A stretch of DNA of 64,000 nucleotides from NCBI GenBank assembly GCA_021821055.1, contig JAKACX010000002.1, positions 40,636-104,635 on the forward strand. The letters are read 5' to 3'. The DNA comes from Bacillota bacterium (lineage in GTDB: Bacteria; Bacillota; Bacilli; Alicyclobacillales; SLC66). The notes beneath the pieces were generated by a model. The model had not been told where the DNA came from. It did not search any database and saw only the letters and a list, made by a program, of their open reading frames with translations. Shown here one piece after another: positions 1 to 64,000 of this stretch. Each line of letters opens with the position of its first letter. Position 1 is the stretch's first letter. The position numbers and the translations under genes are program-made.

Positions 1-2
1 AG

Positions 3-551
3 GCACAGCGCGGCGACCGGTCCGCACTCGCCGCGCTGTGCGATCGCTACGCCCCGCTCATCAAGAGCGCGGTGCGGCGCTATCGCGGCCAGCGGGCGCA
101 GTGGGACGACCTGTCCCAGTCCGCCTGCGAGTCGTTCATCCGCGCCGTGCAGAATTTCGATCCGCTGGCGGGTGTCTTCTTCGGGTATTACATCCGCTCA
201 AGGGTCATGGGCGGCGTGCGGACCGTCGCGCGCCGGCACGACGTCCTGCTCAGCCGCTCATTGCCGCTCGACCCCACGGATTTCGGCGTCCCGCAAGGCG
301 ACGCCCGCGAAGGGGGAACGCTGTGGCCCGCCCTGGAGGATTCGGCGGCGCACGCCGCACTGTCGCACATTGAATGGGAGGAACTCTTCGCCACACTCAC
401 GCCGCGCGAGCGCGCGGCAGTCGAATGGACGGTGCTCCGGGGCTACCGCTTGCGGGATCTCGCGACGGCCGCGCAGGTGGGGCGCGAAACGGTCAAGACA
501 TGGAGACAGCGCGGCCTGAGCAAATTGCGCGCCGCGCTGTCAAGAGAGTGA
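3..551 (+). CDS. RNA polymerase sigma-70 family protein (5' truncated by window edge)
   Basis: Frame open to window start (AQRGDRSALAALCDRYAPLIKSAVRRYRGQ...); region-2-like N-part and region-4 HTH LTPRERAAVEWTVLRGYRLRDLATAAQVGRETVKTWRQRGLSKLR. Confidence 0.75.
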   Translation, partial: AQRGDRSALAALCDRYAPLIKSAVRRYRGQRAQWDDLSQSACESFIRAVQNFDPLAGVFFGYYIRSRVMGGVRTVARRHDVLLSRSLPLDPTDFGVPQGDAREGGTLWPALEDSAAHAALSHIEWEELFATLTPRERAAVEWTVLRGYRLRDLATAAQVGRETVKTWRQRGLSKLRAALSRE

Positions 552-561
552 GGACCCGGGC

Positions 562-1383
562 TTACAGACTCGCGATCGACTGCGCCATCTTGTCGGCGAT
601 GCTCACGCCCTCGACGGCGGCGTTGTAGTCGTGCTGGGTCTGGACCAGCAGGCTCATCTGCTGCGTAAGGTTGACGTTTGACTGTTCCAACACTCCGCCC
701 GCCACCGTCCCGGTCACCGCCGTGCCGCCCGCCGCGGTCGCGTTGGTCACTGGCGCAAACCCGGGATTCAGTCCGTACACGTCGGCTCCGAGGCTGTGCA
801 GGGCGCTCGCGGGATTGGCGACAAAGGCGAGGCCGAGTTGGCCAATGCGGACATTTGCCCCCTGAAGGCTCTTGCCTGTGACGACGCCGTTTTGCGCAAC
901 CTCGATGCTCGGCAGGGCAATGCCGGTCAGATCGAGCCGCGCGCCGTTCGCGCCGAGCACGTAGTTGCCCTGCGCGTCGGCGAGGTACGCCCTTCCGGTC
1001 GCGGGGTCGCGGCTCACGCCAAACGCCCCGGCGCGGGTGTAGCCGGTCTGCCCGTTTGGCATCTGCAGCGTGAAGAAGCCAGGCCCGGTGATCGCCATGT
1101 CGAGCGGGTTTCCTGTCGGCTTGTACGCGCCGGCCGCAAACGACCGCTGCGACGGGAGCGCGTAGACCCCGGTCCCGAGCCAGTTTGCGCCGCCAGGCGT
1201 CTGGCGCTGGGGCAGGCCCGATACGGCGGGGGATTGATTGTACACCTGTGTGAGCGTGTCGGCGAACGAGACGCCCACACTCTGGTAGCCGACCGTGGCC
1301 AGATTCGCGATGTTGTTGGCAATCGCGTCCAACTGCTGCCCCTGACTCCGCACGGCGGATGCAGCCGCGCTGACAATATCCAT
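562..1383 (-). CDS. flhP: Flagellar hook-basal body protein FlhP/FlgG-like
   Basis: N-term MDIVSAAASAVRSQGQQLDAIANNIANLATVGYQS, C-term rod-family motif; adjacent to flhO and mbl. Confidence 0.85.
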   Translation of the reverse strand: MDIVSAAASAVRSQGQQLDAIANNIANLATVGYQSVGVSFADTLTQVYNQSPAVSGLPQRQTPGGANWLGTGVYALPSQRSFAAGAYKPTGNPLDMAITGPGFFTLQMPNGQTGYTRAGAFGVSRDPATGRAYLADAQGNYVLGANGARLDLTGIALPSIEVAQNGVVTGKSLQGANVRIGQLGLAFVANPASALHSLGADVYGLNPGFAPVTNATAAGGTAVTGTVAGGVLEQSNVNLTQQMSLLVQTQHDYNAAVEGVSIADKMAQSIASL

Positions 1384-1438
1384 GATACGACCTCGCTTGC
1401 TCCGGGGCGGACGGCCACCGCCGCCCTCCCGGCTGTTT

Positions 1439-2626
1439 TTACAGACCCTGCACCGCGCCTACGGAAGTGACTGTGCTGGTGAGCGTGCTGTTTATCGTCT
1501 GCGCGACCTTCTCGTCGGCCATGTAGTTCTGGTAGATGCTGAGCATCTGCATCGCGTTGCCTGTCCCGTTCACATTGCCCATTTCCAGTGCACCCGCCTG
1601 CATCGTGCCCGGAGGCGCGACGAAATGCGTCTGCGCCGTCGGCAGAAAATCTGTCGCGCCGAGTGCCCGCAGCGTCCCCGTGTCCACGCCCACCGCGCCA
1701 AAGTGCGCGCCCGCGAGAGGCCGCCCCCCCGGCGTGACCACCAGGTACGACGGCTGGCCGTTTGCGGCGTGCAGCGGCGCCCCGTTTGGCCCAAAGTAGT
1801 TCTGCCCGGTGTACGCCGGGTTCAACATGACCGCGGACTGCAGGAGCGGCTGTCCGTTTGCGCCGACCGCGAGGACGCGCTGGCCCGTCGCACTGTACAG
1901 CAGGTGATTTGCGCCGACCTGGAAGTGGCCGTCGCGGGTCAGGGCAACCGTCGTCACGTTTTGGGCATCCGTATTTGCGACGGCAAAGAAGCTGCGCACG
2001 CCGCCAGTCACCGCGTTTGTCATGCGCAGAAACGCGCCGGGCGCCGTGACCGGGGCGCCGTTTGTCAGATGCAGGGTGTACGACATCTGTCCCGCGGCGT
2101 CTTGCACAGGCATGCCGTTCTCGCCAAACAGGGTGAGACCCTTATACTTTGGATTGACAATCGCGCGTGCGTTTGTCATGGGATTCCCCGCGCTGTCCAC
2201 AGGCACCACCGGGACGCCCTGCGCCGTTTCAACGACGCCTCCGTTGCCAACGACGAACGACAGGGTGTTCACGCGCTGCGCTCCGCCGGGAGCGCCTGGC
2301 GCCGCGGCGAACACGGCGGTGCCCTGCTCCACAGGGTCCTGCAACGCCAGGTCGAGCGGCTGGCCTGTCTGCTGAATCATGCCCTGCGAGAAATTCCCGA
2401 CCGCTTCCTGGAACAGCGCGCCGTGGCTCATCACCCCGACCGGCGTCACCGCTGAAGGGTTGCCGCCATAGGAATAGCGCATCTCCAACTGCGTCGGAAA
2501 CGACATCAGGTTCCCTGAGGATTCTTTGAATCCGGGCGTGGAGGCGTTCGCGACGTTGTTCATGACGACCTGCTGCCAACGCTCATCGGCCAGCAGTCCT
2601 GACGCGGCGACGTTCAGTCCTTGCAC
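1439..2626 (-). CDS. flhO: Flagellar hook-basal body protein FlhO-like
   Basis: MQGLNVAASGLLADERWQQVVMNNVANASTPGFKES; synteny flhP-flhO-mbl. Confidence 0.85.
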   Translation of the reverse strand: MQGLNVAASGLLADERWQQVVMNNVANASTPGFKESSGNLMSFPTQLEMRYSYGGNPSAVTPVGVMSHGALFQEAVGNFSQGMIQQTGQPLDLALQDPVEQGTAVFAAAPGAPGGAQRVNTLSFVVGNGGVVETAQGVPVVPVDSAGNPMTNARAIVNPKYKGLTLFGENGMPVQDAAGQMSYTLHLTNGAPVTAPGAFLRMTNAVTGGVRSFFAVANTDAQNVTTVALTRDGHFQVGANHLLYSATGQRVLAVGANGQPLLQSAVMLNPAYTGQNYFGPNGAPLHAANGQPSYLVVTPGGRPLAGAHFGAVGVDTGTLRALGATDFLPTAQTHFVAPPGTMQAGALEMGNVNGTGNAMQMLSIYQNYMADEKVAQTINSTLTSTVTSVGAVQGL

Positions 2627-2632
2627 GCGGCC

Positions 2633-3655
2633 TCACCTCCTTTGCGCGGTCTTCTTTCTCTCGGCCGGCCGTCCCCACTTGTCGATGTTTTCGAGGAACT
2701 CGCCCGTTCCGCGGGCCACGCACGTCATCGGATCGTTGGCAATATGGACCGGCACCTGCAATTGATCCATCAACAGCTTGTCCATCCCGTGCAGCATCGC
2801 GCCGCCGCCAGTAAGCACGACTCCCTTGTCAAAGATATCGGCCGCAAGTTCCGGGGGCGTGCGTTCAAGGACGCTGCGCGCCGCGCCAACGATGGCAAAC
2901 ACGGTCTCTTGCAGGGCCTCCTGCAATTCGGCGGAGTTCACGACAACCGTCTTTGGCAGGCCGGACAGCATGTCGCGCCCGCGAATTTCGAGTTCTTCAT
3001 GGCGTCCTTCGGGAGAAACGGTAACTATGCGCATCTTTATATCCTCTGCAGTCCGTTCACCGATTAGGAGGTTATGCGCGCGCCTGATGTGGCGTACGAC
3101 GGCGTCGTCGAACTTGTCCCCCGCCATCCGAACAGAAGCGGCGGTGACGACGTCTCCCAGAGAGAGCACCGCAATATCCGTCGTTCCTCCGCCGATATCC
3201 ACAACCATGCTGCCGCTGGGCTGCGTGATGTCAAGACCTGCGCCGATCGCGGCGGCTTTCGGTTCCTCGATCAGGTAGACCCTGCGCGCCCCTGCGGCCT
3301 CCGTCGCCTGTCGAACCGCCTTCTGTTCAACCTGCGTGATGCCGGCCGGGATGCAGACCGCCACGCGCGGTTGGGAAAACAGACCCTTGCCAATCGTCTT
3401 CTCCACAAAGTACTTCAGCATAATCTCGGTGATCTCGAAGTCGGCAATCACTCCTTCACGCAGCGGCCGAATGGCCACGATGTTGCCCGGGGTCCGGCCC
3501 AGCATCCGGCGCGCGTCTTCCCCGACAGCGACGACCCGCCTTGAATTCATTTCAATGGCGACGACAGACGGTTCGTTCAGTACGACACCCTTACCGCGAA
3601 CATGAACCAGGACGTTTGCGGTACCCAGATCAATCCCTATGTCTTTACGGAACAT
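2633..3655 (-). CDS. mbl: Rod shape-determining protein, MreB family (Mbl)
   Basis: MFRKDIGIDLGTANVLVHVRGKGVVLNEPSVVAIE; actin-like motifs DIGGGTTDIAVLS; internal ATG at 3655 chosen over the longer ORF start. Confidence 0.92.
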   Translation of the reverse strand: MFRKDIGIDLGTANVLVHVRGKGVVLNEPSVVAIEMNSRRVVAVGEDARRMLGRTPGNIVAIRPLREGVIADFEITEIMLKYFVEKTIGKGLFSQPRVAVCIPAGITQVEQKAVRQATEAAGARRVYLIEEPKAAAIGAGLDITQPSGSMVVDIGGGTTDIAVLSLGDVVTAASVRMAGDKFDDAVVRHIRRAHNLLIGERTAEDIKMRIVTVSPEGRHEELEIRGRDMLSGLPKTVVVNSAELQEALQETVFAIVGAARSVLERTPPELAADIFDKGVVLTGGGAMLHGMDKLLMDQLQVPVHIANDPMTCVARGTGEFLENIDKWGRPAERKKTAQRR

Positions 3656-3752
3656 CCAGCCCAAAACCCTCTCTGAGAACCAGAAACTAGACGCGATGCG
3701 CCTAGGCGCGGCTCCGGCGCGAAATTGCGGGACTACGCTCTCAATGATTATT

Positions 3753-4061
3753 CTACACAGGGGCTCCGATCCCTCTTTGAACGCCGATATTTTTCCGGGC
3801 AGCCCGTTTCGGATCATCCCTTCTGTATTTTTCTTTGGTTGCCTCACCACCGCGCAGGTGCCGTATGGACTTGTGATACTCAAGGATCTCCTTCACGCGA
3901 TTGGCGAGGTCGGGGTTTATTTCCGGCAACCGTTCTGTAAGGTCCTTATGCACGGTACTCTTGGAGACGCCGAATTCCCGCGCGATCGTGCGAACAGTGT
4001 TGCGAGTCTCCACAATATACTCGCCGATCTTCAGCGTGCGCTCCTTAATATAGTCGTGCAC
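3753..4061 (-). CDS. spoIIID: Sporulation transcriptional regulator SpoIIID
   Basis: VHDYIKERTLKIGEYIVETRNTVRTIAREFGVSKSTVHKDLTERLPEINPDLANRVKEIL; GTG start. Confidence 0.93.
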   Translation of the reverse strand: MHDYIKERTLKIGEYIVETRNTVRTIAREFGVSKSTVHKDLTERLPEINPDLANRVKEILEYHKSIRHLRGGEATKEKYRRDDPKRAARKNIGVQRGIGAPV

Positions 4062-4092
4062 ACCCTCGCCTCCCCCACATACAAGTCTGGTA

Positions 4093-4122
4093 CAGTATAT
4101 GAGGGGGTGTACAGCATATGCC
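4093..4122 (-). promoter_or_regulatory. Candidate sigma-E-type promoter upstream of spoIIID
   Basis: Minus strand GGCATATG-N13-CATATACTG, similar to sigma-E -35/-10 (ATA.../CATACANT), about 35 nt from the GTG. Confidence 0.35.
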
Positions 4123-4221
4123 AGAAAAACGCGTTGAAGGCCCATCTGGTCCACTTAACACTTGATTGCTCGTCCGTACGCGCTCTATCACGCTGTTTTA
4201 ATAGCGCTGATAGCGCAAGAA

Positions 4222-4250
4222 ATGGCCGACCCGTTCTACGAGTCGGCCAT
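4222..4250 (-). terminator. Hairpin downstream of spoIIQ, possible terminator
   Basis: ATGGCCGAC/GTCGGCCAT perfect arms; followed on the minus strand by TTTCTT (weak U-tract). Confidence 0.4.
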
Positions 4251-4401
4251 CGGTGTATTTAGTAGGGGAACCGTGACAATCCAAGTCATGGCGGGCGCGA
4301 AACGGCGCCTATAGCGTCCGCCGACTGAACTGACGCGTCGGACGCCACAGGTGGAGTCACCGCGCCTGCCGAGCGGACTTTATCACACTTCCCCGGGGAT
4401 C

Positions 4402-4446
4402 CGGCAGTCGGCGGTCGGCAGTCGGCGGTCGGCGGTCGGCAGTCGG
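4402..4446. repeat. Heptanucleotide tandem repeat (CGGCRGT)x6
   Basis: CGGCAGT CGGCGGT CGGCAGT CGGCGGT CGGCGGT CGGCAGT CGG, directly after the spoIIQ stop. Confidence 0.95.
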
Positions 4447-4449
4447 ACG

Positions 4450-5232
4450 TCAGATCTGCGAGTTTGGCAGCAGCGAGCCGGGGTCGACCGTGACGCCATT
4501 CTTCTCAATTGCGAAGAACACGTGGTTCCCCAAACTGGCCTCCATGTAATTGGTGCCGCTCATTCCGAGGGCCTGCCCCTTTGCGACCTTCTGCCCCTGC
4601 GTCACGGAGACTTTCCCGAGAGACTGATACACGGTCGTATAGCCGTCCCCGTCCGTGACATCCACCGTCACGCCCATCACCTTGCTGTCGCGCACACTCG
4701 TCACTGTACCCGCTGCGGCCGCCACGACAGTGAAGGCCGTGTGTGACGTGGGATTGCCAAGATCATACCCCGTCGAGCCTGTGTACGAGTTGCCGTAGTG
4801 AACCAGGTCCTTGGCAAGCGATGCAACCGTGGCGTTCTTCGCCGTGCGGTCGTAATAGCCGCGCAGAAGCTGCACTCCTGTTGCGCTCTGGGCGACGGGC
4901 CATCCGAACGACGGCTGTTGCGCGTTCGTCGCGACAGTGGGGCCGGTAGGCGGGGGGGCCGAGCCACTCGTCGCCCCTTTGTTCAGCGACGCATGGTTGA
5001 CCTGGAAGTACATGAGCGCGATGATGAGACCGGCCGCTGTCAGGTAAAGTGCGGGAAAGGCCCACCGTTTGGCGAACATTCCCCTAAGGCCTGTGCGCAC
5101 CGTCACACGCAAGTCTTCCTTCGGTTCCCGGTCCTCGTGGCCCGCGGGCCCGTTGGCGTCCGAGTGCGGTACATCCTGCGGCGCCTTGTTCTTATAGGGT
5201 TCGGCGCCCCTTTGCTGATTGTCCTTGTCCAT
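4450..5232 (-). CDS. spoIIQ: Stage II sporulation protein Q (SpoIIQ-like, LytM/M23 fold)
   Basis: Single N-term TM, C-terminal LytM-like domain; position upstream of spoIIID. Confidence 0.75.
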   Translation of the reverse strand: MDKDNQQRGAEPYKNKAPQDVPHSDANGPAGHEDREPKEDLRVTVRTGLRGMFAKRWAFPALYLTAAGLIIALMYFQVNHASLNKGATSGSAPPPTGPTVATNAQQPSFGWPVAQSATGVQLLRGYYDRTAKNATVASLAKDLVHYGNSYTGSTGYDLGNPTSHTAFTVVAAAAGTVTSVRDSKVMGVTVDVTDGDGYTTVYQSLGKVSVTQGQKVAKGQALGMSGTNYMEASLGNHVFFAIEKNGVTVDPGSLLPNSQI

Positions 5233-5251
5233 CTTGGATCACCTCATTTCG

Positions 5252-5281
5252 CAGTCTTGCCAAAACGAGGTAACCTTAAAC
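5252..5281 (-). promoter_or_regulatory. Putative sigma-F promoter of spoIIQ
   Basis: Minus strand GTTTA-N15-GGCAAGACTG, near-match to GYWTA / GGNRANANTW; RBS AGGTGAT before ATG 5232. Confidence 0.65.
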
Positions 5282-5604
5282 GAATCTCGCAGCAAATGGC
5301 TTCGCAACATTCGATGAACTCGGTGTAGACGCGGCCGGCGCGGTGCAGGGGCCGGCGCGGTGCGGGGCGGGGGCCAAGGGGCCGCTCAGGCATAAGCACA
5401 GAAAGTGGCGCTATCCTGGATAAAAACCCTCTTTTTTCTATTTAAGCACTCACGCCTGCCCTGCCCGACGACCCCGACCGCACCGACCGGACGCCCGCAC
5501 GCCAGCGCGTGGGTTCTCCCACCTTCTCTTGCTTTTTCCCCCACAGCATCTGTTCCCTTGGTCCTCCGCTTCTCGCACGCTTAGAGCGGGGACCGCGAAC
5601 TTGA

Positions 5605-5847
5605 TCACATATCCGCCAGATCGCCGCCACCCGCGTTGTCGTTCGGTTGGACGACGGGAAGCTCGGCGTCGTCCGGGCCGTCGTCGGGCAGCGGTTCGAT
5701 TGAGTCCGCATACATCCACTCGTAGGCTTCAGGCATGGTGGAAATCACTGCGCTGCGCTGGAGGAGGTCCCAATAGGACGACACCCAATTCATGAAACGA
5801 GGCACACGGTCACCTTCTCTCAATGGAGATAGGCTCAGTGTGCCCAT
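5605..5847 (-). CDS. Hypothetical 80-aa acidic protein
   Basis: MGTLSLSPLREGDRVPRFMNWVSSYWDLLQRSAVISTMPEAYEWMYADSIEPLPDDGPDD; coding-like composition. Confidence 0.45.
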   Translation of the reverse strand: MGTLSLSPLREGDRVPRFMNWVSSYWDLLQRSAVISTMPEAYEWMYADSIEPLPDDGPDDAELPVVQPNDNAGGGDLADM

Positions 5848-6146
5848 GATGCAGCATTGTTAAAAAAGTGCATGATGCCATGCCTCGCGCAGCAAGCCGA
5901 GGCGGGTCAAGTCACCCGCGACCGCGAAGCACGCTTCCGTGGCCCGCCACGGGGACTCCGGATACGCCCGTGCGCGCCACCGCGGCATGGCCTTGCTCAT
6001 TCGATATGCGCGTGCCTGCTTCCCCGCGGCGACCGACGGTCCGATTGCGGCAGAGGGCAGCCGCTCCCGTCCGGGCGCAGCCCCACGGCAGCGCAACTAC
6101 CGCCCCACGACGGCGCAACCCCGCCCCACCACGAAGCCACCCAGCG

Positions 6147-7472
6147 TCAGTTCGCGCCCACCAGGCGAAGCGGGATTTCGGTGTCGTCGCTGCGCGTGAT
6201 GTGCGCTCCGAGCGCGCGCAGCTTCTCGGTAAGCCTGCTGTAACCGCGGTCGAGGTGCTCCAGGCCGGACACCGTCGTCTCGCCTTCGGCCGCGAGGCCC
6301 GAAAGAACGAGGGCAGCCGCCGCGCGCAGGTCAGTCGCGTTGACCTGCGCGCTCGTGAGTTCCCTGACGCCCTCGACGATCGCGGTGCGGCCTTCGATCT
6401 TGACGTCGGCGCCCATTCGCCGCAGTTCCGAGACGTGCATGTAGCGGTTCTCGAAGAGTGTTTCGGTGATGATGCTCGTGCCCGGCACCGTGGTGAGCAG
6501 AGCCAGCATCTGCGCCTGCAGGTCCGTCGGAAATCCCGGATGCGGCAGTGTCTTCAGGTCGATCGCGCGGAGTTCCCGGTCCACCGACACCCGGATCCCG
6601 GTGATGTCGTCCTCCACCGTGACGCCCGCCTCGCGCAACTTGGCGCACAGCGAACTCAGATGGTTATAGATCGCGCGTTCCACGTAGACGTCGCCACGCG
6701 TGATGGCTGCGGCGATCATGTATGTGCCAGCCTCGATGCGGTCCGGAATGACGGTGTGCGTGACGCCCTCCAGGCGCTCCACACCCTCGATCCGGATGAT
6801 GTCGGTGCCCGCGCCGCGGACGCACGCGCCCATCTTGTTCAGGTAGCTCGCCAGATCGACGACCTCGGGCTCTTTGGCGGCATTCTCGATGACGGTGACG
6901 CCCTCGGCCAGGGTCGCCGCCATCATGGTATTGATAGTCGCACCGACGCTCACGAGGTCGAAGTACACCCGGGCGCCGCGCAACCGCCCCTCCACATGGC
7001 CTTCCACATATCCGTGTTCTATCGATACGGTTGCACCCAAGGCCTCAAAGCCTTTTATATGCTGGTCCACCGGACGTTCGCCAATATTGCAGCCCCCTGG
7101 CAACGGCACGTGAAACTGTCCCGTGCGCGCGAGGAGCGGCCCGGCCGCCCAGATGGACGCTCGCAGTTTGCGCGCCAGTTCATACGGCACCGTGGTGCCC
7201 GTCAAGTGACTCGCGTCAACAACGAGCGCGCCGTTTGACCTTCGTTCGACCGTTCCGCCGAGTGCGCGGACCACATCGGCCAAGTGGTCCATGTCGGTCA
7301 GGTACGGCGCATCTTCAATCGTGCTCTCGCCGCTCTCGGCCAACATTGCCGCCAGCATGATGGGCGAGACGGCATTTTTCGCGCCGTCCACGCGCACCGT
7401 GCCGGTGAGACGTCGTCCGCCGCGAATCTTCATATTGCTCAAAAGAAGCACCTCCGTGTGATCGGCGCGCAC
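6147..7472 (-). CDS. murA: UDP-N-acetylglucosamine 1-carboxyvinyltransferase
   Basis: Contains ...[29 protein letters not shown]..., ...[25 protein letters not shown]...; start may be the internal ATG (MKIRGGRRL, about 7433). Confidence 0.95.
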
Positions 7473-7503
7473 CGACGTGCTTCCCCCAGTCCGTGGCGCG
7501 TCA

Positions 7504-8283
7504 CTAGTATTCTACCGTGAGAATGGGACTACCGACAAGCACTCTCGTGTAGTGATTGAAATTATCTTCGTGCAGTGCCACCTGCAGGTTCAGTTTCTGG
7601 CTGCCCCCCAGGATGTACGGGACACCGGCCCCGGAGAACCCCGCGACGCTCGTCGTGTACGGCAGGACCATCGGCTGCAGCGGCTCGGCGCCCGCGGCTC
7701 CAAACGCGCCGCGGATGACCTCCGCCCGCTTGGCCGGGGGCGCGAGCAAGGCGAGATGGCCGAACAGGGACGCATTGATCATCGGACGGCCGCCGATTGA
7801 CTGGACGGCCTGCGCCACGGCTGCGTACATGCCGGGCAACCGCGCAAACGCCTGCGCCCCGGGCGAGGTGGAGCCCTGCCGCCAGATGCGCACCACGAGC
7901 ACCGTCTGGGGATCCGTGAGCCGCATACTGGCGAGCTCGACGGAGAGGTTGTCCCGCGCCCCGTAGGTCCCCGTGAAGAGTGCGACGTGATCGCGCGGGT
8001 CGACGTGCCCGTAGTAGTGCAGTCCCTTGCCGCCGAGACTCACGGCCAGCCGTTTCGCCGTCGCCTGCAGGGCCGTTTCGCCGTCGAACGTATTTGACAG
8101 GGTCGTCCAATCATGAATTTCGAATCCACTGTACACGGCCCCTGTCGCCGCAAATGCCTGTTCAATGTAGCTGCACACGCGCTGCGGCGCGTCGGCCTGC
8201 GCTTGGTGCGCCGCCCATGTCCTTCCTGTTCCCCAGGCGGCGAGACACGCCGCCGCCGCCGCCATCACCACTAGTTTCCGCAT
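7504..8283 (-). CDS. ywmB: YwmB family (TATA-box-binding-like fold) secreted protein
   Basis: Signal peptide [18 protein letters not shown]; synteny with murA and the DUF1146 gene. Confidence 0.65.
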
Positions 8284-8404
8284 GCCGGTTTCCTCCCATA
8301 CGCTCCGGATCACCACCGTAGCAGTATGGTCAGCGGCAGACGGCTTTATACGAAAACGGCCGGGCCTAACGCTAGATTCATAGTCGGGTCCGCCGCGCGG
8401 GCGG

Positions 8405-8671
8405 TCAGCCGCGCAGCATGGTCGTGGCTCCCACGTACTGCAGGACAAAGCCCGTCAGGCCGGAGGCAATGACCATCGCGAGCAACAGGCGCAAGACCCG
8501 CGCCGCGCGTCCGTCCGGCTGCCGCAAAAAGACGTCCCAGCGCACCGCACCGAGGCCGTACCAACTCAGAGCGGTGCCGAGCAGCAGCGACACGATCACG
8601 ACAAAACCCGTCATCTGTCCTTGTGCGGTAATCGCCTGCGCGGTCAGAGTGCTGATGGCACTGTTGGTCAA
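8405..8671 (-). CDS. ywzB: DUF1146 family small membrane protein (YwzB-like)
   Basis: Two TM segments, VLRLLLAMVIASGLTGFVLQYVG; synteny upstream of ywmB. Confidence 0.7.
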   Translation of the reverse strand: MTNSAISTLTAQAITAQGQMTGFVVIVSLLLGTALSWYGLGAVRWDVFLRQPDGRAARVLRLLLAMVIASGLTGFVLQYVGATTMLRG

Positions 8672-8744
8672 TTTGCAGCTCCATTTCCCGCGACATGCGT
8701 TAGGATTCGCAATAGGCCGCGTTTTTTTGTCCGCCGCGCGCTTT

Positions 8745-9932
8745 TTATTCTTCCGGCGCCACGGAAGCCAGCGCGCGCTCCGCGAGAATATTGAGCGTCA
8801 CATCGTCCATCGGCGGGTTGTGCAGGCCGGCGCGCACGTCGCGGTACGCCCGCTCAAGCGGAGTGGAGCGCAGCAAGCTGTTGCCGCCGACCACCCGCAT
8901 CGCAAGGTCGACCATATCCACCGCCGCGTTGGTCGCGGCGTACTTCGCGAGCCCCAGTTCGGCGCGCATGCCCTGCCGCTGTTCGCGCGTCGGCGCCGCG
9001 TCGTAGCGGGCGGCGGTCGTGTACAGCAGCGTGCGGGCCGTGTCGCGCAGGACCTCGATCCGCCCCAGTTTCTCGCGCACCTGCGCAATGGTCGAAATCG
9101 GCTTTCCCTGCATGCTCGACGGCGAATGGCTCGCGGCAAACTGCAGGGCGTACCGGCGGGCGACGTTCGCGACGCCGAGGTACGTGGCGGGGATGTGCAG
9201 CAACCAGCCGCCGCCGTCGCTGCTGCGGCGCATCTTCTGCCCAGGCGCCACGAAGTCGAGCGCCCGCTCGTCGGGAACGAACACGTCGCGCAGTTCAAAC
9301 GTGTGGCTGCCGGTCCCGCGCATGCTCATGCTGTCCCACGATTCGGACAACACGAGACCGGGGGCGCCCTGCAGGATCAGGAACTCGCCGACGCGATCCA
9401 GCTCGGGGACAAACGCGGTGACAATAATGTGCGTCAGCATCGGACTGCCGGTCGCCCACGTCTTGTGGCCCCGGAGGACGAAGCCGCCGTCAGCCTTGGT
9501 CGCGACCGTGGATGGCCTGCCGCCGCGGCTGGGACTGCCCGTCTCGGGTTCCGTGGCGCACGAGTTGACCAGCGCGCCTTGCGCGGCGCACTGTTCGCAA
9601 AAGGCGCGGTACAGCTCATCCGGCCAGGCCTGCGTGTCGCGCAGGCTCTGGGTGATGCCGAGGTGCCATCCCATGACGAGGGCAGCCGCGGCGTCCCCTT
9701 GCGCGAGCCGTTCCTGTGCAAGCAGCAATTCGTAGAGAGACGCCCCCCGGCCGCCGTATTCGGCCGGTGCGGTGAGCGCGCTGTAGCCTGCCTTGTGCAA
9801 CAGTCTGATCTGACCGTCCACAAACCTTCCGCCGTCATCGTAGGCGGCGCTGTTTTCCGCGAGCCGGGCGGCAAGCCCGGCTACCCAATCCACGAGGGCC
9901 TGATCCTGCGCATTGCGGATGAATTGATCCAC
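8745..9932 (-). CDS. Acyl-CoA dehydrogenase family protein
   Basis: GTG start with GGGAGG RBS; LLHKAGYSALTAPAEYGGRGASLYELLLAQERLAQGDAAAALVMGWHLG...; FVLRGHKTWATGSPMLTH; C-term R..RDVRAGLHNPPMDD. Confidence 0.85.
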   Translation of the reverse strand: MDQFIRNAQDQALVDWVAGLAARLAENSAAYDDGGRFVDGQIRLLHKAGYSALTAPAEYGGRGASLYELLLAQERLAQGDAAAALVMGWHLGITQSLRDTQAWPDELYRAFCEQCAAQGALVNSCATEPETGSPSRGGRPSTVATKADGGFVLRGHKTWATGSPMLTHIIVTAFVPELDRVGEFLILQGAPGLVLSESWDSMSMRGTGSHTFELRDVFVPDERALDFVAPGQKMRRSSDGGGWLLHIPATYLGVANVARRYALQFAASHSPSSMQGKPISTIAQVREKLGRIEVLRDTARTLLYTTAARYDAAPTREQRQGMRAELGLAKYAATNAAVDMVDLAMRVVGGNSLLRSTPLERAYRDVRAGLHNPPMDDVTLNILAERALASVAPEE

Positions 9933-9997
9933 AGCGTTTCCCTCCCATGGATCCTTTAGATCGACCGGCGCGCACGTGGTTGCCGGATCGTCCGCAT

Positions 9998-11488
9998 TCA
10001 GCTGAACCAGTGCAGACCGCCAAGCAGCGACATGAGCGGTGAAGGCAGCACGCCGAGCAGCAGTGTGCCTGCGAGACAGACGGCGATGACCGTGTTCATC
10101 GCCGGAGTGGCTTTGACTGCCGTCTGGTCGTCCGGCGGCTGGCGCGTGAACATCGCCCGGACGATGGCAAAGTAGTAGTAGAACGCGACCGCGCTGGTGG
10201 CGAACAGGATTACGCCGAGCCAGAACTGGCCGTCGTTGAAGGCCGTCAGGAAAATGAGGAACTTGCCGACGAATCCACCGGTGAGCGGCATTCCGGCAAG
10301 GGAAAGGAGAAACACGAGCATCGACGCGGCCAGCCAGGGCGAACGCTTGTACAGCCCCGAAAAGGCGTCGATCTCCTCCGACGCGCGCGCCGCCTGGACC
10401 ACTTGCAGGACCGCAAACCCGCCGATGGTCATGAGCGCATACGCGACAAGGTAGTACACGCTTGCGCTGAGACCCTGGTAGACGCCGCTCGCCGAAGGCG
10501 TGACGCCGGCGGCCGCGAATGGCACGAGCAGGTAGCCGACCTGGCCGATGCTGGAGAACGCCAGCAGACGCTTGACATTTCGCTGGGCGAGAGCGCCCAC
10601 GTTGCCGATGACCATCGTGATGGCGGCCATCCAGCCGATCAGGGGCCACCACTCCGGCGTCTGCTGGCCAAAGACGGTGAGCAGGACGCGGATGAGCAGC
10701 GCCAGGACCGCCGCCTTCGAGACGACGGCGAGGTACGCGGTAACGGGTGTGGGCGCGCCTTCGTAAACATCCGCGGTCCACTGGTGAAACGGCGCCACGG
10801 ACATTTTTACGCCGACGCCAGCGGCCACGAGAACCAAGGCGACGTACAGGAGGGCCGGGGTCGTCACCCACGCGCTCTGGAGACTGCTCGCAATCGACAG
10901 GAGTTGCGTGGTGCCCGCCAGGCCGTAGACAAACGAGAGACCGTACAGGATCAGTGCGGAACCGATGGAGCCGATAATCAGGTACTTCAGCCCTCCCTCG
11001 GCCGAACGAAGGCTGCCGCGGTGCATCGCGACGAGCACGTAGGAGGAAATCGAGAGCAGTTCCAAGCCGACGTACAGCGTCACGAGATCGTTCGCGGCGG
11101 TCAGGACAAGCGCGCCGACCGTGGCAAACAGGATCATGTAAGAGTACTCGAACGGCAATTCGGCCTTCCTGGACGCGCCGATGGCCAGAAGGATAATCAA
11201 CGCGCACGACAGCAGGATGATCAGCATGAAGATGTTGCTGAAGTCATCGACCGCGACGGACGCGGTCTGGAGCGTGGCGTAAAAGACGTGCAACTGCAGG
11301 GCCGTGACGACGCCCGCCGCGACGGTGCCGGCGAGCGACAGCCAGGGCGTGATGTGGCGGGTGCGCGGTGGAACAAGAAATTCGACAATCATGACGATAA
11401 ACGCTGTGGCCGCAAGCACGACCTCCGGCCCGAGGGCCCGCCAGACATCTGTGAATGTGATGAACGTTTGCGCAGTCAAGCGCGTCAA
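9998..11488 (-). CDS. nuoN: NADH-quinone oxidoreductase subunit N
   Basis: Multi-TM antiporter-like subunit, last of nuo operon. Confidence 0.93.
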   Translation of the reverse strand: MTRLTAQTFITFTDVWRALGPEVVLAATAFIVMIVEFLVPPRTRHITPWLSLAGTVAAGVVTALQLHVFYATLQTASVAVDDFSNIFMLIILLSCALIILLAIGASRKAELPFEYSYMILFATVGALVLTAANDLVTLYVGLELLSISSYVLVAMHRGSLRSAEGGLKYLIIGSIGSALILYGLSFVYGLAGTTQLLSIASSLQSAWVTTPALLYVALVLVAAGVGVKMSVAPFHQWTADVYEGAPTPVTAYLAVVSKAAVLALLIRVLLTVFGQQTPEWWPLIGWMAAITMVIGNVGALAQRNVKRLLAFSSIGQVGYLLVPFAAAGVTPSASGVYQGLSASVYYLVAYALMTIGGFAVLQVVQAARASEEIDAFSGLYKRSPWLAASMLVFLLSLAGMPLTGGFVGKFLIFLTAFNDGQFWLGVILFATSAVAFYYYFAIVRAMFTRQPPDDQTAVKATPAMNTVIAVCLAGTLLLGVLPSPLMSLLGGLHWFS

Positions 11489-13044
11489 CCCCCTATCCGC
11501 CCGGCGATCGATTGAACTGTCGTGTGCACGACATCGCCCAGGACACTCGGGTAAACCCCGATCAGGATGACCAGCGCCACGAACACCGCCATTGCGACGT
11601 ATTCGACCGGCCGCGCATCGGCCAGCTGGTCGTACTCAGTCCGCTGCGGACCGAATGTGGTGCGCTGCATGGCGTACAGCAGGTAGAGCGCGACCAGGAT
11701 CATGCCGAGCGTCCCCACCGCGGCAAGCCACGGAAAGGTGGCGAAGCTGCCGAGAAACAGCGCAAACTCACTGATGAAACCGGACATTCCCGGAAGCCCG
11801 ACGGAACCGAGGGCGGCGACGAGCAGGACGCCCGAGATGACCGGCAGGGACTTGGACAGGCCGCCGAGGTTCTTGATTTCAAACGTCTTCGTGCGGTCCG
11901 CCTGCGCTCCCACGGCGTAGAACAGCAGCGCGGTGAGCAGTCCGGAGGAGACGAGCATGAACACGGCGCCCTGCAAGCCCACCGCCTGCAGCGACGCGAT
12001 GGCGAGCAGGACCAGGCCCATGTGACTGATGCTGGAGAAGGCGATCAGCCGCCGCCAGTCCTTCTGGGCCAGCGCCACCAGCGCGCCGTAGATGATGCTG
12101 ATGACGCCGAGCAGGCCCGTGAGCCACGCGAACTGCTGCAGTCCCTGCGGCAACAATTCCACCGCAAAGCGCAACAGGATGTACAGGCCAATTTTCATCA
12201 GCACGCCGCCGATCAGCATGTTCGTGCCGGTGTCCGCCTGTTCGTGCGCATCGGGCAGCCAGGTGTGAAACGGCACGAACGCCTCCTCGACGAGCACGGC
12301 GAGCAGGAAGACCAGATAGAGCGCATCCTGCGCCGCGATGGACAGTTGAAACTTGCCGGCCTCGCTGATCAGTTGCGGGATCGACAGACTCAGGAAATTC
12401 GGCGCAAAGCCGAGGTACACCTGCATGCTGGCGCCCTGCGCCTGAACGGCGTAGGAGTAGGCCAGCCCGATGAAGCCGGCAAGTAGGACGACGCTGGCCA
12501 GGCCACGGTAGATCAGGAACTTGGTCGCGGCGCGGCGGCGTCCCTCATTGCCCCACACGCTGATCAGGAAGTAGGTGGTGACGAGCGTCGCTTCGAGAAA
12601 GAAGAAAAACGTGAACAGGTCGGCCGAGGCAAACACGCCGTAGAGACCGGCCGTCAGCAGAAGTTGCCAGAAATAGTGCTCCTTCACGCGTTCGTGGATC
12701 GAATGGCTGCGCATGGACGCCATCAGTCCCACCACGCCCGTCAGCAGGATGAGCGGCATCGAGATGCCGTCCGCGCCGAAGGCGAAGCGGATGACAAGGG
12801 GCGTCGTCCCGAAGGCGTTTGGCACGGTGAGCCAGGTGGCCGCAAAGGGGAACTGGAACACCGCCATGCCCTTGTTGAAGCCGATGTACGCCGCCAGCGC
12901 GAACAGCAGCGCGAGCAGTTGGGCGGTGAGAGACACGCCGCGGACCGCCGAGGCGGCGCGCGCCGGGACGAAGAGCACGAACAGCGCCGCAAGAGCCGGA
13001 AGGAGCACCGTCAGAAAGAGTGCGTCGTTCACGTCAGAGCACAC
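11485..13044 (-). CDS. nuoM: NADH-quinone oxidoreductase subunit M
   Basis: FHTWLPDAHEQADTGTNMLIGGVLMKIGLY; ...SISHMGLVLLAIASLQ... Confidence 0.94.
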   Translation of the reverse strand: MCSDVNDALFLTVLLPALAALFVLFVPARAASAVRGVSLTAQLLALLFALAAYIGFNKGMAVFQFPFAATWLTVPNAFGTTPLVIRFAFGADGISMPLILLTGVVGLMASMRSHSIHERVKEHYFWQLLLTAGLYGVFASADLFTFFFFLEATLVTTYFLISVWGNEGRRRAATKFLIYRGLASVVLLAGFIGLAYSYAVQAQGASMQVYLGFAPNFLSLSIPQLISEAGKFQLSIAAQDALYLVFLLAVLVEEAFVPFHTWLPDAHEQADTGTNMLIGGVLMKIGLYILLRFAVELLPQGLQQFAWLTGLLGVISIIYGALVALAQKDWRRLIAFSSISHMGLVLLAIASLQAVGLQGAVFMLVSSGLLTALLFYAVGAQADRTKTFEIKNLGGLSKSLPVISGVLLVAALGSVGLPGMSGFISEFALFLGSFATFPWLAAVGTLGMILVALYLLYAMQRTTFGPQRTEYDQLADARPVEYVAMAVFVALVILIGVYPSVLGDVVHTTVQSIAGRIGG

Positions 13045-14980
13045 CTCCGATACCCGCGGCGATGATCAACAGAACCGCCACGCCAAACAGGGTGACCAGG
13101 CCGTACGTCTGGATCTGGCCCGTGTTGCCGTAACGCAGGCCTGCGCCGCCCGTGTAGACGCCTCCGCTGACCAGACGGACAAGGCCGTCGATGATCCAGC
13201 GGTCGACAAACCCGAGCGCTTCGGCAATGGCCCGGATTGGCCGCGTGACGATCCGGTCGTAAAGCTCGTCGAAGTAAAATTTGTTGAAGCTAAGCGTGTA
13301 CAGGAAACCGGATTTCTGCGCCATCCGCTGTGCGCGGCCAGGTGCGCCGTACGCGTAGTAGGCGAGTCCGATGCCGGCCAGTCCGACAACCGCGGAGACG
13401 ACCATCAGCCCCCAGTTCACCGCCGGGTCGTAGCCGACCGCGCCGCGGTCCTGGAGGAAGTTCGCGATCCAGGGCGCCCACGGGGTGTTGAAGAAGCCTG
13501 CGACCGTCGCCATGACCGCAAGCGCGGTGAGCGGAATGGTCATGGCGAGCCCGCCTTCATGGGGGTGCCGGTCGCCCTTGTACTCGCCGCCAAACGTCAG
13601 GAAGTAGACGCGGAAGATGTAGAACGCCGTGCAGAACGCGGCGATCAGGCCGACCGCGTACAGCACGTAGTTGCCCGAAGAGAACGCCGCCGAGAGGATC
13701 TCGTCTTTTGACCAGAAACCGGCAAACGGCGGGATTCCGGACAGCGCCAGGGCCCCGGCGAGGAACGCCGCGTTCGTCAGGGGCATCAGCTTGCGCAACC
13801 CGCCCATTTCAAACAGGTCCTGCGTTTCGACCGCGTGGATCACGCTGCCCGCCGTGAGGAACAGCAGCGCCTTGAAGAAGGCGTGCGTCATCAGGTGAAA
13901 GATGCCCGACACGTACGCGCCGACGCCCAGCGCCAGCATCATGTAGCCGAGCTGCGAGACGGTGGAATAGGCGATCACCCGCTTGATGTCGTGTTGCGTG
14001 AGGCCAATCAGCGCCGCGAGAATGGCCGTGAAGCCGCCGACTATGGCCACCACGTCGCTCGCCGCCGGGGACGCCTGGAACAGCGGGAACATGCGGGCCA
14101 CCAGATAGACGCCGGCTGCGACCATCGTGGCCGCGTGGATGAGGGCCGACACTGGCGTCGGGCCCTCCATCGCGTCAGGCAACCAGACGTGCAGCGGAAA
14201 CTGGGCCGACTTGCCGACCGCGCCCACGAACACGAGCAGCGCCGTCAGGGTGACAAACGCGGCCGGAGCCAGGCCGTAGGGCAGCGCGTGGATGCCGGGC
14301 CCCGTCAGGGCATGCGCCGCGAACAGCAGCGCGGGTGCGCCGTGCGCCATGGTGTACGGCGACGACACGGCCTGGCCATAAAAGATCGTGTCGAAGTTCA
14401 TGGTATGGAACCCGAGGTAGAGCAGGATCATGCCGACGAACAGTCCGACGTCGCCGATGCGCGTGACGATGAACGCCTTCTTGGCCGCCGCCGCCGCTTC
14501 GGGTTTGAAGTACCAGAAGCCGACCAGCAGATAGGAGCACACGCCGACCAGTTCCCAGAAGATGTAGAACTCCAGCAGGTTGGATGTTATGACCAGGCCC
14601 AGCATGGCGAACACGAACAGGCTGAGGTACTGGTAAAAGCGCGCGAAGCGCGCGTCGCCGCGCATGTAGCCACGGGAAAAGAGCAGCACGAGCGCGCTGA
14701 CAAAGCTGACCATGACGAGCATCATCGCATTGAGGCTGGTAACCTCAAAGCCGAATGAGATCGTGGCGCTGCCGAGGACCAGCCACGGGAACGTGACGGC
14801 GGGCTGGGGCCCGTGCAGGGCGACCTGAATCATGATTGCGAGGGAAATCACAAACGACGCCGCAACCGCCAGCACGGCGATCGAGGTTACCGCACCCTCC
14901 GCCAGGCGGCGTCCGCCGATGAGCAGGAGGACGTATGCGGCCAACGGCAATACCGGGACGAGCCACGCGAGTCCTGTCAT
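13034..14980 (-). CDS. nuoL: NADH-quinone oxidoreductase subunit L
   Basis: FPLHVWLPDAMEGPTPVSALIHAATMVAAGVYLVAR. Confidence 0.95.
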   Translation of the reverse strand: MTGLAWLVPVLPLAAYVLLLIGGRRLAEGAVTSIAVLAVAASFVISLAIMIQVALHGPQPAVTFPWLVLGSATISFGFEVTSLNAMMLVMVSFVSALVLLFSRGYMRGDARFARFYQYLSLFVFAMLGLVITSNLLEFYIFWELVGVCSYLLVGFWYFKPEAAAAAKKAFIVTRIGDVGLFVGMILLYLGFHTMNFDTIFYGQAVSSPYTMAHGAPALLFAAHALTGPGIHALPYGLAPAAFVTLTALLVFVGAVGKSAQFPLHVWLPDAMEGPTPVSALIHAATMVAAGVYLVARMFPLFQASPAASDVVAIVGGFTAILAALIGLTQHDIKRVIAYSTVSQLGYMMLALGVGAYVSGIFHLMTHAFFKALLFLTAGSVIHAVETQDLFEMGGLRKLMPLTNAAFLAGALALSGIPPFAGFWSKDEILSAAFSSGNYVLYAVGLIAAFCTAFYIFRVYFLTFGGEYKGDRHPHEGGLAMTIPLTALAVMATVAGFFNTPWAPWIANFLQDRGAVGYDPAVNWGLMVVSAVVGLAGIGLAYYAYGAPGRAQRMAQKSGFLYTLSFNKFYFDELYDRIVTRPIRAIAEALGFVDRWIIDGLVRLVSGGVYTGGAGLRYGNTGQIQTYGLVTLFGVAVLLIIAAGIGGVL

Positions 14981-15038
14981 ACGATCACCTTTCTGATCCG
15001 GCCCCACCCGGGGCGGCCGGACAAATATATCAGGGCCC

Positions 15039-15344
15039 TCACCATTTCATGGCGCTGGCGTCCTTCACGTCGGCGCTGTTGCGCATGCGGAAGAACGCGA
15101 GCAGGATGCCGAGCCCGACCGCCACCTCGGCCGCGCCGAGCGCGATGATGAACAGGGCGAACACCTGTCCCGCGACGTGCGGCGTCTTGCCGAAGTGGGA
15201 GAATGCCACGAGGTTGATGTTCGCGGCGTTGAGCATCATCTCGAGCGAGATCAGCACGATGATCAGATTGCGCTTGGTCAGCGCGCCATACGCCCCGATG
15301 GCGAACAGGATGGCGCCGAGAGCAAGAAAGGGTTGCAAGGCCAC
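15039..15344 (-). CDS. nuoK: NADH-quinone oxidoreductase subunit K
   Basis: ...GAYGALTKRNLIIVLISLEMMLNAANINLVAFSHF... Confidence 0.95.
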   Translation of the reverse strand: MALQPFLALGAILFAIGAYGALTKRNLIIVLISLEMMLNAANINLVAFSHFGKTPHVAGQVFALFIIALGAAEVAVGLGILLAFFRMRNSADVKDASAMKW

Positions 15345-15347
15345 GCG

Positions 15348-15872
15348 TCAGTCCTCCTTCCGGGCGATCACGACCGACCCCACAAGTGCGGCGGTCAGGA
15401 TCAGCGACAGCAGTTCAAACGGGATGGTGTACGTGTGGTAGAGCGACTGGGCAATCAGCACGACGGTCGGCTGCGTGTACGGATCGACCGCGCTCTGGCT
15501 GTAGGGCCATGTGGTGCCGCGCAGGACGAGCAGCATGATCCCCGTGAACACGACCACTCCGAGGAGCGTGAGCAGGCTGCGCCCGGTGCTGGCCTCCGGG
15601 CTCTCGGTGTCGTCTCCCTTTTGCGTGAGCATGAGCGCGAACACCATCAGGATCGTGATGGCCCCCGCGTACACAAGGATCTGCGCCATCCCGACGAAAT
15701 CCGCGCCGAGCAGGATGAAGATGCCCGCCACGCCGAGAAACACCCCGGCGAGCGCGACCGCCATGTGCATCACCTTGGTGAGCGTCATGAGCATGACGCC
15801 GGAGGCGATGATCAGCAGGGCCAGCAAAAAGAAGCTGACGGTCTGCCCGGTGAGCGGCATGCCGAAGAACAT
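15348..15872 (-). CDS. nuoJ: NADH-quinone oxidoreductase subunit J
   Basis: Multi-TM with GVFLGVAGIFILLGADFVGMAQILVYAGAITILMVFALML. Confidence 0.94.
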   Translation of the reverse strand: MFFGMPLTGQTVSFFLLALLIIASGVMLMTLTKVMHMAVALAGVFLGVAGIFILLGADFVGMAQILVYAGAITILMVFALMLTQKGDDTESPEASTGRSLLTLLGVVVFTGIMLLVLRGTTWPYSQSAVDPYTQPTVVLIAQSLYHTYTIPFELLSLILTAALVGSVVIARKED

Positions 15873-16363
15873 CAGCTGTCACCTCCCGGTTCCACGCCGT
15901 TCGCTGCGGCCGCGGCGGCGTGTTCCGCCTCGCGCGCGGCCTGTGCCGCCATGGCCTGCTCGTGGCTGCCAAACTCGCCGAGGTGGTTGCCGTACAGCCA
16001 CTCCATGTCCTTGTACAGCTCATCGCGCGTATACGACGCAAGTTCGAAACGCGGCGTCATGAGAATCGCCTCAGTCGGGCAAACCTCGACGCACAGGTCG
16101 CACAGGATGCAGATCTCGAAGTTGATGTCGTACGTGTCGATGCGCAGCTTCTTGTCCTCATTGCGCGTGCCCGACAGCGAGATGCAGTCAGTCGGACAGA
16201 TGCGCGCACACTGGTTGCAGACGATGCACAGTTCGGGAATGAATTGATGGATGCCGCGGTAGCGCTCCGGCATGTTGATGCGAACATCGGGATACTGCAG
16301 CGTGACTTTCTTCTTTGTCATCTGGCCGAACGTCACGCCAAGCCCCTTGAAAATCCCGAACAT
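15872..16363 (-). CDS. nuoI: NADH-quinone oxidoreductase subunit I
   Basis: Two 4Fe-4S motifs CIVCNQCARICP and CILCDLCVEVCP. Confidence 0.95.
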   Translation of the reverse strand: MFGIFKGLGVTFGQMTKKKVTLQYPDVRINMPERYRGIHQFIPELCIVCNQCARICPTDCISLSGTRNEDKKLRIDTYDINFEICILCDLCVEVCPTEAILMTPRFELASYTRDELYKDMEWLYGNHLGEFGSHEQAMAAQAAREAEHAAAAAANGVEPGGDS

Positions 16364-16400
16364 AAGACCACCTCCACGCGAGAAGGATTCGGCCCCCGCT

Positions 16401-17393
16401 TCAGCCGATGAGTGACAGTGCGCCGGTCAGGACCACATTGAACAGCGCGACGGGAATGAGCACCTTCCAGGCAAAACTCATCAGTTGGTCGCCGCGCATC
16501 CTCGGCATAGTGGCGCGAACCCAGAACAGGAAAAAGATGATGGCGCTCGTCTTGATCGCGAACCACAGCCAGGACGGCAGGAACGGACCGGCCCAGCCGC
16601 CGAGAAACAGCGTCGTCGCCAGGGCGGATATGGCAAACACGTAGACGTACTCGGAGAGCATGAAAAACGCGAACCGAAACCCGGAGTACTCGGTGAAGTA
16701 GCCTGCCACGAGCTCGGATTCCGCTTCCGGAAGGTCAAACGGCGTCCGGTTGAGTTCGGCCAACGCGGCGATCATGAAGACGACAAAGCCGATGATCTGC
16801 GGGATGATGTACCAGCCGAAACGATCCGTCGCCTGGTGCTGCACGATGGTCACGAGGTTCAGCGAGCCAGCCAGCATGACGACGCCGAGCACCGAGAGGC
16901 CAAGCGGGATCTCGTAGCTGATCATCTGCGCCGCCGACCGCATGCCGCCGAGCAGCGAGTACTTGTTGTTTGACGCCCACCCGGCCATGACGATGCCAAG
17001 GATGGTGAGGGAACTGAGCGCGATGTAGTAGAGCAGGCCCACATTCAGGTTCGCGGTGAAGATGTGCGACGCGGTGTACGGGATGACGGCCAGCACCATG
17101 AAGGACGGCACAAACGCGATGACGGGCGCGAGCAGGAACAGCGCGCGGTCGGCGTTTGCCGGGATGATGTCTTCCTTGATGAGCAGCTTGAGCACGTCTG
17201 CGACGGACTGCAGGAGTCCGAGCGGTCCGACGCGGTTCGGTCCGATGCGTCCCTGCATCCAGCCGATAACCTTGCGTTCAAAGTAGATCAGGTACGTCAC
17301 GATGCCAAGCACGAGAGCGAGAACAACCACAACCCCGATGAGCATGCCGAGCAGGGTCAGCGGCCGGAGTGGAGTCGCTTGCCAGGAAAACAT
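16401..17393 (-). CDS. nuoH: NADH-quinone oxidoreductase subunit H
   Basis: ERKVIGWMQGRIGPNRVGPLGLLQSVADVLKLLIKED. Confidence 0.96.
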   Translation of the reverse strand: MFSWQATPLRPLTLLGMLIGVVVVLALVLGIVTYLIYFERKVIGWMQGRIGPNRVGPLGLLQSVADVLKLLIKEDIIPANADRALFLLAPVIAFVPSFMVLAVIPYTASHIFTANLNVGLLYYIALSSLTILGIVMAGWASNNKYSLLGGMRSAAQMISYEIPLGLSVLGVVMLAGSLNLVTIVQHQATDRFGWYIIPQIIGFVVFMIAALAELNRTPFDLPEAESELVAGYFTEYSGFRFAFFMLSEYVYVFAISALATTLFLGGWAGPFLPSWLWFAIKTSAIIFFLFWVRATMPRMRGDQLMSFAWKVLIPVALFNVVLTGALSLIG

Positions 17394-18496
17394 TATGCGT
17401 CGACCTCCCCGAGCACGATGTCGACCGCGCCGAGAATAGCAATCAGATTCGCCATGCTCTGCCCGATGAGCAGTTTGCGCAGAATCTGCAGATTGACAAA
17501 CGACGGGCGGCGGAGTTTCAGGCGGTACGGCTTGTCTTTCCCGTCGGAGACGAGGTAGACGCCGAGTTCGCCGCGGGCGCCCTCAATGCCGCGGTAGTAC
17601 TCGCCCGCCGGAACGCGCACCAGCTTTGGCACCTTGCCGATGATCGGCCCGTCGGGGACGCGCTCCACCGCCTGCGCGACGATGTTCAGGGACTGTTCGA
17701 TCTCCTGCAGGTGGATGAAGTAGCGGTCGAAGCAGTCGCCGTTTTTGCCGACCGGGACAGCCCATTCAAACTGGTCGTAGATCGAGTACGGGCGATTCTT
17801 GCGCAGGTCCCAATTGAAGCCGGTCGAGCGCAGATTGATCCCGGACATCGCGTAGGCGATCCCGTCCTCCTGGCTGATGACGCCGATCCCGCGGACGCGG
17901 TTGAGAAAGATCTCATTGCCCGTAACGAGTTGGTGGTACATCGGCACCTTCTTTTGCATCTGGGCGGTGAAGTCGCGGACCTTCTCGATCCATCCCGGCG
18001 GGGCGTCCCACTGGACGCCGCCGACGCGCATGTAGTTGTACGTGAGACGGGCGCCGCAGATCTCATTGAACAGCATAATGATCTGTTCGCGCTCCTGAAA
18101 GGCGTACAAAAATGGGCTCATGGCGCCGAGATCGAGCAGATACGTGCCGAGGAACAGGAGGTGAGACGCGACCCTCTGCAGTTCCATCACGATGATGCGC
18201 AGGTACTCCGCCCGGGCGGGCACCTCGAGATCGAGCGCGTACTCCACTGTGTGGCAGAGAGCATAGTTGTTGAGCATGGACGCCACGTAATCCAAACGGT
18301 CTGTATAAGGAATTATTTGGACATACTGAAGGTCTTCCGCCAACTTCTCCGTGCCGCGGTGCAGGTAGCCGACGACCGGATCGGCGTCGACGATCTGCTC
18401 TCCGTCAATGGTGACGACGAGACGAAACACCCCGTGTGTACTCGGGTGTTGCGGCCCGACATTCAGGATCATCTCTTCAGAACGCAGTGCGCACAT
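17393..18496 (-). CDS. nuoD: NADH-quinone oxidoreductase subunit D
   Basis: MILNVGPQHPSTHGVFRLVVTIDGEQIVDADPVVGYLHRGTEKLAE; ATGA overlap with nuoC. Confidence 0.96.
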   Translation of the reverse strand: MCALRSEEMILNVGPQHPSTHGVFRLVVTIDGEQIVDADPVVGYLHRGTEKLAEDLQYVQIIPYTDRLDYVASMLNNYALCHTVEYALDLEVPARAEYLRIIVMELQRVASHLLFLGTYLLDLGAMSPFLYAFQEREQIIMLFNEICGARLTYNYMRVGGVQWDAPPGWIEKVRDFTAQMQKKVPMYHQLVTGNEIFLNRVRGIGVISQEDGIAYAMSGINLRSTGFNWDLRKNRPYSIYDQFEWAVPVGKNGDCFDRYFIHLQEIEQSLNIVAQAVERVPDGPIIGKVPKLVRVPAGEYYRGIEGARGELGVYLVSDGKDKPYRLKLRRPSFVNLQILRKLLIGQSMANLIAILGAVDIVLGEVDA

Positions 18497-19209
18497 CAGG
18501 AACCGTTGCCCCCCTTCACGGGAATGTTCTCGAAGGGCGAGTAGTCCTTGCGCAGGGGGTACCCGTTCCACCCTTCCCACATCATGATGCGCCGCAGGTC
18601 GGGATGCCCGGTGAAGACCACGCCGAGCAGGTCGTAGACCTCGCGTTCTTCCCAGTTCACGCCAGGGAACAGCCCCGTGAGGGAGTCGAGCTTGGCGTCG
18701 TCGCGCGGCGTCCGGACTTTAAGGTTGATGAAGCGGTTGTTCGCCACAGACTGAACGTAGAGGGCAACCTCGATGTAGCCCTTGTCCTTGTAGTCGGTGC
18801 CCGCAAACAGCTCGACGTAGGTGTAGGCGTGCTCCGGTTCGTCGCGCAGGAAGCGCGCGGCCGCAAGCCACTTGCCGCTTGCGATGACAAGCTGCGGAAC
18901 GTCCTTGAAGGCTCCGGTCTCGTCAACGACGCCAGGGCCGAGGGCGCGTTCGAGGCTCGCCTTGATCTGTTCGGCGACGGCTGTCGCGGCGACGACGCGC
19001 GGGTCGGGCGGCGGGGCAGCTTTGGCGGGCTTGGCCGCGGCGGGCTTGGCTTCAGCGGCGGGCTTGGCTTCAGCTACGGGTTTCGCGTCGGTTGCGGCGG
19101 GCTTGGCTTCAGCTGCGGGTTTCGCGTCGGTTGCGGCGGGCTTGGCTGCGACGGCCTGCTTCTCGGCAGCCGTACGCTCCGCCTGACCTTCTGTCACGTC
19201 ATCGGGCAT
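18496..19209 (-). CDS. nuoC: NADH-quinone oxidoreductase subunit C with Ala/Lys/Pro-rich N-terminal extension
   Basis: C-part VELFAGTDYKDKGYIEVALYVQS...REVYDLLGVVFTGHPDLRRIMMWEGWNGYPLRKDY; N-term AKPAATDAKPAAEAKPAATD... Confidence 0.92.
   Translation of the reverse strand: MPDDVTEGQAERTAAEKQAVAAKPAATDAKPAAEAKPAATDAKPVAEAKPAAEAKPAAAKPAKAAPPPDPRVVAATAVAEQIKASLERALGPGVVDETGAFKDVPQLVIASGKWLAAARFLRDEPEHAYTYVELFAGTDYKDKGYIEVALYVQSVANNRFINLKVRTPRDDAKLDSLTGLFPGVNWEEREVYDLLGVVFTGHPDLRRIMMWEGWNGYPLRKDYSPFENIPVKGGNGS
19042..19147. repeat. 39-bp tandem repeat in nuoC encoding (AKPxAEAKPAATD)
   Basis: GGGCTTGGCTTCAGCTRCGGGTTTCGCGTCGGTTGCGGC x2 with one difference, plus partial units. Confidence 0.9.
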
Positions 19210-19751
19210 CAGACAGGCACCTTCTTCCCGGCAGCCTCGATGCGAATCTTCTCCTGCAGCTTGTTGAGTCCATAGATGAGCGCCGGAGGAGACGGAGGAC
19301 ACCCGGGGATATACACGTCGACCGGCACAATCTGGTCGACTCCCTTAACGACGGAATACGAACGCACATACGGCCCGCCGGCCGTCGCACACGAACCCAT
19401 GGCCACCACCCACTTGGGCTCCGCCATCTGGTCGTACAGGCGCTTGAGCAGCGGGCCCATCTTCTTCGTCACAGTGCCGGCGACGATCATCACGTCGGAC
19501 TGCCTTGGCGAAGCGCGAAAGATAATCCCAAAGCGGTCCAGGTCGTAGTGGGACGCGCCAGTCGCCATCATCTCGATGGCGCAACAGGCCAAGCCAAAGG
19601 AGAGCGGCCAGAGGCTGTTGCTGCGCGCCCAGCCCTTGATCTGCTCCAGCGGAGCCAGTACAATGCCGGCCTTGCGCAGGTCTGCGGACTCCTCCGCGCT
19701 GAGGCCTTCGTACTCGATGACTGGCAGCGTGAGGTCTGGCCTCAGTTCCAT
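19209..19751 (-). CDS. nuoB: NADH-quinone oxidoreductase subunit B
   Basis: [55 protein letters not shown]. Confidence 0.96.
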
Positions 19752-20113
19752 TCGAGCACCTTCTTTCTCCAAGCGTAAATCAGACCGACCGTCAACAGGA
19801 CGATGAAGACGATCATCTCGGTGAATCCGAAGAGGCCGAGATGGTGGTATTCAACCGCCCACGGGTACAGGAAGAGAATCTCCACGTCGAACACGACGAA
19901 CAGCAGCGCGTACAGATAGTAGCGCACGTTGTACCGCGCCCTCGCGTCCCCCACGGGCTCAACCCCGCTCTCGTAAGTCGCGGTTTTCCCTGCACTCGGG
20001 CGGTTGGGCCGCAGGAGCGGTCCGAGTACGGCCAGCGCGCCGATCGGCAACGCCATGCCCACAACGAGGAACAAGACAGTAAAGATAAATGCGTTTGCGT
20101 ACAACATCGACAC
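19742..20113 (-). CDS. nuoA: NADH-quinone oxidoreductase subunit A
   Basis: [42 protein letters not shown]. Confidence 0.96.
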
Positions 20114-20418
20114 CCCCAGCGTCTGACAGCGAGCGGTCGGGTCCTGCGAAACAGAGTTATTATAACAAAGCAGCCGAAGTGAGTAAAACAGATTCAGAGA
20201 GTCCCCCGCGCCAATCTCTTACAATATGCGCCTTTGCAGGCGATCACATGCAGGGAACCCGGTTCCGAACAAAAGGCAGTGGCCTGCGACCATGAGTGTT
20301 TGCTGAGTTCCCGCGGCGCCCGCGGCTCTTTCGCGACAGCCCGCAACGCCTGCATGGAAGCGCTCTTTCTATGTACAGGGCACGGGATGTAGCAGACCCC
20401 GGGGCATACTTGTTTGAC

Positions 20419-20461
20419 CAAAAAAAGGACGGGCCAGACGCGGAGGATCCTGCATCTGGCC
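20419..20461 (-). terminator. Rho-independent terminator of atp operon
   Basis: Minus strand GGCCAGATGC-loop-GCGTCTGGCC-CGTCC-TTTTTTT, between atpC and nuoA. Confidence 0.85.
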
Positions 20462-20570
20462 GGCAAAAATGATACAGATTGAGACTGATTTTAGTACAGA
20501 AGGACTACGCGCCGCAGTTGACGCAAACGGTCCTGTCCGGCTCCGGTCGGGCTCCCGCTGCCACAAGCCG

Positions 20571-21017
20571 TCAGATCTGTTCCTCGTGCGCTCGATCGAG
20601 GACCGCCCCCGCCTTCGTCGAAAGTTCAGCCGCCTGCAATCGGTAGAGCGCCCTGTGCAAGGCAGCCTCCGCGCGGGCCGCGTCGATCTCGACCGACCGT
20701 TCGGCCAACCGCTGTTGCGCCCGCTGCCGCGCCCGCTCGGCGCGCTCCGCGTCGACCCGGGACCCGATCTCCGCCGTGCCGACCAGCACGGTGATGCGAT
20801 CCGGCACGACATGCAGGAAGCCGTCGGACACCGCGACGAAGTCCTCGCCCTCGGGCGTCCGCACCTTCATGATGCCAGGCTGCACCGTGGTCGCGAGAGG
20901 GGCGTGGCGCGGGAGGATGCCGATCTCGCCGGATCCGCCGCGCACGATGAGCATATTCACCTCAAGAGACACCACGATGCGCTCGGGCGTAACCACTTCC
21001 AACAGTACTGTGCTCAC
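20571..21017 (-). CDS. atpC: F0F1 ATP synthase subunit epsilon
   Basis: LEVVTPERIVVSLEVNMLIVRGGSGEIGILPRHAPLATTVQPG. Confidence 0.95.
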   Translation of the reverse strand: MSTVLLEVVTPERIVVSLEVNMLIVRGGSGEIGILPRHAPLATTVQPGIMKVRTPEGEDFVAVSDGFLHVVPDRITVLVGTAEIGSRVDAERAERARQRAQQRLAERSVEIDAARAEAALHRALYRLQAAELSTKAGAVLDRAHEEQI

Positions 21018-21034
21018 ATCGGCACCTCCCGCCG

Positions 21035-23322
<2,288 letters not shown>

Positions 23323-23364
23323 GCTTTCACCACCTTCGCCTCCGGTAGTCCGGAGTGCGTGGGA

Positions 23365-24891
<1,527 letters not shown>

Positions 24892-25440
24892 CTAGACAAC
24901 CCGGCGGCCGCTCAGTGCGTCACTGAACTGGCTCAGGAAGCCGCTGATCGATGCGTCGACGATGCGGTTGCCCAGCCGCAGCCTGTAGCCTGCGATCAGG
25001 TCCGGGTCGACGCTCACGTGCGCTTCAATCTGCTTTTGCGTCGCGCCTTCGAGGTCGCGCGTGATCCGGTCGAACTGGGCCTGCGAAAGTTCGCGGGCTG
25101 ACTCCAGATACACCTCGACGCGGCCCCGGTGCTCGTTTACCTTCGCGTGGAAGGCGTCGCGCACCGCGCCGATATAGGCGCTGCGTTTGCGCACGAAGAG
25201 CAGGCGCAAGAACGTCAGCGCGACAGGGTGCAGCGCGTCGCCGAACGACTGCGCCACGATGCCCGCTTTTTCCTCCGGGGTGATGACGGGGTGTTCAAGC
25301 AGCGCGCGGAGTTGCGCAATGTCCTGCAACGCCTGCGCGACGAGCCCGAGGCTGACGTCGACCTGGTCGACGGCCCCCTGGTTTCGCGCCGCCTGAAACA
25401 GTCCCTCTGTGTAGCGCTCGGTGACGGAGCCGTTTAGCAT
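24892..25440 (-). CDS. atpH: F0F1 ATP synthase subunit delta
   Basis: OSCP family; YRLRLGNRIVDASISGFLSQFSDAL. Confidence 0.92.
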   Translation of the reverse strand: MLNGSVTERYTEGLFQAARNQGAVDQVDVSLGLVAQALQDIAQLRALLEHPVITPEEKAGIVAQSFGDALHPVALTFLRLLFVRKRSAYIGAVRDAFHAKVNEHRGRVEVYLESARELSQAQFDRITRDLEGATQKQIEAHVSVDPDLIAGYRLRLGNRIVDASISGFLSQFSDALSGRRVV

Positions 25441-25919
25441 ACGAGTTCACCCAACTGGGCCTCGGCCTCGGCGATCATGGCCTGATGCTCCACGTCCCCG
25501 CTGTGCCTGCGCAGCAGCTTCTCGCTGAGATCGACGGTCAGCGCCGACACGGCGGTCAAAACGGTGTTCATCGCCTCGGCGCGTTCGCGCTCGATCAGTT
25601 CGCGGTTTGCCTCAAGCAGCTTCTGGGCTTCATCCTGAGCCGTCCGGACAATCTCGCGCGCCTGCTCGTCGGCGCGCTGCCGCGCGGTCTCAATCAACTC
25701 ATGCGCCTGCTGGCGCGCCGCTTCGAGCAACTGTTTCTGCTCGTTGAGATGCTGCTCGGCCGCGAGACGGTTGCGTTCGGCCTCATCCAGTTGGTCGATG
25801 ACAAACTGTCGCCGCTTCTCGAGGACATTGTTGAACTTGTCGAATCCAAAACGCCGGATGATGAGAAACAGGACCAGGAACGTCAGGATCGATACGACGA
25901 AGGTTCCAAACTCAAACAA
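25434..25919 (-). CDS. atpF: F0F1 ATP synthase subunit B
   Basis: N-term TM plus long charged helix, operon position. Confidence 0.94.
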   Translation of the reverse strand: MFEFGTFVVSILTFLVLFLIIRRFGFDKFNNVLEKRRQFVIDQLDEAERNRLAAEQHLNEQKQLLEAARQQAHELIETARQRADEQAREIVRTAQDEAQKLLEANRELIERERAEAMNTVLTAVSALTVDLSEKLLRRHSGDVEHQAMIAEAEAQLGELVC

Positions 25920-25993
25920 AAGTGCCGCCCTCCTTCTCTCAGGGATTGCGGGGTCGCCGCCGGGCGGCTGCCCCGTCCGGGTCGGTCAACCGA

Positions 25994-26245
25994 TTACAGG
26001 ACGCCTTTGGTGAACAGGATGATGATCCCGAACGCCAGCGCGATGACCGGGAACGCCTCCACAAACGCCACGCCGATGAGGGCGGTGGCAAAGATCGAAC
26101 CGCGCGCCTCGGGCTGCCGCGCCACGCCTTCTACGTACTTGCTCATGACAAGGCCGTCGCCGACGCCGGAGCCGACGGCCGCCATACCCAGCAAAAGGGC
26201 GACGGACAGATCGTAGAGAGCCTGGACTACCTGAGCTTGATTCAT
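25994..26245 (-). CDS. atpE: F0F1 ATP synthase subunit C
   Basis: ARQPEARG loop, IGVAFVEAFPVIALAFG; AGGAGG RBS before ATG 26245. Confidence 0.96.
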   Translation of the reverse strand: MNQAQVVQALYDLSVALLLGMAAVGSGVGDGLVMSKYVEGVARQPEARGSIFATALIGVAFVEAFPVIALAFGIIILFTKGVL

Positions 26246-26335
26246 TCTTGAATCCTCCTCAAACAATGTCGGGCGCGTTTCCCGTGGACGGTGTCCACGA
26301 CGGAAAGCGGGCCAGTATGCGATATATGGTCATCC

Positions 26336-27094
26336 TCAGTGATGCGAGAGGGATTCCGAGTATGCTTTCTGCCCCACGTACAGGGTCATCAGAATCGTAA
26401 AGACGTACGCCTGGATCGTGCTGACAAAGGCGCTGTAGAACAGCCAGACGAGCAGAAGCGGCACCGTGAGCGGAAGGTACATCAGGGGCGCGCCCACAAG
26501 CACGCCGATCAACGCTTCGCCGGCGAAGATATTGCCGAAGAGACGCATGCCGTGCGTCAAGGGGGTCGTGATCTCCTCAATGACGGCCATCGGGTTGAGC
26601 AAGTAATGGCGGAAGTACCGCCGCGGCGTCTTCAGGCCCTGCGCGTGGCTCATCAGCCACACCATGAACGCAAAACTGAGAGTCATGCTCATGTTCGCCG
26701 TCGGCGAGTCAAACAGCGGAACCTCGCCGTGCGCCTGCGCCAGGCGGGCGGCTGTGAGCCCGAGCCACGGCACCGGCGTGCTGGTCTTGATGCTGACGGT
26801 CGCGACGACGCCGAGCCAGTTTGCCACAAACAGGAAGATCAACATCGTGAAGGCGAGCGGCAGAATGGTGCGGACGATCCGCTCGCTCGGCATCGTGTCG
26901 CGCGCCATGCCGCCCGCGAATTCGATGGCCCACTCGAAAAAATTCTGCCACCGCCCAGGGCGTCTCACGTCGAGACTGCGCGTGGCAAGGCGCATCACGA
27001 CGACGACGATGAGCCCCGACAGAAGCATCATGGCAATCGTGGTGATGTTGATCGGGAAAAATGTATTATAGAAGAGATACGGGAATGCTGGCAC
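26336..27094 (-). CDS. atpB: F0F1 ATP synthase subunit A
   Basis: GMRLFGNIFAGEALIGVLVGAPL; PLTVPLLLVWLFYSAFVSTIQAYVFTILMTLYVG. Confidence 0.96.
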   Translation of the reverse strand: MPAFPYLFYNTFFPINITTIAMMLLSGLIVVVVMRLATRSLDVRRPGRWQNFFEWAIEFAGGMARDTMPSERIVRTILPLAFTMLIFLFVANWLGVVATVSIKTSTPVPWLGLTAARLAQAHGEVPLFDSPTANMSMTLSFAFMVWLMSHAQGLKTPRRYFRHYLLNPMAVIEEITTPLTHGMRLFGNIFAGEALIGVLVGAPLMYLPLTVPLLLVWLFYSAFVSTIQAYVFTILMTLYVGQKAYSESLSHH

Positions 27095-27102
27095 TGTATC
27101 AC

Positions 27103-27504
27103 CTACCTTCCCCCGGACGATAAACGACGGCCTCTCACGTATCCGAAGAGGCCGACCAGAATCACCGCAAAGCCCGCCAGGTAACCGGCCAGAGCGGCAA
27201 GTGGGTTTACTCCGGGCGTCTTTACCGCAACCACCATGACTGCCGCGAGGACAATCATCCTGGTCGCCGCGCCCGCCATGCCGGATGCGAACAGGGCCCT
27301 GCCGTCAAGGCCGTCTTTCAGGTGGCCCTGACGTATCATGCTGTATACGACGTACGCACCGCCGGCCTCACCGATCAGGAGCCCGTCCCAAATCGACCGC
27401 TGCTCCGGGAGCGCCGCCCAGCACACCAGTGTGAGGAGCCCGATTCCCGCGCCGAAGCGGCGGATCAGGCGAAAGCGACTGTACAGCGCCGCAAGCTCAC
27501 TCAT
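27103..27504 (-). CDS. atpI: ATP synthase subunit I (AtpI-like membrane protein)
   Basis: Four-TM protein, first half of atp operon. Confidence 0.7.
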   Translation of the reverse strand: MSELAALYSRFRLIRRFGAGIGLLTLVCWAALPEQRSIWDGLLIGEAGGAYVVYSMIRQGHLKDGLDGRALFASGMAGAATRMIVLAAVMVVAVKTPGVNPLAALAGYLAGFAVILVGLFGYVRGRRLSSGGR

Positions 27505-27701
27505 GGTCTCTCTCCCAGCAGTCGTTTGATGATGAAGGCGAGCCCCGTCGCGCCGATCGCGAATCCAGCGAACACGCCGACGGCGACCAGCCAGGGGATG
27601 TGCCACCTCAGCCCCAGGCGGTAACCGAGGTAAGCGAAGACGATGATGTTGACCGCGACCTGAAGCGACGCACCGGAAAACACCGCGAATGTCTTCCACA
27701 T
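27501..27701 (-). CDS. AtpZ/AtpI-family two-TM protein
   Basis: MWKTFAVFSGASLQVAVNIIVFAYLGYRLGLRWHIPWLVAVGVFAGFAIGATGLAFIIK. Confidence 0.75.
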   Translation of the reverse strand: MWKTFAVFSGASLQVAVNIIVFAYLGYRLGLRWHIPWLVAVGVFAGFAIGATGLAFIIKRLLGERP

Positions 27702-27842
27702 CTGAGATGTTCCGGACTGTTTGGGGCCATCATCGTTTGCGAACGCCGCCACCACCCGGTACGCGCCGCCCGCCCTGCCGCGCCGCGCGACAGCAACGCT
27801 GCGTCGAACCGGCGGAACAGACCAGCGCCAACATTGTAACAG

Positions 27843-28036
27843 GGCCCGCCATGTGCGGCGCATCTGCACGAGGGCAACCCCGGAACGCGAAGTCAATCAA
27901 GCGCCGCAGATGGCGCGGCACAGGTGAGCTCGCAACTTCAGGGTGGCCCGCCATGTGCGGCGCATCTGCACGAGGGCAAACCCGGAACGCGAAGTCAATC
28001 AAGCGCCGCAGATGGCGCGGCACAGGTCAGCTCGCA
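27843..28036. repeat. Two about 92-bp direct repeats, 102-bp period, each with internal imperfect dyad
   Basis: 27843-27934 and 27945-28036 differ at about 2 positions. Confidence 0.97.
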
Positions 28037-28291
28037 TTTCCCGGGTAGGAACCTAAGCTTGCCCAACCCCTCGCCGCAGTATCCCGTTACTTCCAGATAT
28101 TCCACAAAGATCCGAGACGGTGCGAAACGACCGCCGTCCACCCGAAAAAAGTGGGCGAACCCCTGGCCCACGGTCTGCGCCACCTGGTTGAAAGCACAGT
28201 TTTATGGCGCCTTGGCGTACGGATGCGCCGCACATAACGGTCTCTGTATGAAACACGAGCATAGCCTGCCACAATGACTGAACCCTTGCTT

Positions 28292-28321
28292 ATACTACAC
28301 TACGCCGAAAATCATTGTCAA
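28292..28321 (-). promoter_or_regulatory. Putative sigma-A promoter for atp operon
   Basis: Minus strand TTGACA-N18-TAGTAT, about 590 nt upstream of the AtpZ-like start. Confidence 0.55.
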
Positions 28322-28335
28322 CGAAACCTGGGTGG

Positions 28336-28373
28336 CAAATCCGGGCGCAGGCGGGGAATCAAGCCCGGATTTG
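28336..28373. terminator. Hairpin downstream of wecB (possible terminator)
   Basis: CAAATCCGGGC...GCCCGGATTTG, perfect 11-bp arms; no long U-tract. Confidence 0.35.
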
Positions 28374-28547
28374 ACAAGGATGAAAGCGCCCGTCACACTT
28401 TTGACACTTTCTCGGCAAGACCTGGCGCCCGACGGGGTTCCCCGCCTGTCTCGCCGGACGTCAACGTGTTCCTGGACGAGACTCTGTTACAATGGAATCT
28501 CCCTCTACATGGAACAGTTCCGGGCCCGTCCGCCCGCGAGGCGCGCC

Positions 28548-29705
28548 TCAACGCTCCGCTTTTGCCGCCGGCACGAACGGCGCCGGCCGGGGACCGTCGC
28601 CGAAGTAGTGACCGAGCGCCGCCACAATCCGTTCCGAGGCGCGACCGTCGCCGTACGGGCTCGCCGCCACCGCCATGCTCCGGTGAGTCGCGCGGTCGCG
28701 CAACAATTCGGCCGCCAGCGCGTAGATCTGCTCGCGCTCCGTTCCTGCGAGCTTGAGCGTCCCGGCCTCAATGCCCTCCGGGCGCTCGGTGGTGTCGCGC
28801 AACACCAGGCACGGTACGCCCAGAAACGGCGCCTCCTCCTGCACGCCCCCGGAGTCCGTGAGAATGAGGTGCGCGCGGGCGGCGAAGTTGTGCGCGTCGA
28901 CCACGCCGAGCGGCTCGATCAAGGAGATGCGCGGGTGCCCGCCGAGCAGTCTGTTCGCCGGTTCGCGCACCGCCGGGTTCAGGTGCATCGGGTAGACAAC
29001 GCGCACATCCGGGAACTCGTCGACGATGTCGCGCACCGCCAAAAAGATATTCTCGAATTTCTCGCCGAGGTTCTCGCGCCGGTGGGCCGTCATGAAGATG
29101 AGGCGTTCATCAGGCTGGACGCGCGACAGCACGGGGTGCCAATAGTGCTCGACGACCGTCGTGCGCATCGCGTCGATGCCCGTGTTGCCTGTTACGTAGA
29201 TCCGCCCGGGGTCCTTGTTCTCGCGCAGGAGATTGTCCGCCGCGGCCTGGGTCGGGGCGAAGTGCAGGTCGGCGAGGACGCCGGTAAGCTGTCTGTTCAT
29301 TTCCTCTGGATACGGCGAATACTTGTCCCACGTGCGGAGTCCCGCCTCGACGTGACCAATCGGGATCTGCTGATAAAAGGCGGCCACACTGGCCGCGAAG
29401 GTTGTCGTCGTGTCGCCGTGGACCAGGACGATGTCCGGAGATGTCTCCTGGAGGATGCCCTCAAGCTGGCGCAGCGCCTTGCCCGTAATCATCGTCAGCG
29501 TCTGGCGGGCTTCCATGATATCGAGATCATAGTCGGGCGTGATGTCAAACGCGTTCAGGACCTGGTCGAGCTGTTCCCGGTGCTGGCCAGTCACACAAAC
29601 GATCGTCTTATATCCACTGTGCCGCCGCAATTCCTGGACAAGCGGCGCCATCTTCACCGCTTCCGGCCGCGTGCCAAATACGGTCATCACTGATTTATGC
29701 GCCAT
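28548..29705 (-). CDS. wecB: UDP-N-acetylglucosamine 2-epimerase (non-hydrolyzing)
   Basis: VMTVFGTRPEAVKMAPLVQEL; VHGDTTTTFAASVAAFYQQIPIGHVEAGLRT; SDSGGVQEEAPFLG. Confidence 0.94.
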   Translation of the reverse strand: MAHKSVMTVFGTRPEAVKMAPLVQELRRHSGYKTIVCVTGQHREQLDQVLNAFDITPDYDLDIMEARQTLTMITGKALRQLEGILQETSPDIVLVHGDTTTTFAASVAAFYQQIPIGHVEAGLRTWDKYSPYPEEMNRQLTGVLADLHFAPTQAAADNLLRENKDPGRIYVTGNTGIDAMRTTVVEHYWHPVLSRVQPDERLIFMTAHRRENLGEKFENIFLAVRDIVDEFPDVRVVYPMHLNPAVREPANRLLGGHPRISLIEPLGVVDAHNFAARAHLILTDSGGVQEEAPFLGVPCLVLRDTTERPEGIEAGTLKLAGTEREQIYALAAELLRDRATHRSMAVAASPYGDGRASERIVAALGHYFGDGPRPAPFVPAAKAER

Positions 29706-29775
29706 GGGCCCACCTCCGGTCAAGAATCACGCGCCGCATCCGGCGGACGCCTTCGCCGCCGCATCGCGCCGCCGG

Positions 29776-30444
29776 TCACAACGTGCCGAACATCCGGTCT
29801 CCGGCGTCCCCGAGACCCGGCACGATGTAGCCGCGTTCATTCAGCTTCTCGTCAATCGCGCCAACGTGCAGCGCGACATCCGGATGGCGTCGCGCGAGCA
29901 GTTCGATGCCCTCCGGAGCGGCGATGAGGGAGCAGAGTTTGATGCGGGCGGCCCCGCGTTGTTTGAGCAGGGAAAGAGCGGCGTCCGCGGAACCTCCCGT
30001 CGCCAGCATCGGATCGAGCACGATGACAAGTGAGCGTTCAAGATGCGCAGGTGCGTTGGCGTAATATGTAACAGGTTCGAGCGTGCGCTCGTCCCGGTAG
30101 AGACCGAGGTGGGCGACCTCCGCGTCGGGAAGGACGGTCATCACACCTTGCACCATGCCGAGGCCAGCGCGTAAAATAGGTGCCAGGACGACACGGTCGG
30201 CGAGCACGGAACCGATCATCGACGCCATGGGCGTCTCGACCGGATGCGGCTGCAGTGCCATGTCTGCGGTGCACTCCACAGCCAATAGAATGCTCACTTC
30301 CGCAACTACCCGCCGAAACGTCGGAACATCGGTGGCGGCCTCCCTCAGACGGCTGATTTTGTCCGCCACAAGGGGGTGCGGTGAGCACTGAACGGGAATC
30401 AACAAGAATCGCTCCTTAATTCTTCCTGTTTGGGATCGCTTCAT
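29776..30444 (-). CDS. upp: Uracil phosphoribosyltransferase
   Basis: APILRAGLGMVQGV; LDPMLATGGSADAAL; GDAGDRMFGTL. Confidence 0.95.
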   Translation of the reverse strand: MKRSQTGRIKERFLLIPVQCSPHPLVADKISRLREAATDVPTFRRVVAEVSILLAVECTADMALQPHPVETPMASMIGSVLADRVVLAPILRAGLGMVQGVMTVLPDAEVAHLGLYRDERTLEPVTYYANAPAHLERSLVIVLDPMLATGGSADAALSLLKQRGAARIKLCSLIAAPEGIELLARRHPDVALHVGAIDEKLNERGYIVPGLGDAGDRMFGTL

Positions 30445-30640
30445 TATACCAAACGCGCTTCCCTGACGTATAGATTCGCGTTTCCATGTTAAAATTGACT
30501 AGTTATAATGCGTAAATGCGTTCACCGCCGGGTGATCGGAAGGACACGGTCATGCGGAGTCTAATGCCTTTCTAACGTTCACGCCCTATAATGGGTGTTG
30601 AACTAATTTCTACACTCGTCTTTGCCGAGGAGGAAACAGG

Positions 30641-31831
30641 ATGCCGAAGCTTGAGCGAGTCCTGATATTGTCTGCCTCTTATGGCGAAGGGCACCAACAG
30701 GCGGCGCTGGCCATCCGCGACGCACTGCTTGAAATTGATTCCCATATGGATGTACGCATCATGGACTACCTGCGCACCGTGCATCCGGTTCTCAATTCGG
30801 TCGCCCGTTACTGCTACATGAAAAGTGTCCGCTTCGCCCCCGCGCTGTACGGCCTGTTCTACAGCGGGACCAGTCGCATCGCGCCGTCGTCGCTCCTGCA
30901 GCGCCGCCTGAACCACCTTGGATTTGAGGACCTGCTGGAATTTCTCGCGGATTATCGGCCCGACATCGTGGTCTCGACGTTTCCGACGCCGTCCGGCGTG
31001 ATGTCGCTCCTGAAGGAACGGGGGCTGACGTCCATCCGCTCGGCGACCATCATCACGGATCACGCCATCCACAGCCAGTGGATCCACGCCGGAACGGACC
31101 ACTACTTTGTCGGCTCCGAGCACGTGCGCGTCGGCCTGATCCGTCGCGGCGTCCCGGAAAACCGCATCTCCATCACGGGCATCCCGATCCGCACGGCATT
31201 CCTCGCCCCGCGCAACCGAGCGGAGATCCGGGCCCGCCTCGGCCTCGAGAAGGACATCCCGACGCTGCTCGTGATGGGTGGGGCGTACGGGGTGCTGAGC
31301 GATATCGAACAGATCTGCGCAGAGCTGTTCGTGTCGCCCACGCGCGCGCAGATCATCGTGGTCTGCGGGCGCAACGACAAGCTGCGCGAAGCAATCGAAG
31401 AACTCGCCAAGACGGCGCGCAAACCCGTCTGGGTGTTCGGGTTTACACGCGAGGTGCACGAACTGATGGCGGTGTCCGACCTGGTCATCACAAAGGCCGG
31501 CGGCCTGACGATCAGCGAGGCGCTGGCCATGGAACTGCCGATGATCCTCTACAGACCGATCCCCGGGCAGGAAGTGCAAAACGCGGTCTTCCTCGTCAGG
31601 TCGCGCGTAGCCGTGCTGGCGCGCACGCGCAGACAGGTCGTCGAGCACGCCGAGCGTCTCTTGCAGGACGGCGCCGTGCGCCTGGTCAAGATGCGCGCAA
31701 GCGCCAACACGATTCGCCGCTCCACGGCCGCCAGCGATATCGCGGCGAGCCTGGCGGACATCGAACTGCGTCCGCCGGCTGAAGGATTGTTGACCATGAG
31801 CGAAATGCGGCTGTTCGTCGAACAGTCATGA
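30641..31831 (+). CDS. Glycosyltransferase, MGDG synthase/UgtP-like family
   Basis: LSASYGEGHQQAALAIRDAL; ITDHAIHSQWIHAGTDHYFVGSE; TKAGGLTISEALAMELPMILYRPIPGQE; GAGGAGG RBS. Confidence 0.85.
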   Translation: MPKLERVLILSASYGEGHQQAALAIRDALLEIDSHMDVRIMDYLRTVHPVLNSVARYCYMKSVRFAPALYGLFYSGTSRIAPSSLLQRRLNHLGFEDLLEFLADYRPDIVVSTFPTPSGVMSLLKERGLTSIRSATIITDHAIHSQWIHAGTDHYFVGSEHVRVGLIRRGVPENRISITGIPIRTAFLAPRNRAEIRARLGLEKDIPTLLVMGGAYGVLSDIEQICAELFVSPTRAQIIVVCGRNDKLREAIEELAKTARKPVWVFGFTREVHELMAVSDLVITKAGGLTISEALAMELPMILYRPIPGQEVQNAVFLVRSRVAVLARTRRQVVEHAERLLQDGAVRLVKMRASANTIRRSTAASDIAASLADIELRPPAEGLLTMSEMRLFVEQS

Positions 31832-33054
31832 GACTGCTTCCGCGTCGCCTGATGCACCCGCGCATGATTGGCTCCCTGCTGGTTCTCGCGCTTGTGGAGT
31901 GCGTCCGCAACGCCCTGCTCCTATCCCTTCTGCCGAGTCTCGGCGTCGATGCGCTCAAGCTCAGTCCCGCTGTCATCGGACTTGCCATCAGCGCCCACTA
32001 CCTGAGCGACAATCTGCTGCGCACGCCCATGGGGTTCCTGAACGACCGTTTCGGCCAGCGCATCGTCCTTGCCAGCGGCATCATCGTCGCGGCGGCCGCA
32101 CTGGTTTTCCTATCGCGCGCCGACTCAGCGCGCGAACTTGTCGCCGGCGCCGCGCTCTTTGGCGTGGGCACGTCGCCGCTGTGGCCCTGCGTCGTCAGCA
32201 CCGTGACCTCGGGCGTGAGAGCCGCCGAGAAGGCGAGCGCCATGGGCTACCTGTACATCGCGTGGCTCATCGGCGGGGGGGCGGGCCCTGTCCTGATCAA
32301 TTTTGTCTACGTGCTCTCCTACCCCATGGCGTTTGGCTGGATCGTCGACGCGCTGCTTGCGGCCGGCTTCATCACCGTCGTGGTCTCGCGCCGGGTGGTA
32401 TCGAGGCCGCATCGGCCGGAGAATTGGACCGCGGCCGATGCGCATAGATATTTGCGTGAAATCATCGTACACTTGAAGGGTGTCAGCGTTCTGTTCCCGG
32501 GTATGTTCGTCCAGACGCTCGCCATTGGCGTGCTGATTCCCATCCTCACCCCGTATGCGCGGCTCGTGCTGAATGTGACGCCGCCGTGGCAGAGCGCTGC
32601 CATGGTGATCGTGGGGGGCGCGACCGTGGCGCTCCTGCCGGTCTCCGGACGCCTGGTCGACCGCTTTGGCGCACGTCCGTTCCTGTCCGGCGGTTTTCTG
32701 CTGGCGGGGATGGCGCTCGTGCTGTTCGCCGCACAGACCAGGTATCTTCCGGCGCTCATGTTCATGATCGCGCTGGGCAGCGCCTACGCGATGATCCTGC
32801 CGTCGTGGAACTCGCTGCTGGACCGCTCGGTGGATGCGGCGAAACGCGGCGCCATGTGGGGGGTCTTCATGACTGTCGAGGGCCTCGGGACGGCTGTCGG
32901 GCCGCTGATCGGCGGCCGTCTGTGGCAGAGCGTGGGACCGCGCGCGCCGTTCTTGTTCAGCGCATTCCTGGTCTGCTCGATGGGCGTCATCTATACGTTT
33001 CTGCGCCTTCCCGGACTGCGCCGCAGCCTCCGGACGCGCACCGAGTGGACCTGA
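31828..33054 (+). CDS. MFS transporter
   Basis: Twelve-TM pattern; MGFLNDRFGQRIVLASG loop; overlaps previous stop (ATGA). Confidence 0.85.
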   Translation: MRLLPRRLMHPRMIGSLLVLALVECVRNALLLSLLPSLGVDALKLSPAVIGLAISAHYLSDNLLRTPMGFLNDRFGQRIVLASGIIVAAAALVFLSRADSARELVAGAALFGVGTSPLWPCVVSTVTSGVRAAEKASAMGYLYIAWLIGGGAGPVLINFVYVLSYPMAFGWIVDALLAAGFITVVVSRRVVSRPHRPENWTAADAHRYLREIIVHLKGVSVLFPGMFVQTLAIGVLIPILTPYARLVLNVTPPWQSAAMVIVGGATVALLPVSGRLVDRFGARPFLSGGFLLAGMALVLFAAQTRYLPALMFMIALGSAYAMILPSWNSLLDRSVDAAKRGAMWGVFMTVEGLGTAVGPLIGGRLWQSVGPRAPFLFSAFLVCSMGVIYTFLRLPGLRRSLRTRTEWT

Positions 33055-33102
33055 CCGCCGCCGCCGAACAGAGGTGGCACCGGACGCCGACCGCACGCGA
33101 AA

Positions 33103-34479
33103 GTGAGAGATAGACACGTGTCATATATATTCCCATGGTGGCCCGTCGAACTGGTCCTCGGTCTCTTTTTTCTGTACGGCCCGCTGGCCGACCTGCTGTT
33201 CCACGTCTGGCACCTCAACACCGTATACCGCGGCGATGATCTGCAAAGACACGTTGCGCTCACGTTCGACGACGGACCCAATCCAGACTACACCCCCGAA
33301 CTGCTCGACCTGCTCGACGCATACGGTGCCAAGGCGCTGTTTTTTGTCGTCGGCCGGCAGGCGGAACGCCACCCGGACCTGGTGCGCGCCATCCACGAAC
33401 GGGGTCACATGCTCGGCATCCACACGTACAGCCACCGCAATGCCTGGCTCGCGACGCCTTGGAGGATGGGCCGCGAGATCCGCCGGACACGGCGCATCCT
33501 CGACGACCTGACCGGCGAACGCGTCGTGTACTTCCGTCCTCCCTGGGGGCGGTTCAACATCTTTCTTCCCTTCCAGCTGCGCTCCAATGGCCTGACAGCC
33601 GTCCTCTGGACGATCGCCGCGCGCGACTGGCTGCCGGGCGACCGCGCGGGGGACATCGCCGGGATCGTCACGGACCGGTTGCGCAACGGAGCGATCGTGC
33701 TGCTGCACGACAACGGCGGGGCGCCCGGGGCGCCGCGCAATACCCTGACCGCCCTGCGCCTCGTCCTGCCGCGCCTGCGCCAGCTCGAATTCAGCCTGTC
33801 GGTCCGCCCCGTACTGGACGCAAAGCGCGCCGGCGCACAGCGCAAAGGCTCCTTCACAAGGACTGGCCAGCGCCTGGCGCATCCCCTGTGGCGACTCTGG
33901 GAGAGCCTGTTTGACCGCATGTACGGTGTCTATCCACTGTCCCGCCTGTTTCGCCTGAGCGTGGTTCCCTGGCATTTCGGCGACCGCGAATTTCCCGTGA
34001 CGCGGGTGGCGCCCGATCGGCAGGACCGCTACGTCGCGGCGGCCGGAGCGGCTTCGCTCATTCTGTCGCGCGGCGCCCCGATGGCCGAACTCCACATGCA
34101 GAGTGCGGCGTTGCAGGAGCTCATTCGCATGGCCACGCCGGAAAAGATGGCCGTGCGCGGGTTGCGCGAGGTGCGCGCCAGCCTGCGCGAGGTCGCGCTC
34201 GAACTCGCGTACGATGAACGGTTCCGCTCTGTTGAGGGCGTCTTTGGCGTCACGATGCTGCATCGGGGAAGCGAAAAACTGGGGTTCGCGGTGGAGGACA
34301 TGCCGCCAACGCTGGCAAATCGCTGGGTGGCGCTGCTGCAGGCCTGGTTGATGGCGCTGTATCATCCGCTCGGATTCGGACGCTTTCGCACCGGACGGCA
34401 CGAGATGAAGCCGCGGCTCGTGTGGATGACGCGCGAGACTCTGATCGCGCGCTACCTGCCGGAGTACAGCGGGGAATGA
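33103..34479 (+). CDS. Polysaccharide deacetylase (NodB domain) with additional about 210-aa C-terminal domain
   Basis: ALTFDDGPNPDYTPELLDLLDAYGAKALFFVVG; HTYSHRNAW; FRPPWG; C-term domain from about residue 240; start GTG 33103 or 33118. Confidence 0.85.
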   Translation: MRDRHVSYIFPWWPVELVLGLFFLYGPLADLLFHVWHLNTVYRGDDLQRHVALTFDDGPNPDYTPELLDLLDAYGAKALFFVVGRQAERHPDLVRAIHERGHMLGIHTYSHRNAWLATPWRMGREIRRTRRILDDLTGERVVYFRPPWGRFNIFLPFQLRSNGLTAVLWTIAARDWLPGDRAGDIAGIVTDRLRNGAIVLLHDNGGAPGAPRNTLTALRLVLPRLRQLEFSLSVRPVLDAKRAGAQRKGSFTRTGQRLAHPLWRLWESLFDRMYGVYPLSRLFRLSVVPWHFGDREFPVTRVAPDRQDRYVAAAGAASLILSRGAPMAELHMQSAALQELIRMATPEKMAVRGLREVRASLREVALELAYDERFRSVEGVFGVTMLHRGSEKLGFAVEDMPPTLANRWVALLQAWLMALYHPLGFGRFRTGRHEMKPRLVWMTRETLIARYLPEYSGE

Positions 34480-34484
34480 AAGCC

Positions 34485-34520
34485 GGACGCGGCGCCGCAA
34501 CAGGCGAGGGCGCCGCGTCC
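34485..34520. terminator. Perfect 12-bp stem hairpin between convergent genes
   Basis: GGACGCGGCGCC-N12-GGCGCCGCGTCC; lacks U-tract. Confidence 0.45.
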
Positions 34521-34530
34521 GCGCACCGGA

Positions 34531-35778
34531 TCACACGTAGGAGAGGGAGTCGTACAGCGGGTACTGTTTCACGAGCGCCCGCACCTTTTGCATGGCCTCG
34601 TTCAGGTGCGGCTGGTCGTTGTGTCGCAGTGTGGTGTCAATAATGTCCGCGAGCTGCGCCATGTCCTCGACGCCCATGCCGCGCGTGGTGATTGCCGCGG
34701 TGCCCATGCGCACGCCGCTCGTCACGCCCGGTTTCTGCGGATCGTACGGAATCGCGTTCTTGTTCGTCGTCACGCCGACGTCGTCCAGGCGGCGCTCGGC
34801 GTCCTTGCCCGTCAGCCCCACCGGACGGACGTCGACCAGCAGCATGTGATTGTCCGTTCCGCCGGAAACCAGCTCGTGCCCCCGCTGTTGCAGCTCGCCC
34901 GCCAGGGCCCGCGCATTGGCCACCACCTGCGCGGCGTATTCCTTGAACTCAGGCCGCATCGCCTCCGCCAGGGACACCGCCTTGGCCGCAATCACGTGCA
35001 TCAGCGGCCCTCCCTGAATTCCCGGAAACACCGCCTTGTCGATCGCCTTGGCGTACTGCTCCTGGCACAGGATCATGCCTCCCCGCGGCCCGCGCAGCGT
35101 CTTGTGCGTCGTCGTGGTCACAATGTGCGCGTGGGGAATCGGGCTCGGATGGACGCCGGCTGCCACGAGTCCGGCGATGTGCGCCATGTCCACCATGAGC
35201 AGGGCTCCCGTCGCATCCGCGATCGCCCGCAGCCGCGGAAAGTCGATCAGCCGGGGATACGCGCTTGCACCCGCGACAATCAGTTTCGGCCGATGCTCGC
35301 GCGCCAGCCGCTCGACCTCGTCGTAATTGATGCGGTGCGTGTCTTCCGTCACGCCGTAGGGAACAATGTGGAACCACTGGCCGGAAAAGTTCACCGGGCT
35401 CCCGTGCGTGAGGTGCCCGCCGTGCGCCAGGTTCATCCCGAGGATCGTGTCGCCCGGCTTGAGCAGAGCGAAGTAGGCGGCCATGTTGGCCTGCGCGCCG
35501 GAATGGGGCTGCACGTTGGCGTGCTCCGCCTCAAACAGTTGCTTCGCCCGGTCAATGGCCAACTGCTCGACGACGTCGACGTGTTCGCACCCGCCGTAGT
35601 AGCGGCGGCCGGGGTAGCCTTCGGCGTACTTGTTTGTCAGCACGGTCCCCATGGCGTCCATCACGGCTTTGCTGACGAAGTTCTCCGATGCGATCAGTTC
35701 GAGCTTGGCGTTTTCGCGCTTGCGCTCCGCCTCGATTGCCTCCGCAATCTGTGGATCCATCAAATGCAAGTGAGTCAT
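34531..35778 (-). CDS. glyA: Serine hydroxymethyltransferase
   Basis: [58 protein letters not shown]. Confidence 0.98.
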
Positions 35779-35847
35779 GGTATTGCCTCCAGTCTATGTT
35801 CGTGCGCGTTGTGTACAATGGTACTGGATACAGTCTGGTCCTGTGCC

Positions 35848-35953
35848 GGAGCCGGGTCCGTGCCAGCCGCCCGTATCCCTTTGCTCCTGCCCAGAAAGCC
35901 TTGAGGCCACCGCTGGCCTCGCGTGCGGCCGGCGCGCCGGCGCCATGGCGGTC
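35848..35953 (+). repeat. Dispersed intergenic repeat, short copy A
   Basis: GCCGGGTCCGTGCCAGCCGCCCGTATCCCTTTGCTCCTGCCCAGA...CCACCGCTGGCC...GCGCCATGGCGGTCT, shared with 41636-41853. Confidence 0.85.
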
Positions 35954-36547
35954 TTATGTGTGTTCCAGATCGCTCAGTGTATAGACCGCCCGCTCGCCGC
36001 CAATCAGGCGCGGCCGCGTGCGGGCGGCGTTCACGTGCGCCGAACCGATCTGCCTGACCGCGAGGCGCACGGGCACAGCGACAGCGCGCAGGTGCATGCC
36101 GATCAGCGTATCGCCGATGTCAATTCCCGCATGCGCGCGCACGGATTCCACCAGCACGGGGTGCGCGAGCAGTCGATACGCGGATGCCGCCACCGCACCT
36201 CCGGCCCCGGCAACGGGGACCGCCGACACCTCCTCCAGGCCGAACGCCTGCACGGTCCGAAGCTCTGTAACCAAGGCGCGGTTCAGGTGCTCGCAGCTCT
36301 GAAACGCCAGATGAAACCCGCTCTCCCTGCGGACGTCCAGCACGCCGCGAACGATGGCGCCGGCAATATCCGCCGAACCGCCGGTGCCAATCCGCCTGCC
36401 CCGCACCTCGCTGCTGCTGGCTCCAACGACAAGGAACTTGTCCGCGCCGAGCGCCGCCTGCATGGCCAGTTCGCGAACCGCCTGCGCCACCAGGCTGCGC
36501 ACTTCGTCCATATTGACGCCGCCTGAAGATTCGGGCACAGTTGTCAC
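35954..36547 (-). CDS. ywlG: TIGR01440/UPF0340 family protein (YwlG-like)
   Basis: FLVVGASSSEVRGRRIGTGGSADIAGAIVRGV; synteny ywlE-ywlG-glyA. Confidence 0.85.
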   Translation of the reverse strand: MTTVPESSGGVNMDEVRSLVAQAVRELAMQAALGADKFLVVGASSSEVRGRRIGTGGSADIAGAIVRGVLDVRRESGFHLAFQSCEHLNRALVTELRTVQAFGLEEVSAVPVAGAGGAVAASAYRLLAHPVLVESVRAHAGIDIGDTLIGMHLRAVAVPVRLAVRQIGSAHVNAARTRPRLIGGERAVYTLSDLEHT

Positions 36548-37176
36548 GCTCCATCACCCTTCGCCAGTTCACGCCGCAACCGAAACAAGGCCTGCTCACA
36601 TGCGGACTCCAATTCCTCGGCCGTCAACTCATAGGCATCCTCATTTTGGCCGAACGGATCGGGGATATCCAGCATGGGCAGTTGCTCTTCGAGAAATTCA
36701 AGGCGCAAGCGCCTGGCTTCGCTCGTGACGTACTCATCTCCGGCCCCGTCGCTCGTTCCGACGTGGGCCAGTTGCGTCTCGACCGTGAGCTTCTGCCATT
36801 CGTCCCACAATTGCTTCGTCAGGACGTCCTCTGTCGCGTACTCGAGCAGCGTGTACACCTTGTCCACCGCTTCCGGAAAGCGGCGGATGATCTCGCGCTT
36901 GTGGTCCATGGTCATGGCGAGCACCAGATTCGCGCCACTTACCTGCTCGTGCGACACACGGCGCGCACGGTGCCGCTCGACATGTTGCAGACCGCGCCGC
37001 ACCAGAACCTTCAGCGCATTGTGCGAGATATGTTGCCCCGTCACCGAAGACAATCCCGCCGAACGCACGGATACTTCTTCCGCAAGCCGATACTCCATCA
37101 ACATCTTTTTGAACATGTGCTCCGCCATCGGAGAACGGCACGTGTTTCCCGTACACACGAATAATACCGAATACAC
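36544..37176 (-). CDS. ywlE: Low-molecular-weight phosphatase family protein, YwlE-like (protein arginine phosphatase)
   Basis: VLFVCTGNTCRSPMAEHMF P-loop with Thr as in YwlE; DPFGQ. Confidence 0.85.
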   Translation of the reverse strand: MYSVLFVCTGNTCRSPMAEHMFKKMLMEYRLAEEVSVRSAGLSSVTGQHISHNALKVLVRRGLQHVERHRARRVSHEQVSGANLVLAMTMDHKREIIRRFPEAVDKVYTLLEYATEDVLTKQLWDEWQKLTVETQLAHVGTSDGAGDEYVTSEARRLRLEFLEEQLPMLDIPDPFGQNEDAYELTAEELESACEQALFRLRRELAKGDGA

Positions 37177-37209
37177 GCGACCACTTCCTGTCTCACAATA
37201 TTGGATGGT

Positions 37210-37758
37210 TCACATGAAGAGTTTAAGGCCCAGCACCACGAGAACCGCTCCTCCTGCCGCCTGGCCATAGTCGCCAAGCGTATACGTGGCCTTCCTACCC
37301 AAATATAACCCTGCGAGCGACAGGATGCCACTGGACAGACCGAAGACCAACGCGGCGAACAGCGCGTTCACCTGAAGGCTGCCGAGACTGAGGCCGGCGG
37401 ACAGCGCGTCCAGGCTGACGCTCAGGGCAAACACGAGCAATTTGAACGGCCCTGCAGACACAGGAGCCCGAACGGACTGAGGATCACGGCGGAACGCCTC
37501 GAGCGTCATGCGCGCTCCGAGCAACAACAGCAGCGCAGCGCCTATTTTTTGGAATGTGGATCCAAAGAGGTGGTGCAGCGCATCGCCGATCGCGATTCCT
37601 CCGAGCGGCAGCAGAACGTGCAAGAGAGAGATCATGGCCGACAGCCTTGCGACATCGCGCCACCTCAATCCCTGGGCCCCGAGCCCGATCCCGAGTGAAA
37701 AGGCGTCCATACCCAACGCGACGCCTATCATCAGGACTGTGAACACCGTCCCGGCCAT
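37210..37758 (-). CDS. mntP: Manganese efflux pump MntP family
   Basis: VALGMDAFSLGIGLG and VSLDALSAGLSLG repeats; synteny (ywlD). Confidence 0.85.
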   Translation of the reverse strand: MAGTVFTVLMIGVALGMDAFSLGIGLGAQGLRWRDVARLSAMISLLHVLLPLGGIAIGDALHHLFGSTFQKIGAALLLLLGARMTLEAFRRDPQSVRAPVSAGPFKLLVFALSVSLDALSAGLSLGSLQVNALFAALVFGLSSGILSLAGLYLGRKATYTLGDYGQAAGGAVLVVLGLKLFM

Positions 37759-37861
37759 CGGACACCCCGCCTTTCGCGCACGCACCGTCATTCATGTGTA
37801 TGCGTCGGGCGTTATTGCCATGAGACAACCAACCGACAAGAGCTCCGCGCGGGCATGGGCT

Positions 37862-37920
37862 GGCGGCGCGGCGCGGGTGCAGTCGGCGGCGCGGGTGCAG
37901 CTGGCGGCGCGGGAGCGGCA
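37862..37920. repeat. About 18-bp tandem repeat GGCGGCGCGGGTGCAGYY
   Basis: About three imperfect units. Confidence 0.7.
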
Positions 37921-38316
37921 GAGTCGCCCCCTGCAACCCGTGTACGCCGTGATCTTTCTCGATGCCATCCACTGCACGGTGCGCCAGGAGGGCCACGTCG
38001 CGCGTTTTCCGCAATCAGACGTCCAAGAGTGCATCGCGCGCCAGATTCAAAATTCCCTCAAGTACGTGTCCTGCAAGGAACCTGTCCTGCAAAGACTTCA
38101 AGGCCGTCACGGCGTCTCTTAAGTCGGTATGCCAAGCCCCAGAACAGAAAGAAATATTACTAAAATTTAATTTATTTTAGTAATAATGGGCGAAGAATGA
38201 CCCTTGTGCGTGCGCACTTGGCGCGACCATTGGGAGGAACTCGCGACGTTTTTCCGATATCCGGGGAGATGCGCCGGATTATGTATACGACGAACATCAT
38301 TGATCTGACCCGTCTG
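37920..38316 (+). pseudogene. Degraded IS256/mutator-family transposase
   Basis: Fragments PLQPVYAVIFLDAIHCTVRQEGHVA / FPQSDVQECIARQIQNSLKYVS / CKDFKAVTASLKSVCQAPEQKE / DHWEELATFFRYP-EMRRIMYTTNIID in shifted frames with deletions. Confidence 0.85.
38155..38185. repeat. AT-rich perfect inverted repeat inside the transposase remnant
   Basis: TATTACTAAAAT-ttaattt-ATTTTAGTAATA. Confidence 0.95.
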
Positions 38317-38609
38317 TCGCGGCGGGAAAAAGTACCTTGGCAGACCCGAACCGTGGATCTGCCGGTCAGATCATGAAACGGTCAAAGACCGCGTTACCAC
38401 CAGCAAGTTCCGTAATGGACGTATGTCTCAGCTACCGCACACTGCGGTCATCGAAGCGCAGCCTCTATCGCGAGTCCTCAACGAAGGTGTCCATACCGAT
38501 CGTCCGTCCCAGCACTGCTGAAACGACAGGATCTCGGCCATGTATTGCCATCTCATAGTTTCCCATAATTGCTGCAGTCGTCGATTGGACAACGTGCCTT
38601 TTTCTTTCG

Positions 38610-39098
38610 TTACTCGTTGTCCGTATAAACCAGGTCCGTATCGGGAGGCGCGTAGCCGAGTTGGCGCGCCAGCGCAACAATCTGTCCCTTGTGATGAAAC
38701 TCGTGCGTCATCGCATGCGTCATCAGCCATAGCGGGGTCAACCCCATTGGGCCTTCAGACTCGTTAAAAATCAGCTCCGTATAATGATTCCCGTACGCGT
38801 GCAAGAACTCATCCACCACCTCGTCGGATATCGAAAACCAGTGGCGAAGCACGGCGACATCTGCCGAGCAAATCTCCTCTTCCGTCGGATATGCTGGTTT
38901 GGATCGAATGTTCGCAAATCCACCCAGCCAGTGCATGTAGCATCCCGCCGCGTGCAGGTGAGTGCGGGCAATTGTGCCGAAGCCGCCGCCAGGCACTTCA
39001 GAATGCAACGAGTCGACCGGCACGCTCTCCAAGAACGCAAACAGACTCTGTCTGGTCTTGCGAACCAAATCATACTGTCCCGCCAAAAGCTCGCTCAT
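38610..39098 (-). CDS. DinB family protein
   Basis: MSELLAGQYDLVRKTRQSLFAFLE; HLHAAGCYMHWL; THEFHHKGQIVALARQLGY. Confidence 0.85.
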   Translation of the reverse strand: MSELLAGQYDLVRKTRQSLFAFLESVPVDSLHSEVPGGGFGTIARTHLHAAGCYMHWLGGFANIRSKPAYPTEEEICSADVAVLRHWFSISDEVVDEFLHAYGNHYTELIFNESEGPMGLTPLWLMTHAMTHEFHHKGQIVALARQLGYAPPDTDLVYTDNE

Positions 39099-39313
39099 CT
39101 CTTCTTGCTCCTCCCGACATCTATTCATTGGAGAGCCCCCGCGCCGCCGGTTCCTTGGTGGACGCGTTCGGGCAAGCCACGCGCCACGTCGAGCACACCC
39201 TGCGACGGCAATACTGATCATATGGGGCAACGGAGAGGCCTTCACCCGGCCGATGGATCCCCCAAATTCGGTCTCCGTATCCTGGCCCTCCTTCCTGGCG
39301 CCGGGGTCTTCAC

Positions 39314-39730
39314 TCACTTTTGTGCCGGACTGACTTCCCGTTGATCGACGTCGGTGTATCGCGCACGCAGTGTCCCTGCAGTCGGATGAGCGTAATCCGC
39401 GTATGCATCCGGGTCGGCAAGTGTCGTCAAGAAGTCGTGGTAGTGCCGGGCGACGGCCGAGAAACGGGTGTACACCTCACCGACGGCAACCCCTTCGACC
39501 TCAGACTTCCAAACAGGCAAGTCTCCGAAAATAGCGGTGTTGTCTTGGCCTCGCATGGCAGCCAGCCACAAGTTGTCCACGACGCACAGATGGGTCAGCG
39601 TGGCACTGATGGACGGAAACACGCTTTGCAGTTCTTGGAAGACAACACCATCAGGAAGAGTGCTCAAATGCTTCAAAACCCTGTCGTTCGCCCACGCATG
39701 GTATGCAAGCAGTTGTTCACAGGTTGTCAA
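39314..39730 (-). CDS. DinB family protein, apparently C-terminally truncated
   Basis: MTTCEQLLAYHAWANDRVLKHLSTLPDG...THLCVVDNLWLAAMRG; lacks C-terminal HxxxHRGQ helix. Confidence 0.7.
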   Translation of the reverse strand: MTTCEQLLAYHAWANDRVLKHLSTLPDGVVFQELQSVFPSISATLTHLCVVDNLWLAAMRGQDNTAIFGDLPVWKSEVEGVAVGEVYTRFSAVARHYHDFLTTLADPDAYADYAHPTAGTLRARYTDVDQREVSPAQK

Positions 39731-40227
39731 AGGTTCCCCTCCTTAGAATCTGTGCGCAGATAAAATGCCGGGGGTTCCTTGCCCAAAAGCCGAAGATATA
39801 CGTACCCTTGCCCGCGATGATGAATCTCGTTCTCCAGTGCGTAGGTCAGCCACTCGATTCCGCCGCCTTCCGGATGTCCCGGAAATGGCGTCGGCCGGGC
39901 TTCGGTCAGAGACTCGGCAGAAATCATCGGCCACAGCCGCCGCGTCTCCTCCCGAACGCTTGCGCCGACAGCCATGGCCTCTTCGATCGCACAAGTGCCA
40001 TACGACTCCGGCAAAAACTCCCACCGCCAATCTTCCAAGGCGAATCCACGCGCATAGACCTGTTCGATGCCCCACACCTCGAGCAGGAGTTTGCGAAATG
40101 GCCGCATCCCGGGCACCGGGGTTTGATCCATGGCCCCAGCGTCCATGAATGCCTGAGCCACACGATCCGTCAGCCGACGATTATTCTCCCACACCCTCCA
40201 AAACCAATCCTTCCACTCTACATTCAC
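39727..40227 (-). CDS. DinB-like family protein
   Basis: GTG start with GGGAGGG RBS; WLTYALENEIHHRGQGYVYLRLLGKEPPAFY. Confidence 0.75.
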   Translation of the reverse strand: MNVEWKDWFWRVWENNRRLTDRVAQAFMDAGAMDQTPVPGMRPFRKLLLEVWGIEQVYARGFALEDWRWEFLPESYGTCAIEEAMAVGASVREETRRLWPMISAESLTEARPTPFPGHPEGGGIEWLTYALENEIHHRGQGYVYLRLLGKEPPAFYLRTDSKEGNL

Positions 40228-40289
40228 AGCACACCCTCCCTTTCGACTGTTCTCATCAGACTGTAGCATAGGTTCCCTGACAGATACGG

Positions 40290-41258
40290 TCAGGGATGCC
40301 GCGAATAATATCCGGTCAAGTCTCGCGCAAGCGCCACCATCCGATCGTTCAGAGTCGTCGGCTCTCGGATCCAGATCGACCGGCCATAGGCCAGCAGAAT
40401 GTGCGGGACATACGACGCGAACATTCGCTCTTCTACAAGAAAGAATGCCTTCCCCATTCCCTTCTCGATGAGACGGGGACCAAGGAACCAATGACTGGCG
40501 AGATCTTCGATGGCATCGTCGGCCCCTTCCAACGACACTTGCGCAACTTCCTCCTGAGGAGTACCTTCATAAATTTGTCGAGCAGTAAAAAATGAACTGG
40601 CAGAGAATCCGTCCGGCGGCACAAACATCTCGTTTGTCGCGTTGCAGGCTTGCATTCGATCGACGCGAAAGATACGCGCTTCACGACGCAAGTGGCAAAA
40701 ACCGACCACGTACCAACGCTCCCGCCAATGTATCAGGCCGTACGGATCCACGTTTCGCTCCACAACCGACTCCTCATGTGGTTTCCGATAGTGGATGGAT
40801 ACGGTGCGTCCGTGTGCCACGCAATCCTCGATTTCCGCGAGGAACGGGAAGTACACCTCATGATTGACGGTCGGGATGACGTCCACACCGTCAACGCGTC
40901 TGGAGACGTCCGTCTTTTGGTTCGCCGTACTGTTCTGCCGGATTTTGAGAAGCGCCCGTTCCAGAGCCTGCTGTGCAGGGTATCCGGCACGTTGAGCAAA
41001 CAAGGCGGCATGCATCAGCGCAGCGTGCTCTTCCGCTGTCAAAAACAGGGGAGCAGCTTGATAATTTGGCGGCAGGCGATAACCGCCGTCATGTCCTGAC
41101 TCAGACATGACGGGCACACCGCTTGCGCACAGAGCATCGATATACCGATACACCGTGCGCACATGAATCTCAAGGTGGTCCGCCAACTCTTGCGCCGTAA
41201 GGCGCCCCCTCGACGTCAGCAACCAGAGAATCGCCAACATCCCGTCCGCTTTGGCCAC
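40290..41258 (-). CDS. HTH/WYL-domain transcriptional regulator (YafY-like)
   Basis: LLTSRGRLTAQELADHLEIHVRTVYRYIDALCASGVPV; WYL-type NVDPYGLIHWRERWYVVGFCHLRREARIFRVDRM. Confidence 0.9.
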   Translation of the reverse strand: MAKADGMLAILWLLTSRGRLTAQELADHLEIHVRTVYRYIDALCASGVPVMSESGHDGGYRLPPNYQAAPLFLTAEEHAALMHAALFAQRAGYPAQQALERALLKIRQNSTANQKTDVSRRVDGVDVIPTVNHEVYFPFLAEIEDCVAHGRTVSIHYRKPHEESVVERNVDPYGLIHWRERWYVVGFCHLRREARIFRVDRMQACNATNEMFVPPDGFSASSFFTARQIYEGTPQEEVAQVSLEGADDAIEDLASHWFLGPRLIEKGMGKAFFLVEERMFASYVPHILLAYGRSIWIREPTTLNDRMVALARDLTGYYSRHP

Positions 41259-41635
41259 ACATCCGCGCCCCTTTCCTGCATACCACACATGCCCTGTCCA
41301 GATGCGGCTCAAGACTCGGTGCACAGGTACCTCGGCGCAACGTCGAACCAGTCGATTCCATCAACCTGGACTGCTATTGCACACTGCCGCCCCCTAACAG
41401 GAGAAAACCTGTGGGTCAGGTGTTGCATCAAGCTCAAAGAGTGAAGATGAACTCTTCCATGTCCATTCCACGCCCATTGGCAAACCAGCTTCCCTTGCAG
41501 TTATCGCAAATTCACATTTTTCGAGAACGCGCCGCGAGCCCACTGAAGATAAAATGGTCGTCACGATTCCAAACGTGCAGCTGGTCGGCAATACATCCGC
41601 GCACCCATAATACACCGTTGATTCTGCTCGGAAAA

Positions 41636-41853
41636 TGCCGGGTCTGCGCCAGCCGTCGGGTCTGCGCCAGTCGCCCGTATCCCTTTGCTCCTGCTCAGAC
41701 AGCGCGGCCGCGCCGCGAAACTCGCGACGAGCAAAGGGACACGGGCGACCCAGCAAGTCTTCATTCCACCGCTGGCCCGCCGTCGGACCGACGTGCGACC
41801 TTGGCGCAGGAGGTTTTCATCCTCCGCTCTCGTGCGGATGCGCCATGGCGGTC
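41636..41853 (+). repeat. Dispersed intergenic repeat, long copy B, with internal hairpin
   Basis: Blocks shared with copy A; CCCGTATCCCTTTGCTC...GAGCAAAGGGACACGGG arms (16/17). Confidence 0.85.
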
Positions 41854-41952
41854 TACCAGGATAAAAACTCGCTGCCCGCCCCGATGAGATTTTGTGGAGA
41901 CTGCGGGCTTCCTGTAGACGTGTTCTGATCATCATGAAAGGAGTATTTAGCA

Positions 41953-42336
41953 TGGACGGAAATACGCCTGACTCGGGCACGTCGTTCATCTTAAGCCATG
42001 GCATCATGCGCTCTTGTCAGTGGACGAGGCGCACTCGGTCGAAGTCATGGGAGAGTTCGGACGAGAATATGTGAGGACTGCAGCGTTTCCCCCGGCGACG
42101 TCGATATCATGATGGGCACCTTGAGCAAGTCTCTTGCGAGTTGTGGCGGCTATATTGCAGACAGTCGTTCGCCAGTCGAGTACATGAAGTACACGGTGTC
42201 CGGGTTTATCTTCGGCGCTGGAATTTCCCCCGTGAACACGGCGGCTGCGCTCGCTGCCGTGGAGGTTCTTGAAGCGGAACCGAGACTCTGGACGGCGCGC
42301 CGTGAAGGGCGAATCCAACGCGTTCCAGCGCGCTAG
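41953..42336 (+). pseudogene. Remnant of alpha-oxoamine synthase (KBL/AONS, BioF-like) PLP enzyme
   Basis: LLSVDEAHSVEVMGEFGRE / EDCSVSPGDVDIMMGTLSKSLASCGGYIADSRSPVEYMKYTVSGFIFGAGISPVNTAAALAAVEVLE across a frameshift. Confidence 0.8.
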
Positions 42337-43472
42337 ACCTCGAGCATCCGATTGCCGGCCGCCTTGAACATGCGGTTCATGACAGCTGCAGCCGATTCGC
42401 CTCCCGAGATGCCTTCGAGGACGATCTGGTCCACACCCTCATCGTCGCACATCCTTAACGCGCCGTAGAGCCCACGCGCCACCTCGTGCACCGCAGCCGT
42501 GCGGCTGAGCGGCAGCCAAAGACGCGCGCCGGAAGGAGACGCGACGGCGCTCACGGTCAGAGCTGCAACCACCGCCCCTGTGGCGGCCAATGCCAGGGCA
42601 TGGCGCTCCAGTTCCTCAAGCGCAGCGGCTTGAATCCTGCTGTGGAACAGGAGAACGGGCGCCTGTGGGGCGTAGTGCCGATACTTCTGCCCCGGCGCAC
42701 GGGGCGCCGCGTTGTCAGATGCAAGCAGCGCGGAGTCATAGCTCACGGGAACGCCGAAGCGGCTGAGCTTGTCCGGACCGATTGCTCCGGGCCGCAGAAT
42801 CACGATTCCGCCCTCCGGTTCCAGCGCAATAACCGTCGATTCAATACCCACCTCACACCTGCCGCCGTCAATCACCCCGTCAATCCTTCCCGCCAGGTCG
42901 GCCAATACATGCCGCGCCACGGTCGGACTGGGGCGGCCGCTCAGATTGGCGGACGGTGCGGCGAGTGGAGAATCCGCCGCTCTGATCAGCGCCAGGGCAA
43001 CCGGATGGCTCGGCATTCGCACGGCGACATTCGACAGACCCCCGGTCAGTGTCCGCGGGATCGAGGGCAGCGCAGGGAGCGTGATGGTCAGCGGTCCGGG
43101 CCAGAACGCGCCGATCAGATCCTGCGCCAGCGACGGCACGAACTGGCACAATTGTAATAACTGCTCAGCCTTGGCGACATGGGCGATCAACGGATTGTCG
43201 GCCGGGCGTCCCTTCGCGGCGTAGATGGCGCGCAAGGCCTGTTCGTTGCCGGCGTCCGCCCCTAGTCCGTAGACCGTTTCGGTGGGAAACGCCACAAGTC
43301 CGCCCGCTTTGATGATGTCGGCAGCCTGTTCGAAGATCTCGCGCGAGGGAAGTGTGCGCCGCAAAACAGCGGCGGGTGGCCGGGCGGCCCCGCCGGCGCC
43401 CTGCGCGCTGCCAGCCTGCGCCACACGGCCACCCGCCGCCCTTCCGTCGTCGTGCCTTCCGTCGTCGTGCAC
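42333..43472 (-). CDS. tsaC: L-threonylcarbamoyladenylate synthase (Sua5/YwlC type)
   Basis: IIKAGGLVAFPTETVYGLGADAGNEQALRAIYAAKGRPADNPLIAHV; APSANLSGRPSPT; Sua5 C-domain PGQKYRHYAPQAPV; start uncertain (GTG 43472). Confidence 0.9.
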   Translation of the reverse strand: MHDDGRHDDGRAAGGRVAQAGSAQGAGGAARPPAAVLRRTLPSREIFEQAADIIKAGGLVAFPTETVYGLGADAGNEQALRAIYAAKGRPADNPLIAHVAKAEQLLQLCQFVPSLAQDLIGAFWPGPLTITLPALPSIPRTLTGGLSNVAVRMPSHPVALALIRAADSPLAAPSANLSGRPSPTVARHVLADLAGRIDGVIDGGRCEVGIESTVIALEPEGGIVILRPGAIGPDKLSRFGVPVSYDSALLASDNAAPRAPGQKYRHYAPQAPVLLFHSRIQAAALEELERHALALAATGAVVAALTVSAVASPSGARLWLPLSRTAAVHEVARGLYGALRMCDDEGVDQIVLEGISGGESAAAVMNRMFKAAGNRMLEV

Positions 43473-43612
43473 CCCGGCGCCACCCTGCGCAAAGACCCAG
43501 TGGACGGTCTCGACGGACTTGACTATCTTCCCTGTCTGCCCTGTCTCCGCGGTCTTGGATGTCCCGATCGACTTGAAAGTCTCGCCTGTGTCCGAAATGG
43601 TTGCCGCCCCCT

Positions 43613-44317
43613 TTACAGGATCGTGGTCATCTTGCGCCACAGGCCGGCAAAGTCCGCCGTGAACACCTTGATCGCCTCCTCGCCGTAATCGACGACCGCG
43701 AGGCGCAACTGCACGGGGATTCGCTTGCCGCCCGGGCCTGTCACGTGGGTCACGGCCAGAGGCGGATAGTCTGGGAACGCCTGCGTCGCTGCCACCGCGT
43801 CTCCGTCGGTCAGGGCCACGAAGCACAGCGGCGGGAACAGAACGCACCACCAGTTCTGCCCTGCGCCGCGACCAAGCGTGACGCGCAATGCCGTGTATAC
43901 GCCCGCCGGATAGACGCGATTGCCATAGATCTTGGTAGGAAACGGCGCGGGTCCGAATGTCGTGCTCGCTCCGTACGGCATGCCGGCCTGTGTCAACGCC
44001 GACACGGCCAACCGTTCCACGCGCGGAACCTCGGACTGGATGATCGAGTGCGCCTGTGCTGGCGTGCGGGCGGACGCCACGCTCTTGCCGATGAGCGCGA
44101 TGACCTGGTCGCGGATGGCCCGTTTGATATTCTGGTCCTGCGGGCTGTTGCTGTTGGCAATGATGCGCAAGCGCACGGCGTCCTTCGGAATGACACTCGG
44201 ATCCGGTCCGACAAAGGCGTCGTGCTGACCCACCCCGGTTACCTGCATGCCGCTTATGACACCGAACAGTCCCGCGATCAGAATCGCCGCCCACACCAGC
44301 TGTCTCATGCCATCCAC
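43613..44317 (-). CDS. spoIIR: Stage II sporulation protein R
   Basis: VRLRIIANSNSPQDQNIKRAIRDQVIALIG; YPAGVYTALRVTLGRGAGQNWWCVLFPPLCFV. Confidence 0.95.
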   Translation of the reverse strand: MDGMRQLVWAAILIAGLFGVISGMQVTGVGQHDAFVGPDPSVIPKDAVRLRIIANSNSPQDQNIKRAIRDQVIALIGKSVASARTPAQAHSIIQSEVPRVERLAVSALTQAGMPYGASTTFGPAPFPTKIYGNRVYPAGVYTALRVTLGRGAGQNWWCVLFPPLCFVALTDGDAVAATQAFPDYPPLAVTHVTGPGGKRIPVQLRLAVVDYGEEAIKVFTADFAGLWRKMTTIL

Positions 44318-44353
44318 GCCTCCCCGCGCGCGATCTCCACGCGTCGTCAGAAG

Positions 44354-44383
44354 GCAGTATGGTCAATCTAGCAAGTTATTAAA
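44354..44383 (-). promoter_or_regulatory. Candidate sigma-F promoter of spoIIR
   Basis: Minus strand GTTTA-N15-GACCATACTG; same geometry as the spoIIQ site, weaker -10. Confidence 0.4.
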
Positions 44384-44385
44384 CC

Positions 44386-45396
44386 TCAGATTCCCGGATC
44401 GGAGGGAGCGCCTCCGATCAGCGGGATGAAGTCCAACAGAAGGCAACTGTGGTCGGAGGCAGCAACCCCATGAGAGCGGGCGTCCCTGACCGGCGGACGC
44501 GCGACGACCACGCGCAAGATGCCCTGCGCGTCCGGGATGCACTCCACGTCGGCGACGGGGAACGCCGAGCGTATCAGGCCGCTCACCGCCTCCGCCTGGT
44601 GGATCCCGACTTCGAAGGCGATGAAGGCGTCGTCCGCCAGCCGCGCGACCGCCTGGGAGACGATCCGGCGGTACATGTCGAGTCCGTCGCGCCCTCCGTA
44701 CAGTGCGGCCGCAGGTTCAAAATTCCGCACCTCGGGCTCAAGTTGCGTTGCGGCACTCTCCGGAATGTAGGGCGGGTTGGCGACGAGCCCTGCGACAGTA
44801 CCCGCGGCAAACGCGGCGGGCAACAGCGCATCCCCCTGGAGAAACTCGATCACATCGGACACGCCGCAGCGCAGCGCGTTGGACCGCGCCACGTCAAGCG
44901 CCTCCGCGGACAGATCCGTCGCAAGCAGACGTATTTGCGGCAGCAGTCCCTGGCGCGCCAGCCCCTTCGCCAACGCGATGGCTATCGCCCCCGATCCCGT
45001 GCCGAGATCGACCACCGTGAGCCGGCTGGCCGACGGCGTCCTGCGGCACATGGCGACGATCTGCGTCAATGCGGCGTTGACAAGCAACTCGGTCTCCGGC
45101 CGCGGAATCAGCACCCTGCGATCAACGTCCAGATTCAGCCCGGCAAAGTCCGCCTCGCCCAATATGTACTGCAAGGGCTCCCTGGCGCACCGCCGCCCGA
45201 CGCACACCAAGAAGGCGGACACCGCCGCCGGATCCGCCTCGTCCCGCCAGTGCAGCAGAAGTTCGTGCTTGGCGACGCCCGCGGCGTGCATCCACAGCCA
45301 TTCGGCCGTCCTGCGCGGAATCTCCACCTGGGCTGCGGACAGACGGCGCGCCGCCTCCTCCACCAAGGCCCCCACCGTAGATCCCGGCGCCGTCAC
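44386..45396 (-). CDS. prmC: Peptide chain release factor N5-glutamine methyltransferase
   Basis: [38 protein letters not shown]. Confidence 0.95.
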
Positions 45397-46475
45397 GCCA
45401 AGTCGCCCGCTTGCTGCAGCATGGCCGCCTGCTCCGCCGTGATGAGGGAGTTGAGGATCTCATCAAGGTCGCCTTCCAGAACGCTCTCCAGCCTGTGCAG
45501 CGTCAGGCCGATGCGATGGTCCGTCACGCGGCTCTGCGGGAAATTGTACGTGCGGATGCGCTCGCTGCGATCCCCCGTGCCGACGGCCGATTTGCGCTGC
45601 TCCGCGTATTCCTGCTGCTGCTCGAGCTGAAACTTCTCGTACACGCGCGCGCGCAAGACCCGCATCGCCTTGTCGCGATTCTTCAACTGCGACTTCTCGT
45701 CTTGGCACGACACCACGATCCCCGTCGGAATGTGCGTGATGCGGACCGCGGACTGGGTTGTATTGACGCTCTGGCCGCCGGGCCCGGTCGAGCAGAAGGT
45801 GTCGACCCGCAGGTCCTTGTCGTGGATCTCCACCTCCACCTCCTCCACCTCCGGGAGGACCGCCACCGTCGCCGTGGACGTGTGGATGCGCCCTCCAGAC
45901 TCGGTCGACGGCACGCGCTGCACGCGGTGCGCCCCGCTCTCATACTTCAACTTGCTGTAGGCGCCCTTTCCGGCGATGCTGAATACGACCTCCTTGAACC
46001 CGCCGATGTCGGTCTGGTTCGCGTCTATCAGGTCCACCTTCCAGCCCTCGCGGTCCGCGTAACGGCTGTACATGCGAAACAGCGTCGCCGCGAACAGCGC
46101 CGCCTCGTCGCCGCCTGCCGCGCCGCGGATTTCGACAATCACATTCCGGTCGTCATTCCGGTCTTTCGGCAACAACAAAACCATGAGATCGTCTGACAGT
46201 TTTGCTTCACGCTCCGTCAGTTCGCCGATCTCCTGTTTGACAAGGTCGCGCATCTCCTCGTCCAGACGTTCGCCGAGCATCGTGCGCGACTCCTGCAATT
46301 CCGCGACGACTCTCTTGTACTCGCGGTAGGCGTTCACAGTGTCGCCGAGGTCGGACTGTTCTTTGGCGTACTGGCGAAGCTTACTGACATCGGCAATGAC
46401 GGCCGGGTCGGACAAGAGGCGCCCCAACTCCTCGTACCTCTCTTCGACGGCCTCCAAACGATGAAACACTTCCAT
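45393..46475 (-). CDS. prfA: Peptide chain release factor 1
   Basis: [50 protein letters not shown]. Confidence 0.97.
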
Positions 46476-46532
46476 CCACCCCTGCGAGCGACATCAAACC
46501 CTGAAACGCGGACGTCACGCGTCCACAAGCAT

Positions 46533-46566
46533 GAAAAAAGCACCCGACACACTGCGCCGGGCGCTC
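46533..46566 (-). terminator. Rho-independent terminator of rpmE
   Basis: Minus strand AGCGCCCG...CGGGTGCT-TTTTT. Confidence 0.75.
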
Positions 46567-46574
46567 CGCATTCC

Positions 46575-46772
46575 TTACATGCCGTATTTCTTGCGGAACT
46601 TGTCCACGCGACCGCCGGCGTCGACAAATTTTTGCTTCCCGGTAAAGAATGGATGGCATTTCGAGCAGACCTCGACGCGTAGATTCTTCTTGATGGAGCC
46701 TGTTTCAAACTGCTCTCCGCACGCGCAGGTAACGGTCACCTTATGGTAATCCGGATGAATCGCCGCCTTCAC
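46575..46772 (-). CDS. rpmE: 50S ribosomal protein L31 (Zn-binding type)
   Basis: [67 protein letters not shown] start with GGAGGT. Confidence 0.95.
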
Positions 46773-46909
46773 GTTCTTCACCTCCACCTTGGCACTTGTC
46801 CATTCGATATCGCGCCAGTCAAGCCGTTCGGCTTTCAAGACACTGTGCGATCATCTGTAACCGTCGAATTGTACCACATCCGACGACATTTACGCAAGAG
46901 TGCGTTACA

Positions 46910-46936
46910 GCATGTTTTGGATTATCCAAAACATGC
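46910..46936. promoter_or_regulatory. Perfect 27-bp palindrome, operator candidate
   Basis: GCATGTTTTGGAT-t-ATCCAAAACATGC, immediately upstream of the -35 at 46938. Confidence 0.8.
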
Positions 46937-46937
46937 A

Positions 46938-46967
46938 TTGCCAGCCAACATTTTTCGGACCTATAAT
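46938..46967 (+). promoter_or_regulatory. Sigma-A promoter
   Basis: TTGCCA-N18-TATAAT about 40 nt upstream of ATG 47007. Confidence 0.65.
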
Positions 46968-47006
46968 CAACCTGCAAGGCGATCCCGCCAAAGGAGGGAA
47001 ACAGAG

Positions 47007-47138
47007 ATGAGCCTCGACAAAAGCAAATGGCAGAGAAACATCCTCGCCGTCGGCATCCTGACCGTAGCGCTGGCGTTCGCGGTCGCGCCGCAACTGTGGA
47101 CGCTTCCGGCGCCCACACTGCCGCCCGTTTTCTGGTAG
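47007..47138 (+). CDS. 43-aa single-TM small protein
   Basis: AAGGAGGGAAACAGAG-ATG; MSLDKSKWQRNILAVGILTVALAFAVAPQLWTLPAPTLPPVFW. Confidence 0.75.
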   Translation: MSLDKSKWQRNILAVGILTVALAFAVAPQLWTLPAPTLPPVFW

Positions 47139-47234
47139 AAGGCGGCGCGGCGATGCCGGACGGGCCGTCCGCCACTGCCGCGCCCCGTCTTTCGCAAATG
47201 GCAATGTGACAGCGCAGGCCCAGCGACTTCACAT

Positions 47235-47284
47235 CCGGCGTCCGAGGCTTCAGTCGGACCCGGCGTCCGAGGTATCAGTCGGAC
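47235..47284. repeat. 25-bp tandem duplication
   Basis: CCGGCGTCCGAGGCTTCAGTCGGAC / CCGGCGTCCGAGGTATCAGTCGGAC. Confidence 0.9.
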
Positions 47285-47293
47285 GCCCCAGGT

Positions 47294-48631
47294 TCAGCGC
47301 CCCTCGCCTGCCTTGATCCCGCGCCTGCCGTGATTTGCATGATCAGAGTTCTCCCGGTCGCCAGAACCGGCCTTGCCGCGCGGGCCAGCGCTCCACGTCG
47401 GCGGGTGCGTATAGCTCCCGATGCGGAGTCCCGGGCAGGACGCCCGCAGCCGTTCGATCATCTCGAGCAGGCCGCGCGGTTCGCCGATGCGCGCGGGAAT
47501 CCTGGCGAGGTAGTGATCGGGATCGATGTTCAGGTTGCGCAGCTGCACGAGCCTGACCCCTGTGCGCTGAATGAATCCGATCATCGCGTCCATTTCCTCG
47601 TCACGGTCGGAAGCGCCAGGGAATACAAGGTAATTAAGGGACACCGTCACGCCCCGCGACGACGCGTACGCGGCAGAGGCCTCCACGTCGCGCAGCGTGT
47701 AGCCGCGCGGTCTGTAGTAGGCCGTGTAGTGGTCCTCGAGCGCACTGATCGTGGAAATGCGCATGAGGTCCAGCCCCGCGTCGACGATTGTCTTGATGTG
47801 TCGCGTAAAACCCGCATTCGTGTTGATGTTGATGTAGCCGGTCCGGACCATTTCCCTGGCGCGCCTGATCGCTTCCGCGATATCCGGTGCGCGCAAAGAC
47901 GGTTCGCCCTCACACCCTTGGCCGAAGGAAATGATGGCCTCCGGCCCCGCCGCGCGGAGGTGGTTGACGATCAGGTCGGCCATGTCCGCCGCCGACGGCC
48001 GGATTTCAAGCCGCGTCTGAGGCGATGGGAATCCGGCGTCGTCCGGCTGCTCGCTGATGCAGCCGATGCAGCCCGCGTTACAGGAGGACGAGACAGGCAG
48101 CGCGGCTTCCCTGGAGAAGAAGAATGTATTGCGCGCCGTGACACATTCGTAATTCAGCGCGCAACCCGCCAGGTGCTCGTAAAGGGGATTGCCGTGGTCT
48201 TGCTGCACCTGCAGCACGCGCTTTCGAACCTCATCCTCGCCGTACTGCAGCGGATTCCACGGATCGGGATCGTCGGTTTCCGCGGCCGCGACATAGAACT
48301 TCCCGCGCGAATACCCCACCGCGGTGTAGCCAAAGAGCGGCAGGGGGTGCCCCGGCTCCCTGTGGTACGCCGGCAGGTAGAGGCGGGTGTAACCCTGCGG
48401 AAGCAGCGCCCCGACCGCGGTGAATTCCTTCGGCAACGCCTTGAGTGCGCCGCCCTTCGGATCGAGGCCTAGCGCCCGGCTGCCCGGGATGCCGACAAGT
48501 GTCGCCCCTTTCGGAAGGGGAATCCACTCGCGCGCCTGAAGCTCGGTCACGTCGCTGCCCGTCCGCCCCAGGGCGGACATGTCGGGCGCGTCGAACACCC
48601 TCCCGTCGCAGTCGGCGTACGCCATGCGCAT
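47294..48631 (-). CDS. Radical SAM protein
   Basis: [17 protein letters not shown] (CxxxCxxC); [33 protein letters not shown]-like strand. Confidence 0.88.
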
Positions 48632-48654
48632 CGGGTGTCGGTCGATCTGCGGTT

Positions 48655-49956
48655 TCACTTCGCACTCACATGCCTCTGGTCGCGGTCGCGTCCCGAGGCG
48701 GAGGAGGATTCGCGGGAGTCCGTGCTTTCCAACGAGGCGAGAAACTCTGCATTGGAACGGGACTTGTTGAAACGGCGCAGGAAGATCTCGGTAAACTCCG
48801 CGTTCTCGCCGAGCGATTTGCGCAGCGCCCACATCTTGTCGAGTTCCTCGCGGGTCAGCAACAGATCTTCCCGCCGCGTCCCGGAGCGCCTGATGTCAAA
48901 CGCGGGAAACACGCGTTTCTCGGCGAGCCGGCGGTCCAGGTGCAGTTCAAGGTTGCCGGTCCCCTTGAACTCTTCGTAGATGACGTCGTCCATGCGCGAA
49001 CCCGTGTCGATCAGAGCCGTGGCGATGATCGTCAGGCTTCCGCCCTCTTCAATATTGCGCGCTGCGCCAAAGAAGCGCTTCGGCCGATGGAACGCCGCGG
49101 GATCAATACCGCCCGACAGCGTGCGCCCACTCGGCGGGATGACCAGGTTGTACGCGCGCGCCAACCGAGTGATGCTGTCCATCAGGATGACGACGTCCCG
49201 TTTGTGCTCGACAAGGCGCGTTGCGCGCTCCAGCACCAGTTCGGCGACCTTGATGTGGTTCTCCGGAACCTCGTCAAACGTGGACGCAACCACTTCACCG
49301 TTGACCGACCGTTGCATGTCGGTCACTTCTTCGGGGCGTTCGTCGATGAGCAGCACGAAAAGGTCGACATTCGGGTAGTTGGCCGAGATGCTGTTCGCGA
49401 TCTCCTTGAGCAGCAGCGTCTTGCCTGCCTTTGGCGGCGCCACGATCAATCCGCGCTGTCCCATTCCGACGGGTACAAGGAGATCCATCATGCGCGTCGC
49501 GAACCGGTTCGGTTGAGTTTCGAGAATGAATCTCTCCTGCGGGAACAGCGGTGTCAGTGCGGGGAAATGAAGTCTTTCCGCGGCGGTTTCCGGGCTCGTG
49601 CCGTTGACGGCCTCCACCTGCAACAGTCCGAAGTACCGTTCGTTGTCCTTTGGCGGCCTGACCTTGCCGGATACGAGATCGCCCGGCCGGAGATCGAACC
49701 GCCGGATCTGCGACGCCGCCACGTAAATGTCTTCCGCACTGGGGAGGTAACCGATGGGCCGGAGAAACCCGAAACCTTCCTGCATGACGTCAAGCACACC
49801 TTCGGCGAAAATCAGTCCGTCCTTCTCTGCCTGCGCCCGGAGCACCGCGAAGATGAGTTCCTTCTTCTTCATCCCCGCATAGTGAGGGATCTCAAATTCC
49901 TTAGCCAGCTTGTAAAGCTCCGGGAGCTTTTTCGATTCCAGATCTTTGATTTGCAA
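48655..49956 (-). CDS. rho: Transcription termination factor Rho
   Basis: [42 protein letters not shown]. Confidence 0.98.
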
Positions 49957-50071
49957 TTGTACCTACCCTCGCCCTACGTCAGATTATTAACATTCATTAT
50001 AGCATGTTTGCCGCGTCTCTCACAGTTTATGCAGAAGACTGCACGCACGATGTTTGTCCGCCGCGGCGCGC

Positions 50072-51310
50072 TCAAAATTCAAAACGCACCCGCGACAGCC
50101 GCTCGGCGATCTCGGCGATGACCGCCTGCTCAGCGGCTGCACCGTCCGCCTCGAACGTCACGCTCCAGCGCACGTACGCTCCCGAGTCGTCCCAGGGCAC
50201 GGTGGAGATCTGCGTCGAGGTGATGAGATACTGCGAGAATTCTTCGGCATTCGCGAACCGCGGGCCGCCAACGATCCCCTTGGGCGCCTTCGTGTACAAG
50301 AAGAACGAGCCCTTGGGCTTTGTCGCATGAAAGCCGAGCGCCCGCAACGCGTAAACACGAAGCCCGTGCCTGCGCGAGTATTTCTCCGCGATGCGCCGCG
50401 TGATTTCCGGATGTTCCAGACCATAGGCGGCCGCCTTTTGAATGGCGATGAACTGGCCGGAATCGATGTTGTCCTTCACGGCGGCGAACGCCTTGACGGC
50501 AAGCGCGTTCCCTGCGACAAAGGCGATGCGCCAGCCGGTCATGTTGTACGCCTTGGACAAGGAAAACAGTTCGATCCCGACGTCCTTCGCACCCGGGACT
50601 GAGAGAAACGACAGCGGAGCCTCGCCGTCAAACGTCAGCGCCGCGTAAGCCGCGTCGTGCACCACGAGAATCCGGTTCTTCTTGGCAAATTCGACAACCT
50701 CTGCGAAAAATTCGCGCGTGGCGGAGGCGCCGGTGGGGTTATTCGGATAGTTGAGATACAGCAGTTTGGCCCGCCGCAAGACAGCGTCCGGCACCTCATC
50801 GAGCGCAGGCAGGAAGCCGAGGTCCTCGCGCAGAGGCAGTTCGTGCACCTGTCCGCCCAGCCACGCGGTGTGCGTTCCGAGCACGGGGTAGTTGGGGACG
50901 GGCATCAATGTGACGTCGCCGGGATTGATGAAGACGGAAGGCAGCATGGCCAGGGCCGGCTTGGAACCGATGGAGTGATTGATTTCGTTCGCGGCGTCAA
51001 TCCCCGTCACACCGTACACTTCGGCGAGGTACCGCGCGGCAGCCTGCTTGAAGTCCGGTATGCCGTTGTCCGAGTAGAAGCGGTTCTCGCGCTTCGCCGC
51101 TTCTTGTGCGAGCACGCGCACGATGCCGTCGTCCGCGCGGTCGTCGGGTTCCCCGACGCCCATGTCGATCATGGGCGTGTCGGGATGCGCCAGGCGGGCA
51201 GCCGCTTTGGCCCGCTTGATCTTCTCGAATTTGTACAGCACATTGTCCTTCCCGAACCGCGCCCCGCCGATCCGATCTGCGAACAGGCCCTGGATGAAAT
51301 CTTCGGACAT
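50072..51310 (-). CDS. dapL: LL-diaminopimelate aminotransferase
   Basis: MIDMGVGEPDDRADDGIV; LYLNYPNNPTGASA; SLSKAYNMTGWRIAFVAGN. Confidence 0.85.
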   Translation of the reverse strand: MSEDFIQGLFADRIGGARFGKDNVLYKFEKIKRAKAAARLAHPDTPMIDMGVGEPDDRADDGIVRVLAQEAAKRENRFYSDNGIPDFKQAAARYLAEVYGVTGIDAANEINHSIGSKPALAMLPSVFINPGDVTLMPVPNYPVLGTHTAWLGGQVHELPLREDLGFLPALDEVPDAVLRRAKLLYLNYPNNPTGASATREFFAEVVEFAKKNRILVVHDAAYAALTFDGEAPLSFLSVPGAKDVGIELFSLSKAYNMTGWRIAFVAGNALAVKAFAAVKDNIDSGQFIAIQKAAAYGLEHPEITRRIAEKYSRRHGLRVYALRALGFHATKPKGSFFLYTKAPKGIVGGPRFANAEEFSQYLITSTQISTVPWDDSGAYVRWSVTFEADGAAAEQAVIAEIAERLSRVRFEF

Positions 51311-51428
51311 ATGGAACACCCGCCTTGATCATGATAGCGCCCGCTGGCCCCGGTGGTCGCGCGCCAGACTCTTGAGGACGCCGAGGTTGAGCGCAACGCT
51401 GCCGACCGGCCGCGTCCGCCGCGCGGCG

Positions 51429-52055
51429 TCACTCCGCGAGCATTCGCTCGACGCCCCGGTCGGTGAACGGATGGTAGGCGACGGTGCGCAACAGGTCCCA
51501 GCGGCACAGCACGGCGTCAACGCCGATTTTCACGAGCCGTTCCAGTTCGGCGACATCGCCCGGATCGTCGACCCACACTTCCGTTGCCAGCCCGTAGCGC
51601 GCGAATGCGCTGCGCATGTCGTCCGCGGCCCGGCACGCATCCAGACCAGCGCGCATGAACCGCCGCGAGGGCACACAGACGGCGCGCGCGCCACAGCGCG
51701 CCGCAGCCATCGCCTGGACCGGGGACGCGACCAACTCCAGAGCCATCGCGATCTTCCCGGACAGGCGCGCCGTCGCCTTGATGCTCTCCAGCGTCACGGG
51801 CGCCAGCAGGACAAAACGCTCCCCCAGCCCGCCAGCCAGGTTCCGCGCCTCATCCGACAGGGACGAGGCGTCCAGTTCATCGCTTTGCGCGCACACGGTG
51901 TTAAAGGAGAACTCCGACAGTTCAGCCACGAGAGCGGGGTAGTCGCGCCCGGTTGCAACGACCTCCGCGCGCGGCACGACCAACCCCTGCACAAAGCCGA
52001 GACCCGCCGCCCGCTCCGCCTCCTGCGACCGATGCGTTGCCAGGTAGAACTTCAT
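51429..52055 (-). CDS. Transaldolase/fructose-6-phosphate aldolase (TalC)-like protein, catalytic Lys apparently absent
   Basis: MKFYLATHRSQEAERAAGLGFVQGLVV...; RFVLLAPVTLESIKATARLSGKIAMALELVASPVQAMAAARCGARAVCVP. Confidence 0.75.
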   Translation of the reverse strand: MKFYLATHRSQEAERAAGLGFVQGLVVPRAEVVATGRDYPALVAELSEFSFNTVCAQSDELDASSLSDEARNLAGGLGERFVLLAPVTLESIKATARLSGKIAMALELVASPVQAMAAARCGARAVCVPSRRFMRAGLDACRAADDMRSAFARYGLATEVWVDDPGDVAELERLVKIGVDAVLCRWDLLRTVAYHPFTDRGVERMLAE

Positions 52056-52059
52056 GGCG

Positions 52060-52947
52060 TCACACTGTTGTTCGGGGCGCAAAACCGCGCTGGCCGTTGT
52101 TTGCGCCGGAACCAAACAGCCGGATCTTGGCGCGCACCGCATTCTTGATCGCTTCCCGGCCAGGTCCCAGGTACTTGCGGGGATCGTACACCTTGGCATC
52201 GTGCAGCAGGATTGCGCGCACCGCATCGGTAAACGCCGACTGGTTCTCCGTGTTGACGTTGATTTTGCTTACTCCGAGGCGGATGGCCTGAAGAATGTCT
52301 TCGTCAGGAATCCCCGTGCCGCCGTGCAGCACGAGCGGGACACCCGTCCGGTCCCGCACCTGCCGGAGGCGGTCAAACGCCAACTCCGGCTTGCCTTCGT
52401 AGTGCCCGTGCGCCGAACCGATCGCCGGCGCCAGAGCGTCCACGCCGGTCTCCCTGACAAACAGCTCCGCTTCCTCCGGACGCACTAAGGAAGCCTCGCG
52501 CGCGTCCACACTGAGGTCGTCCTCGACGCCGCCGATGCGTCCCAGTTCTCCTTCCACGTGCACCCCGACCGAATGGGCCGCCTCGACCACCCTGCGCGTG
52601 AGCGCGATGTTCTCCTCGAGGGGGTGATGAGAGCCGTCGATCATGACAGAAGTCCATCCGTGGCGGATGCACTTCATGACGACGTCAAAACTGCTGCCGT
52701 GGTCGAGATGCAGGATCACCGGAACCTTGGATTTCTCTGCCGCCACACGTGCGATCGCAGCCATATAATCCATGCCCATATATTTGATGGCGCCTTCCGA
52801 AGCGCCGAGGATAACCGGCGAATCCTCCTCGCCCGCCACCTCGACGATCGCCTGCGTCCATTCCAGGTTATTGATATTGAACTGGCCGACCGCGTAGTTG
52901 TTGCGCAGGCCGTCTTGCAGCACATCCTTGAACGATCCCACAGACAC
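52060..52947 (-). CDS. fba: Class II fructose-bisphosphate aldolase
   Basis: NNYAVGQFNINNLEWTQAIVE; VILHLDHGSSFD; LVLHGGTGIPDEDI; GTG start. Confidence 0.95.
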   Translation of the reverse strand: MSVGSFKDVLQDGLRNNYAVGQFNINNLEWTQAIVEVAGEEDSPVILGASEGAIKYMGMDYMAAIARVAAEKSKVPVILHLDHGSSFDVVMKCIRHGWTSVMIDGSHHPLEENIALTRRVVEAAHSVGVHVEGELGRIGGVEDDLSVDAREASLVRPEEAELFVRETGVDALAPAIGSAHGHYEGKPELAFDRLRQVRDRTGVPLVLHGGTGIPDEDILQAIRLGVSKINVNTENQSAFTDAVRAILLHDAKVYDPRKYLGPGREAIKNAVRAKIRLFGSGANNGQRGFAPRTTV

Positions 52948-52984
52948 TATCGTCCCATCCCCTCTGTGATCTTGCCCCATCATA

Positions 52985-53806
52985 TCACGGCCGCCGTGAA
53001 ATCCCAAGAAGCGCGCGCGCCTCGTCCGGCGTCGCCGTCTCGCGCCCAAGCTCGCGCGCCAGGCGCGCCACGCGTTCGACCAGTTCCGCACTGCTCGCGG
53101 CCAGGCGCCCCCGCTGGTAGTAGATGTTGTCCTCGAGGCCGACGCGCGCGTGTCCGCCGAGCACGATGGCGCAGACCGCCATCGGCAGCTGCGCCCGGCC
53201 CACGCCAGCCGCGGTCCATGTGCAGCCGGGCGGCAGGCAGTCGACCGCATGCTGCAGATGGCGCAACTCGCCCGGCATGCCGCCCGGAACCCCCAGCACG
53301 AAGTCAAAGTGCGCCGGGAGGCGCAGCAGGCCTTCGCGCGCCAGGCGGACAGCCGCGGCGACCATGCCCGCCTCGAACACCTCGATCTCGGGCACGACGC
53401 CGTACTCCTGCATGCGCTGCGCAAACCGCGCCACATCCGCGGGGTGGTTCACAAACACCCCGTCGCCGAAATTCACGCTGCCCACCGACAAAGTCGCCAT
53501 CTCCGGCGCCAGTTCAATCACGGCCGACCGCTCCTGCGCCGACATGCCCACCGCGCCTCCAGTCGACACCTGCACAATCACGTCGCACCGCGCCGCCACA
53601 GCGTCGATGATCCTGGCGTACACCGCCTTGTCCTGTGTCGGCGTTCCATCCTCGCGGCGCGCGTGCACGTGGACGATCGCGGCCCCCGCCGCGTGCGCGT
53701 CGGCCGCCGCCTGCGCAATCTCGTCCGGCGTGTATGGCACCGCCGGAGACTGCGCCCGCATCACCTCCGCGCCGTTCACGGCAGCGGTGATGATCAGTCT
53801 GTCCAT
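52985..53806 (-). CDS. kce: BKACE (DUF849) family, 3-keto-5-aminohexanoate cleavage enzyme-like
   Basis: MDRLIITAAVNGAEV; AGAAIVHVHARREDGTPTQD; HARVGLEDNIYYQRG. Confidence 0.88.
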   Translation of the reverse strand: MDRLIITAAVNGAEVMRAQSPAVPYTPDEIAQAAADAHAAGAAIVHVHARREDGTPTQDKAVYARIIDAVAARCDVIVQVSTGGAVGMSAQERSAVIELAPEMATLSVGSVNFGDGVFVNHPADVARFAQRMQEYGVVPEIEVFEAGMVAAAVRLAREGLLRLPAHFDFVLGVPGGMPGELRHLQHAVDCLPPGCTWTAAGVGRAQLPMAVCAIVLGGHARVGLEDNIYYQRGRLAASSAELVERVARLARELGRETATPDEARALLGISRRP

Positions 53807-53881
53807 GGGGTGACTCCTCCTCTGGCGAAGAGATGCCCGGCAGGCCCGTCTCCCGAACCCCGATCTTTCCCGCGTCAATCG

Positions 53882-54325
53882 TCAGTCGTCAATCGTCACC
53901 TGCGGGGCATCCCCCGAAGTCGGAAACGCCGACTGCCGCTCTTTCGGCACAACGCAGGTGCCGACCGCTCTCGCGACCAGTTCAGGAGGCGACACCACCT
54001 TCGCCGCGGACGGCCGCGCCGGGTCCGTCCCGCCCTCGATGACCTTGTGGGCCGCAAACTCCATCCTGCGCGAGGTGGCGCCCACGCGCAGGATGCGACC
54101 GGTCACCTCCAGATAATCGCCAGCGTACACCGGGGCCGTGAAGACCACTTCTTCGTACGCCACAAACAGTCCCTCATCGCCGTCGTGACGGATGAGCAAC
54201 TCGGTCGCCACATCGCCAAACAGCTGCACGACCTTCGCGCCGTCGACGAGACCGCCGCCATAGTGCGCGTCCTGCCCGCCCATGCGAAGCCTGATCAGCG
54301 CGACCGGTCCAGCGTCACCCCACAT
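53882..54325 (-). CDS. kal: 3-aminobutyryl-CoA ammonia-lyase-like (hotdog fold)
   Basis: [65 protein letters not shown]...[10 protein letters not shown]. Confidence 0.85.
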
Positions 54326-54704
54326 CGCTCTCGGGCCCCAGTACGCGCACGATATAGCGGCGGAGTTCATCAATGTCGAACGGTTTCGTGAAGTGGCCGA
54401 GCGCTCCGAGCACGGCCGCCTCCCGCACCAGGTCGAGTTCGCCGTACGCTGTCATCATGACGACCCTCTGCTCCGGGACAATCTTGCGCATGGCCGTGAG
54501 AATCTCCAGTCCGTCCATTCCCGGGATCTTCATGTCGAGCAAAACGAGGTCCGGCCCGTGCGCCTGGACCAGCGCCAACGCCTCGCCCCCGTTGGCCGCG
54601 GCGTACACGTTGTATCCCTCCCGTTCAAGAACCTCCTGCAGCAGCATCCGGATGCCAAACTGGTCGTCGATCACAAGAATTGTCCTTGCCAAGGGCGCAA
54701 GCAC
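54315..54704 (-). CDS. spo0F: Response regulator Spo0F-like
   Basis: [53 protein letters not shown]; receiver only; next to pyrG. Confidence 0.9.
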
Positions 54705-54714
54705 ACCCCTTCCA

Positions 54715-54730
54715 CAGTTGTCGACAACTG
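54715..54730. promoter_or_regulatory. Perfect 16-bp palindrome with 0A-box-like cores upstream of spo0F
   Basis: CAGTTGTCGACAACTG. Confidence 0.55.
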
Positions 54731-54769
54731 ACCGTCCGCATTGACGCTCACATGGCTTCATGTTCCCGT

Positions 54770-56422
<1,653 letters not shown>

Positions 56423-56570
56423 TCAATAACAGCGCAAAATAAACATCCTGCAACATCACAAAATAAACGTCCTGGCCAGCCATCACCAGAACGCGCCGCT
56501 GCGATCTATTGAAATCACCAGCCTATCGTACAGACAAGCCATCCACCCTGTCAAGGCCGCGGGCCAGGTG

Positions 56571-57098
56571 CTAGATTTCGTCGCCGTCCTCTTCCTCTTC
56601 GAAGGTCTCCTCTTCGACGGCGTCTTCTTCCAGGAACTCGGCGGCGTCGTCATCGTCGTCGGCGGCCAGTTCATCCTCAAACGGCGCCTCCTCTTCCTCG
56701 ACAAACGGCGAATCGTCAAGGGCGGTGACGTCGTCCTCCAGATCAATGGCGCCGTCCAGCGCATCGTCCTCATCCAGTTCCGCCTCGTCACGGCGCACAA
56801 AACGCTTGCCAGCCCCGCGTTCCATGGTGCGCTCCACCGGGTACCAGCGCCGCAGACCCCAGATGTTCTCGCCGACGCAGACAAAGCGGCCGTCGATATT
56901 GATGTCCGTGTACAGCCGCGCGATCGATTCCTGGACGTCGTCCTCGGACATGCCCCGCAACTCCGCCACTTTTTTCATCAGGTCGCGATAGTAGAACGTC
57001 TCGTTGGCGCTGCGCAAAACCTCGTACGCGATCTCCACCATCGGAATCTCTCGCAGTTCTTCCTTCGATCGACTTCCCAAACGCAGTTCTCCAGCCAT
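56571..57098 (-). CDS. rpoE: DNA-directed RNA polymerase subunit delta
   Basis: MVEIAYEVLRSANETFYYRDLMKKVAELRGMSEDDVQESIARLYTDINIDGRFVCVGENIWGLRRWYP plus acidic tail. Confidence 0.95.
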   Translation of the reverse strand: MAGELRLGSRSKEELREIPMVEIAYEVLRSANETFYYRDLMKKVAELRGMSEDDVQESIARLYTDINIDGRFVCVGENIWGLRRWYPVERTMERGAGKRFVRRDEAELDEDDALDGAIDLEDDVTALDDSPFVEEEEAPFEDELAADDDDDAAEFLEEDAVEEETFEEEEDGDEI

Positions 57099-57255
57099 GT
57101 GGAACCCCCTAGTCATCTGCGGGTCTGTGGACACGCGCCCGTCGGCATGCTCTGTACCCGGCGCATCTTCATGTGCTATTTAAGCACAGCACCCGCCGCG
57201 CGGCAAGCGTCGCCGCCGCCCGGCGCTGAACGCGCCCGGCGCGCCCCGGGCGCGT

Positions 57256-58239
57256 TCAGCCGTCGTCGCGGCCGTCGGGCGACGGAAGCACCTCATCCGC
57301 CATTTGGGACGCCGCCCGCCACGCCGTGACGCGCCCGCTGCTCACCGCCTGCAGCGCTGTCCGCCACGCGTCGCTCTGAGCGAGGCGCCGGGTCAGGCGC
57401 GCCTCCACGATCGCCAACAACTGCCGTCGCGTCTCCTCGTGCGCCTGTCGCTCGCGCCTGTGCGCCAACTGTCCCGTCGCGCGCAGCCACGCGCCGTGCG
57501 CCGCGATGGCGTCCGCCGCGCCGTCGATCCCGGTCCCCGCCTGGGCGCTGCAAGCGACCACCGGCACATCCCAGCCGCCGTCCCGCGAACTGCGGCGCAC
57601 GGCGAGCATGTGCCGCAGTTCGGCCGCCAGCGCCTCAGCGCCCGGCAGGTCCGCCTTGTTGACCAGGAGAATATCGGCGATCTCCAGGATCCCCGCTTTC
57701 GCGGCCTGGATCCGGTCGCCCGATCCCGGCGTGAGGACCAGAGCAACCGTATCCGCCGCAAACATCACGTCGACCTCTGACTGGCCGACGCCGACGGTCT
57801 CCAGCAGCACCGCATCAAACCCGGCCACCCCCAACACAAGCACCGCCGAGCGCACCGCCCGCGCCAGCCCGCCCGCCGCGCCGCGCGCCGCCAGACTGCG
57901 CACGAACACGCCCGCGTCGAGCGTGTGCCGCATCATGCGCACGCGGTCGCCGAGCAGCGCTCCGCCAGCAAGCGGACTTGACGGATCGACCGCCAGCACG
58001 GCCACCCGTTTCCCGTCTGCGCGCCAGTGCGAGATGAAACGGTCGCAGAGCGAACTCTTCCCGGCCCCGGGCGGCCCCGTGACCCCCACGACCCTGACTG
58101 CGGGCGACACCTCGGGCCAATGCGCCAGCACACCGTCCAGCAGCCCGTCCGCAGCTTCCCCGCCTCCCTGGACGAGCGTCAGCGCCCGCGCCAGCGCGCG
58201 GCGGTCCCCACCACGAATCGCCTCGATCATGCGCCGCAC
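57256..58239 (-). CDS. meaB: MeaB/ArgK family GTPase
   Basis: VVGVTGPPGAGKSSLCDRFI; VLAVDPSSPLAGGALLGDRVRM; ETVGVGQSEVDV; LVNKADLPGA. Confidence 0.92.
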   Translation of the reverse strand: MRRMIEAIRGGDRRALARALTLVQGGGEAADGLLDGVLAHWPEVSPAVRVVGVTGPPGAGKSSLCDRFISHWRADGKRVAVLAVDPSSPLAGGALLGDRVRMMRHTLDAGVFVRSLAARGAAGGLARAVRSAVLVLGVAGFDAVLLETVGVGQSEVDVMFAADTVALVLTPGSGDRIQAAKAGILEIADILLVNKADLPGAEALAAELRHMLAVRRSSRDGGWDVPVVACSAQAGTGIDGAADAIAAHGAWLRATGQLAHRRERQAHEETRRQLLAIVEARLTRRLAQSDAWRTALQAVSSGRVTAWRAASQMADEVLPSPDGRDDG

Positions 58240-58246
58240 CCCGCTC

Positions 58247-59389
58247 TCATTCGGCGAGCACGTGACGTGCGATCACCATGCGCTGCACCTCATTGGTCCC
58301 GCCGTAGATCTGGGTTATTTTGGCGTCGCGCATCATGCGCTCCACGGGACGGTCGCGCATGTAGCCGTACCCGCCCAGAATCTGCACCGCCTCCGTTGTC
58401 ACGCGCATCGCGACGTCCGAGGCCATCACCTTCGCCATGGCGGACGCCCGGGTGTACGGCGCGGCGCGCGCTTCCAGCCAAGCCGCCCTGCGCGTCAACA
58501 GCCTCGCCGCTTCGATCTCCGTCTGCATGTCGGCCAACTTGAACTGCGTCGTCTGAAAGTCGAGGAGCGGCCGATTGAAGTGCGTCCGTCCGCGCGCATG
58601 GGCGAGGGCCTCCTCCAGAGCGCCCTGGGCGATTCCCACGGCAAGCGCCGCGATGCCCGTCCTCCCCCCGTCGAGGGCGGCCAGCGCTATTTTCAGACCC
58701 TCGCCCTCAGCTCCCAGCCGGTTGGCCGCCGGAACCACACAATCCTCGAACACCAACTCCGCCGCCACGGCGGAACGGACGCCCATCTTCCTCTCTGTCT
58801 TGCCAAAACGCAGGCCAGGCATTCCCTTTTCCAGAATGAAAGCCGTCATGCCGCGCGAGCGCTGCGTCGGATCGGTTGCCGCGTACACCACGTAAATGTC
58901 CGCCTCGCCGCCGTTGATCGAGAAGACCTTCGCGCCCTGCAGCAGATAATCGTCCCCGCGCCGCACGGCGGTCGTCTGGATTCCCGCGTCGTCCCCGCCC
59001 GAGTCCGGTTCGGAGAGTCCGTAGGCGCCCAGTTTCTCGCCGCTCGCCAGCGGCGCGAGAAACGCGCGCTTCTGTTCATCCGTCCCAAACCGAAAGACCG
59101 GCCAGGCCACCAGCGACACATGCGTCGACAGCATGATCCCCGTGGCGGCGCAGACGCGCGACAATTCCTCGGTGGCAAGCGCCGAACTGACCGCGTCGCC
59201 CCCCGCGCCGCCGTACTGCCCGGGAAACGGCAGCCCTGCGAAGCCCGCCGCGCCAATCGCCCGAAAAATTGTGGGATCAAAGCGCTCGTCTTCGTCCCTC
59301 GCCGCAGCCGTCGGCGCCACTTCGCGCGCGGCAAACGCGCGCAGGTCCTGCTGCAGCGCCCGCTGTGCGTCCGTCAGGGAAAAATCCAT
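58247..59389 (-). CDS. Acyl-CoA dehydrogenase
   Basis: MDFSLTDAQRALQQDLRAFA; GAYGLSEPDSGGDDAGIQTTA; QILGGYGYMRDRPVERMMRDAKITQIYGGTNEVQRMVIAR. Confidence 0.95.
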   Translation of the reverse strand: MDFSLTDAQRALQQDLRAFAAREVAPTAAARDEDERFDPTIFRAIGAAGFAGLPFPGQYGGAGGDAVSSALATEELSRVCAATGIMLSTHVSLVAWPVFRFGTDEQKRAFLAPLASGEKLGAYGLSEPDSGGDDAGIQTTAVRRGDDYLLQGAKVFSINGGEADIYVVYAATDPTQRSRGMTAFILEKGMPGLRFGKTERKMGVRSAVAAELVFEDCVVPAANRLGAEGEGLKIALAALDGGRTGIAALAVGIAQGALEEALAHARGRTHFNRPLLDFQTTQFKLADMQTEIEAARLLTRRAAWLEARAAPYTRASAMAKVMASDVAMRVTTEAVQILGGYGYMRDRPVERMMRDAKITQIYGGTNEVQRMVIARHVLAE

Positions 59390-59431
59390 CTCCGCCGCTC
59401 CTTTGCCTTGCGCCGCGCACACCTAACCCTG

Positions 59432-60598
59432 TCAGGGCAAACCGCCCCGCTCGAGCGATTTCGCAATGACGATACGCTGGATTTGATTGGTCCCTTCATA
59501 AATCTGCGTCACCTTCGCGTCGCGCATCAGCCGCTCAACCGGGTATTCCCTCGTATAGCCGTAGCCGCCAAACAGTTGCACAGCGTCAGTCGTGACCCGC
59601 ATCGCCGTGTCCGAGGCAAACAGCTTGGCCATCGACGCCTCGGCCGTGCATGGCTGGCCCCGCGAGCGCATACCCGCCGCCCTGTACGTGAGCAGTTGCG
59701 CCGCCTCAATGTCCGTCGCCATCTGCGCCAGCGTCAGGCGCGTCGCCTGAAAGTCGGCGATCGCGCGCCCGAACTGGCGGCGCGTCTTCGTGTATGCGAC
59801 AGCCGCATCGAACGCCGCGCGCGCAATGCCCAAGGCCTGCGCGGCAATCCCGATGCGGCCGCCGTCGAGCTGCGACATCGCGATCTTGAACCCTTCGCCC
59901 TCCGCCCCGAGACGCTGGGCCGGTGCCAGGCGGACGTCGGCAAATTCAAGCGCCGCCGTCGGCGACCCGTGCAGACCCATCTTCTCCTCGCGCCGGCCGA
60001 CCGCGAAACCTGGGGTGCCCTGCTCCACGAGAAACGCGGTCACGCCGTGCGCGCCGCGCTCCGGGTGAGTGACCGCAAACACCGTGTAGACATCGGCCAC
60101 ACCGCCGTTTGTGATGAACGCCTTGCTGCCGTTTAGCACGTAGCCGTCGCCGTCCCGCACCGCTCGCGTCCGTATGGCGCGCGCGTCCGATCCGGCGTCC
60201 GGCTCGGTGAGCGCAAAGGCGCCGATCCACTCGCCCGTCGCCAGCCGCTCCACGTACCGTCGTTTTTGGTCGTCTGTCCCGAACATCACGATCGGCAGGG
60301 TCGCAACCCCGGTGTGCACCGCCAGGATCACCCCGATGGCCGCGCTCTGGTAGGACACCTCTTCAATCGCGAGGATATAGGACAGGTAGTCCGCGCCAAC
60401 CCCGCCCCACTCTTCTGGCACCGGCAATCCGAGGATTCCCAGATCGCCCATGCGCCTGATGACGTCGCGCGGAAACTCGTCCCGCTCGTCCGTCTCGCGT
60501 GCGCGGGGCGCGATGACATCGCGCGCGAAGTCCCGCACAGTGCGGCGCATCGCCTCCTGTTCCGCCGTCAGCGCAAGATCCACGGACGCCACTCCCAT
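59432..60598 (-). CDS. Acyl-CoA dehydrogenase
   Basis: GAFALTEPDAGSDARAIRT; QLFGGYGYTREYPVERLMRDAKVTQIYEGTNQIQRIVIAK. Confidence 0.95.
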   Translation of the reverse strand: MGVASVDLALTAEQEAMRRTVRDFARDVIAPRARETDERDEFPRDVIRRMGDLGILGLPVPEEWGGVGADYLSYILAIEEVSYQSAAIGVILAVHTGVATLPIVMFGTDDQKRRYVERLATGEWIGAFALTEPDAGSDARAIRTRAVRDGDGYVLNGSKAFITNGGVADVYTVFAVTHPERGAHGVTAFLVEQGTPGFAVGRREEKMGLHGSPTAALEFADVRLAPAQRLGAEGEGFKIAMSQLDGGRIGIAAQALGIARAAFDAAVAYTKTRRQFGRAIADFQATRLTLAQMATDIEAAQLLTYRAAGMRSRGQPCTAEASMAKLFASDTAMRVTTDAVQLFGGYGYTREYPVERLMRDAKVTQIYEGTNQIQRIVIAKSLERGGLP

Positions 60599-60705
60599 CG
60601 TTCGTTCGGACACAGGCGGCGCATGCGCCGCCGTGCGCCTGCCCTGACTCGGATTGTCGCATCTTCCGGGCGAACACGGGACACGCGACAGAGCCCGCGC
60701 CACTC

Positions 60706-61563
60706 TCACGTGTATGGATAGAAGCCGCGTCCCGTCTTTCGGCCCAGCCAGCCCGCCGCCACGTAGCTGCGCAGCAGCGGACAGGGACGGTACTTCGAGT
60801 CCCCGAATCCCTTGTGCAACACTTCCATAATGTAAAGGCAGGTGTCCAGCCCGATCAGGTCCGCCAGCCGCAGCGGCCCCATCGGGTGGTTCATGCCGAG
60901 TTTCATGACGCCGTCGATCGTTTCGGCGTCCGCCACTCCGTCTTGCAGTGCGAAGACCGCCTCGTTGATCATCGGCATCAGGACGCGGTTCGCCACAAAG
61001 CCGGGGAAATCCCTGACGGACAGGGGCGTCTTCGACAGTTCACGCACAAATTCGACCGTGCGCGCGTGCGCGTCGTCCGACGTCTGCAGCCCGCGGATCA
61101 CTTCCACGAGCTCCATCACCGGCACAGGATTCATGAAGTGCATGCCGATCACGCGCTCGGGCCGCCTGGCGGCGCCGGCCAGTTCAGTGATCGACAGCGA
61201 CGACGTGTTGGACGCCAGGATGCACGATTCCGGCGCGAGCGCGTCAACAGCGCGAAAGATCCCGAGCTTGACTGAGAGTTGTTCCGTCGCCGCCTCGATG
61301 ACGAAATCCGCCTCTTGGGCTGCGGAGAGTTCGGTCGACAACGCGATGCGGGCCTCGGCCGCGGCGGCGTCCGTCTCCGTCATGCCGCCGCGCCGGACCA
61401 GCCGCTGCAGGCCGTCGCGCACCGCCTGCAGGCCGCGCTCCAGAAAGGCGGCGTCCACATCCTGCAGCGTCACGCCGCAGCCGGCCTGCGCCGCAACCTG
61501 CGCGATCCCGCTGCCCATCTGCCCCGCCCCGATCACCAGAACACGCCTCGCCGCCACACGCAT
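60706..61563 (-). CDS. hbd: 3-hydroxybutyryl-CoA dehydrogenase
   Basis: VLVIGAGQMGSGIAQVAAQAG; GMHFMNPVPVMELVEVIRG; LGMNHPMGPLRLADLIGLD. Confidence 0.94.
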   Translation of the reverse strand: MRVAARRVLVIGAGQMGSGIAQVAAQAGCGVTLQDVDAAFLERGLQAVRDGLQRLVRRGGMTETDAAAAEARIALSTELSAAQEADFVIEAATEQLSVKLGIFRAVDALAPESCILASNTSSLSITELAGAARRPERVIGMHFMNPVPVMELVEVIRGLQTSDDAHARTVEFVRELSKTPLSVRDFPGFVANRVLMPMINEAVFALQDGVADAETIDGVMKLGMNHPMGPLRLADLIGLDTCLYIMEVLHKGFGDSKYRPCPLLRSYVAAGWLGRKTGRGFYPYT

Positions 61564-61640
61564 CCCCCTATTCTCCCCGCCCGACACATGCGCGGGCGCA
61601 TCGCATCCCCCATCTGCCGGGCATCATCACATCATCGAGG

Positions 61641-61655
61641 CCGCACATGGCGGTC
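61641..61655 (+). repeat. Short copy of dispersed motif next to thiolase stop
   Basis: CCGCACATGGCGGTC, same core as other family copies. Confidence 0.5.
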
Positions 61656-62840
61656 CTAGACCTCCACCAGCACCGCGTCGCCCTGCGCCGCGCCGCTGCA
61701 GATGGCGGCGACGCCCTTGCCGCCCCCGCGCCGGCGCAGCTCGAAGATCAGCGTCATGAGAATACGCGCGCCGCTGGCGCCGATCGGGTGACCGTAGGCG
61801 ATCGCGCCGCCGTTCACATTGACCAGTTCCGCGTCCCAGCCGGCGATCTGCTGACTGACAAGCGGCACCGCCGCAAACGCTTCGTTGACCTCGAACAGCC
61901 GCACGTCCGCGAGCCTTGTGCCCGTCTTCTCCATCAGGCGCAGCACCGCCAGCCCCGGCGTGGTCGCGAGGTAACTCGCCTCCGCTCCCACCTCCGCGTG
62001 GCCGATGATGGTGGCCAAGGGCGTCCGCCCCTCCCGTTTTGCGCGCTCCTCGCTCATCAGCACCAGCACGGCGGCGCCGTCGTTCAACCCCGGCGCATTG
62101 CCCGCCGTGACCGTCCCGCCTGCGCCCGTCAGCGGAGCGAGCTTGGCGAGCCGCTCGAGGCTCGTGTCCGGCCGTGGGGCTTCGTCGCGGTCGACCACGA
62201 CCGTCTCGCCCTTTTTCCCCTTCACTTCGACAGGAGTCAGTTCATCCGCCAGCCGCCCCTCCGCAAACGCCGCCACCGCCTTCTGGTGCGAGCGCAGCGC
62301 AAAGGCGTCCTGCGCCTCCCGCGTCAGCGCGTATTCCCGCGCCACCGAGTCGCCGTGCACGAACATCGGAACCTCGTGAAACGCGCAGCGCAGGCCGTCG
62401 TACTGCATCAGGTCGAGAAATGGCGCATCCCCCATGCGCAGGCCGAAACGCGCGCCCTGCACCGCGAACGGCGCCTGCGACATGCTCTCCATGCCGCCCG
62501 CCGCAATCGCGTGCGCGTCGCCGGCGCGGATGATCTGGTCCGCCAGCGTCACCGCCCGCAACCCGGACGCGCACACCTTGTTCACGGTTTCCGTCGGCGT
62601 CTCCCACGGCAGTCCCGCGCGCCGCGCCGCCTGGCGCGACGGGATCTGGCCCGCGCCCCCTTGCAGGACCATCCCGAGTATGACCTCATCCACCTGCTCC
62701 GGCAAAAGCTCCGCCCGCGCGAGCGCAGCGCGCAGCGCCGTCGCCCCGAGCTCCACCGCCGGCTGCGCCGACATTGCCCCGCCCAGCTTGCCAAACGGCG
62801 TGCGCGCCGCACTCACCACAACCGTCCTCATCCCGGCCAC
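61656..62840 (-). CDS. Acetyl-CoA acetyltransferase (thiolase)
   Basis: [54 protein letters not shown]. Confidence 0.95.
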
Positions 62841-62847
62841 CCCCGCT

Positions 62848-64000
62848 TCACATGGTCATGAGCAGCAATTCCACCACATCGTAGGTCGCGACTTCATCCT
62901 CGACGCCTTTTGCCTTCGTCCCGTCGACCATCATCGTCATGCAGTACGGGCACGCGGTCGCAATCACGTCCGCGTGCGTCGCCAGCGCGTGTTCGGTGCG
63001 CAGCTCATTGATCCGTCCGGTCCCGGTTTCCTCCTTGAACATCGAACCGCCGCCCGCGCCGCAGCACATCGCCTTGTTGCGGTTCTTCTCCATTTCCACC
63101 AGTTCGAGACCCGGAATCCGCGTGAGCACCTCGCGCGGCGCCGAGTAGACGCCGTTGTAGCGGCCGAGGTAGCACGGGTCGTGGTAGGTCGCCCGCCGCT
63201 TGACGGGGTTCTTCGGCACAAGCCTGCCTTCGGCCAGCAAGGCGGCGAGCAACTCCGTGTGGTGCACCACCTCCGCCGAGAACCCGAAGTCGGCGTACTC
63301 CTTCTTGAACTGATTGTACGCATGCGGGTCGGTCGTGACAATTTTTGTGACGCCGTAAGCGCGAAACAGTTCGACATTGCGCTGCGCAAATTCCTGGTAG
63401 AGAAACTCGTTCCCCAGCCGCCGGGCGGAGTCGCCGTCGCTCTCCTCCTCTGTCCCGAGAATCGCGTAGCTGACCCCCGCCGTGTTGAGCAACTGCACGA
63501 AGGCCCGCGCGATCTTCTGGTTGCGCGGATCGAACGACGCCGCCGTCCCCACGTAGTACAGGTACTCCACCGCCGCATCCGGACCCGCATCCGCCAGCGT
63601 CGGAACGGCGAGGTCCTGCGTCCATTCGGCACGGGAGCTGCGCGGGCGCCCCCATTCGTTGGAGTGGCGCTCAAGGTTGGCGAACGCGCGATTGACCTGG
63701 GGCGACGCGCGTCCTTCGGTCAGCACGAGGTTGCGCCGCACATCGACGATCAGGCTGACGTGCTCGTTGTACACCGGGCACGCCTCTTCACAGGCGCGGC
63801 ACGTGGTGCACGCCCAGATCTCGTCCTCCGTGTAGATCCCGCCCACCAAAGGGGGCGGCGCGACCGGATCGCCCGCCTCGTCGACCGCCTCCGGGTCCTG
63901 CCGCAGCGCGAGCAGCGACGGCCCGGCCGCCACCAACTGGTCCCGCATCTTCATGATCAGGTACTTCGGCGACAGGTCCTTCCCGGTCAGCGTGGCCGGA
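62848..64000 (-). CDS. (Fe-S)-binding heterodisulfide reductase-like oxidoreductase (5' part beyond window edge)
   Basis: [43 protein letters not shown]; frame open to 64000 ([19 protein letters not shown]). Confidence 0.9.

Follow-up and report, generated by a model that had tools for sequence, protein, structure and literature searches.

A 43-aa open reading frame (ORF) between rpmE and a convergent radical SAM gene is, judging from its conservation in relatives, a genuine and isolated (monocistronic) gene, which standard annotation would probably miss. The interpretation we favor, with a probability of about one half, is that the gene represents an order-wide, rapidly diverging family of short exported or membrane-anchored peptides whose C-terminal tail works outside the cytoplasm. 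The gene lies in a 64-kb stretch of DNA, hereafter the window, from a genome of 2.34 Mb that is 74% complete; comparison of the radical SAM protein places unclassified Bacillota MAGs and Sulfoacidibacillus thermotolerans nearest to this genome among named relatives, followed by Alicyclobacillus. The interval that holds the gene is bordered by rpmE-prfA on one side and by radical SAM-rho on the other, and is referred to here as the slot.

The divergent neighbor rpmE, encoding ribosomal protein L31, occupies 46575–46838 of the minus strand in the ORF list, and its true start is probably located 3′ of the TTG at 46838 because relatives align only from approximately residue 18. A putative rpmE promoter, TTGCGT-N18-TACAAT, was located by eye on the same strand at 46868–46897, and a −10-like stretch matching it recurs beside rpmE in relatives. 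The microprotein gene extends on the plus strand from the ATG at 47007 to the TAG at 47136–47138, and is preceded by the Shine-Dalgarno sequence AAGGAGGG at 46991–46998, eight bases before the start codon. Downstream, a strong G+C-rich inverted repeat of 20 nt (47144–47184, z −3.65), found by folding and repeat search, is probably a bidirectional terminator shared by the microprotein gene and the convergent radical SAM gene, without a clean T tract. The latter occupies 47294–48832 of the minus strand in its longest frame (PF04055, 44.9 bits against a cut-off of 29.5), and translation probably begins further downstream than the start of that frame. In the spacer between the two genes, a 25-nt unit, CCGGCGTCCGAGGCTTCAGTCGGAC, is also present twice in tandem, at 47235–47284. 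The radical SAM gene adjoins rpmE in many Bacilli, and Paenibacillus, Brevibacillus, and Carboxydocella retain the junction, for the most part with a spacer of approximately 90–200 bp that is too short for the microprotein gene; from this distribution, the junction is evidently old. Several spacers in the window's family are longer. The slot can also take whole genes, including a 143-aa methionine sulfoxide reductase B-like gene in G008 (L022/L045) and a transporter-like gene in G016 (L018), both recognized by eye.

The product of the gene, MSLDKSKWQRNILAVGILTVALAFAVAPQLWTLPAPTLPPVFW, comprises a basic N-terminus, one 16-residue hydrophobic segment (approximately residues 12–27), and a Pro/aromatic tail, APQLWTLPAPTLPPVFW. 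Each of G005, G012, G006, G007, G013, and G016 has a homologous ORF of 43–46 aa in the slot, on the corresponding strand, so that the gene is present in 7 of 18 family genomes, including the window genome, and in four genera. G007 and G016, both of the same genus as G013, were retrieved by a profile built without either of them. The members in the window's family have in common a basic N-terminus, a hydrophobic segment, the motif P-[NQ]-[YFL]-x-x-[LM]-P-[PA], and a short, proline-rich terminus. Third codon positions account for most of the substitutions, and dN/dS is approximately 0.04 for G012/G005, 0.08 for G013/G007, and 0.1 for G013/G016; G005 and G012 differ at one internal residue at a dS of 0.55. 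No Pfam or NCBIfam model matched the window protein or three homologs, a profile scan of 398 class genomes yielded no credible homolog outside the family and only doubtful matches within long frames, tblastn with the microprotein gave no match in phages, and a search of open-access literature found no account of the locus. The preliminary description, made from the window alone, had proposed an isolated gene for a protein with a single hydrophobic segment and no recognized family, led by a strong ribosome-binding site, and its coordinates proved correct throughout. The ribosome-binding site is present, the protein matches no family model, and the description's proposal that conservation of the ORF and synonymous bias would support the gene is borne out by homologs in the same slot and by dN/dS values of approximately 0.04–0.1, which compare relatives rather than strains of the window's own species. 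At the level of the gene, the finding is therefore stronger than the earlier reading of a single sequence could know.

The same description had placed a perfect 27-bp palindrome immediately before a sigma-A promoter, and both elements are present. The palindrome (13-1-13) occupies 46910–46936 and reads GCATGTTTTGGAT-T-ATCCAAAACATGC; the promoter follows one base later on the plus strand, with TTGCCA at 46938–46943, an 18-nt spacer, and TATAAT at 46962–46967, matching 11 of 12 consensus positions. Relatives have similar hexamers at the equivalent position, and the region contains two promoter-like sites, compared with an expectation of 0.1 in shuffled sequence. Apart from the palindrome, no inverted repeat in the window combines arms of at least 13 with a spacer of 0–3; in 20 simulated windows, no repeat occurred at arm 13 and 0.1 per window at arm 12. 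The proposal that the palindrome is an operator held in part. Its right, promoter-proximal half corresponds to an element conserved in five genera, whereas the mirror half is perfect in the window alone, and neither a regulon nor a regulator was found. Briefly, alignment on the −35 hexamer reveals 13–14 conserved bases before it, with the consensus T[CA]CAAAnnnKGYA; the element reads TCCAAAACATGCA in the window, TACAAAATGTGYA in G005 and G012, TACAAAATTGGCA in G006, TCCAAAAAGTGTA in G013 and G007, TCCAAAAAATGCA in G016, and TCCAAAGCTTGTA in G004, which has no ORF. The distance to rpmE varies, and the element therefore belongs to the microprotein promoter. The genome-wide search that had been suggested as a route to a regulon returned a single copy, the palindrome itself, in the 2.34-Mb genome with three mismatches allowed over the full site, and a search with its core and two mismatches likewise matched only itself. 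Furthermore, when the half-site pattern was searched in 13 genomes, matches outside the slot fell mostly in coding frames, and a reversed-pattern control gave similar counts in several genomes, which argues against a regulon. To our knowledge, none of the Fur, PlcR, FNR, and other transcription-factor boxes fits both the window and its relatives; the simplest reading is one dedicated regulator for the microprotein gene. A different palindrome of 18 bp, ATCCAAGAGCTCTTGGAT, is found in the Alicyclobacillus genus group g10 in the 5′ leader just downstream of the putative −10 (loci L191, L192, L205, L209, L229, and L204); it varies symmetrically, to TTCCAAGGGCCCTTGGAA in G022, and is unique to the locus in each of five genomes tested. 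As a separate observation, the words TCCAAA and TTCTCCAA are commoner upstream of slot peptide genes across the order than in shuffles (TTCTCCAA in 4 of 21 against 0.05 expected), and the best word overall does not exceed the best shuffled words.

Across the order, the slot is found to carry peptides of the exported type as predicted from their architecture, which was beyond the view of a reading of one sequence. Such peptides of 36–79 aa, encoded on the same strand, were found in 29 genomes of the order, including those of the window's family, and no slot peptide was seen in approximately half of the order's genomes. Hydrophobic small ORFs led by a Shine-Dalgarno sequence occurred in 15 of 47 regions on this strand, against 1 on the other strand and a mean of 0.3 in shuffles. 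Many members of a sister family share a tail motif that is roughly P-[NSQ]-[FYV]-x-x-[LMWK]-P-[PDE]. The g10 tails end in PSFVFLPPWPDEWE, PNFIFLPPFPDEDE, PSFGFLPDWPDDDWE, and similar sequences, g15 tails in APQYVEWPDWL..., and g16 tails in APQVVEWPPW.... Each of 13 g10 genomes contains one strong match, located in the slot, and column identity in the g10 alignment is 0.75 for the tail, 0.48 for the signal segment, and 0.42 for the linker. In G026 (L056, 322–558), the tail motif is present in tandem (QPNYATKPPYYDEV...QPNYAGKPPYYDEV). Constraint is weaker in some sister-family pairs, with dN/dS of 0.2–0.5 for pairs involving G021. When compared with shuffled tails, four of five tails from the window's family score better against the sister-family motif (p 0.0001–0.02); the score of the window's own tail does not exceed chance (p 0.18), and an hhalign comparison between the profiles of the two families is marginal (E 0.013, probability 3%). 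Given the latter two results, homology of all slot peptides within one order-wide family is likely but not proven; the slot peptides of G037, G046, G043, and G040 have position and architecture alone in common with the others.

According to the mechanism that we propose, the sigma-A-type promoter, together with a cis element of its own beside it, would drive expression of a short exported peptide. Export and topology are predicted from the composition of the slot peptides: the basic N-terminus suggests an N-in, C-out arrangement in which it would stay inside, the hydrophobic segment would enter the membrane, and the tail would end outside the cytoplasm. In many sister-family peptides, the tail is preceded by a signal peptide that contains a typical cleavage site of the AxA type, and cleavage there would free the tail; in the window's family, Pro follows the sole candidate cleavage site, and the tail is therefore probably tethered to the membrane. 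The working part would be this tail, APQLWTLPAPTLPPVFW in the window and PN[FY]xx[LM]PP... in relatives, and it may serve as a ligand or signal outside the cytoplasm, acting on a partner in the envelope or at the cell surface. Conservation of the outside tail and its single duplication point to binding outside the cytoplasm. Taken on its own, the role as ligand or signal is a tentative assignment, somewhat short of an even chance. The wider proposal that the rpmE-divergent slot constitutes an order-specific peptide signaling or ligand system, in which single-copy exported peptides with a tail specific to each lineage would have a cis element of their own and would act on receptors encoded elsewhere and of a class other than RNPP_C, is speculative and rather unlikely as a whole.

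The main rival to an outside-acting tail is a membrane microprotein acting in the bilayer, in which the helix would bind and tune a larger membrane protein, in the manner of CydX, AcrZ, or KdpF, and the proline-rich tail would be a passive cap. This is doubtful but retains an appreciable chance of being correct: members of the window's family lack a usable signal-peptidase site and would remain in the membrane, and their hydrophobic segment is conserved in type and includes a single invariant leucine. However, the best-conserved residues are mainly prolines of the tail and not a face of the helix, the sister-family tail is better conserved than the signal segment, cleavable-type signal peptides occur in many members of that family, and the tail is duplicated in G026. 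A classical RRNPP precursor of the Phr, PapR, or NprX kind, which would be exported, cut down to its C-terminal residues, taken up again through an oligopeptide permease, and recognized by a TPR receptor in the cytoplasm, is improbable. The size range of the slot peptides, the basic N-terminus, the hydrophobic segment, and the divergent C-terminus resemble those of Phr and PapR, and the 43-aa microprotein, being small and having a predicted hydrophobic export segment, resembles such a precursor in these respects. The tandem motif of G026 is also consistent with this reading, because tandem pheromone units occur in some Phr pro-peptides (PMC11343458), and a pheromone role with another receptor is accordingly still conceivable. 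Adjacency of the receptor gene is part of the RRNPP signature (PMC10075063), whereas the neighbors here are rpmE/prfA and radical SAM/rho with no receptor gene among them. Furthermore, 59 genomes of the order gave no RNPP_C match above the cut-off, in a search that covered receptors of the PlcR/NprR class and in which control genomes gave no clear positive; for the window genome, the result rests on the 74% complete assembly. These two absences disfavor the classical form of the system.

Two readings would deny the peptide a leading part altogether. If the conserved unit from promoter to terminator mainly made a regulatory RNA, the ORF would be secondary, as might be suggested by G004 (L008), which retains the half-site and a promoter-like pair with no ORF, and in which a 129-nt stretch folds well (z −3.3) and ends in a T-run terminator. 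Nevertheless, the other genomes show clear coding constraint, no credible Rfam match was found in the slot or the window, and the G004 stretch may be a remnant after loss of the ORF, which renders this reading very unlikely. A purely accidental origin of the ORF, together with a palindrome that arose by chance or from a decayed element, has a negligible likelihood: the ORF is short and nested in a longer open frame of 131 aa on the same strand, and the window's genus is represented by its own genome alone, but comparative data already contradict this reading through independent homologs in the same slot that carry a ribosome-binding site, a promoter, and synonymous bias, and through the 15-to-1 strand control. 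Separately, a precursor peptide modified by the radical SAM enzyme (RiPP) was considered and rejected, since the radical SAM gene is found widely in the absence of the peptide: it lies beside rpmE throughout Paenibacillus and Brevibacillus, with an interval that in most cases is too small to encode the peptide, and, conversely, g10 has the peptide and the g10 genomes searched contain no radical SAM relative.

The exported or tethered peptide that we favor adds a conserved, as yet unnamed small-protein family to the acidophilic Bacillota, including juice-spoilage Alicyclobacillus and relatives of Sulfoacidibacillus, and this family was found through its fixed slot and not through sequence alone. 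Because the tail diverges among genera, is present in tandem in one genome, and is predicted to lie outside, the use of an extracellular peptide ligand or signal that does not rely on known classes of receptor becomes a testable proposal.

Several known systems resemble the slot peptides in part. SecM and MifM are secretion-monitoring arrest peptides that act on a downstream gene on the same strand; like them, the microprotein is a short, leader-like product, predicted to be exported or membrane-bound, whose C-terminus is rich in proline, but a cis-acting arrest function does not fit, as it has no gene behind it on its own strand to regulate and the next gene is convergent behind the terminator-like hairpin. 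Phr, PapR, and NprX are likewise short products with a basic N-terminus, one hydrophobic export segment, and a short lineage-specific C-terminal tail, whereas the slot peptide is encoded by a single-copy gene in a housekeeping slot and, in the window's family, has no usable signal-peptidase site. The single-pass membrane microproteins CydX, AcrZ, and KdpF are similar in size and in having one hydrophobic helix. The microprotein differs from them in that its gene does not share an operon with genes for a membrane complex, its sequence matches no family, and its conservation centers on the predicted outside tail and not on the helix.
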